A DNA stretch of 64,000 nt, taken from the NCBI RefSeq assembly GCF_008362905.1, contig NZ_VFJB01000005.1, positions 62,001 through 126,000 on the forward strand, in the 5' to 3' direction. The DNA is from Deferribacter autotrophicus (GTDB lineage: Bacteria; Chrysiogenota; Deferribacteres; Deferribacterales; Deferribacteraceae). Below, one piece after another: positions 1 to 64,000 of this stretch. The translations under genes and the position numbers were made by a program. Position 1 is the first letter of the stretch. The number at the start of each line of letters is the position of its first letter. The notes under the pieces were generated by a model, which searched no databases, was not told the origin of the DNA, and was given only the letters and a program-made list of their open reading frames with translations.

Positions 1-643
1 CAGGTTTACCTGCAATATATTGGGATGCGCCTGGCGAAATGGCATACACTCTCCAGATAGTTTTTATAACTTTGTATTTTTTTAATTGTTTTAGGTGGAG
101 ATTGTATTTTTGAGCAAAAGATTTGAGTTTATTAAAATTAGTAGAATCTACTTTATAAAAAGTTAATTTATAATAATAAGTTATCTTTTTGGGTTTTTCT
201 TTTTTAACTTCATTATTGGTAGAAGGTTTTGAGGGTTTATGGGTATTTGTTTTGTGTTTTATTTCATTTTTCTTAGAAAGGTCAGGTTGTTGTTTTGGAG
301 TAATGCCATTATTTGTTTCATCTAAAATTTTTATTTCTGCTATTTTTACATATTTCTTTTCAGAGGGTTTTACAGTTTTTTTATCTGTTTTTATTTGAGT
401 TGGTGTTTCGGTTTTTATTGGTTTTTGTGTAATTGTTTTATTTGGTTTGTGAAAAAGTTTATATGTAAAGAATCCTGCCAAGATGAGCAATATAAATGCT
501 AATAAATAAGAAAGGGTCAGAAGATGGATTCTGACCCTTTTTGGTGACTTCTTTGAAGGTGTTTCTTCGATTTCCCCATGCTCAATTTGATAAATCTCAG
601 AAAAGGATTTATCAAAATATTTGAGCAGATTTATTTTTGTCAT
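1..643 (-). CDS. SPOR-like single-pass membrane protein (3' end outside window)
   Basis: The open frame runs from an ATG at 643 to the window edge without a stop, so at least 214 codons are present and the C-terminus is missing. The protein has a charged cytoplasmic N-terminus (about residues 1-42), one hydrophobic segment (about 43-64), a long Lys/Thr/Pro-rich linker, and a terminal stretch (from about residue 156) beginning TYYYKLTFYKV and containing IWRVYAISPG. That layout and ending resemble SPOR peptidoglycan-binding proteins of the cell division or envelope type. The family call is inference from layout and a short stretch of similarity. It lies 7 bp after the EF-G-like gene on the same strand, so it may be cotranscribed. 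A perfect 12-bp hairpin is embedded in its coding sequence. Confidence 0.6.
   Translation of the reverse strand, partial: MTKINLLKYFDKSFSEIYQIEHGEIEETPSKKSPKRVRIHLLTLSYLLAFILLILAGFFTYKLFHKPNKTITQKPIKTETPTQIKTDKKTVKPSEKKYVKIAEIKILDETNNGITPKQQPDLSKKNEIKHKTNTHKPSKPSTNNEVKKEKPKKITYYYKLTFYKVDSTNFNKLKSFAQKYNLHLKQLKKYKVIKTIWRVYAISPGASQYIAGKP
511..540. other. Perfect 12-bp inverted repeat inside a coding region
   Basis: AAAGGGTCAGAA (511-522) and TTCTGACCCTTT (529-540) are exact reverse complements separated by six bases. On the plus strand it is followed by a short T run, so it looks like an intrinsic terminator, yet it encodes the residues just before the membrane segment of the partial minus-strand gene. 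Confidence 0.7.
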
Positions 644-650
644 TTGCAAC

Positions 651-2735
651 TTATTCTTTCTCTTTTTCAGCTTTAGCCTGTGCAATTATTTTTTCAGCTA
701 TATGGGTTGGTACTTCTTCGTAGTGGCTAAATTCCATGGTAAACATACCTCTACCCCCGGTCATACTTCTTAAATCAGGAGCATATTTCAATATTTCTGC
801 CATAGGTACCTGTGCTCTAATATGCTGTCCAGTTATTTGTGGCTCTACATTGATAATACGCCCCCTTCTAGCATTTAAATCACCTAAAACGGTTCCCACA
901 GCATCTTCCGGTACAAAAACATCAATATTCATAATTGGCTCTAGAAGAACAGGTTTAGCTTCCAATGCCACTTTTTTAAATGCCATGGATGCTGCAATTT
1001 TAAAGGCAAGTTCTGAAGAGTCTACGGAGTGGTATGAACCATCATATAGGATTGCTTTGAAATCTACCATTGGGTAACCAGCAAGAATCCCTTCTTGAGC
1101 TGCTTCACGTATCCCTTTTTCTACTGCTGGGATGTACTGTTTTGGTACTACACCACCTACAATTTTATCTTCAAATTCAAATCCTGCACCTCTTTCTAAA
1201 GGTTGCAATTCTATCCATACATCACCATATTGTCCTCTACCACCAGTCTGTTTCTTATATTTTCCTTGTCCTTTTGCACTGAATTTTATAGTCTCTTTAT
1301 AAGGTACTTTTGGTGTTTTTAACTCTACATCCACTTTGAATTTTTCTTTCAGTTTTTCAACGACCACTTCTATATGCATTTGTCCCATACCGCTTAATAA
1401 TAGTTCATTTGTTTGCTCATCCCTTCCAACTCTGATACCAATATCTTCTTCCATTAATCTATGAAGACCATTACTTACTTTATCCTCATCATCTTTAGAT
1501 TTTGGCTGTAATGAAAAAGAGATGACAGGTTCTGGCACTTCTACAGGTTTGAATTTAAGAGTGCATTTTTTCCCACAAAGTGTGTCAAATGTTGTTGTAT
1601 ATTTCAGTTTATTAATCATGGCAATTTGACCAGCAATTAATTTGTCTGTTTTTATAAAATTTTTACCTTGAAGTAAATAGAGTTGATTAACTTTTTCATA
1701 TTCTCCTTTGTTAGAGTTATATATTTCTGAATCGGTAGTAAGTTCTCCAGAATAAACTCTAAAAATAGTTAATTTACCAGCAAATGGATCAATAAATGTT
1801 TTAAAAACAAATGCCATGAAATTTTCATCTTCTGGCCTTACTGGCACTTCTTCGCCTGTTTTTTCATCAATGGCAATTTTATATTCTCTTTCGAGTGGAG
1901 ATGGAAGGTAGTCAATAATGGCTTCTAATAAAAATTTGCTGCCAATATTTTTTACAGCAGAACCGCATAAAACAGGAATAAATCTTTTAGCAATTGTTCC
2001 TTCTCTTAAACCTTTTTTGATTTCCTCTTCTGTTAATTCTTCTCCTTCAAGGTATTTCTCTATTAGTTCGTCATCCGTTTCACTCACAGCTTCCACCAGT
2101 TTTGTCCTGTAATTTTCTACTTCATCCATCATTTCAGCTGGAATTTCAGCTTCTTTAAATTCTGCGGTAGGCTCATCAGGATAAATATAAGCCTTCATTT
2201 TTACAAGGTCCACAATACCTTTGAATGAATTTTCTTTACCAATGGGCAAAAATATTGGAAGTGGAGTGACGCCAAAAGACTGCTCTATATCGCCTAAGGC
2301 TCTAAAAAAGTCAGCTCTTTCTTTATCCATTTTGTTAACAAAGATTATTTTTGCGAGATCAAATTCTTCTGCAAATTTCCATACCCTTTCGGTTTCTGCT
2401 TTAACGCCTGTGATTGCACTAGCAATTACTACAGCGCCACCTACAGCTGAAAGTGCTACTTTAGTTTCGTGGAGGAAATTTGCATAACCAGGTGTATCTA
2501 AAATGTTTAATAAATGTTTTTTCCATTCGATAGTTGCAACTTTAGCGTTGATTGAAATTTTCTTTTCTATTTCTACAGGATCAAAGTCCATTATAGTGGT
2601 GCCATTATCCACACTACCAATTCTATTGGTAGCTTTTGCGTTGAAAAGAATAGTTTCAACAAGACTGGTTTTTCCGGCACCACCATGGGAAATAAAGGCT
2701 ACATTTCTGATGTTTTTGGGACTGCTAACATTCAT
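651..2735 (-). CDS. EF-G-like translational GTPase (EF-G2/FusA2 type)
   Basis: This is a five-domain EF-G relative of about 694 residues. The G domain shows the P-loop HGGAGKTS, the switch II motif DTPGY and the NKMD guanine-specificity motif. Domain IV carries GRGQYGDVW and the C-terminal part TGGRGMFTMEF. The P-loop and general sequence fit the divergent EF-G-like paralogues found beside canonical FusA, so this is probably not the main elongation factor; no rpsL/rpsG/tuf neighbours are present. I start at 2735 and not at the ATG at 2741 because GGAGG abuts 2741 directly but sits six bases from 2735. The role of such paralogues (translocation without ribosome recycling, or stress function) is family knowledge and cannot be seen here. 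Confidence 0.85.
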   Translation of the reverse strand: MNVSSPKNIRNVAFISHGGAGKTSLVETILFNAKATNRIGSVDNGTTIMDFDPVEIEKKISINAKVATIEWKKHLLNILDTPGYANFLHETKVALSAVGGAVVIASAITGVKAETERVWKFAEEFDLAKIIFVNKMDKERADFFRALGDIEQSFGVTPLPIFLPIGKENSFKGIVDLVKMKAYIYPDEPTAEFKEAEIPAEMMDEVENYRTKLVEAVSETDDELIEKYLEGEELTEEEIKKGLREGTIAKRFIPVLCGSAVKNIGSKFLLEAIIDYLPSPLEREYKIAIDEKTGEEVPVRPEDENFMAFVFKTFIDPFAGKLTIFRVYSGELTTDSEIYNSNKGEYEKVNQLYLLQGKNFIKTDKLIAGQIAMINKLKYTTTFDTLCGKKCTLKFKPVEVPEPVISFSLQPKSKDDEDKVSNGLHRLMEEDIGIRVGRDEQTNELLLSGMGQMHIEVVVEKLKEKFKVDVELKTPKVPYKETIKFSAKGQGKYKKQTGGRGQYGDVWIELQPLERGAGFEFEDKIVGGVVPKQYIPAVEKGIREAAQEGILAGYPMVDFKAILYDGSYHSVDSSELAFKIAASMAFKKVALEAKPVLLEPIMNIDVFVPEDAVGTVLGDLNARRGRIINVEPQITGQHIRAQVPMAEILKYAPDLRSMTGGRGMFTMEFSHYEEVPTHIAEKIIAQAKAEKEKE

Positions 2736-2849
2736 AGGCATCCTCCAGATGATTATAGGTTTTTAAGACTAACAATGTAATAATACTTAAGAAATAAACT
2801 TCAAACATATACAAGTTTAACAGATAAATAAAAAAGTTTCAATTAACAA

Positions 2850-2877
2850 TTGTAATAAAATGAAATGAGGTTATATT
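2850..2877 (+). promoter_or_regulatory. Candidate sigma70 promoter of hflKC
   Basis: TTGTAA (2850-2855), 16 bases, then TATATT (2872-2877), 33 bp upstream of the hflK start, which has its own GGAGGA ribosome binding site. Confidence 0.45.
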
Positions 2878-2910
2878 AGTAACATTCGTTGTTTAGATAA
2901 TGGAGGAATT

Positions 2911-3894
2911 ATGACACAGAATAAAAATCCCTGGGGGGATGAAAAGCTAGAATTAAAATTACCTAACTTTAGATTTAAAGGGACAGTAGTAATTGCTATT
3001 TTGGTGCTAATTTTATTGGTTTGGTTGTTGTCAGGGATATTTATTGTTAAACCAAATGAGCAAGCAGTGGTTAAAAGATTTGGGCAAATTATCAAGATTG
3101 TGGGACCAGGTCCACACTATCATTTTCCTTATCCCATTGAGACCATCGATAAAGCAGAAGTTACAAAGGTTCATAGAATTGAGATTGGCTTTAGAACAAT
3201 GAAAAGTGGAACTTACAGAACTGTCAAAGAAGAGTCCTTGATGCTGACTGGAGATGAAAATATTGTAAATATCGATTTTATTGTTCAGTATAAAATTTAT
3301 GATATAGCAAAATATCTCTATAATGTCATTGATGTTCCTAAGACTATTAAGGATGCGGCAGAATCAACTATTAGGGAAGTGGCAGGTAAGGAAAGAATTG
3401 ATGAGATTTTAACTACAGGTAAAAATAGGATTCAAATTGAAACTCAGAAAATTTTGCAAAGGCTTTTAGATGACTATGGTGTGGGTGTTAAAATTGTTGC
3501 TGTTCAATTGCAGGATGTGGAGCCCCCTAGTCAAGTACTTAAGTATTTTAAAGATGTTGCAAGTGCAAGGGAAGATAAAAACAGGTATATAAATGAGGCT
3601 GAAGCTTATGCAAATGAGATTATACCTAAAGCAAGGGCTAAGGCTGCATCCATGATTTTGAGAGCTGAGGCTTATCAAAAAGAAAAAATTGAAATGGCAA
3701 AAGGGGATGCGTATAGGTTTCTTGAAACTTTGAAAAGTTACAAACTAGCACCTGAAATCACTAGAAAAAGACTTTATTTAGATACGATTAATAAGATTTT
3801 TTCTAAGGGGGAGAAATATATATTTGATTCACAAATTAAGAATTTCTCACCGTTTATTGGTTTTGAGAAGTTCAAAGAGGAGGGGAGAAAATGA
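2911..3894 (+). CDS. hflK: HflK, FtsH-modulating membrane protein
   Basis: A 327-residue SPFH/prohibitin-family protein. It has a short polar N-terminus, one hydrophobic segment (about residues 28-48), then IVKPNEQAVVKRFG, which begins the SPFH domain, and a long charged helical region (about 215-285). HflK pairs with HflC in a membrane complex that encloses and restrains the FtsH protease. The start is preceded by GGAGGA at ideal spacing. The stop overlaps the hflC start by 4 bp (ATGA), so the two are translationally coupled. Length is somewhat short of Escherichia coli HflK, which has a longer glycine-rich N-terminus; that N-terminus is missing here. Confidence 0.92.
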   Translation: MTQNKNPWGDEKLELKLPNFRFKGTVVIAILVLILLVWLLSGIFIVKPNEQAVVKRFGQIIKIVGPGPHYHFPYPIETIDKAEVTKVHRIEIGFRTMKSGTYRTVKEESLMLTGDENIVNIDFIVQYKIYDIAKYLYNVIDVPKTIKDAAESTIREVAGKERIDEILTTGKNRIQIETQKILQRLLDDYGVGVKIVAVQLQDVEPPSQVLKYFKDVASAREDKNRYINEAEAYANEIIPKARAKAASMILRAEAYQKEKIEMAKGDAYRFLETLKSYKLAPEITRKRLYLDTINKIFSKGEKYIFDSQIKNFSPFIGFEKFKEEGRK

Positions 3895-4748
3895 AAAAGG
3901 CTTCTTTTTTGTTAATTGCATTACTTATGATTATAATTGGGTATAAAAGTTTCTTTTTCGTGGTGGATATTACAGAATATGCTATAGTGACTGAGCTTGG
4001 GAAACCGAAGAAAACAGTAAAAGAACCAGGAGTTTACTTTAGAATACCTTTTGCTCAACAGATTATTTTCTTTAGTAAAAAACTTATGGAATATGATGCT
4101 CCACCCTCTGAAATTTTGACAAAAGATAAAAAAACACTAGTTGTTGATAATTATTGTAGATGGAAAATAGTTGAACCTCTTAAATTTTATCTAGCTTTTA
4201 GGGATGTAAGAAGTGCTTTGGCAAGAATTGATGATATTATTTACTCAGAAATGAGAATCGAGCTTGGCAAACATAATCTTATTGATGTGGTATCAGATAA
4301 TAGAAATGAAATTATGAGAAATGTAACAAAGGCGTCAAGAATTAAAGCTAAAGATTTTGGAATTGAAATTATTGATATACGAATTAAAAGGGCTGATTTG
4401 CCACCTGAAAATGAAAAAGCTGTTTATGCCAGAATGAAAGCAGAACGAGAAAGAATTGCTAAGCAGTATAGATCGGAAGGTCGTGAAGAAGCTCAAAAGA
4501 TAAGAGCAAGGACAGAAAAAGAGAGAACGATTATTTTAGCTGAGGCTTACAGAAAAGTTCAAAAAATCAAAGGTGATACGGATGCAAAAGTTATAAAAAT
4601 TTACGCCGAAGCATTTAGCCAGGACCCTGATTTTTATGATTTTTTAAAGAAACTAGAAGTTTATGAACAAACTTTTGATGATAAAACCAAACTGTTTTTG
4701 TCGACAGACAGCTATTTTTTCAGACTTTTGAAAGAGGGTACAAAATAA
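3891..4748 (+). CDS. hflC: HflC, FtsH-modulating membrane protein
   Basis: A 285-residue partner of HflK. The N-terminal hydrophobic segment (residues 5-25) works as signal anchor, followed by an SPFH domain beginning VVDITEYAIVTELGKP and containing the family stretch GIEIIDIRIKRADLP. The C-terminal part includes helical repeats rich in Arg/Glu and the segment AEAFSQDPDFYDFLKKLEVY, typical of HflC. It overlaps hflK by 4 bp. After the stop there is no clear terminator, but a large folded repeat element begins about 90 bp downstream. Confidence 0.93.
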   Translation: MKKASFLLIALLMIIIGYKSFFFVVDITEYAIVTELGKPKKTVKEPGVYFRIPFAQQIIFFSKKLMEYDAPPSEILTKDKKTLVVDNYCRWKIVEPLKFYLAFRDVRSALARIDDIIYSEMRIELGKHNLIDVVSDNRNEIMRNVTKASRIKAKDFGIEIIDIRIKRADLPPENEKAVYARMKAERERIAKQYRSEGREEAQKIRARTEKERTIILAEAYRKVQKIKGDTDAKVIKIYAEAFSQDPDFYDFLKKLEVYEQTFDDKTKLFLSTDSYFFRLLKEGTK

Positions 4749-4835
4749 GAATAAGTGAACAGTAAAAAGTGAATAGTGGTAATTGTTGATATAGAGTTTT
4801 GTGTTATAGTGGAGAATAAACTGGTAATCTACAAG

Positions 4836-4963
4836 AAATAGAGGAAATACATTTTTCTCAATCTCACAAAACATCCATTTTTGCTGTGAGGCAAATGCCT
4901 CTAAAACCGTCATCCGTGACGGTTTTATGGGCATTTGAACCCTAAAAATGTATTCCTCTATTT
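4836..4963. repeat. Structured intergenic repeat, copy A (three-stem fold)
   Basis: A long outer stem pairs 4836-4856 with 4944-4963 (one bulged A). It encloses a weak side hairpin around 4864-4890 and a strong hairpin: CAAATGCC (4892-4899) with GGCATTTG (4930-4937), then AAAACCGTCA (4903-4912) with TGACGGTTTT (4917-4926) closed by the loop TCCG. A second copy at 26937-27063 has the same plan with paired substitutions. A sequence like the right end of that copy's enclosing terminal repeat (GGGATGATTCCAG) follows at 4991-5003; no matching left end is clear. The rest of 4749-5110 holds no gene that I can support. Confidence 0.85.
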
Positions 4964-5110
4964 GTATGAATAGGGTTATTTGTAAAAATTGGGATGATTC
5001 CAGTTATAAAGAGGTTGTTTCTCGGCTACGGAAGGATCGCAATGACGCGTTTCTCTTATATTTATTGATTTAAAAGCTGAAGTAAATTCAGAGTGACAGG
5101 TTTGTTGAAA

Positions 5111-5446
5111 TTATCTGAATTTTGATGTGCAACCAAGGTTTTTTCTTAAATATTCTTCTTCATTGCCGGTAACTTTCAAATTATTTTTAACATAATAAAA
5201 GGTTATATTTCCTGAATCGGATAAAATGGCATAATATTTTGTTTTATTCCACCAGGATAAATCTGACAGTTTGATGTCTGTTGATTCCAAAATGTCTTCA
5301 TAAGATGATAAAATGATAGAGTTTATTTTAGAAAAAACAAAAGCATTACCTTTGAAAATGAGTTCATCAACCGGTTGATACCACTTAAATTCGTTTTCAT
5401 TGATTTTTTCTATGAAATATTCATGCAGTTTGTAATATATGCTCAT
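5111..5446 (-). CDS. Hypothetical protein
   Basis: I do not recognise this 111-residue protein. It is soluble-looking, rich in Tyr, Asn, Lys and Ile, with no signal peptide or membrane segment. Two aromatic patches stand out (KWYQPVDEL and LSWWNKTKYYAIL). The second half reads like beta strands (YYAILSDSGNITFYYV), so it may be a small mixed alpha/beta domain. No convincing ribosome binding site precedes the ATG at 5446. It lies between a repeat element and divergently transcribed trkA. Codon use looks like its neighbours, which favours a real gene, but I cannot assign a function. Confidence 0.5.
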   Translation of the reverse strand: MSIYYKLHEYFIEKINENEFKWYQPVDELIFKGNAFVFSKINSIILSSYEDILESTDIKLSDLSWWNKTKYYAILSDSGNITFYYVKNNLKVTGNEEEYLRKNLGCTSKFR

Positions 5447-5499
5447 ATATGTATCTTCATATAAAACATCATAAAATTCAAGTTGATGTTATAAAAAGT

Positions 5500-5527
5500 T
5501 TGATTTTTTATTTCATTTTATTATAGT
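5500..5527 (+). promoter_or_regulatory. Promoter of trkA giving a predicted leaderless mRNA
   Basis: TTGATT (5500-5505), a 16-base spacer, and TATAGT (5522-5527). The trkA ATG begins seven bases after the -10 box, where transcription would be expected to start, and no ribosome binding site is present. Confidence 0.6.
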
Positions 5528-5534
5528 TGTCAGC

Positions 5535-6881
5535 ATGAAAAATGTCATAATTGTTGGTGCAGGCGAGGTTGGATACAATCTTGCTAGTCATTTGATATCA
5601 GAAAAAAAGAATGTAGTATTGATTGATAAGGATAGTGAGAAAGTAAAGTATACTTCTGCCCATCTCGATTGTATTGTTATCAAAGGTGCAGGGAATAATA
5701 TAGATATTCTAGAAGAAGCAGGGATTGAAAACTGCGATATATTTATTTCTGCTACTGATTCAGATGAGGTAAATCTTATATCCTGTTTTATTGTGGCAAA
5801 TGAATTTAATGTTCCACTAAAAATTGCTCGTGTAAGAAATTTAGATTATTCAAGAAAGAATTTTTTTAATAAATCAGGTAGTGGCATTGATTTTCTGGTT
5901 AACCCTGAGATTGAAGCTAGTAAAAGCATTGTTAACAGTATTGTTCATGGGGCTGTCAGTGATGTTTTTACGTTTGAGGGAACATCTATTCAGCTTAGAG
6001 ATGTTTATATAGATGACGAATCAGACTTGATAGGAATGTCCTTAATTGAATTGAGAAAGAAATATAAATTTAATTTTATTGTAGCAGGTATTTTGCGTAA
6101 TGAGGATATTTTAATACCTTTTGGTGAAACGAAGATTAAAGAAGGGGATAATTTATATATCGTTGGTGATGATAAAAATCTTGAAATGCTTTTTAAAAAG
6201 CTAGGTATTAAGAGAAAACGGATTAAAGATGTGGTAATTGTGGGTGGTGGTAGAATTGGTGAGCTTGTTGCAAAGGATTTATTGACGCTGGGCAAGAATA
6301 TAATGATTTTGGAAAAAGATTATGATAGATGCAAAGAGCTCAGTGAAAAATATGAAAGTTTACTTGTTATAAATGCTGATATTACCGATAAGAATGTTTA
6401 TGAAGAAGAAAATATTAGAAATTATGATTTACTTATTTCAGCAACTGGTAACGAAGAGCTGAATATTTTAACTTCCATTTATGCAAAAAAGATTGGTGTT
6501 AAAAGGTCGATTGCCATAGTAAATAAAACAAATTATCTTTCACTTGCATCAGGGATGGGAATTGATGCAACTGTTAGTACAAAGATTAGCTCAGTAAATG
6601 CAATTTTAAAATTCATTCGAAAAGGTAAAGTAAAGTCTGTTTATTCAATTTTTGATGGTAAGGCTGAAGCGATGGAAATTACTGTAAAGGAAAATAGTGT
6701 CTTGGCTAATAAAGTGTTAAAAGATATCGATTTACCAAAGGGTGCATTAATTGTAGCTATTAACAGGGGGAGTGATAATTTTATACCTGATGGTAATTCT
6801 AAAATTTTAGCTGGTGATAACATAATCATTTTTGCATTAAAGAATGTTGTAGATAAAATAGAAGAGTTAATTTCTAGCTGA
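5535..6881 (+). CDS. trkA: TrkA, NAD-binding regulatory subunit of Trk K+ uptake
   Basis: A 448-residue cytoplasmic protein with two tandem RCK units. Each begins with a Rossmann glycine motif: VGAGEVG near residue 5 and VGGGRIG near residue 236. Each is followed by an RCK_C lobe (for example GMSLIELRKKYKFNFIVAGILR in the first, quoted in part: GMSLIELRKKY). This is the standard double-length TrkA that binds NAD(H)/ATP and gates TrkH. The next gene, one base away, encodes that channel. The start is supported by the Rossmann motif beginning at residue 4. The promoter spacing predicts a leaderless transcript. Confidence 0.95.
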   Translation: MKNVIIVGAGEVGYNLASHLISEKKNVVLIDKDSEKVKYTSAHLDCIVIKGAGNNIDILEEAGIENCDIFISATDSDEVNLISCFIVANEFNVPLKIARVRNLDYSRKNFFNKSGSGIDFLVNPEIEASKSIVNSIVHGAVSDVFTFEGTSIQLRDVYIDDESDLIGMSLIELRKKYKFNFIVAGILRNEDILIPFGETKIKEGDNLYIVGDDKNLEMLFKKLGIKRKRIKDVVIVGGGRIGELVAKDLLTLGKNIMILEKDYDRCKELSEKYESLLVINADITDKNVYEEENIRNYDLLISATGNEELNILTSIYAKKIGVKRSIAIVNKTNYLSLASGMGIDATVSTKISSVNAILKFIRKGKVKSVYSIFDGKAEAMEITVKENSVLANKVLKDIDLPKGALIVAINRGSDNFIPDGNSKILAGDNIIIFALKNVVDKIEELISS

Positions 6882-6882
6882 T

Positions 6883-8334
6883 ATGCATATAAAAACAGTT
6901 ATAAACATTATTTCTGTTTTATTGATAGTTGTTGCACTTTTTATGATTTTCCCTGCTCTTTGGGCGTTGTATTATAAGGAGTATGGCTGCTTTTATTCTT
7001 TTAATATAACGATAATAATGACCCTTGCTCTATCATTAATAGTATTTTTTATCACAAAAAGTGATATGAAAAAATCTCTCTCGACTCGTGATGGTTTTCT
7101 TCTAGTTTCGGCAAGTTGGCTTCTTGTTTCTGTGGACGGTGCGATACCATTTTACATCTCTGGAGCGATTCCTTCTTTTACTGATGCTTTTTTTGAAACT
7201 ATGTCAGGTTTTACCACTACCGGAGCGTCTATTCTTACAAATATTGAAGGATTACCAAAATCTATGCTTTTTTGGAGATCTTTGACACATTGGCTCGGTG
7301 GTATGGGTATTGTGGTATTGACTGTGGCTATTCTGCCTCTTTTAGGGATAGGTGGTTTACAACTTATAAAGGCAGAAGCACCTGGGCCTACTGTGGATAA
7401 AATAACGCCGAGAATTGGGGAAACGGCAAAATTATTATGGTTTATTTACGTTGGTTTTTCTGCACTTGAGACTATATTACTTCTTTTGGGAGGAATGAAT
7501 CTTTTTGATGCACTTACCCATACCTTTGGGACAATGGCTACTGGAGGCTTTTCTACAAAAAATGCAAGTATAGCGCATTTCAACTCGGTTTATATCGATT
7601 ATGTTATAACAATATTTATGGTTCTTGCTGGTATCAACTTTACATTGCATTATAGATTATTAACGGGAAACTTTAAGAGTGTTTTAAAAGATAGCGAATT
7701 AAAGGTTTATTTGTTTATTTTTTTTACAGCAACTATTCTGCTAACATACGATTTAGCTAAAAATCATTTTAGTGATATTTGGAGTGGTTTGAGATATGGC
7801 TCTTTTCAAGCGGCCACTATTCTTACTACTACAGGTTATGCAACTTATGATTATGAAAAATGGCCTGCCATGTCCCGCACGGTTCTGTTCTTACTGATGT
7901 TTATTGGTGGTTGTTCAGGATCAACAGGGGGTGGAATAAAAATTATTAGGATATATACTTTATTCAAACAGGCATTAATTGAAATGAAATACCTTATTAG
8001 ACCAAAAGGAATTTTTACTTTGAGACTCAGTGGCAATGTGGTAAAGAAGGATATTGTGTATGCCATTTCCGGTTTTTTCTTTCTCTATATTGCCATTGTG
8101 CTTGCTGTAGCGCTTATTATATCTCTGGAAGATATTGATATAGTTACTTCTTTATCGTCTGCGCTTGCTACAGTAGGGAATATTGGCCCAGGATTTGGAA
8201 GGATTGGCCCCACTGAAAATTATGCATTTTATTCAGATTTTTCTAAATGGGTTTTAAGTTTTGCCATGATGATTGGAAGGCTTGAGATTTATACTGTTCT
8301 TGTGATTTTTACACCACATTTTTGGAAGAAATGA
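6883..8334 (+). CDS. trkH: TrkH-family K+ transporter, membrane subunit
   Basis: A 483-residue integral membrane protein with the four repeated M1-P-M2 units of the Trk/Ktr/HKT superfamily. Selectivity-filter-like segments are visible: SGFTTTGASIL, TMATGGFSTKNAS, TILTTTGYATYDY and ATVGNIGPGFG. The GGCSGSTGGGIKIIR segment is also typical. It imports K+ under control of TrkA, encoded immediately upstream. The start follows the trkA stop by one base with no clear ribosome binding site, so it is probably translated by coupling. Its end overlaps the hypF start (ATGA at 8331-8334). Confidence 0.94.
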   Translation: MHIKTVINIISVLLIVVALFMIFPALWALYYKEYGCFYSFNITIIMTLALSLIVFFITKSDMKKSLSTRDGFLLVSASWLLVSVDGAIPFYISGAIPSFTDAFFETMSGFTTTGASILTNIEGLPKSMLFWRSLTHWLGGMGIVVLTVAILPLLGIGGLQLIKAEAPGPTVDKITPRIGETAKLLWFIYVGFSALETILLLLGGMNLFDALTHTFGTMATGGFSTKNASIAHFNSVYIDYVITIFMVLAGINFTLHYRLLTGNFKSVLKDSELKVYLFIFFTATILLTYDLAKNHFSDIWSGLRYGSFQAATILTTTGYATYDYEKWPAMSRTVLFLLMFIGGCSGSTGGGIKIIRIYTLFKQALIEMKYLIRPKGIFTLRLSGNVVKKDIVYAISGFFFLYIAIVLAVALIISLEDIDIVTSLSSALATVGNIGPGFGRIGPTENYAFYSDFSKWVLSFAMMIGRLEIYTVLVIFTPHFWKK

Positions 8335-10613
8335 AAACCTATTATATAAATATTCAAGGTATTGTTCAGGGAGTTGGATTTAGACCTTTTATTTACCGTC
8401 TTGCAAATGAACTTGGGATTTCAGGTTGTGTGAAAAATTCCACTAAGGGTGTGGAAATTGAGGCAAATGTTGATAATGAAGAACTGCTGAAATTGTTTAT
8501 AAATAAAATCAGAAAAGAAGCACCCCTTTTATCCCATATTGTGGAAATAAACTACGAAGAAATTGAAGAAAAACATTTTCATGGTTTTAAAATTCTTCAT
8601 TCTGAAAAAAGAAATGATATTACCTTTGTGTCTCCAGATGCAGCAATTTGTGATGATTGTAAAAGAGAGCTGTTTGATACAAATGATAGGAGATTTCTTT
8701 ATCCTTTTATAAATTGTACAAACTGCGGTCCAAGGTATTCCATAATTGAGAAGATCCCTTATGACAGGGTAAATACGACTATGAAAGTCTTTGAAATGTG
8801 TGATGACTGTAGAAAGGAATATAATCAGCCTGATAATAGAAGATTTCATGCACAGCCAAACTGTTGTTTGTTGTGTGGTCCTGATGTTTATATGGATAAT
8901 TTAAAGGGTATTACTGCGGTAAAAGAGGCAGCAAAGAGGATAGATGAAGGGGCTCTTTTGGCTGTTAAAGGGCTAGGGGGGTATCACCTAATTTGTGATG
9001 CAACAAATGATGATGCTGTACTTTATCTTAGAAAGTGTAAAAAAAGGAATGAAAAACCCTTTGCTGTGATGGTAAAAGATGTGGATACATTAAAAAAATA
9101 CAAGCTAAATTGTGAAGGTGTATATAGTAGATTTTTGAACTCTCCAGAAGCACCTATAATATTAATAAACTGGAAAGATCACCCATTGTCAAAATATATT
9201 AATCCTATGAATGATAAAATAGGTATTATGCTTGCCTATACACCGTTGCACCAGTTGATTATGCATTTTACAAAGACTGATTTTATTGTAGCCACTAGTG
9301 GAAATCAAAAGGATGAGCCTATAGTTATAGATGAGAGAGATGCTGAGAAGACACTGTTTTTTGTAAATGGCGGATTTTTACATCATAATAGGCCAATTCA
9401 CAACAGAGTGGATGATTCTGTAGCAGCTCTCGTTGAAAATGAAATATATGTTTTAAGAAGGGGGCGAGGGTTTGCACCATATCCTATTATGTTGAAAAAC
9501 AATTTTAAAGAAGATGTTCTTGGAGTTGGTGCTCATCTGAAAAACAGTGTTAGCCTTGGTAAAAAAAATTATATTTTTCCATCTCAGTATATTGGAGATC
9601 TTGATAATGTTAAATGTTGTGAATTCTTTAAAGAGGTTGTGCATAAATTACAAAATCTTTTTGATGCCAATGTGAAAGTGGTAATAAGGGATCTTCATCC
9701 TGATTATTATTCGTCGATATATGCAGAAGAACTTGGCTTAAAAGTTTTGAAATTGCAACATCATATTGCGCATTTTTTTTCATGCATGGCTGAAAATGGG
9801 ATTGAAGATAACTGTATTGGTGTGTCCTTTGATGGGCTTGGACTTGGATGTGATAAAAAGGTTTGGGGATCTGAGTTTTTTGTTTTTAAGGATGATAAGA
9901 TTGAAAGGGTTTTTCACTTGAAATATGCAAGACAGGTTGGAGATGCTTCTTCGAAAAAGCCGTTTTTAATGATACTTTCGTATTTAAATCAGTATAGATT
10001 GCTGGAAGATATGCAGGATTTGCTTATTAAAAAATGGGATATGACTATAAATGAGTTAGATTTTTTTGTCAAAGTTATAGAAAGAGGAATTAATACAATT
10101 GAAACTTCAAGTATGGGTAGATTTTTTGAAGGGATAGGATCACTTATAACTGGGCGTGTTGAAAATGAGTTTGAAGGGCATACTGCTATGTTGCTTGAAT
10201 CGCTTGCTGAAAAAAGACCCCCTGAGAAAAGGAGTTATCCATTTTATTTTAATGAAGATGGAGAGATAGATTTTGGTGGGATTGTGTCTGGGATTTGCAG
10301 AGATTTATTAATTGGTGTTGAAAAAGAGGTGATTGCAGCAAAGTTTCACAACAGTGTAGCTGAAATAATAAGAGAAGGGTGTGAAAAAATCAGAGAGTTT
10401 TCCGGTGTAAATAAAGTAACACTTACAGGTGGTGTTTTTCAAAACCTGTTGCTACTTTCAAAGGTTAAGGATTTATTGAGAAAAAATGGTTTTGAGATAT
10501 ATATTCATAGAAAAGTTCCACCTAATGATGGTGGTATTTCTCTTGGGCAAGTTTACTATTATAATTTAAAAACAAATTTAAATTTACCTGATACTTTCGA
10601 GAAATTTTGGTGA
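8331..10613 (+). CDS. hypF: HypF, carbamoyltransferase for [NiFe]-hydrogenase maturation
   Basis: About 760 residues in the standard HypF order. An N-terminal acylphosphatase domain (GIVQGVGFRPF, residues 10-20) is followed by two zinc-finger pairs (C107/C110 with C129/C132; C157/C160 with C179/C182), then a YrdC-like domain and a C-terminal Kae1-like domain with HHIAHFFSCMAENG and TGGVFQNLLLL. HypF turns carbamoyl phosphate into a carbamoyl-adenylate and passes it to HypE for synthesis of the CN ligands of the NiFe site. I prefer ATG 8331 over the in-frame TTG at 8322 because it forms an ATGA overlap with trkH. No other hyp or hydrogenase gene is in the window, so this gene is separated from its pathway. 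Confidence 0.95.
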   Translation: MKTYYINIQGIVQGVGFRPFIYRLANELGISGCVKNSTKGVEIEANVDNEELLKLFINKIRKEAPLLSHIVEINYEEIEEKHFHGFKILHSEKRNDITFVSPDAAICDDCKRELFDTNDRRFLYPFINCTNCGPRYSIIEKIPYDRVNTTMKVFEMCDDCRKEYNQPDNRRFHAQPNCCLLCGPDVYMDNLKGITAVKEAAKRIDEGALLAVKGLGGYHLICDATNDDAVLYLRKCKKRNEKPFAVMVKDVDTLKKYKLNCEGVYSRFLNSPEAPIILINWKDHPLSKYINPMNDKIGIMLAYTPLHQLIMHFTKTDFIVATSGNQKDEPIVIDERDAEKTLFFVNGGFLHHNRPIHNRVDDSVAALVENEIYVLRRGRGFAPYPIMLKNNFKEDVLGVGAHLKNSVSLGKKNYIFPSQYIGDLDNVKCCEFFKEVVHKLQNLFDANVKVVIRDLHPDYYSSIYAEELGLKVLKLQHHIAHFFSCMAENGIEDNCIGVSFDGLGLGCDKKVWGSEFFVFKDDKIERVFHLKYARQVGDASSKKPFLMILSYLNQYRLLEDMQDLLIKKWDMTINELDFFVKVIERGINTIETSSMGRFFEGIGSLITGRVENEFEGHTAMLLESLAEKRPPEKRSYPFYFNEDGEIDFGGIVSGICRDLLIGVEKEVIAAKFHNSVAEIIREGCEKIREFSGVNKVTLTGGVFQNLLLLSKVKDLLRKNGFEIYIHRKVPPNDGGISLGQVYYYNLKTNLNLPDTFEKFW

Positions 10614-10666
10614 ACTTTTTGTTTGTGAAATTATCATTTTTTTCTGGGAAAATGGAGGGATGAAGC

Positions 10667-11554
10667 ATGATAGAAGTTGTAAAACTTGAAAAGCATTATG
10701 GTGAAGTGAAGGCTTTGAAAGGTGTAAGTTTTAATGTGGAAAAAGGTGAAATTGTAGGCTTTCTTGGGCCAAACGGTGCAGGTAAAACCACCACAATGCA
10801 GATAATCACTGGTTTTTTGAGTCCCACCTCTGGAGAAGTAAAAGTTGATGGCGAAAATGTTTCTGTAGATAATATGAATGTTAAAAGAAAAATAGGATAT
10901 TTACCAGAAAATAACCCTATTTATAATGACTTATCAGTTTATGATTATTTGAAATTTTTTGCAGATTTAAAGAAGGTGGGTAATAGTAAAGAAGAGATAA
11001 AAAAAGTTGTAAGCCTTACAAAAATTGAAGATGTTCTAAATAGAAAGATTGATACGTTGTCGAAGGGTTATAAACAGAGGGTGGGGCTTGCTCAGGCAAT
11101 ACTTGGAGATCCAGAGATTTTAATTCTTGATGAGCCCACTACTGGACTTGACCCGAACCAGATTGTTGAAATTAGGAATTTGATAAAGGAACTTGGAAAA
11201 GAAAAAACTGTGATTTTATCCACTCATATAATGCAGGAGGTGGAGCAAACCTGCGAAAGGGTGATAATCATTAATAAAGGGGAAATAGTGGCTGATGATA
11301 AAATTGAGAATTTGCAAGGAAAAAACAGAAGGGTTGTTGTGGAAGTAGACAGAGATGTGAATGAGAAGTTTTTTGAAAGGTTTGGGGTTGTGAAGACAGT
11401 AGGTACTAACAGATTTGAAATAAAAACAGATGATGACATTAGGAAGGAACTTTCAAGATACTGTTTTGACAATGGAATTCTTATTTTAGAACTGAAAGTT
11501 GAATTTGATGACCTTGAAACGACTTTCAGAAAGCTTACAATGGTGGAGGGGTAA
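10667..11554 (+). CDS. ABC transporter ATPase (GldA-like)
   Basis: A 295-residue ABC ATPase. Walker A is GPNGAGKTT (about residues 36-44), the signature is LSKGYKQRVG and Walker B is ILILDEPTTGLDP. The C-terminal extension of about 70 residues is typical of drug-export or gliding-type (CcmA/GldA) ATPases. GGAGG sits eight bases before the ATG. It is followed within one base by its permease, then by a GldG-like protein and a DUF4340 protein, a combination widely found as an uncharacterised exporter in non-gliding bacteria. The substrate is unknown. Confidence 0.9.
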   Translation: MIEVVKLEKHYGEVKALKGVSFNVEKGEIVGFLGPNGAGKTTTMQIITGFLSPTSGEVKVDGENVSVDNMNVKRKIGYLPENNPIYNDLSVYDYLKFFADLKKVGNSKEEIKKVVSLTKIEDVLNRKIDTLSKGYKQRVGLAQAILGDPEILILDEPTTGLDPNQIVEIRNLIKELGKEKTVILSTHIMQEVEQTCERVIIINKGEIVADDKIENLQGKNRRVVVEVDRDVNEKFFERFGVVKTVGTNRFEIKTDDDIRKELSRYCFDNGILILELKVEFDDLETTFRKLTMVEG

Positions 11555-11555
11555 A

Positions 11556-12260
11556 ATGGCAATAAGAGCCATCACTGTAAAAGATTTAAAACAAACATTT
11601 TTTCATCCAACGGCTTATGTTCTTGGTTTTTTCTTTTTAATTATCACTGGATGGTTTTTTTCGAGCACCCTATTTCTCATTGGACAGGCTGAGTTAAGAG
11701 ATTTTGTGGGAGTTGTACCATTTTTATTGATGTTCTTTATCCCTGCAATTACAATGAGAAGTATTGCTGAGGAGAGAAAGCAAGGCACCATTGAGCTTAT
11801 TCTTACAAATCCGGTTAAAGATTCTCAGTTTATATTTGGTAAATTTTCTTCATCCTTAATAACGGTGCTTTTCTTTATAGGTATGACACTTTTTTATCCT
11901 ATAATTTTAATGCTGATAGGTAACCCTGATGTAGGGCAGATGGTAGCAACATATATTGGTATTATTTTGTTATCAGCTTTTTATGTTTCCATAGGGATTT
12001 TTGCTTCTGCCATAACGTACAATCAGATAGTCGCATTTATAGTATCATTTTCACTTATTTTCTGTTTTTATCTTCTTCAAAGAGTTGCCATATTTTTACC
12101 TCCTGTTTATCAAAATGTGGTATTATATTTGTCGTCAGCAAGTCATTTTAAAAAGTTTACTATGGGGGTTATTACGTTGCAGGATGTGGTATATTATTTG
12201 ACCGGGATAGCTTTTTTTCTTCATATTGCAAATGATGTGATAGAGTCTAGGCTCGACTAG
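11556..12260 (+). CDS. ABC-2 type permease (GldF-like)
   Basis: A 234-residue membrane protein with about six hydrophobic segments. The loop after the second segment, ITMRSIAEERKQGTIELI, is the conserved coupling region of ABC-2 permeases of the Gld/NosY group. The start is ATG 11556, one base after the ATPase stop, with GGAGGGG just upstream; the same frame is open further upstream but that part overlaps the ATPase gene. It should form the membrane channel for the upstream ATPase together with the following GldG-like protein. Confidence 0.88.
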   Translation: MAIRAITVKDLKQTFFHPTAYVLGFFFLIITGWFFSSTLFLIGQAELRDFVGVVPFLLMFFIPAITMRSIAEERKQGTIELILTNPVKDSQFIFGKFSSSLITVLFFIGMTLFYPIILMLIGNPDVGQMVATYIGIILLSAFYVSIGIFASAITYNQIVAFIVSFSLIFCFYLLQRVAIFLPPVYQNVVLYLSSASHFKKFTMGVITLQDVVYYLTGIAFFLHIANDVIESRLD

Positions 12261-12271
12261 AGAGGTGGAAG

Positions 12272-13798
12272 ATGCGTGTAAGAAGATGGATTAATCTTGT
12301 TTCGGTGATTATAATTGTGATTTTTTTAAACTTGATAGCTGTAAGATATTATTACAAAATAGATTTAACGGAGAATAAGGTTTATACAGTTTCTGAGGCC
12401 ACAAAGAAAATTTTATTCAGATTGAGAAGCCCATTAAATGTGAAAGTAATTGTGAGTGATGATATTCCTTCCCCCTATAATACGTCTGTAAGGTTTTTTC
12501 TTGATGTATTAAATGAATACAAGTCGGTGGCAGCTGACAAGGTGAAAATCGATATTATTCAGGATGCTCCTCAAATAATAGAAAAGGCTGCAAACCTTTA
12601 TGGAATACCACCTGTTCAGGTAAATGCCATTGAAAGTGATAGCCTTCAGATAAAGAAAATTTATATGGGGGCGGTTCTCATTTATGAAGATAAAACGGAA
12701 ACGATACCTGTTATTGCAAATATCAGGGTACCTGAATATGAGCTTACCTCATTGATAAAAAGAATGAGCAGTGAAAAGGAAAAGTATGTTGCAATTATTG
12801 ATGCCGGTAAGAGTGCAAATCCATACTCAAATATGAGAACAGTTTTTGAGGCTTTAAGTAAAAACTATAAAGTAGAAAGCGTAAAAATCGAAAAAGGCAA
12901 ATTAATTGATAAAAAGTATGATGTGGCAATACTTGTTTCTCCTATTGAAGAGTTAAAACCTGAAGAGGTTTATCCGATAGAAGAATTTCTTTTTTCAGGT
13001 AAAAGTGTGATTTTGGCTGTTGATAAAGTGGATGGAGCAGTTCAATCCGGTTATGCTTTTAAAAAGGAGACAGGGCTCGAGAAGTTTTTTAGTAAAAATG
13101 GTGTTAATTTGACCGACAATCTGGTTTTTGATGCAAATGCTACACTAATAAATGTTTCTCGTAATGCTGGTGGGTTTATTATTACTACTGCTGTTAAATA
13201 TCCATTTTTCCCTGAAGTAATCAATTTTAATAGAGAGTTAATGATTACAAAAGGGCTGTCTGCTGTAAATATGATATTTCCTACGGAGATAAAAATAGAT
13301 AAAAAAGATCACTTGATTGTTACACCGATAATGTTTTCATCGGAAAAAGCGGGTTTTGAAAAAGAACCATACAATGTTTCTCTTGATAGGCAATACGATT
13401 TGAATGATTTTAAATATTCAAAAATCCCTCTTGCTTTTATGTTGGAAGGTAAGTTTGTTAGTGAATTTAAAAAACCTTTGAATGAATATAAAGACAATTT
13501 CAGAAAAGAAGGGGAAGGTAAGCTCATTTTAATTGCTGATGGGGAAATGTTTAAGGATGATTACATCGTATCAGGGGATAATTTGAAATTTATGCAAAAT
13601 TTAGTGGATTTTCTGCTTTCTGACCCTGAATTACTTGAGTTGAGAGGCAAAGTTGTAAGATTTCATCCAATAAAGATAGATAATCCTGCAAATGCAGTAT
13701 TGTTAAAATACGTAATACTTTTTGCCCCTCCATTGTTTGTCATTATTATTGGCTTTGTTATAATCAGAATTTTTGGGAAAAGGAGGGTTAGACTGTGA
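12272..13798 (+). CDS. GldG-like auxiliary ABC transport protein
   Basis: A 508-residue protein with one N-terminal membrane segment (about residues 9-27), a large extracytoplasmic region and one C-terminal segment (about 478-500). The N-terminal region IDLTENKVYTVSEATKKIL is the hallmark of the GldG/ABC_transp_aux family, as are RIPE/RVPEYELTSLIKR-like segments (here RVPEYELTSLIKRM). It most likely works with the two preceding ABC proteins. Its stop overlaps the next start (GTGA). The family was first described in gliding motility, but the cassette is common in non-gliders, so I do not infer gliding. Confidence 0.85.
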   Translation: MRVRRWINLVSVIIIVIFLNLIAVRYYYKIDLTENKVYTVSEATKKILFRLRSPLNVKVIVSDDIPSPYNTSVRFFLDVLNEYKSVAADKVKIDIIQDAPQIIEKAANLYGIPPVQVNAIESDSLQIKKIYMGAVLIYEDKTETIPVIANIRVPEYELTSLIKRMSSEKEKYVAIIDAGKSANPYSNMRTVFEALSKNYKVESVKIEKGKLIDKKYDVAILVSPIEELKPEEVYPIEEFLFSGKSVILAVDKVDGAVQSGYAFKKETGLEKFFSKNGVNLTDNLVFDANATLINVSRNAGGFIITTAVKYPFFPEVINFNRELMITKGLSAVNMIFPTEIKIDKKDHLIVTPIMFSSEKAGFEKEPYNVSLDRQYDLNDFKYSKIPLAFMLEGKFVSEFKKPLNEYKDNFRKEGEGKLILIADGEMFKDDYIVSGDNLKFMQNLVDFLLSDPELLELRGKVVRFHPIKIDNPANAVLLKYVILFAPPLFVIIIGFVIIRIFGKRRVRL

Positions 13799-14649
13799 GA
13801 AGAAAGGATATTTTATTCCCGTTAATTGCATTAATTCTAGTTGTTTTCTATTTTGCCACAGGTAAAAAAAATGAGGTTAAAACAGAGTATCTGATTGATA
13901 AAGATATAAATATTGAGAAAATACATTATAAAAGCGATGACCTTGATATTGTACTGAAAAAGAAAAATAAAAAATGGTTTTTAGAAAAACCTGAAGAATG
14001 GCCTGTCAATTCTACACTTATTAATAATCTGGTTGATAAACTTAAAGATACAGAAGTGGTTACGACCATAGAAAAAGGGGAAGAGAAACAGTACGGTTTG
14101 GATAAAGGTGAATACATAGAGCTTAATGGTAAAGATAAGAATTATAAAATAGTTTTGGGAAAGAAAGACAAATCTTACAGATTGCAGTATGTAAAGCTTG
14201 ATGGTGATGAAAAAATACTCCTTGTAGATGCGTCGTTTACAAACTATTTACCCCTTACAGTAAATCAAATAAAGGATAAAACCGTTTATTCATTTAATGA
14301 TGAGGTGGTTTTATACGATTTAAAATTTGATAATGAGTCTTTGAAAGTTGAGAAAAATGGAGAGATATTTGTTTTAAATGGGAAGGAAGTGGCGAAAGAA
14401 AAGGTTGATGAATTAAAAAAATTAATTTCAAAACTGGAAGCAAACACATTTGCTGATGATAATAAATTACCTGATAGTGCTAAGAAAGTGGGTTATTTAA
14501 AAGTAAAAACATCAAATGATGAGTTTTCTTTTGATATTTACAAAGACAAAGAAGGTGACTTTTATATACCATTTAAAGGTCAGGTATTTGAGATATATAG
14601 CTTTAATTTTGATGATATTCTGGATAAGATAAAAAAACTTGTTGAGTAA
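13795..14649 (+). CDS. DUF4340 protein of the Gld-like ABC cassette
   Basis: A 284-residue protein with an N-terminal hydrophobic anchor (residues 5-21) and an otherwise charged, Lys-rich, probably periplasmic body. The segments WFLEKPEEWPVNSTLINNL and YGLDKGEYIEL are typical of DUF4340 proteins, which regularly follow GldG-like genes. The start codon is GTG, overlapping the stop of the previous gene by 4 bp. The biochemical role is unknown. A perfect hairpin 24 bp after the stop probably closes the operon. Confidence 0.8.
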   Translation: MRRKDILFPLIALILVVFYFATGKKNEVKTEYLIDKDINIEKIHYKSDDLDIVLKKKNKKWFLEKPEEWPVNSTLINNLVDKLKDTEVVTTIEKGEEKQYGLDKGEYIELNGKDKNYKIVLGKKDKSYRLQYVKLDGDEKILLVDASFTNYLPLTVNQIKDKTVYSFNDEVVLYDLKFDNESLKVEKNGEIFVLNGKEVAKEKVDELKKLISKLEANTFADDNKLPDSAKKVGYLKVKTSNDEFSFDIYKDKEGDFYIPFKGQVFEIYSFNFDDILDKIKKLVE

Positions 14650-14672
14650 ATTTGTTAAGAGAAAGCATTTTA

Positions 14673-14705
14673 ATGTAAGGACAACCGCAGAGGTTGTCCT
14701 TACAT
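14673..14705. terminator. Perfect 14-bp hairpin after the ABC cassette
   Basis: ATGTAAGGACAACC (14673-14686) pairs exactly with GGTTGTCCTTACAT (14692-14705) around a five-base loop. The T run after it is weak and interrupted, so termination may be partial. The remaining bases up to 14871 show nothing else that I can name. Confidence 0.6.
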
Positions 14706-14871
14706 ATTTGAAATAATTTTATTTTATTATCAATCTCACTTATATTCACATTTTCACACTCATTTTCACTTTTTAGAGTGTAACTCTAAGTTTTGTCTAA
14801 AAGAGGTTTTTCGGTGGTTATTGCACAACTTATTGTGTTGAAAATGACGTGATACCGGTCGTATATTTTTG

Positions 14872-14899
14872 TTGATAAAACGTATTTCAATGATATAAT
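14872..14899 (+). promoter_or_regulatory. Promoter of the small membrane protein/transporter-phosphatase pair
   Basis: TTGATA (14872-14877), a 16-base spacer and a consensus TATAAT (14894-14899). The ATG at 14906 begins after only six more bases and there is no ribosome binding site, so a leaderless transcript is predicted. Confidence 0.7.
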
Positions 14900-14905
14900 T
14901 TTATT

Positions 14906-15106
14906 ATGAGTAGGATAACTGCGGTCTGGGTATTTCTTTTTGTGCTTGGATGTACCTTTATTAATTATCCATTCATCACAATATTTGATAAAAGAATTTT
15001 TGTGAGAGGGATACCTTTAATTTATTTATATTTTTTTCTGGGATGGCTTATTTCGATAATAGTTGTATTTATTTTTGTAAAATCCTTGAAAATGAGAAAA
15101 AGATGA
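14906..15106 (+). CDS. Small two-segment membrane protein paired with a sodium/solute symporter-like sensor
   Basis: A 66-residue protein with two hydrophobic segments (about residues 5-25 and 37-60) separated by IFDKRIFVRGIP and ending in a basic tail (KSLKMRKR). It is one base upstream of a large symporter-fold protein. Small two-helix proteins commonly precede genes of the SLC5/SSS class and are thought to assist their assembly or function; I do not know which family this one belongs to. Its promoter is strong and the ORF starts where the transcript should start. Confidence 0.7.
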   Translation: MSRITAVWVFLFVLGCTFINYPFITIFDKRIFVRGIPLIYLYFFLGWLISIIVVFIFVKSLKMRKR

Positions 15107-15107
15107 A

Positions 15108-18100
15108 ATGAATACTATTCTCTTAATTACGTTTGGTTATTTTGGTTTACTTTTTTTGATTGCTTATTATGGGGAAAAAATCTTTAAAAAAAATAAAAAA
15201 CTTATTTCTAATCCATATATTTACTCTTTAACTTTAGGTGTTTTTTGCACTACATGGACATATTATGGCTCTATAGGTAAAGCAGCAACTACTGGTCTAG
15301 ATTTTATAACTATATATATTGGGCCAACATTGGTTGTTTTTACATGGTGGATCTTTCTTAAACATGTAATAAGAATTTCTGAAGAACATAATATTACTTC
15401 AATTGCTGACTTTATCAGTTTTAGATACGGAAAATCAAAGTATTTAGGTGTTATTGTATCATTATTTTGTATTTTTGGGATCATTCCATATATTGCATTG
15501 CAGTTGAAAGCAATTAATGAAACTTATGCCATTATTACGAAAGCAAATTTAAGGTATGATCAAAGTTTAGTAAAAGATTTTTCTTTTTATTTTTCTTTAA
15601 CAATAGGTTTAATTGGTGCTGTTTTTGGAACTCGTCATGTAACTGAAGCAAGGAAACACCCTGGTTTAATAAGTATTATTGCCTTTGAGTCAATTGTAAA
15701 ACTTGCAATTTTTTTGGTTGCAGGAATTTATATAACTTTTTTTATGTTTAATGGTTTTGAAGATATTTTTAATAAAATGGCCGATAATTCTAATTTTTTA
15801 ATTTCAAACAAATTTGATGATCTCATAACTATTAAAGATTCTCCATCCAGTTATTTTCAATGGTTTACAATGTTGATTATGAGTATGTTTGCAGTAATGT
15901 TTTTACCTAGACAATTCCATGTTACTGTTGTTGAGAATATGGATAGTGAACATGTTGATAAAGCTATGTATATGTTTCCTCTTTATCTTTTCTTGATTAA
16001 TTTATTCGTTGTACCTATCGCCTTTGCAGGAATTTTGATATTTAACAACACAGGAGATCCAGATTACTATATTATTAATATTTTTGTTTCAAATCACAAA
16101 TATTTGTTTGCTTTGTTAGTTTATTTAGGTGGATTGGCTGCTGGTTCTGGTATGATTATTGTTTCTTCAGTCAGTATTACACATATGGTGGTAAATAATA
16201 TTTTGGTACCTTTATTTGTAAAAAAACTAGTAAAGATTAATTTAACATACATTCTTATCTTTTTTAAAAGATTACTCGTTGTTTTGATAGTGTTAGTTAG
16301 TTTTTTTTACTATAAATATATTGGGGCTCATTTTTCTCTTGTCAGTATAGGGTTAACATCTTTTGCTGCAGTAAGCCAGTTTGCTCCTACAGTATTTTTA
16401 GGAATGTTTTGGAGTAAGGTTAATGAAAAAGGTGCTATTGCAGGTATAATAACAGGTTTTTTAATATGGTTTTATACTTTGATTGTTCCAGATATGGTGA
16501 ATGCTGGTATTTTATCTGAAAAAATTATGTTTGATGGACTGTTTGGTCTCTCTTTTTTAAGACCTTACTCTTTATTTGGTTTGGATAGTTTAGATATATG
16601 GTCTCATTCATTTTTTTGGAGTATGTTTTTTAATATTACGGCTATAGTAATAGTTTCTCTTTACACTAAACAAACAGAAACTGAAATTGAAACATCTCTT
16701 ATATTCGAAAAAGAATTTTATTTAAGAGAACTATTGAAAGTAAAAAAGAAAACTATTGTTGATTTGAGTTATGAGGATATACATTCGCTCCTTTCTAAAT
16801 TTATTGGGGAAAAGATTGCTGAAGAAAAATTAAAATCTCATCTTGAAATGAGAGGAAAAGGTGTTGGTGAGCTAACCCTAGCTGATATTGCTGACTTAAG
16901 GGATTACACTGAAAAGATTATTTCGGAAGTAGTTGGACCAAGTGCTTCAAAATTAGTAGTGGAGTCTTATCTTGAGATGCTTGGTAAAGGTGAGGATAAA
17001 GTTATTGATATTTTTAAAGATTTGGTTTCATATTCTATTAGTGAATCTAAAGATACGTTAATAAAAAGGGTGTCTGAGCTAAATGTATTACTAGAAATTT
17101 CTAAGATATTTTCAAGTACTGGTGGTTTGAATCAAAAAATTATCAAGTCTTTAAACTTGTTAAAGAAAACTTTTAAATTTGATTTGGTTGTTTTAAGAGT
17201 CATGAAAGGGAATGTGTTAAAGATGACAGCTTACGCTGGTCAACTGGCTCAGAACTTGGATTTAGATAGAACTGTTGAAGAAGTAAAAGATACTTTTTTA
17301 GGGAAGTCAATTGAAGAGAAAAAACCTATTGCTATTAATGATATCGATTTGATTGCTCTAAATGAAAAAGTTATTGATATTAAAGAAGCCGGTTTTATAT
17401 CTTTTTGTCATTTACCACTAATTATTGAAGGAGAGGTTAAAGGGGTTATTTCATTTTTTTCAAAAATTTATAAAGGGATGTATACAAACGAGTTTATTGC
17501 ATTGCTAGAAAGTGTTGCTCATCAAATTGCTTTTTCTATTAAAAGCCATGAACAAACAAGAGAATTGATAAAAATGAGAGAAATTTCGAAAGAATTGGAA
17601 ATTGCTAGAACAATTCAAAGTTCATTATTGCCTGATAAACCACCTGATATACCAAATGTAGAATTTGCAGGTGTTTGTTACACTTATGAATTTGTTGGTG
17701 GGGATTATTATGATTATTTCGAGATTTCTGATAATATATTAGATATTGTTATAGCGGATGTTTCTGGACATAATGTTGCTTCCGCCCTTATAATGTCAGA
17801 GGTTAGGACTTTATTGAAAAGTATTATAGCCACTAATCCAGATTGTGAGCCAAAAGATATAATTACTAAACTGAATAGTGAAATTTATGAGGATTTGGAA
17901 AAATTAGAATTTATAATAACTCTGGTTTATTTGAGAGTAGACTTTAAGAATCAAAAGATAATATACACAAATGCAGGTCATCCTAAACCCGTTATATGTA
18001 GAGAATCTCAATCATTTGAATTAACAGAGGGTGATCTTTTATTGGGAGTATTGAAAGATTATAAATATTCTCAATCTGAGACTCAATTTCAACCAAATGA

Positions 18101-18311
18101 TATGATTTTTCTCTATACCGATGGGATTACAGAAGCAGAGAATGAAAAAGGTGAGTTTTTTGGCTATGAGAGACTTGAAAAAGTTATTATAAATAATTGT
18201 GGAACATCTCCAAACGATTTGATAGCATATATTTATGAATCATTACTTGAGTTTACAAACGATACAAAACAAAAAGATGATATTACAATGATGGCGTTAA
18301 AAATAAAATAA
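15108..18311 (+). CDS. SLC5-like transporter fused through STAC and GAF-like domains to a SpoIIE-type (PP2C) phosphatase
   Basis: A 1067-residue fusion. Residues 1 to about 525 are a polytopic sodium:solute symporter (SLC5/SSS) domain, as in CbrA-type sensors (GSIGKAATTGLDF; QFAPTVFLGMFW). Residues of about 550-600 (DLSYEDIHSLLSKFIGEKI) fit the STAC linker known between SLC5 domains and kinases. A GAF-like domain (about 650-800) and an EIARTIQSSLLP linker lead to a SpoIIE/RsbU phosphatase with metal-site residues in GGDYYD (D866), ADVSGHN (D884), YTDGITEAEN (D1005) and DDITMM (D1057). The inferred role is a membrane sensor coupling solute binding or transport to dephosphorylation of an anti-anti-sigma factor. 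No RsbV/RsbW partner lies nearby. CbrA-type relatives usually end in a histidine kinase; here a phosphatase replaces it. Confidence 0.88.
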   Translation: MNTILLITFGYFGLLFLIAYYGEKIFKKNKKLISNPYIYSLTLGVFCTTWTYYGSIGKAATTGLDFITIYIGPTLVVFTWWIFLKHVIRISEEHNITSIADFISFRYGKSKYLGVIVSLFCIFGIIPYIALQLKAINETYAIITKANLRYDQSLVKDFSFYFSLTIGLIGAVFGTRHVTEARKHPGLISIIAFESIVKLAIFLVAGIYITFFMFNGFEDIFNKMADNSNFLISNKFDDLITIKDSPSSYFQWFTMLIMSMFAVMFLPRQFHVTVVENMDSEHVDKAMYMFPLYLFLINLFVVPIAFAGILIFNNTGDPDYYIINIFVSNHKYLFALLVYLGGLAAGSGMIIVSSVSITHMVVNNILVPLFVKKLVKINLTYILIFFKRLLVVLIVLVSFFYYKYIGAHFSLVSIGLTSFAAVSQFAPTVFLGMFWSKVNEKGAIAGIITGFLIWFYTLIVPDMVNAGILSEKIMFDGLFGLSFLRPYSLFGLDSLDIWSHSFFWSMFFNITAIVIVSLYTKQTETEIETSLIFEKEFYLRELLKVKKKTIVDLSYEDIHSLLSKFIGEKIAEEKLKSHLEMRGKGVGELTLADIADLRDYTEKIISEVVGPSASKLVVESYLEMLGKGEDKVIDIFKDLVSYSISESKDTLIKRVSELNVLLEISKIFSSTGGLNQKIIKSLNLLKKTFKFDLVVLRVMKGNVLKMTAYAGQLAQNLDLDRTVEEVKDTFLGKSIEEKKPIAINDIDLIALNEKVIDIKEAGFISFCHLPLIIEGEVKGVISFFSKIYKGMYTNEFIALLESVAHQIAFSIKSHEQTRELIKMREISKELEIARTIQSSLLPDKPPDIPNVEFAGVCYTYEFVGGDYYDYFEISDNILDIVIADVSGHNVASALIMSEVRTLLKSIIATNPDCEPKDIITKLNSEIYEDLEKLEFIITLVYLRVDFKNQKIIYTNAGHPKPVICRESQSFELTEGDLLLGVLKDYKYSQSETQFQPNDMIFLYTDGITEAENEKGEFFGYERLEKVIINNCGTSPNDLIAYIYESLLEFTNDTKQKDDITMMALKIK

Positions 18312-18315
18312 AATA

Positions 18316-18611
18316 CTGGTGTCACCCCATTTTTATGGGGATTAGTGAGATAGGAAAGTAGGGAAATGGGGGGGAGTTCAATGTTCAAGGTTCAAAGTTC
18401 AACGTTCAAGGTTCAAAGTTCAACGTTCAACGTTCAAAGTTCAACGTTGGAACGTTTACATGTTAAGGCGTTAGAACGTTGGAACGTTAAAACTTAAAAC
18501 TTAAAACGATTTACCGATTCACTAGCTGTTCTTTATTGCTACAACTCCTACAACTTTTACTACCCCTACTACCTTACATTTCCTTATTTGCAAAAAATGG
18601 GGTGACACCAG
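18316..18611. mobile_element. MITE-like element with perfect 19-bp terminal inverted repeats
   Basis: CTGGTGTCACCCCATTTTT (18316-18334) is the exact reverse complement of 18593-18611. Between them lie a G-rich stretch, a heptamer tandem array and a pyrimidine-rich stretch. There is no open frame for a transposase. The left end also forms a CCCCAT-TTTT-ATGGGG hairpin (18325-18340), five bases after the stop codon region of the phosphatase gene, so it may serve as its terminator. I see no certain target-site duplication. The right end stops 10 bp before the candidate ilvD promoter. Confidence 0.8.
18377..18507. repeat. Tandem TTCAANG heptamers passing into AACGTT-type octamers
   Basis: From 18377 about ten uninterrupted units TTCAATG/TTCAAGG/TTCAAAG/TTCAACG occur, then longer units containing GGAACGTT and GTTAAAAC. 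The array lies inside the inverted-repeat element and may vary in copy number. Confidence 0.8.
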
Positions 18612-18621
18612 AAAAAAATAA

Positions 18622-18648
18622 TTGAAAATAAAGTTTTAGTGTGATAAT
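18622..18648 (+). promoter_or_regulatory. Candidate ilv operon promoter
   Basis: TTGAAA (18622-18627), 15 bases, then GATAAT (18643-18648). The ilvD start follows at 18688 with AGGAG seven to eight bases before it. I see no leader peptide rich in Ile, Val or Leu codons and no T-box. Confidence 0.45.
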
Positions 18649-18687
18649 TATTGAACAATTTTAAGTAAGATTTAACAGGAGATCTTT

Positions 18688-20346
18688 ATGAGAAGTGATA
18701 ATGTAAAAAAAGGGTTGGAAAGAGCTCCACATAGGGCACTTTTACATGGAAGTGGAGTGCCAAAAAGCTCAATGAACAGACCTTTTATAGGGGTTTGTTC
18801 TAGTTTTACTGATTTAATTCCTGGCCATTCAGGGATGAGAGATTTGGAGCGATTTATTGAAAAAGGTATTCATACTGGTGGGGGATATGCATTTTTGTTC
18901 TCAGTACCAGGGATTTGTGATGGTATTGCAATGGGGCACAAAGGGATGCATTATTCTTTACCCAGTAGAGATGCAATTGCTGATATAATAGAGTGCGTGG
19001 TGGAAGCTCATCAGCTTGATGGTGTAGTTTTTTTGACAAACTGTGATAAAATTACTCCTGGCATGTTAATGGCAGCTGCTCGTCTAAATATTCCTTCAAT
19101 TTTTGTAACTGCCGGACCAATGTTAAGTGGACACTGGAGAGGGCAAAGAAGGTCTTTTGTAAGAGATACATTTGAGGCGATGGCAAAATATAAAAAAGGT
19201 GAAATTGATGATTTTGAGATGAGTAATTTAGAGCAATGTGCTTGTCCTTCGGCAGGGTCATGCCAAGGACTTTATACTGCAAATACGATGGCTTGTCTTA
19301 CAGAAACCATGGGAATGAGTTTGCCAGGTTGTGGGACGGCTTTAGCTATAATGTCAAAGAAAAAGCATATTGCCTTTGATAGTGGTGTGCAAATATGTGA
19401 GCTTGTAAGGAATAATATACGGCCAAGGGATATTATGAATGAGAAGGCTTTTAGGAATGCAGTTATTGTGGATTTGGCCCTTGGAGGTTCTACAAATACT
19501 ACATTGCATCTACCTGCAATTGCACATGAAGCTGGTGTGAAACTTAATTTGGAGTTGTTTGATGAGTTAAGCAAAAAAGTTCCTCATATTAGCAATTTGA
19601 GACCAGGTGGCGAGTTTTTCATGGAAGACTTAGATTATGCAGGAGGAATACCTGCAGTTTTGAAAAGACTTGAAATGTTAGTTGAAGATAATCTTACCGT
19701 ATCGGGGAAGACAGTAAAGGAAATTGCAAAGTCTGCAATTGTTTTTAATGAGGATGTGATTAGGCCGATAGATAATCCATATCATAAAGAGGGTGGAATA
19801 GCAGTATTGAAAGGAAATATTGCTCCTGATGGTTGCGTGGTGAAACAATCTGCTGTGGATCCTGAAATGTTAGAATTTACAGGCAAAGCAAAAGTTTTCG
19901 ATTCTGAAGAAGAGGCTATGGATGCCATTATGGGTGGAAAAATTCAAAATGGTGATGTGGTGGTAATACGTTATGAAGGGTCTAAAGGTGGTCCTGGTAT
20001 GAGGGAAATGCTTGCACCTACAGCAGCCATTGCAGGTTTAGGGTTAAATAAAGTTGCTCTCATTACGGATGGGAGGTTTTCTGGTGGCACCAGGGGACCC
20101 TGTATCGGGCATATCTCTCCTGAGGCCGCCGAAGGCGGAGTCATTGCTTTGATTCAGGAGGGCGATGAAATTTATATCAATATAAGAGAGAGAAAGATTG
20201 AACTACTTGTTTCAGATACAGAACTGGAAGAGAGAAAAAAGAAATGGGTTAAACCTGAGCCTAAAATTAAAACAGGTTATCTGTATAAGTATGCTTTAAA
20301 TGTTAGTAGTGCCGCTGAAGGAGCTATTTTTAAAAAATTGCAGTAG
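18688..20346 (+). CDS. ilvD: Dihydroxy-acid dehydratase
   Basis: A 552-residue IlvD/Edd-family enzyme, full length. It converts 2,3-dihydroxy-isovalerate and -methylvalerate into the 2-oxo acids preceding valine and isoleucine. Iron-sulfur ligands are visible at C119 ([10 protein letters not shown]) and C192 (CPSAGSCQG), and the C-terminal [16 protein letters not shown] motif is intact. It is the first gene of ilvD-ilvB-ilvN-ilvC, with AGGAG upstream of the ATG and only 9 bp to ilvB. The cluster therefore covers acetohydroxyacid synthase, reductoisomerase and dehydratase; the transaminase is not here. Confidence 0.97.
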
Positions 20347-20355
20347 GAGAAAATT

Positions 20356-22047
20356 ATGATGACAGGTGCCGAAATATTAGTTGAATGTTTAAAAAAAGAA
20401 AATGTAGATGTAATTTTCGGATATCCAGGTGGGGTTTTACTGGGTATTTATGATACATTATTTGATACTGATATTAGACATATTTTACCAAGACATGAAC
20501 AGGGCGGGATTCATGCTGCGGACGGGTATGCCAGGGCAACAGGTAAAGTGGGTGTTTGTATGGCTACTAGTGGGCCAGGAGCTACAAATCTTGTAACAGG
20601 CATTACTAACGCGTATCTGGATTCTGTTCCATTAGTGGTTTTTACTGGTCAGGTACCTACATCTTTGATTGGTGGGGATGCTTTTCAGGAAGCAGATATT
20701 ATAGGAATTACTAGACCTATCGTGAAGCATAGCTATTTAATAAAAGATATAAAAGAACTTGCTCCTTCAATTAAAGAAGCTTTTCATATTGCAAGGACAG
20801 GGAGACCTGGGCCGGTAGTTATAGATTTACCTAAAGATGTTGTAGCAGCAAAAACGAAGTTTAAATATCCTGAAAAAGTAGAATTGCTCGGTTATAATCC
20901 AAACTATGAAGGACATCCAATGCAAATTAAAAAGTTATTAAAAGCATTGGAATCTGCAAAAAAACCTGTGGTTTATATGGGGGGTGGTGTTAGGATTAGT
21001 GGTGCCACTAAAGAGCTTGTGGAGTTTGTGGAAAAAATTAATTTGCCCGTGATTTCATCATTTATGGGGCTTGGCGGTTTTCCAGGTGATCATCCCAATT
21101 TTATTGGCTGGCTTGGTATGCATGGTAATTACGCTTCAAATATGGCAATGACAGAAACAGATTTTATTATTGCTATAGGTACTCGTTTTTCTGATAGATC
21201 AACAGGTAGATTGGATGGTTTTGCTCCAAATGCAAAAATTGCTCATATTGATATCGATCCGGCATCCATTAGTAAAAATGTGGTTATAGATATACCGATT
21301 GTGGGAGATTGTAAGGTAGTATTGGACCAGATGTCTAAATATCTAGGTGATTACAATTGGGATAGACGTGCAAAAGAGAGAGAGTCCTGGTTGAAGCAGA
21401 TAAAAGCATGGGATAGTGAGCATCCTTTTAGTTATAAAAGGAGTAATAGAGTTATTAAACCACAATTTGTGGTTGAGAAGATATATGAAGTGACAAAGGG
21501 TGATGCTATTATCTGTACTGAAGTTGGACAGAACCAAATGTGGGCAGGACAATTCTACAAATTTAAAGATCATCGTCAATTTATATCTTCCGGTGGTCTT
21601 GGAACAATGGGGTTTGGTTTTCCTGCGGCTATTGGAGCAAAAATTGGTAGGCCAGAAAAGGAAGTATTTGATATAGCAGGAGATGGTAGTTTTCTTATGA
21701 ACGTGCAAGAAATTTGTACAGCTGTTCAGTATAGAGTAGGTGTTAAGGTTGCAATTTTAAATAATAAATTTCTAGGGATGATTAGACAGTGGCAGAGTCT
21801 CTTTTATAATAACAGATATTCATATTCTTGTTTGGAATGTCAGCCTGATTTTCTCAAGCTTGCAGAAAGTTATGGATGTCCAGCGTTTAGAGCTGAAAAA
21901 CCAGAAGATGTAGAACCAATTTTAAGGGAAGCTATGAAGATTAAGGATTTACCTGTTCTTATGGATTTTGTAGTTGATAGAGAAGAAAATGTTTTCCCTA
22001 TGGTGCCTGCCGGTGCTGCTTTAAATGAAATGATATTGGGGGACTAA
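20356..22047 (+). CDS. ilvB: Acetohydroxyacid synthase large subunit
   Basis: A 563-residue thiamine-diphosphate enzyme making 2-acetolactate and 2-aceto-2-hydroxybutyrate. The catalytic glutamate is E48 in LPRHEQGG, and the diphosphate-binding motif GDGSFLMN is followed by NNKFLGMIRQWQ, which is typical of AHAS and not of other TPP enzymes. The start has two adjacent ATGs (20356 and 20359), with AGGAGA upstream. It is separated from the regulatory subunit by one base. Confidence 0.97.
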   Translation: MMTGAEILVECLKKENVDVIFGYPGGVLLGIYDTLFDTDIRHILPRHEQGGIHAADGYARATGKVGVCMATSGPGATNLVTGITNAYLDSVPLVVFTGQVPTSLIGGDAFQEADIIGITRPIVKHSYLIKDIKELAPSIKEAFHIARTGRPGPVVIDLPKDVVAAKTKFKYPEKVELLGYNPNYEGHPMQIKKLLKALESAKKPVVYMGGGVRISGATKELVEFVEKINLPVISSFMGLGGFPGDHPNFIGWLGMHGNYASNMAMTETDFIIAIGTRFSDRSTGRLDGFAPNAKIAHIDIDPASISKNVVIDIPIVGDCKVVLDQMSKYLGDYNWDRRAKERESWLKQIKAWDSEHPFSYKRSNRVIKPQFVVEKIYEVTKGDAIICTEVGQNQMWAGQFYKFKDHRQFISSGGLGTMGFGFPAAIGAKIGRPEKEVFDIAGDGSFLMNVQEICTAVQYRVGVKVAILNNKFLGMIRQWQSLFYNNRYSYSCLECQPDFLKLAESYGCPAFRAEKPEDVEPILREAMKIKDLPVLMDFVVDREENVFPMVPAGAALNEMILGD

Positions 22048-22048
22048 T

Positions 22049-22555
22049 ATGAGGCATATTATATCGGTGTTAGTGGAAAACAAATTCGGTGTTTTATCGA
22101 GAGTTGCAGGTCTTTTTAGTGGTAGAGGATATAATATTGAGAGTTTATCTGTAAATACAACTCATGACCCAAGATTTTCAGTAATGACAATTGTAACGAG
22201 TGGTGATGAGAGAATAATAGAGCAGATAATCAAGCAATTGAGAAAACTAATAAATGTGATAAAAGTTCGCGATGTAACCCCTATGGATCACATAGAACGT
22301 GAGATGATGCTTGTGAAAGTTCATGCAACCTCTAAAACAAGACCTGATATTTTTAACATTGTTAATACTTTTAGGGGGAAAGTTGTTGACATTACAGGTG
22401 AATCACTTATTGTTGAAATAACTGGGACAGATGATAAAAATAAAGCATTTTTAAAGGTGTTAGAGCCTTATGGAATTATTGAAGTAATAAAAACGGGCTT
22501 TGTTGCTATAGCAAGAGGTAGTAAAGCAACGCCTGATTATAGCAAAACATCATAA
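22049..22555 (+). CDS. ilvN: Acetohydroxyacid synthase small (regulatory) subunit
   Basis: A 168-residue subunit with an N-terminal ACT domain (SVLVENKFGVLSRVAGLFS, residues 5-23, then GYNIESLSV) and the ALS_ss C-terminal domain (EREMMLVKVHA onward). It binds valine and gives feedback control of IlvB. Length and order match the long IlvH-type small subunits. It starts one base after ilvB, so it is translationally coupled. Confidence 0.96.
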   Translation: MRHIISVLVENKFGVLSRVAGLFSGRGYNIESLSVNTTHDPRFSVMTIVTSGDERIIEQIIKQLRKLINVIKVRDVTPMDHIEREMMLVKVHATSKTRPDIFNIVNTFRGKVVDITGESLIVEITGTDDKNKAFLKVLEPYGIIEVIKTGFVAIARGSKATPDYSKTS

Positions 22556-22562
22556 AATATAA

Positions 22563-23600
<1,038 letters not shown>

Positions 23601-23626
23601 GGTGGGGCTTTTGCCCCCATTTTTTT
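23601..23626 (+). terminator. Intrinsic terminator after ilvC
   Basis: GGGGC (23604-23608), loop TTTT, GCCCC (23613-23617), followed by a seven-base T run starting at 23620. Confidence 0.88.
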
Positions 23627-23679
23627 CTATTGCTAATATTTAATCTGTGAATTATAATAACCGAAAAAAGGAGTTTTAG

Positions 23680-24300
23680 TTGATAGCAAAAGAAGGTTTT
23701 CCATTTATTTTAACAGCTGTTGTTGCTTTTTTGGTGGTATTAATTATCCCTAAGCAACTGCTTCTGTTAATGATAATTATTTTGCTTGCGCTGTTTGTGT
23801 GGTTTTTTAGAGATCCTGAAAGGGATATTCCACCTTTTGAAGGGATTGTGGTTTCTCCTGCGGATGGAAAGGTTGTTGATATTAGTGAAGAGAAAGTAGA
23901 TGGACAAGAATTTAAAAAAATATCAATATTTATGAATGTGTTTGATGTGCATGTTAACAGGGTTCCTCTTACAGGTGAGGTTGTTAGTGTTGAGCATAAA
24001 CCAGGAAAGTTTTTAGCAGCAAATAAGCCTGAAAGTTCTATAGAAAATGAACAAAATATTATAAAGATGATTACTGAATATGGCGAAGTGATAATAAAAC
24101 AGGTTGCAGGTCTTGTGGCACGCAGAACAGTGTCATATTTGAAGCCCGGGGATAAAGCATTGATAGGTGAGAGATTAGGCATTATTAAATTTTCTTCAAG
24201 AGTGGATCTTTATTTACCTGTTAATGCACATATTGTTGTGGATTTAAATGACAAGGTTAAGGCTGGCGAATCTATAATTGCGAGGTTTGAAAATAAATGA
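23680..24300 (+). CDS. psd: Phosphatidylserine decarboxylase (short, Psd-A type)
   Basis: A 206-residue proenzyme of the short class. Two hydrophobic segments (about residues 6-45) are followed by FFRDPERDIPP and NVFDVHVNRVPL. Maturation cleaves before a serine that becomes the pyruvoyl group. The usual site is G-S in FGSR; here the sequence reads IIKFSSRVDLYLP, so the residue before the reactive serine is Ser and not Gly. The start is TTG with AAAGGAG seven bases before it. It converts phosphatidylserine, made by the next gene, into phosphatidylethanolamine. The two genes overlap by 4 bp. Confidence 0.92.
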   Translation: MIAKEGFPFILTAVVAFLVVLIIPKQLLLLMIIILLALFVWFFRDPERDIPPFEGIVVSPADGKVVDISEEKVDGQEFKKISIFMNVFDVHVNRVPLTGEVVSVEHKPGKFLAANKPESSIENEQNIIKMITEYGEVIIKQVAGLVARRTVSYLKPGDKALIGERLGIIKFSSRVDLYLPVNAHIVVDLNDKVKAGESIIARFENK

Positions 24301-25034
24301 TTAAACGTGAATATTTACTACCAAACTTTATAACATTATTGAGCTTATTTTCTGGTTTCTACTCTATTATTGCGAGTATTAATGGCAATTTTGTATTAGC
24401 AGCTTATGCTATAATTTTTGCCTTTGTATTTGATGGGCTTGATGGGAAAGTTGCAAGGATGCTTCATGCAACAAGCGAATTTGGTATTCAAATGGACTCA
24501 TTGAGCGATTTAGTAGCATTCGGCCTTGCTCCAGCATTATTGATATATAAATGGGTTTTAACGCCTTATGGTAGAGTTGGGTGGATGGCTTCTTTTCTTT
24601 TTGTTGCTTGCGGAGCTTTGAGATTAGCAAGGTTTAATGTTATGACCAAAAAGATTGATAATAGATACTTTATAGGATTGCCAATACCTGCAGCAGCTGG
24701 TGTAATTGCATCTAGTGTTCTTTTTGTGAAAGAGGTTTTTGGTAAACCTGAAGGTATATCAATCCCATTAAGTTTTGTTTTGTTTATATATCTGCTTGCA
24801 TTTTTGATGGTGAGTAATGTGAAGTATTACAGTTTTAAAAAGCTTGAGTTACATGGTATAAAACCTTTTAGCTTATTGGTAGGGTTTGCTCTTTTTATAT
24901 TTGTTATTGGAATGTATCCAGAAATATTTCTGTTTGTTTTCTTTATTGGATACACTTTTTCTGGTCTTCTCCTCCAACTATTAAAATTTTTGAAGTATCG
25001 GGCCCTGGAGGTCAAAGAAGGCCGTGCAGATTAG
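24297..25034 (+). CDS. pssA: CDP-diacylglycerol-serine O-phosphatidyltransferase
   Basis: A 245-residue integral membrane enzyme with about seven hydrophobic segments. The CDP-alcohol phosphotransferase motif DG-x2-AR-x8-G-x3-D-x3-D is present in DGKVARMLHATSEFG followed by IQMDSLSD (about residues 50-73). It makes phosphatidylserine from CDP-diacylglycerol and serine, feeding the decarboxylase encoded just upstream. The pair is a common arrangement. The ATG overlaps the psd stop (ATGA). A strong terminator follows. Confidence 0.95.
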   Translation: MIKREYLLPNFITLLSLFSGFYSIIASINGNFVLAAYAIIFAFVFDGLDGKVARMLHATSEFGIQMDSLSDLVAFGLAPALLIYKWVLTPYGRVGWMASFLFVACGALRLARFNVMTKKIDNRYFIGLPIPAAAGVIASSVLFVKEVFGKPEGISIPLSFVLFIYLLAFLMVSNVKYYSFKKLELHGIKPFSLLVGFALFIFVIGMYPEIFLFVFFIGYTFSGLLLQLLKFLKYRALEVKEGRAD

Positions 25035-25040
25035 CATATA

Positions 25041-25076
25041 AAGGCCTCAGCCTTCAGGGCTGAGGCCTTTTTTTTT
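25041..25076 (+). terminator. Intrinsic terminator between pssA and leuA
   Basis: AAGGCCTCAGCC (25041-25052) pairs perfectly with 25058-25069 around a five-base loop and is followed by seven Ts. It makes leuA a separate transcription unit, or makes read-through the control point; no alternative antiterminator stem was found. Confidence 0.9.
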
Positions 25077-25103
25077 AGATTAACTACGCTAGGGGGTTAT
25101 AAA

Positions 25104-26654
25104 ATGAGTGAGAAGTTGATAATCTTCGACACCACATTAAGAGATGGTGAACAGGCACCTGGTTTTAGCATGAATGTTGATGAAAAAGTAAAGATGGCTA
25201 TTCAGCTTGAAAAGTTAGGGGTGGATGTCATTGAAGCAGGTTTTCCTATATCCTCGCCTGGAGATTTTGAGGCAGTTAAGCGGGTTGCTGAAACAGTTAA
25301 AAATCCTGCAGTTGCTGGACTTTGTAGAGCAAACAGAAAGGATATTGAAGTGGGCTGGGAAGCCTTGAAGGAGGCAAAAAGACCGCGTATCCATACCTTT
25401 ATTGCAACATCGGATATTCATATGAAGTATAAGCTTAAAAAGGACCCTGATGAAGTAATTGAAATTGCGAGAGATGCTGTAAAATTTGCTAGAAATTTGT
25501 GTGATGATGTGGAATTCAGTGCAGAAGATGCTACAAGAACAAATCTCGATTTTCTTTGTAAAATAGTAGAAGTGGTAATTGATGCTGGGGCAACAACTGT
25601 AAATATTCCTGATACAGTTGGTTATACTGTGCCTATGGAATTTGAAAAGATTATAAGTACTCTTTTAAATAAAGTTCCAAATATTGATAAGGCCATTATA
25701 AGCGTTCATTGTCATAATGACCTTGGTCTTGCTGTCGCAAACTCCATTGCAGCTGTTGCAGCAGGTGCGAGACAAGTGGAATGTACAATTAACGGTATAG
25801 GTGAAAGAGCTGGAAATGCATCTTTAGAGGAAATAGTTATGGCTTTGAATGTAAGGAAGGATGAATTTAATTATGTTCATACTGATATAAATACAAAAGA
25901 GATTTATAGGACTAGCAGACTTTTGACTTCAATTACAGGTGTTGATGTGCAGCCAAATAAAGCAATTGTTGGGAAAAATGCCTTTGCTCATGAAGCTGGT
26001 ATTCATCAGGATGGTGTGTTGAAAGAAAGAACAACCTATGAAATAATGACTCCAGAGAGTGTGGGATTTCCTTCTAATAAACTGGTACTTGGTAAACACT
26101 CTGGCCGTCATGCTTTTATGGAAAGGCTGAGATCACTGGGCTATGAGCTTTCAAGAGAGCAGCTAGAGATAGCTTTTGCAAAATTTAAGGAGCTGGCTGA
26201 TAAGAAGAAAGAGGTATATGATGAGGACTTAGAAGCAATCGTGGAAAATCAGATGAGCAAGGTGAAAGAATATTATTCTTTGGAAAATCTTACAATAGTG
26301 AGTGGTGTTAATGCCATACCTACTGCAACAGTGGAGCTTTTAAAAGATGATGGCAACGTTATTGTTGATGCATCAATCGGTGACGGACCTGTGGATGCAG
26401 CTTTTAAAGCAATTGAGCGGATAGCTGGTATACAAGGTAGGCTTAAAAAATACAGGATAAATGCTGTGACTGCCGGAAAAGACGCTCAGGGTGAAGTGGT
26501 AGTTAGTGTTGAATTTGAAGATTCTGGTGTTGAAATAACAGGAAAAGGTTATTCCACAGATATAGTCGTGGCCAGTGCAAGAGCTTACTTGCATGCACTA
26601 AATAGATATATGAGTAGAAAAGGTAATAAAAAAATGCTGAGTGATACCGTTTAA
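25104..26654 (+). CDS. leuA: 2-Isopropylmalate synthase
   Basis: A 516-residue LeuA with the catalytic TIM barrel opening [13 protein letters not shown], the metal-binding [13 protein letters not shown] motif and the [14 protein letters not shown] motif. The C-terminal LeuA dimerisation domain (about residues 385-510) binds leucine for feedback inhibition. It condenses acetyl-CoA with 2-oxoisovalerate from the ilv pathway encoded upstream. Length and motifs separate it from homocitrate and citramalate synthases. leuB, leuC and leuD are not present in the window. The start has a G-rich ribosome binding site (AGGGGG). Confidence 0.95.
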
Positions 26655-26661
26655 TAATCTG

Positions 26662-26688
26662 AGTTAGCCCTTTATATGAGGGCTAACT
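26662..26688 (+). terminator. Intrinsic terminator after leuA
   Basis: AGTTAGCCCT (26662-26671) pairs with AGGGCTAACT (26679-26688) around seven bases, followed by a T-rich tract. Confidence 0.8.
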
Positions 26689-26727
26689 TTATTTATGTTT
26701 TGCTGAAAAAAGCTAATAAATTGATAT

Positions 26728-26867
26728 CTGATGTTACCCCATTTTGTGAAAGAAGGGTGAAATAGAGAAGTTGGGAAATGGGGAAGTAGAAAAAGGTTAA
26801 GGTTTACGGCTCAAAGTTAAGAGTTTAAAATAGGTTAAGGATAAGGTTAATGCTATATTATAAAAAT
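26728..26867. repeat. Degenerate relative of the 18.3-kb element
   Basis: It begins with CTGATGTTACCCCATTTT, a variant of the 19-bp terminal repeat, followed by a purine-rich stretch (AGTTGGGAAATGGGGAAGTAG) very similar to 18356-18372, then degenerate GGTTAAGG units. It has no inverted right end of its own; the next element begins immediately with a direct copy of the terminal repeat. Confidence 0.6.
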
Positions 26868-27103
26868 CTGGAGTCACCCCATTTTTTTGGAAATTGTTTT
26901 AAATTATATAGATGTATCAGAAAATTATATTGAAGTGTTTATGGAAAAACATTTTTCTCATTCTTGCAAAACGTCCAGTTTTGCTCCGAGGCAAGTTCCT
27001 CTAAAACCGCCATCCGTGGCGGTTTTATGGGAACTTGAACCCGAAAAATGTTTTTCCATAAACTCATAAATTTAAGACTTTGAAAAAAATGGGATGACGC
27101 CAG
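26868..27103. mobile_element. MITE-like element carrying structured repeat copy B
   Basis: The ends CTGGAGTCACCCCATTTTTTT (26868 onward, to 26888) and AAAAAAATGGGATGACGCCAG (27083-27103) are inverted repeats with two mismatches and belong to the same family as the ends of the 18316-18611 element. The interior holds the three-stem folded repeat and no gene. It lies between the leuA terminator and yebC. Confidence 0.75.
26937..27063. repeat. Structured intergenic repeat, copy B (three-stem fold)
   Basis: The outer stem is a perfect 20-bp pairing of 26937-26956 with 27044-27063. Inside are a side hairpin GCAAAAC/GTTTTGC (26966-26984, loop GTCCA) and a long hairpin built from CAAGTTCC (26992-26999) with GGAACTTG (27030-27037) and AAAACCGCCA (27003-27012) with TGGCGGTTTT (27017-27026), loop TCCG. 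Compared with copy A, base changes in the stems occur on both sides and keep pairing. Confidence 0.88.
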
Positions 27104-27171
27104 TAATCTTTTTATTGAAAATATGATAGAATTAATTTATATACAAGCGCACTAAAATTTAGGAGGTTTTA

Positions 27172-27921
27172 ATGGCAGGTCATAGTAAATGGGCTAATAT
27201 AAAACATAGAAAAGCAGCACAGGATGCAAAGAAAGGTAAAATTTTTACTAAAATAGCAAGAGAACTTACCGTTGCAGCCAAAATGGGCGGTAGTGACCCA
27301 GAAATGAATCCAAGATTGAGAGTAGCACTTGAAAAGGCAAAGGCTGCAAATATGCCAAAAGAGAATGTTGAAAGGGCAATCAAAAAAGGAACTGGTGAAG
27401 GTAATGAAGCAAATTATGAAGATGTAATTTATGAGGGATACGGCCCAGGTGGTGTGGCTATAATGGTTCAGGCTTTAACAGACAATAAAAATAGAACAGT
27501 GGCAGAGGTTAGAAGTACTCTCACAAAAAAAGGTGGAAGCTTAGGTGAGGCTGGATGTGTATCTTGGCTTTTTGAGAAGAAAGGTATTATTGGGATTAAG
27601 AAAGATATTATAGATGAAGATACATTGATGGATATTGTTCTTGAGGCTGGGGCAGAAGATTTGAAGGTAGAGAATGAAAATTATGAAGTAGTTACTGAAC
27701 CATCTGAATATTACAATGTTAAGAAAGCTCTGGAAGAGAAAGGGATTGCCATTGAATATGCTGAGCTAACTATGAGACCTAAAAATACAGTGAAAGTTGA
27801 AGGGGAAGATGCTAAAAAATTGCTGGCTTTAATTGAAGCTCTTGAAGATTTGGACGATGTCCAGGAAGTATATGCTAATTTTGACATAGAAGATAAAGTA
27901 ATGGAGGAGATGGGGGCATAA
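27172..27921 (+). CDS. yebC: YebC/PmpR family (TACO1-like) protein
   Basis: A 249-residue member of the YebC/TACO1 family, opening with the diagnostic [19 protein letters not shown] and containing [16 protein letters not shown]. Family members are described both as DNA-binding regulators and as translation factors helping ribosomes through difficult sequences. AGGAGG precedes the ATG at good spacing. ruvC begins 4 bp after the stop, and yebC-ruvC-ruvA is a widely conserved order. Confidence 0.95.
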
Positions 27922-27925
27922 TTAT

Positions 27926-28420
27926 TTGATAATATTTGGAATTGATCCCGGCCTAAATAAGACAGGTATAGGTATATTAGAGAATAAAGATAATAAGTTA
28001 AACTGTATAGATTATTCTGTAATAAAGAATAAACAGGGTATTGAACCCGTTGATAAGATAAAAAATCTTGTAAACAAAATAGAAGATTTTGTTTTAAAAT
28101 ATAAACCAGAATATGCAGCTCTAGAAGATAGCTTTTATTCTGTAAATGTTAAGACAGCTATAAGTTTAGGTGTTGCAAGGGGAGCTATTATTGCTACATT
28201 GCTTAGCAAAGGTGTGAATGTTCATCAGTTTACAGCTTTGCAGATTAAAAAGGCAGTAGTTGGGTATGGTAAGGCAGATAAGAATCAGGTTAAAAAGATG
28301 GTAGAGATGCAGCTTGGTATCACTCTTGATGGTGTTTTAAATGATGCGTCAGATGCTCTTGCTTGTGCTATATGCTTAGGTGTGTTTTTAAACGGGAAAC
28401 TTTATGATAAATTATATTAA
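27926..28420 (+). CDS. ruvC: RuvC, Holliday junction resolvase
   Basis: A 164-residue endonuclease of the RNase H fold. Catalytic acidic residues are visible in FGIDPGLNKTG (D7), AALEDSFYSVNVKTA and the C-terminal LNDASDALACAI. It cuts Holliday junctions in the RuvABC system. The start is TTG at 27926, giving the normal N-terminus just before IIFGIDPG, with a G-rich ribosome binding site inside the end of yebC. It overlaps ruvA by 17 bp. ruvB is not in the window. Confidence 0.95.
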   Translation: MIIFGIDPGLNKTGIGILENKDNKLNCIDYSVIKNKQGIEPVDKIKNLVNKIEDFVLKYKPEYAALEDSFYSVNVKTAISLGVARGAIIATLLSKGVNVHQFTALQIKKAVVGYGKADKNQVKKMVEMQLGITLDGVLNDASDALACAICLGVFLNGKLYDKLY

Positions 28421-28979
28421 GGGTATTCTCACTGTTAAAAAACCGGATTATATTGTAGTTGAAAGTTGTGGAATAGGGTATCAGATTTATGTATCTTTAA
28501 CTACATATTCAAGTCTCCCTTCTGAAGGAAGTGAAGTATTAATTCTTATTCAACAATTTGTGAAGGATAATGGAATTTTTTTATACGGTTTTTTAACAGA
28601 AGGGGAGAAAAAAATTTTTAATTTGCTAAATAAAGTTTCCAAGATTGGGCCTAAACTGGCACTTGCTATTTTGTCAGGTTTTGATACTGAAAAATTGAAA
28701 GAATGTATTTTATCAAGAGATGCTGTAAGGCTTTCTACAATACCAGGAATTGGAAGGAAGACCGCAGAACGAATTGTTTTGGAATTAAAAGATAAGTTGG
28801 GTGATATTGAAGAATATCAAGTTGTTGATAATAGTGTTGTTGATGATGTAATAAGTGCTCTAATGAATTTGGGGTATAAAAAGCAAGAGTGTACAGCGGT
28901 ACTGAAAGAAATTGATTATCAAAATAAAAATTTTGAAGAAATTCTGAAGGAATCGTTAAAAAAACTTACAAAAAGCTAA
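28404..28979 (+). CDS. ruvA: RuvA, Holliday junction branch migration subunit
   Basis: A 191-residue protein. Domain I (residues 1 to about 65) begins MINYIKGILTVKKPDYIVVE. Two helix-hairpin-helix motifs follow (VSKIGPKLALAILSG and STIPGIGRKTAERIVLEL), and domain III (about 145-191), which contacts RuvB, contains DDVISALMNLGYKKQE. It forms a tetramer on the junction. It is translated in overlap with ruvC. The convergent gap that follows (28980-29126) shows nothing I can name. Confidence 0.95.
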   Translation: MINYIKGILTVKKPDYIVVESCGIGYQIYVSLTTYSSLPSEGSEVLILIQQFVKDNGIFLYGFLTEGEKKIFNLLNKVSKIGPKLALAILSGFDTEKLKECILSRDAVRLSTIPGIGRKTAERIVLELKDKLGDIEEYQVVDNSVVDDVISALMNLGYKKQECTAVLKEIDYQNKNFEEILKESLKKLTKS

Positions 28980-29126
28980 TGACGTTAACTATGAAAACTT
29001 CTTTTACATAACTATTCTTGGCGTACTGTGTGCCAGCACTCTGATGTGTGATGTTTTTGTTACTATTTACGATTAGTAAGAATCTTTTTGGTTCGTAACA
29101 TGAATTATTATTAATTCTTTTAAACA

Positions 29127-30854
29127 TCAAGTTGAAGAGTCTACACAGATTTTGTTTTTCCCAGATTGTTTTGCTTTGTATAATTGAATATCAGCTCTCT
29201 TTAAGGTTTTTTTAAATTCTTCACCTTTTTCTCTTAGGGCAATTCCAAAACTTGCTGTTATTTTCTCTTTATCTAAAGGAGGTGGCCATTTTATATTTTT
29301 AATTTTTTCTCTTATTCTTTTGGCAATTGTATAAAGTTTAGAAACATCATCGCAGATTGCCATTATTAAAAACTCTTCACCACCATATCTCACTGGTATA
29401 TCACCAGTTCTTACTTCTTCAAGTAGAATATTACCAACTTTCATAAGAACCATATCGCCAACATCATGACCATAGGTGTCATTAATGCGTTTGAAATCGT
29501 CAATATCAATAAAAGTGATTCCTAAAGCTTTAATCTCTCCTCTGTCCTGTAGAGCAATAAATCTTTTTACAGCTTCGTGTAGATAGTGTCTTGTGTAGCA
29601 GTTTGTTAAAGGATCTTTTATAGAAATTTCATAGTATTTTTCTTTTTCAATAAGGATTTTTCTTCTTATAAATTCTCTTTCGAAAGCTATGGTAAAAAAG
29701 TTGGATATTTTTTGCAATATTTCTTTAGTTTCTAAATCTAAAGAGAAACTTTCATCAAATTTTATTTGAATAAAAGCAATAATAACATTGTTTTCTGAAT
29801 CAAAGATTGGCATCATCAATGAGTTATCAAATAATATTATATAAGGATTTTGCTTTAAATATTCAGACTTGCTTTTACCAAGATATTTTAATATGTGGTT
29901 ATCAATACATATTTCTTCCCACATGAGAGGAGTATGATGGTTAAAATAATAATACTTGTTTAAAAAATATGTATAAAATTCTATAGATTTTATAAGTAAA
30001 ATATCATTTATTTCTTTTGAGAATTTTTTTATCAATTCGCTAAAATCTTTATAAGTGGCCATTGTTTGTAAGAATGCACTTAGCATTTTGTTTAATTTTC
30101 TAAGTTTTTCTATCTCAGTACTTGTTTGTGTAAGAAGAAAAATTCCGCAATCAAGGTTTTTAAGCCTTTTTATTATAGGTTGTATAAGATGCTTTTTAAT
30201 GATTGAACCGTGTTGTGGAGCAATCATTTCAATGTCTAACTCTTCAATTTTTTTCAATGAATGAATTAGAATCTCTTTTGAAGGCATGTAATGTGCGTGA
30301 AATGCAGCTATGGAATCATAATAGCTTTCATCTTCAGCAAAGATTTTCCATTCGTCTGTAAAGCCACCGAATAAGTCACTAGAAAAAAGAATTTTTGATT
30401 TTACATCGTATGTGCAGAAAGCACCGGGGAAATGTAGATATGGTGTAAAAATAAACTTTAATTTTCTTCCATTGGCATTTAATTCCCAGTTATTCCTTTC
30501 AACGCATATAAAAGGTATGTTAAGATTGTAATGCTTGATAAGTTCAATTGCACGCCAGTGACTTATTATTTGAGCATCGTCTCTGTTTAAAATATGTTTT
30601 ATTGTTTCTAAAGCAGCTGTTATGTCTGGATCCTGATGATGACAGATAAAATATTTTATATGAGAAAAAGGGATTATCTGTTCAATTTTATAAAGTGTAT
30701 CTTTAAAAGTAAGGTTTGAACCTGGATCAATCAAAATGGATTCTTTACCATTTTTTATTAAATAGACATGGCACTGGAATGGGTCATTTTCGATTTTATG
30801 ACCCACCCAGTAAATATCTTCTGCAATTTTAACAGGTTTCGTGTGATCTTCCAT
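29127..30854 (-). CDS. Diguanylate cyclase with an N-terminal ODP (flavodiiron-like metallo-beta-lactamase) sensor
   Basis: A 575-residue soluble protein. Residues 1 to about 250 form the metallo-beta-lactamase fold of flavodiiron proteins without the flavodoxin domain. The diiron ligand pattern is complete: H73-x-D75-x-D77 in HHQDPD, H141 in YLHFPG, D160 in SSDLFG and H215 in PQHGS. A helical/GAF-like middle leads to a GGDEF domain with an intact active site GGEEF (491-495) and an RTGD inhibitory site (482-485). Stand-alone ODP domains are known to bind oxygen, so the inferred role is O2-dependent c-di-GMP synthesis. The minus-strand promoter predicts a leaderless mRNA. Confidence 0.88.
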   Translation of the reverse strand: MEDHTKPVKIAEDIYWVGHKIENDPFQCHVYLIKNGKESILIDPGSNLTFKDTLYKIEQIIPFSHIKYFICHHQDPDITAALETIKHILNRDDAQIISHWRAIELIKHYNLNIPFICVERNNWELNANGRKLKFIFTPYLHFPGAFCTYDVKSKILFSSDLFGGFTDEWKIFAEDESYYDSIAAFHAHYMPSKEILIHSLKKIEELDIEMIAPQHGSIIKKHLIQPIIKRLKNLDCGIFLLTQTSTEIEKLRKLNKMLSAFLQTMATYKDFSELIKKFSKEINDILLIKSIEFYTYFLNKYYYFNHHTPLMWEEICIDNHILKYLGKSKSEYLKQNPYIILFDNSLMMPIFDSENNVIIAFIQIKFDESFSLDLETKEILQKISNFFTIAFEREFIRRKILIEKEKYYEISIKDPLTNCYTRHYLHEAVKRFIALQDRGEIKALGITFIDIDDFKRINDTYGHDVGDMVLMKVGNILLEEVRTGDIPVRYGGEEFLIMAICDDVSKLYTIAKRIREKIKNIKWPPPLDKEKITASFGIALREKGEEFKKTLKRADIQLYKAKQSGKNKICVDSST

Positions 30855-30860
30855 TTGCTT

Positions 30861-30889
30861 ATGTTAATTTTGTTTAATGATAAAATCAA
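30861..30889 (-). promoter_or_regulatory. Promoter of the ODP-diguanylate cyclase
   Basis: Read on the minus strand: TTGATT (30889-30884), 17 bases, TAACAT (30866-30861), then six bases to the ATG at 30854. No ribosome binding site is visible. The -10 box matches consensus at four of six positions. Confidence 0.45.
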
Positions 30890-30918
30890 ATATTTTTTTC
30901 ATATTAATATTAAAAGTT

Positions 30919-33042
30919 TTATTTTTTCAAAGAAAGTCCTATGCGTCCTCTTTCTTTGTCAATACTTATGATTTTAGCAGATACAGTTTGTCCTACTTTT
31001 ACCACTTCTAGGGGATGTTTGACAAATCTGTCTGCAAGCTCTGAAATATGTATTAGTGCATCATTTTTTAAACCAATATCTACAAAAGCACCAAAATCTA
31101 CCACATTTGTAATTTTCCCTTTTACAGTCATACCCTCCTTAAGATTATCAATTGTGAGAGCAGATTGCTTAAAAATTAGAGGGTCCACATTATCTCTTAT
31201 GTCTCTGTCAGGCTTTTCAAGATTTTCAATAATATCTTTCAATGTTAATTCACCAATGCCACATTTTTCCCCAAGCTCTTTCAAATCTTTACCCTTTAAA
31301 GTTAACTTTATCAAATTTGCGTTTTCAATGGATAGATGCAGTTCTGATAACAGTTGATAAACATTATCATAATTTTCAGGGTGGATGAAAAGGGAATCAA
31401 GAGGTTCGTTTCCATCATAAATTTTTAAAAAACCAGCTGCCTGCTCAAAGATTTTTTCACCAATTCCATCCACATTCAAAAGTTCCTTTCTGGTTTTAAA
31501 TTTACCATTTGCTTCTCTATAGGCTACAATCTTTTCGGCAACTCCTTCATTTATCCCAGATACATATTTCAAAAGGGAAACGCTGGCTGTGTTAAGGTTT
31601 ACTCCAACATTATTTACAACGTCCTCCACAACCTCAAATAATTTTCCACTTAATCTTTTTTCATTTACGTCATGCTGATACATACCTACACCAATGGATT
31701 TTGGTTCTATTTTTACAAGTTCTGCCAGAGGGTCAATAACTCTTCTTGCTATGGAAATTGCTCCTCTGATTGTAAGATCAAGGTCAGGGAATTCTTTATT
31801 TGCTACCTCACTTGCAGAATAAACACTTGCACCAGCTTCATTTACAATAGTGTAAACAATCGGCAGGTTTTCTTCTTCAATGACTTTTGAAATAAATTCT
31901 TCTGTTTCCCTGCTTGCAGTTCCATTACCAATAGCAATGATATCTATATTATGAGTTGTTATCTCTTTCAAAATTGTTTTTTTGCTGTTTTCATAGTCAT
32001 TCTGTGGTTCGGTAGGGTAAATTACTCCATAGCTTAATAATTTACCGGTTTCATCCACACAGGCATATTTACACCCTGTTCTGTAGGCAGGGTCAATTCC
32101 AAGGATTTTTTTCCCTTTAACAGGAGGGGTCAGTAGTAGATTTCTTAAATTCTCGGCAAAGACTTTTATTGCTTTATCTTCTGCCTTTTCTTTCAATTCT
32201 TTTCTGATTTCCAGTTCTAATGATGGTAAAAGCATTCTTTTAAATGCTTTCTTTATGCTATCATCAACCAATTCATTCACAATCCACTTATTTTCTACTA
32301 AAATTGATTTAATGATTTGCTCACACAACTCAGCGTCAATATCAAGTTTAACCTTAAGTATATTTTCCTTTTCACCCCTAAATATGGCAAGAATTCTATG
32401 TGGTGGAATAGTTTTTAAAGACTCTTTGTAATTATAGTAATCTTCATAGTTAGTTCTTTCTGTAATATCTTTTTTTCTCTTTTCACTTAAAATACTGCCA
32501 TGCTTCCAGAAAAATTCTCTGAGTCTGTTTTTTATTTCAATATTATGTGCAATTTCTTCAATTATTATATCAAGAGCTTTATCTATGGCGTCTTTTTCTG
32601 TTTGCACTTTGTCACTAATATATTTTTTTGCTTCAGTAATTATATTATCAGTATTGGATTCATTTTTTATAAAATTTGCGAGAGGTTCTAACTTCAATTC
32701 TCTTGCAATATCTGCTTTTGTTTTTCTTTTCGATTTATAAGGAGCGTAAAGGTCTTCCACTTCCTTGAGTGTCTTAGCCTGCAAAATTTTCGTTTTTAAT
32801 TCTTCGGTGAGTTTGTTTTTTTCTTTGATGTGTTCTATGACTTCCTGTTTTCTCTGCTCAAGCTTCTCAATATATTCGTATCGTTCTATTATTTCTCTGA
32901 TTACATTTTCATCCATACCACCGGTCATCTCTTTTCTGTATCTTGCGATAAAGGGAACAGAGTTTCCATCTTTGTAAAGTTTTATAAGGTTATCAATATG
33001 TTTTCTGTTAAAATTAAATTCAGAATAAATAGTTTCAATCAC
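30919..33042 (-). CDS. tex: Tex-family S1 RNA-binding protein
   Basis: About 707 residues with the full Tex order: N-terminal helical domain, YqgF-like RNase H fold (KILGIDPAYRTGCKYA), helix-hairpin-helix region (YVSGINEGVAEKIVAYREANG) and C-terminal S1 domain (GMTVKGKITNVVDFGAFVDIG). Tex is linked to transcription and RNA turnover. The frame is open to a TTG at 33057, but that lies in front of the GGAGG. I start at GTG 33042, five bases after GGAGG. This would be the first gene of its unit, since 33043-33124 is non-coding. Confidence 0.94.
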   Translation of the reverse strand: MIETIYSEFNFNRKHIDNLIKLYKDGNSVPFIARYRKEMTGGMDENVIREIIERYEYIEKLEQRKQEVIEHIKEKNKLTEELKTKILQAKTLKEVEDLYAPYKSKRKTKADIARELKLEPLANFIKNESNTDNIITEAKKYISDKVQTEKDAIDKALDIIIEEIAHNIEIKNRLREFFWKHGSILSEKRKKDITERTNYEDYYNYKESLKTIPPHRILAIFRGEKENILKVKLDIDAELCEQIIKSILVENKWIVNELVDDSIKKAFKRMLLPSLELEIRKELKEKAEDKAIKVFAENLRNLLLTPPVKGKKILGIDPAYRTGCKYACVDETGKLLSYGVIYPTEPQNDYENSKKTILKEITTHNIDIIAIGNGTASRETEEFISKVIEEENLPIVYTIVNEAGASVYSASEVANKEFPDLDLTIRGAISIARRVIDPLAELVKIEPKSIGVGMYQHDVNEKRLSGKLFEVVEDVVNNVGVNLNTASVSLLKYVSGINEGVAEKIVAYREANGKFKTRKELLNVDGIGEKIFEQAAGFLKIYDGNEPLDSLFIHPENYDNVYQLLSELHLSIENANLIKLTLKGKDLKELGEKCGIGELTLKDIIENLEKPDRDIRDNVDPLIFKQSALTIDNLKEGMTVKGKITNVVDFGAFVDIGLKNDALIHISELADRFVKHPLEVVKVGQTVSAKIISIDKERGRIGLSLKK

Positions 33043-33124
33043 ATTAACCTCCGTCAATACATGTATTTAATATTTAAGTACAACTGACTAGTATTTTTTA
33101 TAATGAGTTTTAGCTCGGTTAAAG

Positions 33125-33400
33125 TTAGTATGCTATTTTAAAGGTGGTATAACCTTTTAAATCATCATATATCTTAAAATCAACATTAGTTACATTTGTA
33201 AGGGGAGTACCTTTTTTAGCTTTATCTAACAATTGAAAAAGATATATTTCATCACCCTCTGCTTCAATTTCCACTGTTCCATCGGGAAGATTTTTAACAA
33301 ATCCTTTCAGACCAAGGGATAGAGCCTTGTCATAAATAAAGGCTCTATACCCTACACCCTGAACTTTTCCAAAAACTACTGCATGCAAACGCTTATACAT
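33125..33400 (-). CDS. acyP: Acylphosphatase
   Basis: A 91-residue enzyme hydrolysing acyl phosphates. The catalytic pair is R19 in GKVQGVGYRAF and N37 in GFVKNLPDGTVE. Length is standard. I use ATG 33400, with AGAGG seven bases before it, and not the TTG two codons upstream. It follows korC by 9 bp on the same strand and may belong to the same transcript. Confidence 0.93.
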   Translation of the reverse strand: MYKRLHAVVFGKVQGVGYRAFIYDKALSLGLKGFVKNLPDGTVEIEAEGDEIYLFQLLDKAKKGTPLTNVTNVDFKIYDDLKGYTTFKIAY

Positions 33401-33409
33401 TGCCAACCT

Positions 33410-33955
33410 CTAAAGTTTAGCAACCTCAGTATATCCTGATTTTAGAGCTTCTCTATTTATAGGAAGCAATGAATGGTATTTTTTAGGTATGGCATAGTAC
33501 AAAACATCTTCAGCATCTTTAAGTTCAAAAAGATTTGATATTGCAAGCAGTGAACCTATCATTACCATGTTTGCTACTTTTGTGTTACCGAGTTTATTTG
33601 CTATTTCTGTGGCTTTCACTCCATAAAAGTTTATATCATTTCTATTGATTAGATCTGTATCTACAAGGGAGGTATCAAGAATAACATTTGCACCTTCTTT
33701 AAATCTTGGTTGAAATTTATCTAAAGAGGGTCTGTTCATTATAAACCCATAACTTGGTTTTGAAACAATAGGAGAACCAATTTCTTCATCTGAAATTATA
33801 ACAGTGCAGTTAGCAGTGCCGCCCCTTTGCTCTGCACCGTAAGAAGGCCACCATGTTACATTTAAGTCTTTTCTTACAGCTAGTTGAGCAAGAATCATAC
33901 CTGCACTTAAAATTCCCTGTCCTCCAAATCCTGCCATAATACAATCGAAAAACAT
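33410..33955 (-). CDS. korC: 2-Oxoacid:acceptor oxidoreductase gamma subunit
   Basis: A 181-residue gamma subunit with the family opening IMAGFGGQGILSAGMILAQ and NIT-like segments such as WWPSYGAEQRGGTANCTV. With KorA, KorB and KorD it forms a four-subunit ferredoxin-dependent oxidoreductase, most likely for 2-oxoglutarate. The start at 33955 lies one base after the korB stop, with AGAGGTG upstream; the longer frame to 33970 would place its start inside korB. The substrate is inferred from subunit type and order and could be another 2-oxoacid. Confidence 0.9.
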   Translation of the reverse strand: MFFDCIMAGFGGQGILSAGMILAQLAVRKDLNVTWWPSYGAEQRGGTANCTVIISDEEIGSPIVSKPSYGFIMNRPSLDKFQPRFKEGANVILDTSLVDTDLINRNDINFYGVKATEIANKLGNTKVANMVMIGSLLAISNLFELKDAEDVLYYAIPKKYHSLLPINREALKSGYTEVAKL

Positions 33956-33956
33956 T

Positions 33957-34703
33957 TTACACCTCTTCATCTATATCTTTAAAAGTGCCAAGGGGGTAAA
34001 AGGCTGTCATTGTTTCATCTACCCATTTTAATGCCTCAATAGGACTCATCCCCCAATTTGTTGGACAAGTGGATAACACTTCTACAAAGGAAAAACCTTT
34101 ATTTTCTAGTTGATTTTGGAAAGCTTTTTTTATGGCTTTTTTTGTTTTCATGATATTTTTAGGATTTGTAACAGATGTTCTGCATGAAAAAGCAACAGCA
34201 GGCAACGATCCGATAATTTCAGCCATTCTAAAAGGGAATCCATGCTGTTTTGTATTTCTACCTGCAGGTGTAGTAGTAGTTTTTTGTCCTGGGAGTGTTG
34301 TGGGTGCCATCTGCCCACCAGTCATACCATAATTTGCATTGTTTACAAATACCACAGTGAGACTATCTCCTCTATTTGCAGCATGCATGATTTCAGCCAT
34401 TCCTATGGAAGCAAGGTCTCCATCACCCTGATAAGTAAATATTGTTAAATTTGGTCTAACCCTTTTCATTGCAGTAGCCATTGCAGGAGCTCTGCCGTGA
34501 GGAGCTTCTACGATGTCAAAATTGAAATAGTCATATAAAAGAACAGCACACCCTACAGGAGCAACACCAACAGTTTGTTCTCTAATCCCCAATTCATCAA
34601 TACATTCAGCAACGATTCTATGTATAATACCGTGATTACAACCTGGACAGTATATTGTTTTGTTATCAAGCAAACTTTCAGGTCTTTCAAATACTACTTT
34701 CAT
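33957..34703 (-). CDS. korB: 2-Oxoacid:ferredoxin oxidoreductase beta subunit (TPP-binding)
   Basis: About 248 residues. The thiamine-diphosphate motif is GDGDLASIGMAEIMHAANR followed by NNANYGMTGGQ, and CPGCNHGIIHR near the N-terminus provides cysteines for a cluster site. I use ATG 34703, one base after the korA stop; GTG 34712 is in frame but overlaps korA by 8 bp. This subunit carries out decarboxylation, and KorC/KorD pass electrons onward. Confidence 0.92.
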   Translation of the reverse strand: MKVVFERPESLLDNKTIYCPGCNHGIIHRIVAECIDELGIREQTVGVAPVGCAVLLYDYFNFDIVEAPHGRAPAMATAMKRVRPNLTIFTYQGDGDLASIGMAEIMHAANRGDSLTVVFVNNANYGMTGGQMAPTTLPGQKTTTTPAGRNTKQHGFPFRMAEIIGSLPAVAFSCRTSVTNPKNIMKTKKAIKKAFQNQLENKGFSFVEVLSTCPTNWGMSPIEALKWVDETMTAFYPLGTFKDIDEEV

Positions 34704-34704
34704 T

Positions 34705-35757
34705 TTAATCACCCACCATATTTTTTACTTTATTTACAATTTCATCTGGTGAAAAAACTTCTCCACCAGGTTTGCCAAGAAAATCAATTCTTTCATCATC
34801 ACAAACAGCAAGTTTCACATCAAAGAGCATCTGTCCTGTATTCATTTCAGCCACAAGAATTTTTTTTGCATTTTTTGATGCTGCTCTAAGAGCTTGATAA
34901 GGGTATGGCCATAAAGTGATGGGTCTAAAGAGTCCTGCATTTATCCCTTTTTCTCTTAATTCTTTTATGGCAGATTTTGCCACTCTAGCAGCAGTTCCAA
35001 AAGCGACAACAAGAACATCGTAATTATCTTCGTTGTATTCATACATTATTTCATTTTTTTCAATTTCGTTATATTTGTCTTTCAAATGCCAGTTATGTTC
35101 TTTTAGTTTTCCTTCAGCAAGGCGCAGAGATTTGACTGAACGTGGAGGCCTACCTTTTGCACCATTCAACTCCCACCCTTTGTCCTCATCAATGATTTCT
35201 TTCATTTCCGGTAAGACTACCGCTTCTGCCATTTGACCAAGGGCGCCATCACCAAGGATAAGTACAGGGTTTCTGTATTTTTCAGCGATATCGAAAGATT
35301 TATAGACCATATCTATAGCTTCCTGGACTGTATGGGGTGCATAAACAACTAGTTTATAATCACCATTACCTCCGCCCCTTGTGGCTTGGTTGTAGTCACA
35401 TTGGCTTGGACCTATATTACCAAGACCTGGGCCACCTCTTGTAATATTAACAATTACAGCAGGTACTTCTGCACCACACATGTAGGAAATTCCTTCCTGC
35501 ATAAGTGCAATACCTGGACTTGAAGATGTAGTCATTACTCTGACTCCTGTGGCACCAGCACCATACACCATATTTATGGCAGCAAGTTCACTTTCTGCCT
35601 GAACGAAAGCTCTGCCAAGCTCAGGCATTCTCCATGACATATATGCTGTAATTTCATTTTGGGGAGTGATGGGATAACCAAAATAACCCGCAAGTCCAGC
35701 TCTTACTGCAGCTTCTGCAATTGCTTCGTTACCTTTCATTAATATTTTATTACTCAT
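34705..35757 (-). CDS. korA: 2-Oxoacid:ferredoxin oxidoreductase alpha subunit
   Basis: A 350-residue alpha subunit. The N-terminal pyrimidine-binding domain has AGYFGYPITPQNE and the region TSSSPGIALMQEGISYM, typical of KorA-like subunits. The C-terminal domain contains GLFRPITLWPYP. It starts 3 bp after korD with GGGGT upstream. Together with the TPP-binding beta subunit it fits 2-oxoglutarate synthase, used in the reductive or oxidative TCA cycle of anaerobes. Confidence 0.93.
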   Translation of the reverse strand: MSNKILMKGNEAIAEAAVRAGLAGYFGYPITPQNEITAYMSWRMPELGRAFVQAESELAAINMVYGAGATGVRVMTTSSSPGIALMQEGISYMCGAEVPAVIVNITRGGPGLGNIGPSQCDYNQATRGGGNGDYKLVVYAPHTVQEAIDMVYKSFDIAEKYRNPVLILGDGALGQMAEAVVLPEMKEIIDEDKGWELNGAKGRPPRSVKSLRLAEGKLKEHNWHLKDKYNEIEKNEIMYEYNEDNYDVLVVAFGTAARVAKSAIKELREKGINAGLFRPITLWPYPYQALRAASKNAKKILVAEMNTGQMLFDVKLAVCDDERIDFLGKPGGEVFSPDEIVNKVKNMVGD

Positions 35758-35760
35758 ATG

Positions 35761-35982
35761 TTACCCCTTAACCTTTTCTTCTTTTAAAATCGTAAATACA
35801 ACATCAGGACAAATCAGTGCACAACTTTTACAAGCAATGCATTTGTTTTCATCTATACATGTTACGTAATTATAACCTGAGGTATTAAATTTCCCTGAAT
35901 AACTCAAAATCTCTTTTGGGCATACAGTGATACAGAGACCACAACCTTTGCATTTTTCGATATCGATAATTACTTTTGGCAT
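35761..35982 (-). CDS. korD: 2-Oxoacid oxidoreductase delta subunit (2[4Fe-4S] ferredoxin-like)
   Basis: A 73-residue ferredoxin-like subunit with two CxxCxxCxxxCP clusters (CKGCGLCITVCPKE and CIACKSCALICPD). It is the first gene of korD-korA-korB-korC and has GGAGG before the ATG. It carries electrons from the catalytic subunits to ferredoxin. The 167 bp between it and the lptG remnant hold its presumed promoter; I found no box worth naming. Confidence 0.93.
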   Translation of the reverse strand: MPKVIIDIEKCKGCGLCITVCPKEILSYSGKFNTSGYNYVTCIDENKCIACKSCALICPDVVFTILKEEKVKG

Positions 35983-36149
35983 TTAGACCTCCGATAAGTT
36001 TTCAGGCCATCATTATTATTTGAAGTAATAAAAAAATCAAATACTTTTTGTTTTAGTTTAGTTATATTGAATCAATGTTCGTAACTTTATTGAAATTAAA
36101 GGATAAAAAGTACAAAAACTGTTGTAATGTTCAATTATAATAAACAGCC

Positions 36150-37191
36150 TTATAAGCCTTTTTCTTTTTTTGTAATTAGATATAAACCAAAAAATGTGAA
36201 AATTAAATGTGAAGTAAAGTTTGCTAATATGGGGGTTAAAACTCCATTTTTCCCTAATGAAAGACATATTGATTGTAATATCCAAAATAACACACTAAAA
36301 GTCAAAGACTTAGAAGCTATTTTTATGTACTGATAATTTCTCGAAATATCAATAGATAAAGGAATTAAAAAAATGACCATAACAATCAAAATTAATGGTA
36401 CAGATATTTTGCTGTAATAGATGAGTTTATATTTATCAGCATTAAGCCCTTTCGATTCATAAGTTTTAATAATTTTATTTAGTTCTTTAAAAGTGAGTTT
36501 TTTGGGTTCATCTGATGGTAGTTTTATTAGTTGAGTCAATGTGTCGTTTACAGTTATCAAACTTGTAGATGATTTATCAAGCTTTGGAATATCAGTTGTA
36601 TCAAAAGATTGATAATTGTAAAATGTCCAAGCATTATTACCATTATAAATTGCTTTGTCAGCCTTTGTTACTTTTACAATATTGTTGTCTTTAATTTTAT
36701 AAATTGTTATGTCAAAAATGACTTATATTCCTCAAATTTATCAAAGAATCTCTTAAATCCGTCGTTTGATAGAGGTAATGATGTTGCAGATGCGAAGCTG
36801 AGTTTTCCTGTATCAAAAAGGTCAAGCATTGTATCCTGAAGAACTAGATTAAAATTCCAGTAAAAAATAAATTTAAAATTACAATTAATGAGGCTAATTC
36901 TTTGATTTTACCGCCGAGACTGAGATATGCAATAAGTTCATTGTTTTTAATTAGTCTCAATATGGTAATTACAACAGCTGTTGCTCCGGCTACAGGAAAA
37001 ACTTGATATATAGAATAAGGGATTTTTAAAAGATCAAATATTATTATATCAAATAGAGATGTATTATATTTTGATATGTATTTTGTGTGCTGGATTATCT
37101 GGAAAAAAGTATATAAAATTAATATTAGGGCAAGCACTGAAATCAGATTTAATATGTATATTTTTAGGACATATTTATTAAATTTTTTCAT
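36150..37191 (-). pseudogene. lptG: LptG-like LPS export permease gene with two frameshifts
   Basis: The N-terminal frame (37191 down to a TAG near 36845) gives MKKFNKYVLKIYILNL and three membrane segments. The sequence then continues in a second frame ([18 protein letters not shown] to EEYKSFLT) and a third ([15 protein letters not shown] to the C-terminal membrane segments ending ITKKEKGL). Adding one base in a T run near 36855-36872 and one in the five-T run near 36718 restores a single 347-residue YjgP/YjgQ-family protein, the normal size. LptG works with LptF and LptB to extract lipopolysaccharide. Both defects sit at homopolymers, so sequencing error is as likely as real decay. Confidence 0.85.
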
Positions 37192-37192
37192 T

Positions 37193-38227
37193 TTAAACCT
37201 TTTTCAATGCTAAAATTGATAATAAGCAAAAAATTATATTTGCAATCCAAGCAGCTAGAAACGGAGGCATGGTATTAATCATGTTTTGGGAAAAGATAAA
37301 TAATGAGTTGTAAACAAGAACTACTAAGATAGACATAAAAAGTCCAAAAGTTTTTCCACTTCTATGAAAAAATGAACCTAAAATGGCTCCGAAAAAAGCC
37401 ATAATTATGGAGGCAAAAGGGAGTGCAAACCGTTTTGAATATTCAAATTTATAAAGCGTATTTTTTTTAAAGTTACTCTTTAATTCTTTCAAAGTCATCA
37501 GTCTCTCTGACTTAATATCTATTTTATTTTTCGCAATTATAGGAATATTTATAAGAAAATTGCTAAACTCTATTTTTGAGGGAGTAGTTTTACTCATATT
37601 TAATAGAGATCCTTTCTTTAAGTTAAAAATTAAATTTCCATCATTTGTGTTTGTAATAGTACCTAATTTAGAAGTTATTACTACATTTTTGTCTTTGTTG
37701 ATAATTATAAGTCCACTGTATTTATTATGATTTATTTTTTTGTCAGCATAAAGAATAAAACCTGGTATTTCTGTATATAGTTCATGTTCTTTAAAATCTT
37801 TTATTGAGACAAACTTTGAGACTTCGAAAAGTTTTTTTATTGCGAATTCATTACCGAGTGGCATGAGATATGTGCTCATTAAAATAGCTAATATTAAAGA
37901 CAATGTACCGAAAATGATGGTGGGTTTATAAAGTGAAATTTTATTTGCACCAAAAGATTTGATAGCAATCAGTTCAGAATCATCAGAAAGTCGTCCATAA
38001 ACTATCAAAGATGCTAATAAAGTAGATGTGGGGATTGTAATAACAAGGAAAGAGGGGATATAGAAAATTATTAATTCGATAATGAAGAAAAAAGGAACAT
38101 TCTTTGTAAATATTAAATCAGATAATGAAATTAGTTTGTCTAGCAATAAAAGAAAAATGAAAAAAAAATTACCAAGGATAAATATTGGTATTAATTCTTT
38201 AATAATATATTTTTCTATTAATTTCAT
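37193..38227 (-). CDS. lptF: LptF, LPS export permease
   Basis: A 344-residue YjgP/YjgQ-family protein. Three N-terminal membrane segments (within about residues 10-120) include the coupling-helix region YGRLSDDSELIAIKSFG. A periplasmic beta-jellyroll (about 130-260) and three C-terminal segments follow, with FALPFASIIMAFFGAILG. It is paired with the lptG-like gene one base downstream. Its start overlaps the DUF1820 gene by 4 bp. The family assignment is firm; LptF versus LptG is inferred from gene order. Confidence 0.9.
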   Translation of the reverse strand: MKLIEKYIIKELIPIFILGNFFFIFLLLLDKLISLSDLIFTKNVPFFFIIELIIFYIPSFLVITIPTSTLLASLIVYGRLSDDSELIAIKSFGANKISLYKPTIIFGTLSLILAILMSTYLMPLGNEFAIKKLFEVSKFVSIKDFKEHELYTEIPGFILYADKKINHNKYSGLIIINKDKNVVITSKLGTITNTNDGNLIFNLKKGSLLNMSKTTPSKIEFSNFLINIPIIAKNKIDIKSERLMTLKELKSNFKKNTLYKFEYSKRFALPFASIIMAFFGAILGSFFHRSGKTFGLFMSILVVLVYNSLFIFSQNMINTMPPFLAAWIANIIFCLLSILALKKV

Positions 38228-38511
38228 GAATCGTTTTTATAGAGCCTAATAATGGGTGTTTCTTTCTCTAAAATAATTTCATCAATTCTGACGATATAGT
38301 TTATCGGGATAAAGGTTCTTTCTACGTCTTTAAATTCACTTCTTATTTTATCATCATTTGGGGTGAACAAAATCTCTGAAGTATCAAGGAAAACAATATC
38401 TGATACTTCTATGAGCCCCAAAAACGAAGAGGTATTAACTTTGCTTGCATGAATTGTAAGAATTTCTTTTTTATCATTTAAAAAAGTAATCTTAAACAAT
38501 TTCTTTTTCAT
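38224..38511 (-). CDS. DUF1820 family protein
   Basis: A 95-residue protein. The block FLGLIEVSDIVFLD, followed by FTPNDDKIRSEFKDVERTF and IPINYIVRIDEI, matches my memory of the DUF1820 pattern (GFIEVEDLVF, then LKxEFxGVxRxYIPMHAVIRIDEV). No function is established. It overlaps lptF by 4 bp and the gene before it by 4 bp, so it sits in a tightly coupled operon with the LPS export permeases. Confidence 0.75.
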   Translation of the reverse strand: MKKKLFKITFLNDKKEILTIHASKVNTSSFLGLIEVSDIVFLDTSEILFTPNDDKIRSEFKDVERTFIPINYIVRIDEIILEKETPIIRLYKNDS

Positions 38512-39017
38512 AATTTCGGCCTTATCAATAATTTTGGTTTTCCATTAACAATATTTATTTTTATATCAAAATCATTAAAACCTTTTGCTTGCATCTCTTT
38601 CACTTTCTTATTTATCACCTTTTTGATCTTATCTTTATTATAGGAATCTGAAAGTTTTTCAAGTTCTTTATCAATTTTTTTATTTATGTTTAGTTCAATT
38701 TTGTTTTTTTGAATCTCAGCATCTAAAGAGCCTCTTTTTACAAAAGTTCTTTTAATACCTTCCTTTTCCATCATTTTTCTGTTCCATTTTTCCCTGTAAG
38801 TCAAAAATCTAGCAACTAAATTGTTAAATTTGAAACGAAGCGTAGGATTTGTTATCTGGGATAAGTTGTATTTTCTAATAATTTTGTTAATTTCTCTTTC
38901 TCTTACAACAGGAGGGAATTTCATATTACCCGCAAAAAAATTAGCGTATTCAAAATTAAATGACTTTATTAGACTTTCAAACTTTTCAAGGTCCTCTTGT
39001 ATCTCTTTTATTTCCAT
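38508..39017 (-). CDS. MXAN_5187 C-terminal-domain-like helical protein
   Basis: A 169-residue charged, mostly helical protein. The segment PPVVREREINKIIRKYN followed by NPTLRFKFNNLVARFLTYREKW closely follows the MXAN_5187_C pattern (small domain with RFRFNxLxxRYxTYxExW). The C-terminal half is a Lys/Glu-rich coil ending in a short strand-like piece (KINIVNGKPKLLIRPKL). Its function is unknown. It overlaps both neighbours slightly. Confidence 0.65.
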   Translation of the reverse strand: MEIKEIQEDLEKFESLIKSFNFEYANFFAGNMKFPPVVREREINKIIRKYNLSQITNPTLRFKFNNLVARFLTYREKWNRKMMEKEGIKRTFVKRGSLDAEIQKNKIELNINKKIDKELEKLSDSYNKDKIKKVINKKVKEMQAKGFNDFDIKINIVNGKPKLLIRPKL

Positions 39018-39385
39018 TCAAAAAACCTTATTTCTGAGTTTGTGACAAAAATATCAAAAACAAAGTTTACAATCCCTATTATTATACTTCCACCTACAGC
39101 AGGCCAAAAGCCATCAATAAAGAAACCACCAATTATTACTGATGTCAATTTTAAGATAAATGCATTGGTGATAAGATAAAAAAATCCAAAAGATAATATC
39201 TGAATAGGTAAGGTAACTATAAGTATAATAGGTTTTAATATAATATTTAAAATGGTTAAAAGAACTCCTGCGATGATTAAAGATAAAAATGAGTTGATAA
39301 CAATATGTTTAAAAATTATGGCAGCGAATCCAATTGCCACAATATTTACACATATTCTGTACACTATAAAGCTAGGTCTATACAT
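39008..39385 (-). CDS. Phage-holin-superfamily-IV-like membrane protein (YvlD type)
   Basis: A 125-residue protein with four hydrophobic segments. The pattern INSFLSLIIAGVLLTILN followed by ILKPIILIVTLPIQILSFG and FYLITNAFILKL is diagnostic of the small four-helix family named mycobacterial 4TM phage holin superfamily IV; most members are chromosomal and have no phage link. It is the first gene of the minus-strand run leading into the LPS export genes. AGGA lies eight bases before the ATG. Confidence 0.8.
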   Translation of the reverse strand: MYRPSFIVYRICVNIVAIGFAAIIFKHIVINSFLSLIIAGVLLTILNIILKPIILIVTLPIQILSFGFFYLITNAFILKLTSVIIGGFFIDGFWPAVGGSIIIGIVNFVFDIFVTNSEIRFFEWK

Positions 39386-39456
39386 AAATTATCCTAAATT
39401 GATTTATTGTTTAATATAATCTAAAGCGAAAAAATTAACAAGTAGATATTAAAAAA

Positions 39457-39474
39457 GCCAGCCATGTGGCTGGC
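39457..39474 (-). terminator. Terminator of the desulforedoxin-like gene (hairpin with flanking A and T runs)
   Basis: GCCAGCCA-TG-TGGCTGGC. On the minus strand a six-T run follows the stem (plus-strand As at 39451-39456); on the plus strand a run of As follows. It lies 178 bp downstream of the desulforedoxin-like stop, with another hairpin between. Confidence 0.7.
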
Positions 39475-39482
39475 AAAAAATA

Positions 39483-39517
39483 TATTTTAAGGAGGGGGGA
39501 GGAGGGTCCTTAAAATA
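39483..39517. other. A/T-stem hairpin with a G-rich loop
   Basis: TATTTTAAGGA (39483-39493) pairs with TCCTTAAAATA (39507-39517). The 13-base loop is GGGGGGAGGAGGG, and with neighbouring bases gives four closely spaced G runs. It is very unlike the A+T-rich surroundings. The region from 39518 to 39651 shows nothing else. Confidence 0.6.
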
Positions 39518-39651
39518 TCTGAATGTTAATATATAAAATATTTTGCTAATGTCAAGTAAAAAAGTTAAAAAATATAACTTATTTTAACAACAAAGATATT
39601 TATTTAAGTCAGATATGTCATTAACAAATAGAAAATTAGATTTTAGAATGA

Positions 39652-39768
39652 CTAAACTTTTTTCATTTCTTGGCCGCAGCATACCAGTGTACCTTCACCT
39701 GCTTCAACGATTTTTACTTTGTTGCCACATATAGAGCAATAATATGTTTCTCCCACTTTTGTAGCCAT
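39652..39768 (-). CDS. Desulforedoxin-like 38-residue iron protein
   Basis: A very short gene. The ATG at 39768 has a strong AAAGGAGG upstream, and the protein of 38 residues carries C11-x2-C14 (YYCSICGN) and the adjacent pair C30-C31 (TLVCCGQEM). This CxxC plus CC spacing is the Fe(Cys)4 site of desulforedoxin and of the N-terminal domain of desulfoferrodoxin (superoxide reductase). The superoxide-reducing domain itself is missing, so this is a stand-alone electron-transfer or redox domain. It has its own extended -10 promoter and downstream hairpins. Confidence 0.88.
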   Translation of the reverse strand: MATKVGETYYCSICGNKVKIVEAGEGTLVCCGQEMKKV

Positions 39769-39791
39769 CTTTTTACCTCCTTTCTTTTTTT

Positions 39792-39800
39792 ATTATAGCA
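39792..39800 (-). promoter_or_regulatory. Extended -10 promoter of the desulforedoxin-like gene
   Basis: On the minus strand, TGC directly followed by TATAAT (39797-39792), about 24 bases before the start codon. No good -35 box is seen, as expected for an extended -10 element. Confidence 0.55.
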
Positions 39801-39874
39801 TAAATTTAAATTTTTGTGGTTTGTTTATAGAAATAAAGATTGTCAATTTTTGAGGTATGTTGTAGAGTATAATT

Positions 39875-40882
39875 ATGAAAGAGAAAGTTAAATATTTTTA
39901 CAAGAAAAAAGTACATTTTTTAATGCAAAGCGAAGAATTTAATAGAGCTGAATTGTTGCTGAAAAATTATTTAAAGCGTAGAGATATCTCAGCTGTAGAT
40001 AAGTCTAAAATTTATGAGCTTTTAGGAGTCTTGAAATTTCAAACAGGCAATTACAAGCTTTCGAAAAGATATTATAATTTAGCTCTTAAATATAATGTAA
40101 AAAATAGTAATGCTTTGCTTAATTTTGGGAACATTTTGATTATTGAAAATCGATATTATGATGCAATTAAGTTATTAAAAAATTATTTAAAGTATCAGAA
40201 GTATAAGAAAGAAGTGCTGAGACAGTTGGGAAGTTGCTATGCCTTTGTTGGAGATATAGCTCATGCAAGATTTATCTTTGAGAAAATATTAAAAGAAACT
40301 GACCTTGATGAGCAGTCTTTTGTAGATTATGCTTATGGTTATGTTGTAAATAAAGATTTTAAGTCAGCCAAAAAGATTATAATCAAAGCTTTAAGTAAAT
40401 ACCCTGATAGTTTTGTTCTTCTCGATGCTTACGATGAGTTTACCGACATTGAAGAAAATATGCGAGATATTAAAAAGAATATTCTATTCCCATTTTTACA
40501 GTCAATAGATAATAAACTGTATTTAAGAGCTGCAACCATTCTCACTGAAGGGATGTGCATAAGGGGATACTTTAGATTTGAAATAGAAAAAGGTTTAGAG
40601 TTGCTAGGTAGTTTGCATAAAGAGAAAGCTGTATTTTCAAATAGTAATTTGTTAGCAGCAGTATGTGAATATTTTACTACTTTGAGTATTGCTGATACGG
40701 ATTTTACTTTAAATACGGTAGCGACATTTTATAATATTAATAAAAATACCTTAAAGAAAGCTGTGGACATGGTGAATGCTAATTACAAGGATATTATTGA
40801 AGAATTTACTAGTGAATTAAATATGTTTTACAATTATGAGTTAGATAAAATTGCAGATGAATTAGAGGATTTCGATGACTAA
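39875..40882 (+). CDS. TPR-repeat protein
   Basis: A 335-residue helical protein. Tetratricopeptide-like repeats occupy about residues 15-190 (for example KIYELLGVLKFQTGNYKLSKR and ALLNFGNILIIENRYYDAIKL, each quoted in part). The C-terminal part (about 215-320) is a different helical region containing LAAVCEYFTTLSIADTDFTL and ATFYNINKNTLKKAVDMV, which could be a helix-turn-helix. It overlaps the next gene by 8 bp, followed by pilT, so a scaffold role in a pilus or envelope system is possible. A TATAAT lies one base before the ATG, too close to drive this start codon. Confidence 0.7.
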   Translation: MKEKVKYFYKKKVHFLMQSEEFNRAELLLKNYLKRRDISAVDKSKIYELLGVLKFQTGNYKLSKRYYNLALKYNVKNSNALLNFGNILIIENRYYDAIKLLKNYLKYQKYKKEVLRQLGSCYAFVGDIAHARFIFEKILKETDLDEQSFVDYAYGYVVNKDFKSAKKIIIKALSKYPDSFVLLDAYDEFTDIEENMRDIKKNILFPFLQSIDNKLYLRAATILTEGMCIRGYFRFEIEKGLELLGSLHKEKAVFSNSNLLAAVCEYFTTLSIADTDFTLNTVATFYNINKNTLKKAVDMVNANYKDIIEEFTSELNMFYNYELDKIADELEDFDD

Positions 40883-41936
40883 AAAAAATATAGGTGAATT
40901 ATTAGTTGAATATGGGTTGATAAATGAAAAAGACTTAAAAGAAGGGTTAGATTATCAGAAATCACGTGATTTAAGATTGGGGGAAGCTCTTGTTGAGCTT
41001 GGTAAGGTATCTTATGATGATATTGAATATATTTTAAGTAAACAGTTAGATATTCCGTTTGTGATTTTAAATGAAAAGATTCTTGATAAAAATTATATTA
41101 AAACTTTTCCACCAACTTTACTCAAGAAATTCAATTTTATCCCCCTTTATGAAACAGGGGATATTTTAGCCATTGTCACGGATGATCCATTTAACAGTGA
41201 GCTTATTAATGAATTGGAAAAACTAAAGCAGAAAAAAGTTCAGGTGTCTTTAGCCAATGGTAGAAAAATTAAAGAGCTTTTAGAAAAGATTATAAAAGAT
41301 GAAAGTGAGTTAGATGTTTTTTTAAAAGACTGGTTAAAAAAACTAAAGAAAACTTCTTTCTATAGACTAGATTTTATTAGAAAAGAAAATCATATAAAGG
41401 TTTTTGCCTTTGGTTTTGGCTTAAAAAAAGAACTTTTTACCTATAATTCAAACGGTGAATTGATTGATAATATTAAAAAATATTTTGTAAAAGAAGGGTA
41501 TGATATATGTTTTGAAAAGTTCAGCAATGAAAGTTGTGAGATGATTACAGTATTTCCCATTGATAGGTCATATTTCTGTGAAATTGATAATGATTTAATT
41601 GTAGTAACAAGATTTGGATTGATAAATGATGATATTTTAATTTGTTTGGATAAAAATGTTTTTTCTAAAAACTTTTTGTTTTCATCTAAAACTTATGTTC
41701 CTGGATACAGTAATTTTGTTCTTGATATAAAAAATAATTATAATAAAACTTTTACAACGGTTGATTACATCTGTGATGATAGAAAATTTTATTTTATTGG
41801 TTATATTCCAAAAAGATGCGATTGTGATAATAAAGGATGTGATAAATGTAATAATTTAGGTTATTTATTTGAAGAATTAGAAGGTTATTATACAAAAGCT
41901 GAGTTAAAAAAACTTTCGGGTTTAAAAAATGGCTAA
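40875..41936 (+). CDS. PilB/GspE-like protein with MshEN domain but no recognisable ATPase core
   Basis: A 353-residue protein. Residues 1 to about 130 form the MshEN/GspE N-terminal domain (IGELLVEYGLINEKDLKEG and RLGEALVELGKVSYDDIEYI). The middle (about 150-200) weakly recalls the N2 domain that precedes the GspE motor. The C-terminus has CDCDNKGCDKCNNLGY, like the zinc tetracysteine of GspE/PilB. There is no Walker A or Walker B, and at 353 residues it lacks about 200 residues of a typical PilB. MshEN domains can bind c-di-GMP, and this window encodes two diguanylate cyclases. The inferred role is a regulatory partner of the PilT motor encoded next, overlapping by 8 bp. Confidence 0.75.
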   Translation: MTKKNIGELLVEYGLINEKDLKEGLDYQKSRDLRLGEALVELGKVSYDDIEYILSKQLDIPFVILNEKILDKNYIKTFPPTLLKKFNFIPLYETGDILAIVTDDPFNSELINELEKLKQKKVQVSLANGRKIKELLEKIIKDESELDVFLKDWLKKLKKTSFYRLDFIRKENHIKVFAFGFGLKKELFTYNSNGELIDNIKKYFVKEGYDICFEKFSNESCEMITVFPIDRSYFCEIDNDLIVVTRFGLINDDILICLDKNVFSKNFLFSSKTYVPGYSNFVLDIKNNYNKTFTTVDYICDDRKFYFIGYIPKRCDCDNKGCDKCNNLGYLFEELEGYYTKAELKKLSGLKNG

Positions 41937-42987
41937 AATTGATGCTTTTTTTAAATATTTAATTGAACAAGGTGGTAGTGATCTTCATTTGAGTTCAGGT
42001 TGTAAACCTATGATTCGTATTCATGGAGAGCTAGTGGAGATTAAATATCAGGAGTTGACCGATGAAATATTAAGAGCACTACTATTTGAGATTATAGATG
42101 AAGAAAAGAAAAAGCTCTTTTTGGAAAAAGGTGATTTAGATTTCGCATATGAAATAAAAGGTGTTGCAAGATTTAGGGCAAATTATTTTTTTCAAAAAAG
42201 AGGGATTGCAGCTGTTTTTAGACAGATTCCAGCTAAGATTTTGTCTGTTGAGGAGCTTGGCCTTCCACCTCAGATATTGAAATTTGCTGATTTATCAAGA
42301 GGGTTAGTTCTCGTAACAGGACCTACTGGGAGTGGTAAGTCAACAACTTTGGCTGCAATTATAGATTATATAAACAGAACAAGAAAGGATCATATTCTTA
42401 CTATAGAAGATCCAATAGAATTTGTGCATGAGAAAAAAGGTTGTCTTATCAATCAGAGAGAAGTTGGGAACCATACAAACTCATTTGCCTCTGCATTAAG
42501 GGCTGCGTTGAGGGAAGATCCAGATGTAATTTTAGTAGGCGAGATGAGAGATCTTGAGACCATTGAGCTTGCAATAACAGCAGCTGAAACCGGGCACTTA
42601 GTTTTTGGAACTTTGCATACTAATTCTGCAGCTAAAACAGTGGATAGAATAATTGATGCATTTCCAGCAGGGCAACAAGCACAAATAAGAACCATGCTCT
42701 CAGAATCACTAAAAGGGGTTGTTGCTCAGCAACTTTTGAAAAGATGTGATAAGCCGGGAAGAGTAGCTGCTTTGGAGATTTTGTTTGTCAATAGTGCTGT
42801 GGCTAATTTAATTAGGGAAGGTAAAACTTTCCAAATACCTTCTGTTATTCAAACAGGGAAGGCTGATGGCATGCAATTGATGGATCAATCAATTATGGAT
42901 TTATTAATGAAAAAGATTGTGTCTCCTGAAGAAGCCTATTTAAAGGCTAATGATAAAAAAGCATTTGAGAGATTTTTGAAACAATAG
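41929..42987 (+). CDS. pilT: PilT-like retraction ATPase
   Basis: A 352-residue hexameric motor of the type IV pilus retraction family. Opening GGSDLHLSSGCKPMIRIHG is typical of PilT; Walker A is GPTGSGKST (about residues 131-139), the Asp box is ILTIEDPIEF, Walker B is DPDVILVGEMRD, and the His box is GHLVFGTLHTNSA. The AIRNLIRE-like motif of PilT is conserved as VANLIREGKT. No pilin or PilC gene is in the window, so its target pilus is encoded elsewhere. Confidence 0.92.
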   Translation: MAKIDAFFKYLIEQGGSDLHLSSGCKPMIRIHGELVEIKYQELTDEILRALLFEIIDEEKKKLFLEKGDLDFAYEIKGVARFRANYFFQKRGIAAVFRQIPAKILSVEELGLPPQILKFADLSRGLVLVTGPTGSGKSTTLAAIIDYINRTRKDHILTIEDPIEFVHEKKGCLINQREVGNHTNSFASALRAALREDPDVILVGEMRDLETIELAITAAETGHLVFGTLHTNSAAKTVDRIIDAFPAGQQAQIRTMLSESLKGVVAQQLLKRCDKPGRVAALEILFVNSAVANLIREGKTFQIPSVIQTGKADGMQLMDQSIMDLLMKKIVSPEEAYLKANDKKAFERFLKQ

Positions 42988-42993
42988 AGCTAA

Positions 42994-44559
42994 ATGGACG
43001 GTTTATCTTTATATAAATTAATTAACTTTTTTAAGCCCCAGTTGATTGATGCACGCATTAACTGGTGTGAGTATGATAATGATAGGTTTATTTTAAGTCT
43101 TTATAAAAACAGAAGCTTTTTCCTGATTTTTGATTTATTATTAAATTCTTATATCTTTGTATCAAAAGATTTGAAAAAAGGTAGAAATAGGCTTCAACAT
43201 ATTTCAAATGCAAAAATTGTTGAAATCAAGCAGCGAGGATTTGATAGGTTATTAACGTTAAGTTTGGTAAAAAGGAAGCCAAGTGGTAAATTGATACAGA
43301 TGAAATTGATTTTTGAGGTAGTGGGTAAAATATCGAATGTTTTTTTATTGGATGAGAAAGGGAAAATAATTTTTAGGTGGAATGATAACAATATTGACGG
43401 TGATAGGGAAATTAATCTAGGAAATGAGTATATACCTTTTAAAAGTAATAAAAAATATAACTTACTTAATATTAGAGAATGTGATGATTTTGAGCAACTT
43501 GAAGGATTTTATAGAATAACAGCAAAACATGCAGCTGAAATTTATAATAATTTTGGTAATTGTGAAAAGGCTAAAGATTTTATTTTAAATTCGCTTAATT
43601 CTGATGATTCTTTTTACCTAGATGGGCAGAATAAACTTATACCTTTTAAGATATTGTCATATAAAGAGAAAATTAAAATTGATTTATTAGATCAATATCT
43701 TGTTTCTTTAAAGAAAGTCAATAATCGTAGTGATCATAAGTTTTTGAAAATAAAAAATTTCTATGTAAAGAAGAAAGCAAGTTATGAAAAGTTGTTAATG
43801 AACTTATACAAAGATTTAAAAGAAGCTAGGAATTATGAAAAATATCATGAAGAAGCAGAGCTTTTAAAAAACAATCTTTCTAAAATAAAAGGCAAAACGG
43901 GAGAGGTACTACTTGATAAATTTAATGAGAATGGTGTTGAACAGGTTAAATATTATATTGATCCGGGTGAATCTGTTTTAAAAAAAATTGAAAATTTATA
44001 TGGTCGTGCTGAAAAATTGAAAAGGTCGTTAGAAAAACTTTCAAATAGGATTGATGAAGTAAAAAGAATGATATCTTACTATGACGAGGAAATGTTTAAT
44101 TTGGAAAATATGAGTATGGATGAGATTAATAAACTTTATGAAGAGCTTTTTGTTTTAAAAAGTAATAAAGTTAAGGAGGTTGGAAGCATTCCATATCTTA
44201 CCTTTAAAAAAGATGATACTCTGTTTTTTTTAGGTAAAAATAGTCGTTCAAATCATTATGTTGTTTTTAAGGTTGCTAATCCCGATGATTATTGGTTCCA
44301 TGCTCATGAAATACCTTCTGCACATTTGATTTTGAGAAAAGAAAGCCCTGTTGATGAGGAGGATATAATTACTGCTGCTCGTATTACTGCAGCTTTTTCA
44401 AAGTATAAAAATGAAAAAAGGGTGCCTGTGGATTATACCTTACGGAAATATGTTAAAAAACCGAAGGGAACACCAGAGGGGTTTGTTATTTATAAAAATT
44501 ATAAGACAATATATGTTGAGCCATTTTCTGAAAAAGAGCTAGAGAATTTACGTGGTTAA
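42994..44559 (+). CDS. NFACT family protein (RqcH/FbpA-like)
   Basis: A 521-residue protein. The N-terminal NFACT-N domain (residues 1 to about 230) resembles fibronectin-binding A family proteins (FLLDEKGKIIFRWNDNN). A coiled coil follows (about 250-390), then the C-terminal NFACT-R/DUF814 domain with FFLGKNSRSNHYVVFKVA and DYWFHAHEIPSAHLIL. Bacterial RqcH binds obstructed 60S-equivalent subunits and adds alanine tails in ribosome quality control. The C-terminal DYWFHA and PSAHLIL motifs of DUF814 are intact. It follows pilT by 6 bp, probably without functional link. Confidence 0.85.
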   Translation: MDGLSLYKLINFFKPQLIDARINWCEYDNDRFILSLYKNRSFFLIFDLLLNSYIFVSKDLKKGRNRLQHISNAKIVEIKQRGFDRLLTLSLVKRKPSGKLIQMKLIFEVVGKISNVFLLDEKGKIIFRWNDNNIDGDREINLGNEYIPFKSNKKYNLLNIRECDDFEQLEGFYRITAKHAAEIYNNFGNCEKAKDFILNSLNSDDSFYLDGQNKLIPFKILSYKEKIKIDLLDQYLVSLKKVNNRSDHKFLKIKNFYVKKKASYEKLLMNLYKDLKEARNYEKYHEEAELLKNNLSKIKGKTGEVLLDKFNENGVEQVKYYIDPGESVLKKIENLYGRAEKLKRSLEKLSNRIDEVKRMISYYDEEMFNLENMSMDEINKLYEELFVLKSNKVKEVGSIPYLTFKKDDTLFFLGKNSRSNHYVVFKVANPDDYWFHAHEIPSAHLILRKESPVDEEDIITAARITAAFSKYKNEKRVPVDYTLRKYVKKPKGTPEGFVIYKNYKTIYVEPFSEKELENLRG

Positions 44560-44562
44560 TAA

Positions 44563-45258
44563 TTATTGATTTGATAATACCTTAAATTGTGATTGATATA
44601 AGTCTCCCACAGTTTGAAATTTATGTTTTATTTTTATCACAAGTTTATTAAACACTTCAGCTGTAGCGAGAGCATCACCCAATGCAGTATGGCGCCCCTG
44701 ACATTTCACATTGTAAAGCCTTAAAAGATAATCGAGACTTACAAGCTCATCCCTGTTTAAGATATTTTTCGAAAAAAGAAGCATTGTATCTATCCATATG
44801 TTTTTTATTTCAGCATTAAAAGCTTCTTGCAATTCTTTATTAATCATTTTTAGGTCGAAATTTACATGATGTCCCACAATAACTGAATCTGAAATAAATT
44901 TCAAAAATTCTGGCAGTACTTCAGCGATGATGGGTTTATCTTTTACCATCTCATTAGTTATTCCATGCCATTGAATTGAATCTTCAGGAATGTCCATTTC
45001 AGGATTTATAAAAACATTGTAAAAGTCTTTAATTTTAAAATCTACAACTTTTACTGCAGCAACATTAATCAATTTTGCCGTTTTAATTTCAAGACCTGTT
45101 GTTTCAGTATCAATGACACAAAAGGTAGCCTCATGAATATCTTTCTTAAAAATTTCATCATTGTTAATACTACTTACCAAATTATTTATATAGCCAGATA
45201 AAGGGTCAACAAATGTTTGTTTTTTGTTTTTAATTATTTTAAATAATCTGCCAATCAT
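44563..45258 (-). CDS. DnaQ-like 3'-5' exonuclease (DEDDh family)
   Basis: A 231-residue exonuclease. Exo I is FCVIDTETTGLE (two metal-binding acids, from about residue 47), exo II is VGHHVNFDLKMI, and exo III is RHTALGDALATAEVF with the catalytic His five residues before the final Asp. This is the DnaQ/epsilon-type or PolC-like exonuclease fold. With no polymerase or UvrC-like domain, it may be a stand-alone proofreading or repair nuclease. It is convergent with the NFACT gene, separated by only 3 bp. The divergent gap 45259-45442 holds promoters only. Confidence 0.88.
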   Translation of the reverse strand: MIGRLFKIIKNKKQTFVDPLSGYINNLVSSINNDEIFKKDIHEATFCVIDTETTGLEIKTAKLINVAAVKVVDFKIKDFYNVFINPEMDIPEDSIQWHGITNEMVKDKPIIAEVLPEFLKFISDSVIVGHHVNFDLKMINKELQEAFNAEIKNIWIDTMLLFSKNILNRDELVSLDYLLRLYNVKCQGRHTALGDALATAEVFNKLVIKIKHKFQTVGDLYQSQFKVLSNQ

Positions 45259-45442
45259 TTTGTTTGCATCTCGATATAATTTTGATAGTATATAAAATAT
45301 ATTTAAGTAAAAATCAAATAAAACAGTATTGTAGAATTATAGTGTTGTAACTAATATTAGTGGATTAAATATATAGGAAGCTTTAAAATTAAGGAAATAA
45401 AGCAGTAGTATTAATATGATTTTTTAAAATGGAGAATATGCT

Positions 45443-46456
45443 TTGAAGTTTATTTTTGCTTTTATTTTTTCTTTAATGTACTTTAAAGAAAAAAAACTTT
45501 CGATTTATGCTTCTTCATTAGCTATATATTTAATTCTATCTTTGTTTCCCGCTTTAATGATTATAATGTTGTTGTTAAATATTTTATTTATTAAGACAAA
45601 ATATTATGAATTATTAGTGTCAGAATTGCAAAGGTTAGTAAGTATCAAGGTCATTGATAATTTAGGTTTATCTTTATCTCAGTTTGGTAAGACAATATTA
45701 GGTTATGGTAGTTTTAGTTTTTTTACAGCAATAATATTCTCGACAATATTTATAAGAGGATTTTTTGATACAGTTATTTATGTCTTTGAGATAGATAGAA
45801 AGAAAGTAAAAAGTAAATGGACTGTATCATTTTTAAGTATTTTTTTTCTTGTTTTAGTTTTAGTATTATTAATTCTTATCGAGACATTATCTTCTTTTGT
45901 TTTTAATTTTGTTTCAGATTATATTAATTTAGGAGTTTTGCAGCAGTTTTATTTTAAACTGATTTATTATGCTGTAATTTGGATATTTTTAACTTTACTT
46001 TTGTTTGTTATATTAAAAAGAGAAGCTAGATTTAAAAATTTAATGCTGGTTTCTGCAATATCTTTGATTTTTATGGGAGTGTTTAGTAAATTTTATTTTA
46101 TACTCATTAATAAGTCTATTTACAATGTGCTTTATGGTTCATTTTCAGCTTTAATTTTAACTATTATGTATATGTGGACTATTTTTAATATATTTATATT
46201 GATACTGTCTAATTTTTATGTTTATACTAATTTTGATAAGTTTATTCATAGTTTTTTAAAAGCCGAAAGAAAGTCTTGTATGTTTATAATTTGCAAAAAA
46301 ATTTATGATGTGATGAATTTGAATAGTTATTATCTTAAAAACAAAGAAAAATTTAGTAAGTTTTTGGTTTTAAAGTATGAAAATAAAATGTTTCGTTTGA
46401 TTAATAATGTGGAAATGGATGATAAAAATAAAAATATTTACTTTATTGGTTATTAA
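45443..46456 (+). CDS. YihY/BrkB family membrane protein
   Basis: A 337-residue protein with about six hydrophobic segments. The N-terminal KKLSIYASSLAIYLILSLFPALMI pattern (quoted in part: SLAIYLILSLFPALMI) and the C-terminal YNVLYGSFSALILTIMYMW stretch are typical of the YihY family, once misnamed ribonuclease BN. Function is unknown. The start codon is TTG, with GGAGA about eight bases upstream; the nearby ATG is out of frame. The hydrophilic C-terminal tail (about 265-337) is longer than in small family members. It runs into the DUF1992 gene with a 2-bp gap. Confidence 0.82.
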   Translation: MKFIFAFIFSLMYFKEKKLSIYASSLAIYLILSLFPALMIIMLLLNILFIKTKYYELLVSELQRLVSIKVIDNLGLSLSQFGKTILGYGSFSFFTAIIFSTIFIRGFFDTVIYVFEIDRKKVKSKWTVSFLSIFFLVLVLVLLILIETLSSFVFNFVSDYINLGVLQQFYFKLIYYAVIWIFLTLLLFVILKREARFKNLMLVSAISLIFMGVFSKFYFILINKSIYNVLYGSFSALILTIMYMWTIFNIFILILSNFYVYTNFDKFIHSFLKAERKSCMFIICKKIYDVMNLNSYYLKNKEKFSKFLVLKYENKMFRLINNVEMDDKNKNIYFIGY

Positions 46457-46458
46457 GG

Positions 46459-46827
46459 ATGGATATTATTACTTTTTTAGCTGAACAAAAAATCAAAGAA
46501 GCTATTGAAAAAGGTGAATTAGATAATCTCAGTTGTAAAGGGAAAAAGATAGAAATTGAGGATCTAAGTTTTGTACCTGAAGAGCTGCGAGCTTCCTATA
46601 AAATTTTGAAGAATGCAGGTGTTTTACCAGAAGAGTTGCAGATGCAACGAGAAATTAAACAAATCGAAGATTTATTAGAATACTGTTTTGATGATGAGGA
46701 GAGGGGAGTACTAAAACGTAAGCTCACCGAAAAACAGCTAAGATTTAATATCCTTATGGAAAAAAGAGGTAGAAGTCTAGCTTATTATGAATATGTAAAT
46801 AAAATAAATTCAAAGCTTAGTAAGTGA
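46459..46827 (+). CDS. DUF1992 family protein
   Basis: A 122-residue soluble protein. Residues 1-70 (IITFLAEQKIKEAIEKGELDN, quoted in part: LAEQKIKEAIEKGELDN, then LRASYKILKNAGVLPEEL) match the DUF1992 domain, also found in DNAJC28-like proteins. The rest is a charged helix. Its function is unknown. It starts 2 bp after the YihY-like gene and is probably cotranscribed. Confidence 0.82.
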   Translation: MDIITFLAEQKIKEAIEKGELDNLSCKGKKIEIEDLSFVPEELRASYKILKNAGVLPEELQMQREIKQIEDLLEYCFDDEERGVLKRKLTEKQLRFNILMEKRGRSLAYYEYVNKINSKLSK

Positions 46828-46917
46828 TTTATTTCCAAAAAATATAAATATGAGTTGTAATTTTTTTTAAATTTGATAAAAAAAGTAAAATTTGAATAAA
46901 CATTAAGAGGTTGGTAG

Positions 46918-48222
46918 ATGCGCTTTGATATCGCTAAGAGTGGCAATGGCTTGACATATGAAATAAGAAATATCGTGAATATTGCAAATGAACTTCAAAA
47001 AAGTGGTATGGAGATTTACTGGGAAAATATTGGTGATCCTATTTTGAAAGGCGAGAAGCTACCAGATTGGATGAAAGAGATATTAAAAGAGATAATTGAA
47101 AATGATAAAAGCTATGGTTATAGCCCTACAAAAGGTGTGGATGAAACAAGGGAGTTTATTGCTGCTCAGGTTAATAAAAAGGGTGGAGTTCAAATAACAA
47201 AAGAAGATATTATCTTTTTTAATGGCTTAGGTGATGCGATTGCAAGAAGTTATAGTGCCATTAGAGTAGATGCCAGGATTATTATGCCAGAGCCTACATA
47301 TTCTACTCACCTTCTGGCTGAAGTTTTGCATGCATCATTTCCTCCAAATACTTATAGGATGAATCCTTACAATAACTGGGCACCTGATTTGAATGAACTT
47401 GAGAGGAAGGTCAAAAGTCATAAATCCATTGTGGGTATTCTTGTAATAAATCCAGATAACCCAACGGGGTATGTATACGATGAGGAAACTTTGAGAAGAA
47501 TTGTTGAAATAGCTAAAACCTATGATTTGTTTCTGGTGTTTGATGAAATTTATAATAACATGGTATATAATGGTAAAAGTACGGTTTCTTTGGCAGAAAT
47601 TATTGGTGATGTGCCAGGAATGTGTATGAAAGGGATTTCAAAAGAATTACCTTGGCCTGGTGCTAGATGTGGCTGGATAGAGGTTTATAATGCTAAAAAT
47701 GATCCGGCTTTTGAAAGGTATATTAATGCGATTTTACAGCAAAAAATGGCAGAAGTGTGTTCTACAACATTTCCTCAGATGGCGATACCTAAGATAATGA
47801 CACATCCAGAGTATAAAAGTTATCTTAAAGACAGATTGAGACATTATGAGAAACTTTCAAATATTGCTTACAATATATTGAAAGACGTCCCTTATATTGT
47901 GGTAAACAGGACTAACGGTGCATTTTACATGTCTGTGGTATTTATTGAAGCAGTATTGAATAACAGACAAACACTACCGATTGAAAATAAAGCTGTTAAA
48001 GAGTATGTGGAAAAGATTACTAGTGAACCTATAGAAAACGATAAACGTTTTGTTTACTATCTTTTAGCTTCCACTGGAATCTGTGTTGTACCTCTTACAT
48101 CCTTTTTTACTCCTCTTCCAGGCTTTAGGATGACACTGCTTGAAAAAGATGTGGATAAATTTGAGCATACGGTGAAGGTATTGGCTGAAAAGATTGTAGA
48201 ATACGTAGATTCCGCAAAATAA
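46918..48222 (+). CDS. Pyridoxal-phosphate aminotransferase (class I/II)
   Basis: A 434-residue fold-type I aminotransferase. Visible sites are NPDNPTGYVYDEETL, the strand with LFLVFDEIYNNMVY and the PLP lysine in GISKELPWPGARCGW, plus a C-terminal GFRMTLLE containing the substrate-carboxylate arginine. It is longer than most AspC-type enzymes. The specific substrate cannot be told; alanine or aromatic/branched-chain amino acids are possible, and the last would complete the ilv/leu pathway elsewhere in the window. AGAGGT precedes the ATG. It is followed after 3 bp by a permease. Confidence 0.85.
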   Translation: MRFDIAKSGNGLTYEIRNIVNIANELQKSGMEIYWENIGDPILKGEKLPDWMKEILKEIIENDKSYGYSPTKGVDETREFIAAQVNKKGGVQITKEDIIFFNGLGDAIARSYSAIRVDARIIMPEPTYSTHLLAEVLHASFPPNTYRMNPYNNWAPDLNELERKVKSHKSIVGILVINPDNPTGYVYDEETLRRIVEIAKTYDLFLVFDEIYNNMVYNGKSTVSLAEIIGDVPGMCMKGISKELPWPGARCGWIEVYNAKNDPAFERYINAILQQKMAEVCSTTFPQMAIPKIMTHPEYKSYLKDRLRHYEKLSNIAYNILKDVPYIVVNRTNGAFYMSVVFIEAVLNNRQTLPIENKAVKEYVEKITSEPIENDKRFVYYLLASTGICVVPLTSFFTPLPGFRMTLLEKDVDKFEHTVKVLAEKIVEYVDSAK

Positions 48223-48225
48223 ATT

Positions 48226-49083
48226 ATGCCCTATTTATTACTTACGTTAAGTGCATTATTTTGGGCAGGCAATTTTGTTTTAAGTAAATGGGCTGCTGCT
48301 TCCATCCCTCCAGTTGCTCTTGTTTTCTGGCGCTGGGTTGTTGCTTTTTTAATCCTTCTTCCTTTTACTTATAAGAAAATTTTAGAACAAATGGAGTTGA
48401 TAAAGGAAAATATTAAGTTTTTGTTACTCTTTGGATTTTTAGGAGTAACTCTTTTCAACACATTGATATACAAAGCAATGCATTATACGACTGCTATAAA
48501 TGCTCTGCTAATAAATTCATTTGTTCCGATAATGATATTTCTTGTTTCATTTGTTTTGCAAGGATTACGAGCAAGTAGATATCAATTACTGGGAGCATTT
48601 ATTTCATTGACTGGGGTTGCGATAATTATTGTTAAGGGGGATATTAGCAGACTTTTATCACTAAAGTTTAATCCTGGGGATTTATTGGTATTACTTGCAG
48701 CTTTTTCATGGGCTCTTTATTCGGTATTACTGAGGAATCTTGACAAAAGATTAAATCCTCTCGTATTTTTAGAAGTAATCATTATTTTAGGGTTAATTTT
48801 GCTTTTTCCAATTTATCTCTTTTCAGAGAAAAGTTTTGCATTGGATTATAAAAATGTAATTGTAATCTTCTACGTTGGTATTTTTGCATCTGTTCTTGCT
48901 TTTATCTGCTGGAACAGAGGTATTAGGGAGATAGGTGCCAACAAAGGTGGAAATTTTGTTCATCTAATGCCTGTTTTTGGAACTATAATGTCTATAATTT
49001 TTTTGAAAGAAAAGCTTTATTTATATCAAATAGTATCCATTTTTCTTGTTTTTTCAGGTATTTTTCTTACAACTAAAGATTAA
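48226..49083 (+). CDS. EamA/DMT family permease
   Basis: A 285-residue protein with ten predicted membrane segments in two EamA repeats (SALFWAGNFVLSKWAAASIPP in the first, quoted in part: SALFWAGNFVLSKWA; LLVLLAAFSWALYSVLLRN in the second). Members export amino acids or other small metabolites. It starts 3 bp after the aminotransferase with no ribosome binding site of its own. Its stop overlaps the convergent emrB-like gene by 4 bp. Confidence 0.88.
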   Translation: MPYLLLTLSALFWAGNFVLSKWAAASIPPVALVFWRWVVAFLILLPFTYKKILEQMELIKENIKFLLLFGFLGVTLFNTLIYKAMHYTTAINALLINSFVPIMIFLVSFVLQGLRASRYQLLGAFISLTGVAIIIVKGDISRLLSLKFNPGDLLVLLAAFSWALYSVLLRNLDKRLNPLVFLEVIIILGLILLFPIYLFSEKSFALDYKNVIVIFYVGIFASVLAFICWNRGIREIGANKGGNFVHLMPVFGTIMSIIFLKEKLYLYQIVSIFLVFSGIFLTTKD

Positions 49084-50630
49084 TCTTTCTTTTTATTTGG
49101 TATGAACAGAAAAACCAGAAAAGATAGCCCAAGGATACCAAAGTATCCTGCATGTCTAAAAGTATCTTGGAAAGCATGGGAAGAACTCATAAGGTATTGC
49201 ACTTTTCCAAAAAGTGCATAGCTTTTTAGCTCAGCTACGTGTTCCGGCATTATTTGAGTTAAATAAGTTTTAGCTTGATATAGATAGTTTGATATGTATG
49301 AATAATTTTGAATGGCACTTATTTCGTCATAGTGGAAAGATATTTTTGATTGGAGTGTATTGGTTGCAATAGCTGTACCAAATGAACCTCCCATAAACCT
49401 TATATAATGTAAAAAACTTACTCCCATTTGGGTTTTTGGTCCCAGTTTTCTCATAGCTAAGGTAGATACGGGTGCGAAAAAGGTGCCTAAAGAAAATCCT
49501 AATGGTATGGTAAGTAATATTGTTTTGATTGAAGGTGTGTAATAATTCAGTTTAGGAATAAGAATAATGGAAGTGGTAAAATATAAGAATGCATTAATTA
49601 GAAGAATATTTTTTTCTCCATATTTATCAGATAAGGCGCCTGCAAAAAATGATGTAAAACCTATAAAAATGGCGAAAGCGAGCATATGTAGCCCGGTTTG
49701 TAGGGTAGTGTAACTTTTTAAGTTTTCGTAATACAAAGGTATAAGATAGAAGATTTGATAGATTGATAAACCAAGGGTGAAAGCGTAAATCAGTATCGCT
49801 ACAGCATACTCTTTGATTTTAAAAATTGTGTAGTCGATAAGTTTTCTTTTTGAAAGTATTTCGGATATGGCAAACATTATTAAACCAAAGATTGATATAA
49901 ACAGTAGTTTAACAATAAATGGAGACTGAAACCAACCCTTTTGCTGCCCTTTTGACAGCATAATTAGCAGTGGGATTGTGAAAATAGCAAAAAATGTATA
50001 GCTGACAAAGTTAAAATGTAATTTTTCCCTTTTTTCTAAAACCTTAGGTAGTATAAAGAGACCAAGAACAACCACTAGAAGTCCGACGGGTAAATTTACA
50101 TAAAAAACATAACGCCAGTTAAAATGTTCTGTCAAATAGCCACCGGCTGTGGGTCCAAGAGCCGGAGCAAAACTTACCCCCATACCGAATATACCCATCG
50201 CGATCCCTTTTTTCTCTGGGGGAAAAATTGAAAACATGATTGTTTGAGCAGTGGCTACGATGAAGGCTTCTCCAAGTCCTTGAAGAGATCTTGAAATAAT
50301 CATCTGTGCTAAATCTGATGCCATTCCGCAAGCGGCGCTTGAAAGGGTAAAAAGTGTTATACCTATTAGAAATAGATTTCTAAGCCCAAGAACCTTTGTG
50401 AGTGATTCGATTAGCAAAAGACCTGTGGCAGCTGCTGCCATGTATGATGTGATGACCCATTGGACACCGTAAAGATCGGTTTTTAAGGGGGACATCATTT
50501 TTGGGACGACCACATCCACAATTGTGGTGTCAAGAATTGCCATAAAAGTACCGGTCATTACGATAAATGTTATGATTGCTCTACTTACATTATCAATTCT
50601 TTCGTAAAGAGGTAATTGCTCAGTAGCCAT
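49080..50630 (-). CDS. EmrB-like MFS efflux transporter (DHA2, 14 segments)
   Basis: About 516 residues with 14 membrane segments. Family motifs include MAILDTTIVDVVVPKM near the N-terminus (motif D1 of DHA2), SRSLQGLGEA (motif C region) and GMGVSFAPALGPTAGGYL (antiporter motif). It is the inner membrane pump of the tripartite system with the EmrA-like and TolC-like proteins encoded upstream. I start at ATG 50630; the frame stays open to 50636. The substrate is unknown: drugs, bile-type compounds or uncouplers are typical. Confidence 0.9.
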   Translation of the reverse strand: MATEQLPLYERIDNVSRAIITFIVMTGTFMAILDTTIVDVVVPKMMSPLKTDLYGVQWVITSYMAAAATGLLLIESLTKVLGLRNLFLIGITLFTLSSAACGMASDLAQMIISRSLQGLGEAFIVATAQTIMFSIFPPEKKGIAMGIFGMGVSFAPALGPTAGGYLTEHFNWRYVFYVNLPVGLLVVVLGLFILPKVLEKREKLHFNFVSYTFFAIFTIPLLIMLSKGQQKGWFQSPFIVKLLFISIFGLIMFAISEILSKRKLIDYTIFKIKEYAVAILIYAFTLGLSIYQIFYLIPLYYENLKSYTTLQTGLHMLAFAIFIGFTSFFAGALSDKYGEKNILLINAFLYFTTSIILIPKLNYYTPSIKTILLTIPLGFSLGTFFAPVSTLAMRKLGPKTQMGVSFLHYIRFMGGSFGTAIATNTLQSKISFHYDEISAIQNYSYISNYLYQAKTYLTQIMPEHVAELKSYALFGKVQYLMSSSHAFQDTFRHAGYFGILGLSFLVFLFIPNKKKD

Positions 50631-50644
50631 CAACACATCCGATA

Positions 50645-51787
50645 TTAATAGATTCTTTTGATTCTTATTTCACCACCCATGCCTACTTTTAAAAATGACA
50701 GGTCTCCCTCTGTAATTTTAATTTTTACAGGGATACGTTGAGCAACTTTTGTAAATTCTCCTGCGGAGATATCTCTAGGGACAAGAGCATATGTAGCAGC
50801 TGAAGCAGGATAAATTGATTCAACTTCACCTTTGAATTCTATATCTGGGTAAGCATCCACTCTGAAGGTGGCAGGAGAGCCTATTTTTACACCTTTCATT
50901 TTGGTTTCTTCAAGGAGCACTTCAATATATAAATCTTTTGTATCTACGATGGAGTAAATCGGAAAACCGCTATTAATGACAGTACCCACTTCAACATACT
51001 TTTTACCTATAACACCATCAAAAGGAGCATACAATTTACAATATTCTATGAGATTTTTGGTATCTTTTTTCTCCTGTTTTGCCGCTTCAATCTGTTTTAT
51101 CAAAGATTCTCTCATCTTTTTTAGCTCTTCTATCTGTTTAAATCCTTCTTCGATGATTTTAATGTTGTTGTTTGCTATATCTTTTTGTTTAATCAATCCT
51201 TCAAGTTTGCTTTCTAAGGATTTCTTTTTTTGCTTTAAGCCTTGCAAATTTGTTTCAATATCTTCAAAAGAGCGTTTTGATACGGCTTTTTGTTCATACA
51301 GAGTTTTATATCTATTGTAATCTCTTGTTAACTGTTTGATATTTGTTTCAATTTCCGCGATGTTGAATTTTATTGATTTTATCTCTTTTCCAATGTATTC
51401 TACATTTTTCTGTGCACTCTGTTTTTTTATGATAAGTTCTTTTGATATCCTATCAATTTGAATATCAAGTTGCTCTTTTTTCTTCTCAAGACTTTCAATT
51501 TTTTTAGTAATACCTTCAAGTTTGACGATATAATCTGTTGGGTCAATTTCCGCCAGTAAATCCCCTTTTTTTACAGTATCTCCTTCGGTAAAATAAAGTT
51601 TTATGATTTTTCCTCCTACTCTTTTAAAACTTACATTTGTAATTTTGTTACTCTTTACAAACATAGCATCAGTGGTAGCAAACTCTTTTATAAAAGTAAG
51701 ATATCGGTATGCGAAATAAACAAATACGATTAGACCTACAACTAAAAGTAAAAGTGCTATTTTTGCTTTTTTCCCCATTTTCCTCAC
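50645..51787 (-). CDS. EmrA-like membrane fusion protein (HlyD family)
   Basis: A 380-residue periplasmic adaptor. A single N-terminal membrane segment (about residues 8-27) is followed by a biotinyl-lipoyl half-motif (GGKIIKLYFTEGDTVKKGDLL), given in part as IKLYFTEGDTVKKG. A long coiled coil follows (about 90-240, many EKKKEQLDI-type heptads), then the second lipoyl half (YAPFDGVIGKKYVEVG) and the beta barrel. It links the EmrB-like pump to TolC. Its start overlaps the end of the tolC-like gene by 4 bp. Confidence 0.9.
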   Translation of the reverse strand: MRKMGKKAKIALLLLVVGLIVFVYFAYRYLTFIKEFATTDAMFVKSNKITNVSFKRVGGKIIKLYFTEGDTVKKGDLLAEIDPTDYIVKLEGITKKIESLEKKKEQLDIQIDRISKELIIKKQSAQKNVEYIGKEIKSIKFNIAEIETNIKQLTRDYNRYKTLYEQKAVSKRSFEDIETNLQGLKQKKKSLESKLEGLIKQKDIANNNIKIIEEGFKQIEELKKMRESLIKQIEAAKQEKKDTKNLIEYCKLYAPFDGVIGKKYVEVGTVINSGFPIYSIVDTKDLYIEVLLEETKMKGVKIGSPATFRVDAYPDIEFKGEVESIYPASAATYALVPRDISAGEFTKVAQRIPVKIKITEGDLSFLKVGMGGEIRIKRIY

Positions 51788-53076
51788 CTCAACTCTTTTC
51801 CAATTGCTTTTTCTATAGCAAAGTATTTTTCAATAATATCGTAATATGCATTTTTTTCTCTCATCAAAGCCTCGGTAAGCATAGCTTCTGCATCAAGAAG
51901 ATCAGAGTTATTTGCTAACCCCTCTTTATATTTTAAGTTTAAAATTCTGTGGTATTCTTTTGCTTTTGCCACCGCATCTTTAGCCACTTTGAGATTATCC
52001 TCGGCACTGTTCAAATCTTCAATTGCTTTTTTAACTTCAAGAAGCACTTTGAGTTTTATATCTTCTTTATTTTTTATGATGGCATATTTAATTTCTTTTT
52101 TCGCTTCTGTTTCTTTGAAAGGTTTATTCCAGTCAAGATTGAAAGAAATACCAGCCTGAATGAGAAAATTCCCTTTAGGATCAACATTCTCCAGCATATC
52201 GGAATATTTATACCCGCCTAAAAGATATATTTTTGGTTTAAATTGTGATTTTGTGGCTGTTACCATCTGATCAGCTAACTTTATCTGAGTCTTTAGGGAT
52301 TGTAAAATTGGCCTATTTTTTTCTGCTATACTGTAAAGATGGTTAATTAACAACTTATCAGGAATTTTATAGCTTATACTTTCCACTTGATAACTATCAT
52401 TCAGTTTTTCACCCATGAGTGTTGAAAGATGAGATTTTGCTACTTTGATATTGTTAGTTACTATAGTAAGTTTTTGCTTTGCTTCACTCAGTTTTACTTC
52501 CGTTTGTAATATGTCGATATAAGGGACAAGTCCCTGGTCATACATCAATTTTACATCATGAAGGTGCCTGGTTAATGATTTTATATAATCTTCAGCAATT
52601 TTTTTATTCGCATAGAGTCTTAGTATATCCAGATATGCCTTTTTGGTATTGAATATTATATTTAGTTGTTCTTCACTTAGCATTGATTTTGCTGACTCAT
52701 ACTCAAGCTTTTTAATTTTAATATTAGAAGTTATTAATCCCCCTGTATAAAGGTTTAGTTTTAGTCCAGTGAAAATGTCAAAATATTCTTTTTCACTCAT
52801 TGTTATTTCTTGTGAGAAAAAAGGGGTTGTGAATGGCTGGGTCTTTTTTTCATCCAGTAATGTGTAAGTAGCATTGAAAAAAAGTGAAGGGTATTTTGCT
52901 GCATCAGCAGCATTTATTTCATATTTCTTACTGTTTAGTTCTTTTTCTTTTGATAACAGGTAAAAGTTATTTTTTAAGGCTTTATTTACAGCCTCATCTA
53001 AAGTTAAGGCATAAATATTGTTTAAAGATAAAAATATGAACAAAGGCAAAATAAGATATTTTTTATATTTTTTCAT
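51784..53076 (-). CDS. TolC-family outer membrane efflux protein
   Basis: A 430-residue protein with a cleavable signal peptide (MKKYKKYLILPLFIFLSLN, then YALTLDEAV). Two repeats of the outer membrane efflux domain form the alpha-barrel. Conserved features include LTLDEAVNKALKNN near the N-terminus and LKYKEGLANNSDLLDAEAM in the second repeat. It provides the exit duct of the tripartite pump. It overlaps the tetR gene by 14 bp, so repressor and pump are made from one message. Confidence 0.9.
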   Translation of the reverse strand: MKKYKKYLILPLFIFLSLNNIYALTLDEAVNKALKNNFYLLSKEKELNSKKYEINAADAAKYPSLFFNATYTLLDEKKTQPFTTPFFSQEITMSEKEYFDIFTGLKLNLYTGGLITSNIKIKKLEYESAKSMLSEEQLNIIFNTKKAYLDILRLYANKKIAEDYIKSLTRHLHDVKLMYDQGLVPYIDILQTEVKLSEAKQKLTIVTNNIKVAKSHLSTLMGEKLNDSYQVESISYKIPDKLLINHLYSIAEKNRPILQSLKTQIKLADQMVTATKSQFKPKIYLLGGYKYSDMLENVDPKGNFLIQAGISFNLDWNKPFKETEAKKEIKYAIIKNKEDIKLKVLLEVKKAIEDLNSAEDNLKVAKDAVAKAKEYHRILNLKYKEGLANNSDLLDAEAMLTEALMREKNAYYDIIEKYFAIEKAIGKELR

Positions 53077-53629
53077 ACCTGGCCCCTTCTATTTTTTCTA
53101 ATCCTTCATATAAATGTTTTAGAATTGTATCCAAGTCTTCATTTAAAAAGAGTATGTAATATTCGATTAATTCTTTCAAAAAACCTGATATTATTGAAAC
53201 GGTAGTTTCATTGTAGTTATTTGTTTCTTCCGATAAAACTTTTGATAACATATCTCTTATATTTTTTTTGAATCTAAAATAAAGGTTTTTAAATTTTTCA
53301 CCACTACTTAATGCTTCGAAAAGGAAAACTTTTGAAAGCATTTTGTACTGATAAATCCTTTTTATGAATGAGGCGCAAATATCAAAGATGGTAGACTGTT
53401 TATTTTCTATTAATTGATTGATTTGATGAAGTGTTCCTTTATGCAAATACTCTAGAAGTTCATATAAACAATCGTCTTTACTGTTGAAATAAAGATAGAA
53501 AGTGCCTTGGGCTACTCCAGCTTCTGCAACAATATCGGATACTTTTGTTTTCCAAAATCCTTTTTCTGCAAAAGTCTTTATTGCAGCATCAAAAATTTTT
53601 TGTTTGGTATTTTTTTTCGACTGACTCAT
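53063..53629 (-). CDS. TetR-family repressor of the efflux operon
   Basis: A 188-residue TetR/AcrR regulator. The N-terminal helix-turn-helix region (KIFDAAIKTFAEKGFWKTKV, quoted in part: AAIKTFAEKGFWKTKV, and GVAQGTFYLYFNSKDD) is conserved; the C-terminal ligand domain is variable. It is the first gene of tetR-tolC-emrA-emrB. A palindrome spans its start codon, and the promoter gives a predicted leaderless mRNA, so it very likely represses its own operon until a substrate binds. Confidence 0.92.
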   Translation of the reverse strand: MSQSKKNTKQKIFDAAIKTFAEKGFWKTKVSDIVAEAGVAQGTFYLYFNSKDDCLYELLEYLHKGTLHQINQLIENKQSTIFDICASFIKRIYQYKMLSKVFLFEALSSGEKFKNLYFRFKKNIRDMLSKVLSEETNNYNETTVSIISGFLKELIEYYILFLNEDLDTILKHLYEGLEKIEGARYEKI

Positions 53630-53635
53630 CAGTCA
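53619..53635 (-). promoter_or_regulatory. Candidate TetR operator spanning the tetR start codon
   Basis: GACTGA (53619-53624), four bases, TCAGTC (53629-53634), a perfect inverted repeat; the overlapping TGACT-N4-AGTCA (53622-53635) is also perfect. It covers the predicted transcription start and the ATG. Confidence 0.65.
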
Positions 53636-53636
53636 T

Positions 53637-53665
53637 AAAATAAGATAAAAAATATTTTGTGTCAA
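53637..53665 (-). promoter_or_regulatory. Promoter of the tetR-tolC-emrAB operon
   Basis: Minus strand: TTGACA (53665-53660, consensus), 17 bases, TATTTT (53642-53637), then seven bases to the ATG. No ribosome binding site can fit. Confidence 0.7.
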
Positions 53666-53749
53666 GATTTCATTTTTGATTTTAAAATGTGAGAAAAAGT
53701 GATAAATTAAGTATTTAGGAAAAATTTATGTAGAGGATTTTAGAGCTAA

Positions 53750-54748
53750 ATGATGATTAATGGTTATTTGTTAATAAGTTTGCTTTTAATAATGTTTGTC
53801 ATTCTTTTATTTAATTTTTACAAGTTTAAAAAGGAGAGAGAATCATTACAAGAATTGATTGAAGAAAAAAATAAAATGGAAGAGTTTATGCTCAATTTAA
53901 TACCTAAACCTATTTTTATTATGGATATTACCGGTAGATATTTAAATGTGAATAAACAGTTTGAAGATTTTTTTAATGTTCAAAGAGAGGTGATTGTTGG
54001 TAAGGATATAAAATCTGTCGAAAATAGGGAGTTGGAAAAGTTAGGAAAGATAATTGATATGGAGTTAAAGGGTGCAAGAAAATATGGTTTAAATGCAGTG
54101 TCCTCAAAGCCATTGGATATTTCATTACGATCGCAAGATTTTGATGTTAAACGGATAAAAATTTCAAAAGCTTTTTTTGTAAATGATAAGGGTAGAATTG
54201 GCGGAATTGTGGGAATAATTGAGGATATTACTGAGCAGGAAAAAAAGATTAGTGATTTAATGAAAAAAGCTATTTTAGATGAGCTAACAATGGTTTACAA
54301 TAGAAGGTATTTTAATCTAGTGGTTAATGAGGAGATTGAAAGGGCAAAAAGATATCAACAGAAACTCAGTATAATAATTTTTGATGTCGATTTTTTTAAA
54401 AAGATAAATGATACGTATGGGCATCAAACAGGTGATTATGTATTGAAAAAATTATCCAATATTATCAAGAAAAGTATTAGAACTACCGATATGTTGTTTC
54501 GTATAGGTGGTGAAGAATTTGCTATTTTGTTGCCAAATACAGATTTAGAAGCGGCTCTAAAAGTTGCTGAAAAATTATGCCGAATTGTAGAAGGTACACG
54601 GTTTGATACAGTTAAAAAAGTGACGATTAGTATGGGTGTTACAGAATTAAGACAAGATGATGACATGGAGTCTTTTTATAAAAGGGGTGATAAAGCCTTG
54701 TATCAAGCCAAGGAAAACGGACGAAATCGTGTAGAATCAAAACATTAG
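53750..54748 (+). CDS. PAS-GGDEF diguanylate cyclase
   Basis: A 332-residue membrane-anchored cyclase. One hydrophobic segment (residues 5-23) and a short coil are followed by a PAS domain (about 45-165, FMLNLIPKPIFIMDITGRYL, quoted in part: IPKPIFIMDITGRY). The GGDEF domain (about 175-328) has the active site GGEEF (253-257) and an RTTD inhibitory site (244-247) at the standard five-residue spacing. It should make c-di-GMP from two GTP in response to a ligand of the PAS domain. It is divergent from the efflux operon. Confidence 0.9.
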   Translation: MMINGYLLISLLLIMFVILLFNFYKFKKERESLQELIEEKNKMEEFMLNLIPKPIFIMDITGRYLNVNKQFEDFFNVQREVIVGKDIKSVENRELEKLGKIIDMELKGARKYGLNAVSSKPLDISLRSQDFDVKRIKISKAFFVNDKGRIGGIVGIIEDITEQEKKISDLMKKAILDELTMVYNRRYFNLVVNEEIERAKRYQQKLSIIIFDVDFFKKINDTYGHQTGDYVLKKLSNIIKKSIRTTDMLFRIGGEEFAILLPNTDLEAALKVAEKLCRIVEGTRFDTVKKVTISMGVTELRQDDDMESFYKRGDKALYQAKENGRNRVESKH

Positions 54749-54860
54749 ATATCTTTCATTATTTAGTAAAATAATCTTTTTAAAAGTGTAAGAGTAAAAT
54801 TAATTAAATTCGTTTTCAGATGAAGATCCCGGGGAATGTAAAGGTAACGGTTAATTAGGC

Positions 54861-54899
54861 AAAAAATAGTTAGCACTTTCAAAGTGCTAACTATTTTTT
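54861..54899. terminator. Bidirectional terminator between the PAS-GGDEF gene and pyrE
   Basis: AAAAAATAGTTAGCACTTT (54861-54879) is the exact reverse complement of 54881-54899. The A and T runs make it work in both directions. The pyrE stop codon (54887-54889) lies in one arm. Confidence 0.85.
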
Positions 54900-55468
54900 A
54901 TGAAACGGCTACCAGGTTTTTCCAAAGGTATACCTTCCTTGCATAAAGGGCATTCTTCAGGAGAGTATGTTTTTACATTGACAGTGAGTAATGGAAAAAA
55001 AGGATATTCAAATTTCGCCTGTCCATTGCTTCTATCTATAAGACTTGTAATGGCGACAACGTTTCCACCATGCTCTTTTACTGCTTCTATACACTCTCTT
55101 GTGGATTTTCCTGTGGTGACAACATCTTCAGCAATAAGAATTTTTTCATCAGGATCAATAGTAAAACCTCTTCTTAAAGTCATTTTTCCGTCTACCCTTT
55201 CGGTAAAAATTGCACGTTTTTTTAAAAGTCTTGCGAGTTCATAGCCAAATCTTATTCCACCAATTGCAGGGCTTACAATGGTAGTAAATTTTAGATGATA
55301 AATCTCTTTAACAAGTTCCTTAATAATTTCTTCTGCTATGACGGGATATTGCATTACAAGTGCTGATTGTAAATAAGTATCGCTATGAAGACCTGAAGAA
55401 AGAAGAAAATGACCTTTTAAAAGTGCGTTGTGTTTTTTGTAAATTTCTAAAATTTCATTTTTATCCAT
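54887..55468 (-). CDS. pyrE: Orotate phosphoribosyltransferase
   Basis: A 193-residue enzyme. The PRPP-binding motif is ILIAEDVVTTGKSTRECIE (quoted in part: EDVVTTGKS), and the N-terminal GHFLLSSGLHSDTYLQ marks it as OPRTase and not a general phosphoribosyltransferase. It converts orotate and PRPP into OMP, which PyrF then decarboxylates. C-terminal CPLCKEGIPLEKPGSRF is found in one sub-branch. It overlaps the end of pyrF by 8 bp. Confidence 0.94.
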   Translation of the reverse strand: MDKNEILEIYKKHNALLKGHFLLSSGLHSDTYLQSALVMQYPVIAEEIIKELVKEIYHLKFTTIVSPAIGGIRFGYELARLLKKRAIFTERVDGKMTLRRGFTIDPDEKILIAEDVVTTGKSTRECIEAVKEHGGNVVAITSLIDRSNGQAKFEYPFFPLLTVNVKTYSPEECPLCKEGIPLEKPGSRFIKNS

Positions 55469-56156
55469 ATAGCTCCTCCTTGAAAATCATTGCCGCTTTT
55501 TTAGGATCATCTGCCTGTGTGATAGGCCTACCGACCACAATATAATCTGTACCCATATTTTTTGCATCTTTGGGTGTTACTACTCGTTTTTGGTCATTAA
55601 TATCGTTTGAAGCAAGGCGTATTCCTGGTGTGACTGTTAGAAAGTCATCACCTAATTGATTTTTAATAATTGGAGTTTCTTTTGCAGAGGATACCACTCC
55701 ATCAAGTCCAGCTAATTTTCCAATTTTTGCAAGATGCAGTACGTATTCTGTTTCATTATTAAACTTAATATTAAATTCATTAAAATAGTTTTTATCCAGT
55801 GATGTCAGTAATGTTACACCAAGGATAATTACTGAACTGTTGATTTCTTTAACAGCAGATACTGTTTCTGAGATCATTTTTTTGCCACCCTGAATATGTA
55901 TGTTGAACATATCAATATTTAATTTTGCAGCTGCAATACTAGCTTTCTTGACTGTATTTGGAATGTCATGAAATTTAAGATCCAAGAAGACTTTTTTATT
56001 TTTATTTTTTAAATAATCAATAATACTGTTACCTATGGAAACAAAGGCTTCAAGCCCTACTTTGTAGTAAGTTATTTCATCTTCTAATTTGTTAATAATT
56101 GACTTTGCCTGTTCAAAATCTGCAAAATCAAGCGCTACAATTATCTCAGGTTTCAA
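55461..56156 (-). CDS. pyrF: Orotidine 5'-phosphate decarboxylase
   Basis: A 231-residue TIM barrel. The catalytic motif is FLDLKFHDIPNTV (Asp-Lys-Asp array), the N-terminal strand VALDFADFEQA and the phosphate-binding region TPGIR and VGRPIT are in place. It produces UMP from OMP. It is first in pyrF-pyrE. TGGAGGA precedes the ATG. I found no UMP-responsive attenuator upstream. Confidence 0.95.
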   Translation of the reverse strand: MKPEIIVALDFADFEQAKSIINKLEDEITYYKVGLEAFVSIGNSIIDYLKNKNKKVFLDLKFHDIPNTVKKASIAAAKLNIDMFNIHIQGGKKMISETVSAVKEINSSVIILGVTLLTSLDKNYFNEFNIKFNNETEYVLHLAKIGKLAGLDGVVSSAKETPIIKNQLGDDFLTVTPGIRLASNDINDQKRVVTPKDAKNMGTDYIVVGRPITQADDPKKAAMIFKEELYG

Positions 56157-56236
56157 AACATCCTCCAGAAAATTTATTAAGTTATTCCTGAAAAACTTCT
56201 CACCAACAATTATACAGGGGCTGTGTTCCAGCTCTG

Positions 56237-56252
56237 TCCGACTCTAGTCGGA
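56237..56252. promoter_or_regulatory. Palindrome upstream of pyrF (possible operator)
   Basis: TCCGACT (56237-56243) and AGTCGGA (56246-56252) are exact inverted repeats two bases apart. They lie about 80 bp before pyrF, within a 292-bp gap (56157-56448) that otherwise holds two more hairpins. Confidence 0.4.
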
Positions 56253-56384
56253 TACCTCAATAGCAAAATATTTTCAATTATTATTTATCATATATTTTTT
56301 TAATTTTATCCCGCAGCTTTTTATCAATAAACTAAAAAAATCTGGGGAAAATTTGCTGATTTTCTCTAACATACTTTTATTTTT

Positions 56385-56418
56385 AATTAGTTAGCAATTT
56401 TTCAATGCTAACTAGTTA
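56385..56418. repeat. Near-perfect 14-bp inverted repeat upstream of the PFOR terminator
   Basis: An arm from about 56383-56396 pairs with 56406-56419 with one mismatch. The core AGTTAGCA / TGCTAACT is shared with the pyrE terminator hairpin at 54861-54899. It may extend the adjacent terminator. Confidence 0.55.
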
Positions 56419-56450
56419 AAAAAAAAGCGGGTATAAAACCCGCTTTTTTT
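56418..56450. terminator. Terminator of the PFOR gene (bidirectional)
   Basis: GCGGGT (56427-56432), loop ATAAA, ACCCGC (56438-56443), with nine As on the left and seven Ts on the right, just after the PFOR stop on the minus strand. Confidence 0.88.
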
Positions 56451-59400
56451 ATTCTTCTTCTTCTTCAGAACATTCAAGCTTTGTAGCAAGCTGTTTGTAA
56501 ATACTGTATCTTCTCTTAACACTTTCATTAAGAGCATCTGCAAGCATTTTAGCTCTTTCTGGGAACATTTTGGCGACAGCTCTGAATCTGTTTTCAGTTT
56601 TCATGTAGTCATAGATGGATACTTTGAGATCTTTAGTATCAAATTGAAGTGGATTTTTTCCTTCCTCAGTTAGTCTTGGGTCAAATCTGTAAAGCAGCCA
56701 GTATCCTGAATTTACTGCAAGTTTTTGTTGTTCAACACCTTTGCTCATATCGATACCGTGAGCAATACAGTGACAATTAGCAATTATAAGTGATGGGCCG
56801 TCATAGCTTTCAGCTTCAATAAATGCTTTTACACACTGAGCTGGATTAGCGAGAGAAACCTGAGCAACATATACATGACCATAGCTCATAGCCATCATAC
56901 CAAGATCTTTTTTGAAATCTGATTTACCATTGTATGCAAATTTAGCGAAAGCACCTGTGTTAGTAGCTTTTGATGACTGTCCACCTGTGTTTGAATAAAC
57001 TTCTGTATCAAGCACTAATATATTAACATTATATTTTTGAGCAAGAACATGGTCAAGACCACCATAACCGATGTCATAAGCCCAACCGTCACCACCAAGG
57101 ATCCAGATGGATTTTTTAATAAGGTAATCTGCTACATCGAAGAGCAATTTAGCTTTTGGATCATCAAGTTTTTCTAATATATCTTTAAGTTTTGCAACTC
57201 TTTCTCTCTGTTTTTCGATTCCTAATTGATTGGATTGATCGGCATTAAGAATTTCATCTGCAAGCTCAGCGCCCACTTTATCTTTGAGTTCAGTTAACAG
57301 CTCGGTTGCTTGCTCTTTAAATTTTTCTGTGGCAAGGTGCATACCAAGACCAAATTCCGCATTGTCTTCAAAAAGAGAGTTTGACCATGCAGGACCTCTG
57401 CCATCAGTTCTTGTTGTGTAAGGAGTTGTTGGTAGGTTACCACCATAGATGGAAGAACAACCTGTTGCATTGGCAATGATTGCTCTATCGCCAAAAAGAT
57501 GGCAAAGAAGCCTTACATAAGGAGTTTCACCACAGCCAGCACAAGCACCAGAAAATTCAAAAAGATGAGGTGCTAACTGGCTACCTTTAAGTGAAGCTTT
57601 GTTGTATTTTGAATAGTCAAGGTCAGGTATTGAAAGGAAGTATTTGAAATTTTCAGCTTCTTTTTCTCTAAGTGGTGGCTGAGGTTCCATGTTAATAGCT
57701 TTTCTTGTAGGATCTGTTTTACTTTTAGCAGGACAATTATAAACACAGGCACCGCAACCTGTACAATCTTCAGGAGCAACCTGAAGTGTAAATTTCATCC
57801 CTGCAAATTCTTTGCCTTTTGCATCGGCTGATTTGAAAGTTTCAGGTGCATTTTCAAGATATTCAGGATCATAAATTTTCATCCTTATTGTAGCGTGTGG
57901 ACAAACAAAAGAACAGATTCCACACTGGATACACACTTCTGGATCCCACACAGGTATTTTCAATGCAATATTTCTCTTTTCATATTTAGAAGTTCCTGTT
58001 GGATATGTACCATCATCTGGTAACCAAGATACAGGAATATCATCCCCTTCCATAGCTATCATCTTGCTAATTGCCTTTTTTACAAATTCTGGAGCATCAG
58101 GATCGTCAATGTATTTATGCATTTTTACATCTGATGTTACAGATTTTGGATAATCTACTTCATACACTTCATTCATTCCTGCATCAACAGCTTTCATATT
58201 CATATTAACAACTTCATCTCCATATTTACCATAAGTCTTTTTGATAGCGTCTTTAATTGCATCTACAGCCTTTTCAAATGGGATAACGTTGGAGATTTTG
58301 AAGAAAGCTGTTTGCAATATTACGTTAACTCTTGGTCCAAGACCGATTTCTTCAGCTATTTTATTTGCATTGATTACGTAAAATTTTGCTTCTTTTTCAA
58401 TGATTTGTTTTTGAACTTCAACTGGGAGTTTGTCCCATACTTCATCTTTAGAATAAATACTGTTAAGCAAGAAAATACCACCTTTTTTAAGTGGTTTTAA
58501 AATTTCATACTGCTCAAGAAATGAGAAGTTGTGGCAAGCAATAAAATCTGCCTTTTGAATTAAATAGGAGCTTCTGATTGGTCTATTACCAAATCTAACG
58601 TGAGATACTGTCATAGAACCTGATTTTTTTGAGTCATACACGAAGTAAGCTTGCACATAATTATCTGTCAAATCACCAATTATTTTAGCAGAGTTTTTAT
58701 TTGCACCTACTGTACCATCTGAGCCAAGACCGAAGAACATACCATTAAATACGTCATCTTGAGGTGTAAGCCATTCTGGATCATAATCAAGACTTTTATT
58801 TGTGACATCATCTTTGATACCTACTGAGAAGCTGTTAATTGGTTCTTCTTTATCAAGATTATCAAAGACAGCTTTTACCATTGCTGGAGTGAAGTCTTTT
58901 GAGCCAAGACCGTATCTTCCTCCGATGATTATAGGATATTTATCGAAATTAACCATTTTTTTCTGCATTGCTTCACCGATTGCAGTTCTAACGTCAAGAT
59001 AAAGAGGTTCACCTAAGGCACCAGGTTCTTTTGTCCTGTCAAGAACAGCTATTTTTTTAACAGTTTTAGGAAGTGCATTAACAAAGGCTTCAAGTGGGAA
59101 TGGTCTGAAAAGTCTTATCTTTACAACACCAACTTTTTCGCCTAAAGAATTCAAGTATTCCACAGTTTCGTGGACTACATCAGCACCTGAACCCATAATT
59201 ATAATAACTTTTTCAGCATCAGGTGCACCTACATAATCTACAAGGTTGTATCTTCTACCTGTAAGTTCAAAGAATTTGTCCATTTGTTTTTGAACGATGG
59301 CTGGAACATTATCGTAATATTTATTAACAGCTTCACGGCTCTGGAAGAAAACATCAGGATTCTGGGATGTCCCTTTTATAGAAGGTCTTTCAGGATTTAA

Positions 59401-60024
59401 AGCTCTCTCTTTATGTCTTCTTACAAGATCATCATCGATCATTGCTCTCATATCATCAAAAGTGAGTTCTTCTACTTTTTGGATTTCATGAGATGTTCTA
59501 AAACCATCAAAAAAGTGTAAAAATGGAACTCTTGATTCGAGCGTAGATGCTTGAGCAATGAGAGCAAAGTCCATAACTTCCTGAGGGTTGTTGGAAGCAA
59601 GCATTGCCCACCCAGTTTGTCTACATGCCATTACGTCAGAATGATCACCAAAAATTGAAAGAGCGTGAGTAGCTAAAGCTCTTGCACTAACATGAAAAAC
59701 AGTAGGGGTCAGTTCACCTGCAATTTTGTACATATTTGGTATCATTAAAAGTAAACCTTGTGATGCTGTAAAAGTAGTAGTGAGAGCTCCAGCAGTTAAA
59801 GAACCGTGGCAGGCTCCTGCTGCACCACCTTCAGATTGCATTTCTATAACCTTTGGAATTGTCCCCCATATATTCTTTTCACCTTTTGCACTTTTTTCGT
59901 CAGCTAACTCACCCATTACGGAAGAAGGAGTGATAGGATAAATGGCGATTACTTCATTTGTAGCATGTGCCACATATGCTGCGGCTGTGTTACCGTCGAC
60001 ATTGACATACCTTCTTTTAGACAT
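56449..60024 (-). CDS. nifJ: Pyruvate:ferredoxin (flavodoxin) oxidoreductase, single-chain
   Basis: A 1191-residue homodimeric-type PFOR. The N-terminal alpha-type domain begins with GNTAAAYVAHATNEV and carries AIYPITPSS. Two [4Fe-4S] motifs lie in the middle (CIQCGICSFVCPHA and CTGCGACVYNCPAKSK). The C-terminal TPP domain has CAGCGETPYVRLL and GGDGWAYDIGYGGLDH. It oxidises pyruvate and CoA to acetyl-CoA and CO2 with reduced ferredoxin, or runs in reverse for carbon fixation. It pairs logically with the KorDABC enzyme in the window. AGGAGG precedes the ATG. Confidence 0.96.
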   Translation of the reverse strand: MSKRRYVNVDGNTAAAYVAHATNEVIAIYPITPSSVMGELADEKSAKGEKNIWGTIPKVIEMQSEGGAAGACHGSLTAGALTTTFTASQGLLLMIPNMYKIAGELTPTVFHVSARALATHALSIFGDHSDVMACRQTGWAMLASNNPQEVMDFALIAQASTLESRVPFLHFFDGFRTSHEIQKVEELTFDDMRAMIDDDLVRRHKERALNPERPSIKGTSQNPDVFFQSREAVNKYYDNVPAIVQKQMDKFFELTGRRYNLVDYVGAPDAEKVIIIMGSGADVVHETVEYLNSLGEKVGVVKIRLFRPFPLEAFVNALPKTVKKIAVLDRTKEPGALGEPLYLDVRTAIGEAMQKKMVNFDKYPIIIGGRYGLGSKDFTPAMVKAVFDNLDKEEPINSFSVGIKDDVTNKSLDYDPEWLTPQDDVFNGMFFGLGSDGTVGANKNSAKIIGDLTDNYVQAYFVYDSKKSGSMTVSHVRFGNRPIRSSYLIQKADFIACHNFSFLEQYEILKPLKKGGIFLLNSIYSKDEVWDKLPVEVQKQIIEKEAKFYVINANKIAEEIGLGPRVNVILQTAFFKISNVIPFEKAVDAIKDAIKKTYGKYGDEVVNMNMKAVDAGMNEVYEVDYPKSVTSDVKMHKYIDDPDAPEFVKKAISKMIAMEGDDIPVSWLPDDGTYPTGTSKYEKRNIALKIPVWDPEVCIQCGICSFVCPHATIRMKIYDPEYLENAPETFKSADAKGKEFAGMKFTLQVAPEDCTGCGACVYNCPAKSKTDPTRKAINMEPQPPLREKEAENFKYFLSIPDLDYSKYNKASLKGSQLAPHLFEFSGACAGCGETPYVRLLCHLFGDRAIIANATGCSSIYGGNLPTTPYTTRTDGRGPAWSNSLFEDNAEFGLGMHLATEKFKEQATELLTELKDKVGAELADEILNADQSNQLGIEKQRERVAKLKDILEKLDDPKAKLLFDVADYLIKKSIWILGGDGWAYDIGYGGLDHVLAQKYNVNILVLDTEVYSNTGGQSSKATNTGAFAKFAYNGKSDFKKDLGMMAMSYGHVYVAQVSLANPAQCVKAFIEAESYDGPSLIIANCHCIAHGIDMSKGVEQQKLAVNSGYWLLYRFDPRLTEEGKNPLQFDTKDLKVSIYDYMKTENRFRAVAKMFPERAKMLADALNESVKRRYSIYKQLATKLECSEEEEE

Positions 60025-60060
60025 TAAAACCTCCTATTTAAAATTTATCAAAGGTAAAAT

Positions 60061-60089
60061 AATATAGCATTTTATCAATAGTCAGTCAA
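60061..60089 (-). promoter_or_regulatory. Promoter of the PFOR gene
   Basis: Minus strand: TTGACT (60089-60084), 17 bases, TATATT (60066-60061), with about 37 bases of leader containing AGGAGG before the ATG. The rest of the divergent gap up to 60253 shows nothing further. Confidence 0.65.
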
Positions 60090-60253
60090 ACAATTTTCGT
60101 TATTTTTAAAGTATTTCAGAGTCACTAAATTTATAAAACGATGTTAAAGTAGATTTATGTTTTTTTATAAAAGTACTTGAAAATATTTTTTAATGGTGAT
60201 ATAGGTTTGTCGAAACTATAAAATGTAAAGCAACATTAAACAACACGGAGGAA

Positions 60254-61897
60254 ATGATGGAAAAATTTAATTTTATTAAACAGACGATAGGAGAATATTT
60301 AAAAAACATTGCTAATAAATATCCTGACAATGAAGCTGTTGTATATCCTTTTAGAGAAATTAGGTTAACTTATAAAGAACTCGACAATTTGACTGACAAA
60401 CTTGCATATGCTCTTTTGAAACTTGGCGTTAAAAAAGGGGATCATGTTGCAATCTGGGCACATAATGTACCTGAATGGATTTATCTTTTGTTTGCTACTG
60501 CTAAAATTGGTGCTGTTTTAGTGACTGTAAATACTTTGTATCGTGAAAGGGAGCTTGAATACCTTTTACAACAGTCTGATTCTAAATATCTGTTTTTAGT
60601 GGAGAAATATAGAACACTTGATTATGCAAAAACGCTTTATAATATCTATCCTGAGCTTGCTGAAGGTAAAAAATCTGAAAAGTTTCCTTTTCTTGAAAAG
60701 GTTGTGATGATTGATGACAAAAAGTTTCCAGGAATGATTAATTTTAATGAGCTTTATAATATGGGTGAGTCTTTTGATAAAGATGAATTAGAAAAAGTGA
60801 TGAATACGTTACATTATGATGATGTTATTAATATGCAATATACTTCGGGAACTACTGGGTTTCCAAAAGGGGTTATGCTTACGCACTACAACATATTAAA
60901 CAATGCTTATGCAATTGGTATGATTATGAAATTTACAGATAAAGATAGACTGTGTATTCCGGTTCCATTCTTTCACTGCTTTGGTTTAGTGTTAAGTATT
61001 CTTGTCTGTCTTACACATGGTGCTACGATGGTGCCTGTAGAATATTTCAATCCAATTGAAGTCTTAAAAACTGTTGAGAAAGAGAAGTGCACAGCTTTAC
61101 ATGGTGTACCTACAATGTTTATTTCTGAGTTACAAGTTTTAGAATATGAGAATTTTGATATTTCTTCTCTTAGAACTGGGATTATGGCTGGTTCTCCTTG
61201 TCCGGTTGAAGTGATGAAAAAAGTTATGGACGTGATGAATATGAAAGAAATTACTATAGTTTATGGTCAAACTGAAGCTTCCCCTGGCATTACTCAAACG
61301 AGAGTGAATGATGATGTAGAAAAACGTGTTTCCACCGTCGGCAGAGAGTTGCCTGGAGTGGAGGTGAAGATTGTAGATCCTACAACTGGTAAAGAATGTC
61401 CGCCGAATGTAGCAGGTGAGCTTTGTGCAAGAGGTTACAATGTTATGAAAGGTTATTATAAGATGGAAGAAGCTACCAAACAAGCAATTGATAGTGAGGG
61501 TTGGTTGCATACAGGGGATTTGGCTTTAAAAACAGAGGATGGTTATTATGTAATAACAGGTAGAATTAAAGATATGATTATTAGGGGTGGTGAAAATATT
61601 TACCCAAAAGAAATTGAAGACTTTCTGTACACTTATGAACCTATTGAAGATGTTCAGATTGTGGGTGTGCCTGATAAAAAATATGGTGAAGAGGTTATGG
61701 CTTTTATCAAGATTAAAGAAAAATATCGCGGTAAAGTAACTCCTGAAGATATTAGAGAATTTTGTAAAGGAAAAATTGCTGATTATAAAATCCCTAAATA
61801 TATTGAATTTGTAGATGAGTATCCTATGACTGCGAGTGGGAAAATTCAGAAATTTAAATTGAGAGAAATCGGTGCTAAAAAACTGCAACTTGTGTAA
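60254..61897 (+). CDS. Acyl-CoA synthetase (AMP-forming)
   Basis: A 547-residue ANL-superfamily enzyme. The ATP motif is YTSGTTGFPKGVMLTH (about residues 196-211), the second is VYGQTEASPGITQTR, the hinge region is GWLHTGDLALKTEDGYY, and the catalytic lysine lies in TASGKIQKFKLRE near the C-terminus. Size and the TEASPG motif suggest a medium- or long-chain fatty acyl substrate and not acetate. The start has GGAGG upstream (two ATGs, 60254 and 60257). It is separate from PFOR, with no fatty-acid oxidation genes nearby. Confidence 0.9.
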   Translation: MMEKFNFIKQTIGEYLKNIANKYPDNEAVVYPFREIRLTYKELDNLTDKLAYALLKLGVKKGDHVAIWAHNVPEWIYLLFATAKIGAVLVTVNTLYRERELEYLLQQSDSKYLFLVEKYRTLDYAKTLYNIYPELAEGKKSEKFPFLEKVVMIDDKKFPGMINFNELYNMGESFDKDELEKVMNTLHYDDVINMQYTSGTTGFPKGVMLTHYNILNNAYAIGMIMKFTDKDRLCIPVPFFHCFGLVLSILVCLTHGATMVPVEYFNPIEVLKTVEKEKCTALHGVPTMFISELQVLEYENFDISSLRTGIMAGSPCPVEVMKKVMDVMNMKEITIVYGQTEASPGITQTRVNDDVEKRVSTVGRELPGVEVKIVDPTTGKECPPNVAGELCARGYNVMKGYYKMEEATKQAIDSEGWLHTGDLALKTEDGYYVITGRIKDMIIRGGENIYPKEIEDFLYTYEPIEDVQIVGVPDKKYGEEVMAFIKIKEKYRGKVTPEDIREFCKGKIADYKIPKYIEFVDEYPMTASGKIQKFKLREIGAKKLQLV

Positions 61898-61904
61898 GTG
61901 TGAG

Positions 61905-62058
61905 TAGGGAAGTAGAAAGACAGTGAGATAGGGGGTAGTAAAGTACTAACGTTCCAACGTTAAAACGTTCTAACGTTTTAACATTCAAGCATTTTTTTTC
62001 TTTTGTATCTCTCTATTTCCCTATTTCCCTACATTCCTCCCTAGCCGCTTTCCTATTA
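61905..62058. repeat. Probable relative of the AACGTT/heptamer repeat element
   Basis: A purine-rich stretch (GTAGGGAAGTAG, then GAGATAGGGGGTAG) and a matching pyrimidine-rich one (CTATTTCCCTATTTCCCTAC) flank AACGTT-containing units (CGTTCCAACGTTAAAACGTT). The stretch types and order resemble the interior of the 18316-18611 element. The CTGGTGTCACCCC ends are not present. Confidence 0.6.
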
Positions 62059-62063
62059 TTCTG

Positions 62064-62091
62064 TTGACAAAAAAAATTTAAATACTAATAT
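62064..62091 (+). promoter_or_regulatory. Promoter of the ktrB-like gene
   Basis: TTGACA (62064-62069, consensus), 16 bases, TAATAT (62086-62091), then seven bases to the ATG at 62099. No ribosome binding site is present, predicting a leaderless mRNA. Confidence 0.7.
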
Positions 62092-62098
62092 CCGCTTC

Positions 62099-63382
62099 AT
62101 GCGGAATCTAAAATTGAGTCCATGGTCTTATTTAATAATAACCTTTGTAATTCTCATTATTGCAGGTTCTTTTTTTCTGATGATTCCAGGGGCATATTCC
62201 AAAGGTAATTTATCTTATTTGGATGCCCTTTTCACTTCGACTTCTGCTGTTTGTGTAACGGGTTTAATTGTAACAAATACATCAAATTTTACTCCCTTTG
62301 GACAAATCATTATTTTGATATTAATTCAGCTTGGAGCCATTGGGATAATGACTCTCACATCTTCCCTTTATATTTTTTTAAAAGGGGAGCTTGATTTGAG
62401 CCATAGAATTATGGTGGCTAAGATTACAGATGTTTTTGGCTTGCATGAGGTGGAGAATATCTTAGTGTATATTATAAAATATACTTTTATTATTGAATTT
62501 ATTGGGGCTATTGTTCTCAGCTTAGGTTTTTATATTTCTCACAATACGTTAGGTGATGCAATTTATTATGGGATATTTCATTCCATTTCGGCTTTTTGTA
62601 ATGCTGGGTTTTCTACCTTTGATCAAAGTTTAGTAGGAACAAATATCATCATAAAGTTAACAATAACAGGCTTGATAGTATTGGGGGGGATAGGGTATTA
62701 TGTGATATATGATTTAAATAAATTTTTTAAGTCTGGAGGTAGGCTCAAACTTCATACTAAGGTTGTACTTTTAACTTCACTGTTATTAATAATAATGGGG
62801 TTTATGATATTTTCTGTAGTAGAAAGTGATATGAATATTGTTGATGGCTTTTTCCAATCTGTTACTGCAAGGACTGCTGGATTTAACACAATAGATTTAA
62901 CCTCTTTACATAATATAAGTAAATTTACTTTAATAATTTTGATGTTAATTGGAGCTTCGCCCGGTTCAACTGGTGGTGGTGTTAAGACGACAACGTTTTT
63001 TATTACAATTTCTTCAATTACAAAGGTACTAAGAGGTGAAAATAAAATTGTAGTTTTTAAAAGACAAATACCTTATCAAACAATATTAAGGGCTTTTGCT
63101 CTTATATTTTTATACCTATTTGTGGATGTTACTGCTACTTTAATTTTACTATATATTTATGATTATAATTTTTTGGAAATGTTGTTTGAAGTGACTTCTG
63201 CTTTGAGTACCGTCGGTCTGAGTCTTGGAATTACAACAAAATTAACTACTGCTGGTAAGTTGGTTATTATTGCATGTATGTTCTTAGGTAGGGTTGGACC
63301 GGCTGCTTTAGTGATGGCTATGCTTGGTAGGGAAAAGAAAAGGGTTATACAATACCCAGAAGAAAAGGTTGTGTTGGGGTGA
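62099..63382 (+). CDS. ktrB: KtrB-like K+ transporter membrane subunit
   Basis: A 427-residue protein of the Trk/Ktr/HKT superfamily, about the length of KtrB and shorter than TrkH. Filter-like segments are TSTSAVCVTGLIV, HSISAFCNAGFST, SVTARTAGFNTID and SALSTVGLSLG. The sequence GASPGSTGGGVKTTTF is also conserved. N-terminal LKLSPWSYLIITFVILI fits a KtrB start, supporting ATG 62099 even without a ribosome binding site. It would import K+ (possibly with Na+) together with the KtrA-like protein that follows after 3 bp. The window thus has two separate K+ uptake systems. Confidence 0.9.
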   Translation: MRNLKLSPWSYLIITFVILIIAGSFFLMIPGAYSKGNLSYLDALFTSTSAVCVTGLIVTNTSNFTPFGQIIILILIQLGAIGIMTLTSSLYIFLKGELDLSHRIMVAKITDVFGLHEVENILVYIIKYTFIIEFIGAIVLSLGFYISHNTLGDAIYYGIFHSISAFCNAGFSTFDQSLVGTNIIIKLTITGLIVLGGIGYYVIYDLNKFFKSGGRLKLHTKVVLLTSLLLIIMGFMIFSVVESDMNIVDGFFQSVTARTAGFNTIDLTSLHNISKFTLIILMLIGASPGSTGGGVKTTTFFITISSITKVLRGENKIVVFKRQIPYQTILRAFALIFLYLFVDVTATLILLYIYDYNFLEMLFEVTSALSTVGLSLGITTKLTTAGKLVIIACMFLGRVGPAALVMAMLGREKKRVIQYPEEKVVLG

Positions 63383-63385
63383 TAT

Positions 63386-64000
63386 ATGTTTGAAAAAAGT
63401 AGAGATGTATTGGTGATGGGGCTTGGTATATTTGGTTATGAAGTAGCTGTGAGTTTAGCAAAGGAAGGTATAAATGTTTTAGCAGTGGATAAAAATACAA
63501 AAGTTATTAATCAGATAAAGGATATCGTTACTGATGCACTGGTGGCTGATGCTGCAAATGAAGAAGCATTAAAGGAATTATCTGTGGATAAGTATGATGC
63601 GGTGATTTTGGGAATGAGTAGTAGTTTTGAGAGTTTGATTTTATGTATTACATATTTAAAAAAATTAGGTGCAAAATATATAATTGCAAAAGCCAGCACT
63701 GCAATCCAAAAAGAAATTTTAATGAAAATAGGGGCTGATGAAGTAATTTTGCCTGAAAAAGAAATTGCTTTAAAGCTGGCCGAAAAGATTGCAAGACCCA
63801 ACATTATTGACTTTTTTGAGTTAGGTGGTGATGCTGCAGTTGCAACGGTAAAAGTGCCTTCGAAATTTTATAACAAGTCTTTAATGGAAATAGATTTGAG
63901 AAAGAAATATAATATTACTGCTATTATTTTAATTAGAGATGGTAGTGCAAAATTAATAAGAGATGCCAGTATTAAACTTATGGAAAATGATGAACTTGTT
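63386..64000 (+). CDS. ktrA: KtrA/TrkA-like regulatory subunit (3' end outside window)
   Basis: An open frame of 205 codons running to the window edge without a stop. The RCK_N domain starts DVLVMGLGIFGYEVAVSL with the glycine motif GLGIFG, and continues with VLAVDKN and ADAANEEALKEL. RCK_C begins near KVPSKFYNKSLMEIDLRKKY. A single RCK unit of about 220 residues is expected for KtrA, so only the last residues are probably missing. GGGGTGA at the ktrB end provides the ribosome binding site. Confidence 0.9.
   Translation, partial: MFEKSRDVLVMGLGIFGYEVAVSLAKEGINVLAVDKNTKVINQIKDIVTDALVADAANEEALKELSVDKYDAVILGMSSSFESLILCITYLKKLGAKYIIAKASTAIQKEILMKIGADEVILPEKEIALKLAEKIARPNIIDFFELGGDAAVATVKVPSKFYNKSLMEIDLRKKYNITAIILIRDGSAKLIRDASIKLMENDELV

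What the first reader, a model, noticed from the sequence alone, without database searches (positions are those of the whole stretch)
26937..27063. Two intergenic copies of a roughly 127-bp three-stem element with compensatory changes
Copy B (26937-27063) and copy A (4836-4963) share a long outer stem, a side hairpin and a main hairpin with loop TCCG. The stem sequences differ, but pairing is kept: CCGTCA/TGACGG in A is CCGCCA/TGGCGG in B; CAAATGCC/GGCATTTG is CAAGTTCC/GGAACTTG; and the outer stem differs at several positions, with both arms matching. Loops and the strand between stems (for example ATTTTTCTCA and TCCG) are nearly unchanged. This pattern implies that the fold is selected or is copied as a hairpin. 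It could be a non-coding RNA, a regulatory structure, or a REP-like or IS200-type mobile hairpin; I do not recognise it as a known family.
Basis: partly seen in the sequence, partly recalled or inferred. Interest (0 to 1): 0.65.

Follow-up and report, generated by a model that had tools for sequence, protein, structure and literature searches.

The report
Mobile transposon relic with folded core
The two matching fold-back sequences are the inner part of a small "hitch-hiking" transposon present in 42 copies in the deep-sea bacterium Deferribacter autotrophicus; it belongs to a known kind of element, but its core has stayed nearly unchanged in front of one gene operon in two species and is itself the landing site of an apparently RNA-guided transposon.

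Summary
In detail: both copies exist at the stated coordinates, fold into an outer stem, a side hairpin and a main hairpin, and differ by matched changes in the stems. The 127-bp unit is the core of a ~236-bp non-autonomous transposon (MITE) with terminal inverted repeats CTGGNRTCACCCCATTTTT and 8-11-bp target duplications. Deferribacter autotrophicus has 42 copies, D. desulfuricans one, 44 other genomes of the order none. Intact IS4-like elements with the same ends occur in related genera but not in Deferribacter. Both window copies are missing from the D. desulfuricans sites. Across the family 34 matched double changes keep pairing (2.0 expected on the same tree), yet G-U intermediates are no more tolerated than A-C, so the covariation does not prove an RNA. 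Two results point to function: the core's + strand runs with the flanking genes (27 v 5), and the copy before etfB diverged 6.7% while etfB third codon positions diverged 42%. At least ten copies carry an IS110-type IS at one exact site that its guide-like segments match. REP/IS200, Rfam membership and a CsrA sponge were tested and rejected. New member of a known kind; RNA function plausible, unproven.

The parts
26868..27103 (+). Copy B, complete non-autonomous element (236 bp), core in + orientation
   Evidence: Terminal inverted repeats at both ends; absent from the orthologous leuA-yebC interval of D. desulfuricans. No clear target duplication at this copy.
26868..26886 (+). Left terminal inverted repeat CTGGAGTCACCCCATTTTT
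   Evidence: Exact match to the family repeat
27085..27103 (-). Right terminal inverted repeat (1 mismatch)
26937..26957 (+). Outer stem, 5' arm
   Evidence: Pairs with 27043-27063; helix 1, 91.9% of cells paired over 23 copies, 16 of 21 pairs with both-side changes
26958..26962 (+). Junction segment TCATT; homologous position is the IS110 insertion site in other copies (after ...TCAT, 26961)
   Evidence: Low substitution rate 0.8 per column; IS110 junctions
26963..26990 (+). Side hairpin (3 + 7 bp, 3-nt bulge, loop with TCC)
   Evidence: Helices 2 and 3
26992..27037 (+). Main hairpin (8 + 11 bp, conserved TC/TG internal mismatch, loop TCCG)
   Evidence: Helix 4; mismatch conserved in nearly all copies
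27038..27042 (+). Junction segment AACCC
   Evidence: Low substitution rate 0.8 per column
27043..27063 (+). Outer stem, 3' arm
4836..4963 (+). Copy A core (same fold, diverged stems)
   Evidence: CM hit G000:C5:66834-66966, 127.2 bits
4985..5003 (-). Copy A right terminal inverted repeat (2 mismatches); the left repeat is no longer recognisable
   Evidence: element absent from the D. desulfuricans hflC-trkA interval
18316..18611 (.). Third element in the window with the same terminal repeats (296 bp) but an unrelated interior
   Evidence: locus L041

Best explanation
The repeats are copies of a ~236-bp MITE, i.e. a transposase-less transposon moved in trans by an IS4-like DDE transposase. Shown: terminal inverted repeats, 8-11-bp target duplications, empty sites in the sister species, and an autonomous IS with the same ends in related genera. 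Inferred: the transposase that amplified it in D. autotrophicus is gone (probability of the MITE reading ~0.95). The 127-bp core is a three-way-junction fold carried by every mobile lineage of this family, whose stems change in matched pairs while junctions and inner stems stay. Most likely (inferred, ~0.5) it acts in cis once transcribed: inserted between co-directional genes with its + strand in the mRNA, it forms an intercistronic structure that is tolerated or that modulates mRNA stability or read-through, as proposed for ERIC and NEMIS. One old copy, before etfB, has been retained under constraint. Part of the stem covariation probably arises from arm-to-arm copying in the DNA palindrome rather than from RNA selection.
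For: 42 core copies in the genome, 1 in G001, 0 in 44 other genomes of the order. Terminal repeats and target duplications such as TAGTAGATAA, GTATCTAAAA, ACTCATTA, TAATTTTTG, ATATTTTCA, AAATCTTTACA. Same terminal repeats in 20 of 46 genomes, reversed-pattern control ~0. A 1467-bp IS with these ends, a 453-aa DDE_Tnp_1/IS4-like transposase, 8-9-bp target duplications and the shared subterminal motif TCAATAARTTAT in G002; relatives in G008 and G010 with ends spaced alike. Both window copies are absent from D. desulfuricans. Core pairwise identity 0.775 v spacers 0.64/0.67, shuffled baseline 0.585. Orientation: ++ 27, -- 5 (two-sided sign test about 1e-4, my arithmetic), and no copy inside a called gene. 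L024/L051: core 9/134 differences v 42% at etfB third codon positions, terminal repeats eroded in both.
Against: No transcript data. Single changes give no G-U preference (18 GT, 13 AC; null 36.7, 26.0), so RNA-level pairing selection is not shown. No autonomous copy in D. autotrophicus or D. desulfuricans, so current mobility is unproven. Copy B lacks a clear target duplication and copy A a left repeat. The orientation bias could reflect harm from the other strand rather than benefit from this one. The G001 conservation rests on a single locus.
Confidence: 0.8

Rival explanations
1. Compensatory changes come only from DNA: the palindrome is corrected by copying one arm from the other (template switching), and the fold has no function.
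For: G-U-type and A-C-type single changes equally depleted. On internal branches 21 double Watson-Crick changes but only 2 GT and 3 AC intermediates. Many double changes are transversions, which cannot pass through G-U. Copy L038 has both mismatch columns replaced to give a perfect hairpin. Mosaic copies L016, L022 and L035.
Against: The TC/TG mismatch survives in almost all copies; junctions and inner stems are conserved while spacers drift to near random; orientation bias; conservation of the etfB copy. None of these is predicted by copying alone.
Confidence: 0.35
2. The core is kept because it raises the element's own transposition (transposase or host-factor recognition of the cruciform), not for any RNA effect.
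For: All lineages of this family keep the core; strand-symmetric covariation. Mini-elements of the same end family in G002 and G010 also carry long, unrelated internal hairpins.
Against: Elements with other interiors or without the core exist and carry good ends (L041, L044, L046, L049, L050). Does not predict the orientation bias or the conserved etfB copy whose terminal repeats are gone.
Confidence: 0.25
3. The core is an independent small RNA read from the minus strand, related to Rfam TwoAYGGAY (two GGA hairpin loops, proposed to bind CsrA).
For: Minus-strand hits to RF01731 at 42.6 and 42.0 bits, E about 1e-5 in 261 nt; minus-strand main loop reads AYGGAY. CsrA link proposed for that family in PMC4333381.
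Against: Below the gathering score of 43; only 3 of 20 loci at E < 0.1; the second hairpin is not aligned to the model's second hairpin. CsrA is absent from D. autotrophicus and D. desulfuricans although found in G002 and G008. The minus strand is antisense to most flanking genes.
Confidence: 0.05
4. REP/REPIN or IS200/IS605-type hairpin moved by a Y1 (HUH) transposase.
For: Intergenic, palindromic, dispersed.
Against: No Y1_Tnp in the 99.9% complete genome; long terminal inverted repeats and 8-11-bp target duplications, which such elements do not make (own knowledge).
Confidence: 0.01

Closest known systems
ERIC/IRU (enterobacteria) and YPAL (Yersinia)
   Same: Intergenic palindromic MITEs of similar size (ERIC is 127 bp) with stable RNA folds, co-transcribed with flanking genes; in Yersinia the ERIC effect on the upstream mRNA depends on orientation (review PMC2229807)
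   Different: No sequence relation tested; ERIC ends are short with a TA terminal motif, here 19-bp ends with 8-11-bp duplications and an identified IS4-like partner
Correia/NEMIS (Neisseria)
   Same: MITE with terminal repeats, target duplications and a fold proposed to be cut by RNase III in mRNAs (PMC2229807)
   Different: 24-bp ends with TA motif; a different element size and interior as described there
bcr1 (Bacillus cereus group)
   Same: Dispersed structured mobile repeat limited to one group of species, tens of copies per genome
   Different: bcr mobility is linked to a TTTAT motif and a site-specific-recombination-like process (PMC6542083), not to DDE terminal repeats
IS4-superfamily insertion sequence of G002 (1467 bp)
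   Same: Same terminal repeats, subterminal motif TCAATAARTTAT and target duplication length
   Different: Carries a transposase; lacks the structured core
IS621/IS110 elements that insert in REP palindromes (PMC11208160, PMC1525189)
   Same: An IS110-type IS sits at one exact position in palindromic repeats, with guide-like segments matching it
   Different: The target is a MITE core, not a REP; this describes the guest IS, not the element itself
TwoAYGGAY RNA (RF01731)
   Same: Outer stem enclosing hairpins with GGA loops on the minus strand
   Different: Below gathering score, second hairpin not matched, no CsrA in the host

Membership tests
MITE (non-autonomous TIR transposon) | Terminal inverted repeats | tested here: met
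   CTGGNRTCACCCCATTTTT, 117 sites at up to 3 mismatches v 3 in control
MITE (non-autonomous TIR transposon) | Target site duplication of a narrow size range | tested here: met
   8-11 bp at most intact copies; not seen at copy B
MITE (non-autonomous TIR transposon) | No transposase gene, and a cognate autonomous element | tested here: met
   No coding interior; IS with the same ends in G002, with related transposases in G008 and G010; none in the own genome
MITE (non-autonomous TIR transposon) | Empty orthologous sites | tested here: met
   Both window copies absent in D. desulfuricans
REP/IS200 mobile hairpin | Y1 HUH transposase in the genome | tested here: not met
   PF01797: 0 matches
TwoAYGGAY RNA RF01731 | Score above the Rfam gathering threshold | tested here: not met
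   42.6 v 43 at best
TwoAYGGAY RNA RF01731 | Two hairpins with AYGGAY loops | tested here: inconclusive
   Main loop fits on the minus strand; the side loop is mostly CYGGAY and not aligned to the model's second hairpin
CsrA-binding RNA | Host encodes CsrA | tested here: not met
   PF02599 absent in G000 and G001, present in G002 and G008
Structured RNA under selection | Covariation above phylogeny | tested here: met
   34 v 2.0 double changes in total; but only 2 of 50 single pairs reach E<0.05
Structured RNA under selection | Wobble pairs tolerated on one strand | tested here: not met
   GT and AC single changes equally depleted against the null
Structured RNA under selection | Transcribed | not testable with these tools
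   No expression data held

The most novel reading that the evidence does not exclude
The core is a strand-specific cis-acting RNA that the transposon carries to survive inside operons, and one copy has been domesticated as a regulator between an upstream gene and etfBA in the genus Deferribacter.
Probability: 0.3. Interest if true: 0.6.

Novelty: new member of a known kind. Interest (0 to 1): 0.42.

Why it matters
It is a clear case where strong stem covariation in a repeat family does not by itself prove an RNA: a G-U-versus-A-C test on the tree finds no strand preference. The family also ties together three layers that can be tested: an IS4-like donor in sister genera, a folded MITE that lies in operons mostly in one orientation, and an IS110 element whose guide-like segments match the MITE core. 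The etfB copy offers a specific candidate for domestication of a MITE.

Tried and rejected
Rfam at gathering threshold: nothing in the window. TwoAYGGAY near-hit followed and dropped: below threshold, second hairpin unmatched, no CsrA. REP/IS200: no Y1 transposase. Own-genome DDE_Tnp_1 transposases as donors: their ends do not match. Homologues in plasmids, phages, viral contigs: none. A pattern scan of genome contigs found none, but own and near genomes may be left out there. A transposase search in genome contigs confirmed no relatives. Promoter/terminator scan of the copy B region: no sigma-70-type site and no terminator inside the core. Strand assignment from G-U wobbles: no signal in the family; the four stem changes between L024 and L051 split 3:1 for + strand wobbles, too few to use.

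Full report
WHERE IT IS. The window is contig C5:62001-126000 of a 2.54-Mb genome. One contig is 319,692 bp long, equal to the N50 published for Deferribacter autotrophicus SL50 (total 2,543,746 bp; PMC6896113), so I take the genome to be that species. The same-genus genome G001 has a contig of 2,234,389 bp, which I recall as the D. desulfuricans SSM1 chromosome. G002 (2,157,835 bp) I recall as Calditerrivibrio nitroreducens. The last two names rest on memory.

OBSERVATION. Copy B and copy A are as described and fold strongly on both strands. blastn with copy B finds about 40 places in the genome. A covariance model built from 23 cores finds 42 distinct copies in the own genome, one in D. desulfuricans and none in 44 other genomes of the order. 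The structure has 50 pairs in four helices: 94.2% of cells pair, 29 pairs change on both sides, and shuffled or slid partners do far worse.

THE REAL UNIT. The 127 bp are the core of a ~236-bp element bounded by CTGGNRTCACCCCATTTTT inverted repeats. Most intact copies are flanked by direct duplications of 8-11 bp. Copy B spans 26868-27103 and has no clear duplication. Copy A has a degenerate right end at 4985-5003 and no recognisable left end. Both are absent from the orthologous intervals of D. desulfuricans: leuA-yebC and hflC-trkA. Elements with the same ends but other interiors, or without the core, also occur (L041-L050).

THE PARTNER TRANSPOSON. The same ends occur in 20 of 46 genomes of the order, with the reversed-pattern control near zero. 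In G002 at least seven pairs of ends lie 1467 bp apart around a 453-aa transposase with a DDE_Tnp_1 domain, IS4-like by NCBIfam though below its cut-offs. Target duplications there are 8-9 bp, and the subterminal motif TCAATAARTTAT is shared with the MITE. Related copies with similar ends are in G008 and G010. Neither Deferribacter genome has one, and the own genome's DDE_Tnp_1 elements have other ends. So the MITE was mobilised in trans by an IS4-like transposase that is now missing; that last step is inference.

WHY PAIRING IS KEPT. On a tree of 23 cores, 34 matched double changes preserve Watson-Crick pairs; random placement of the same substitutions gives 2.0 +/- 1.4, maximum 7 in 1000. 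Single pairs seldom reach significance (2 of 50 at E < 0.05) because the lineages are few. If an RNA strand were under selection, changes leaving a G-U pair on that strand should be tolerated over A-C. They are not: GT 18 v null 36.7, AC 13 v null 26.0, and on internal branches 2 v 3 beside 21 double changes. This fits a strand-symmetric process, such as arm-to-arm copying in the DNA palindrome. Mosaic copies (L016, L022, L035) show that copies also recombine.

WHY IT STILL LOOKS FUNCTIONAL. The core is better conserved than the spacers between it and the ends: 0.775 v 0.64/0.67 mean pairwise identity, shuffled baseline 0.585. Junction segments change slowly (0.8 changes per column) while outer arms change fast (2.6). 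Of 41 copies with both neighbours called by simple ORF rules, none lies in a gene; in co-directional settings the core's + strand matches the genes in 27 and opposes them in 5. The sign-test p of about 1e-4 is my arithmetic on the pooled counts. The copy before etfB (L024) has an ortholog in D. desulfuricans (L051): the core differs at 9 of 134 positions, etfB third positions at 42%, and the outer repeats are eroded in both species. That is the strongest sign of constraint, though from one locus.

MECHANISM I COMMIT TO. A MITE, carried by an IS4-like transposase, whose core forms a three-way-junction structure in the mRNA when inserted between co-directional genes. It most likely acts as a tolerated or mildly regulatory intercistronic structure, comparable with ERIC in Yersinia, whose effect depends on orientation (PMC2229807). 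Mobility is well supported; the RNA step is inferred at about even odds.

NESTED IS110. At least ten copies carry an IS110-family IS at the same point, ACATTTTTCTCAT^TCTCGC. Its 5' non-coding region contains ACATTTTTCTCATT and GAGAATG: the first equals the left target strand, the second is the reverse complement of CATTCTC. This is the layout of left and right target guides described for IS621 (PMC11208160); I did not model the RNA fold. A second, related IS110 in L177 has nearly the same segments and sits at the same site. Insertion of IS110-type elements into palindromic repeats is known (PMC1525189).

KNOWN FAMILIES. No Rfam family passes threshold. TwoAYGGAY comes within 0.4 bits on the minus strand in one copy, but its second hairpin is not matched, most copies score low, and CsrA, its proposed partner, is absent from both Deferribacter genomes. 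REP/IS200 is excluded by the absence of a Y1 transposase and by the ends. The kind of element is known; this family was not found in the plasmid, phage or viral collections searched, and the passages I saw of the D. autotrophicus genome paper mention diverse IS elements, not this repeat.

Noticed in passing
L169:2068-3577; L170-L176 (G000 C9, C3, C1, C4, C8): IS110-family IS inserted at one exact site of the MITE core; its upstream non-coding region holds guide-like segments matching that site (ACATTTTTCTCATT and GAGAATG), as expected of a bridge RNA.
   Followed up: partly
L177 (G000:C2:67000-72500) and L031 (G000:C9 end): A second, related IS110 at the same site of other copies, with slightly changed guide-like segments.
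   Followed up: partly
L017, L019, L034, L035, L031: A ~101-bp insert with inverted ends TTCAGGGTGTNGCACA sits at the same position (GGGAACTT^GAACCC) of at least five copies, including one with a diverged interior; no mobilising element identified.
   Followed up: no
L024:1490-1623 and L051:1489-1622 (minus strand): Core copy before etfB conserved between D. autotrophicus and D. desulfuricans (6.7% different) although the surrounding transposon ends have eroded.
   Followed up: yes
window 18316-18611: Element with the same terminal repeats but an interior made of short GTTCAA-type repeats; similar interiors occur in G002 elements (L096, L098, L099).
   Followed up: partly
window 26728-26746: A lone end-like sequence CTGATGTTACCCCATTTTG just upstream of copy B, perhaps the remnant of another element.
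   Followed up: no
L131, L134, L137, L143 (G010): Another mini-element family of the order with CTGA[CA]GTCACCCCATTTTT ends and a long, unrelated branched hairpin inside.
   Followed up: partly
L042, L044, L045: Elements whose core is replaced or joined by another repeat family (CGTCATTGCGAGGAGCGAAGC... palindromes).
   Followed up: no
L034, L036, L037: Three copies share an aberrant 3' arm (GGCTCATTTTTGGG) that breaks the main stem, suggesting sequence exchange between copies.
   Followed up: no
L013:1694-1864: Cobalamin riboswitch (112 bits) directly downstream of one element copy.
   Followed up: no
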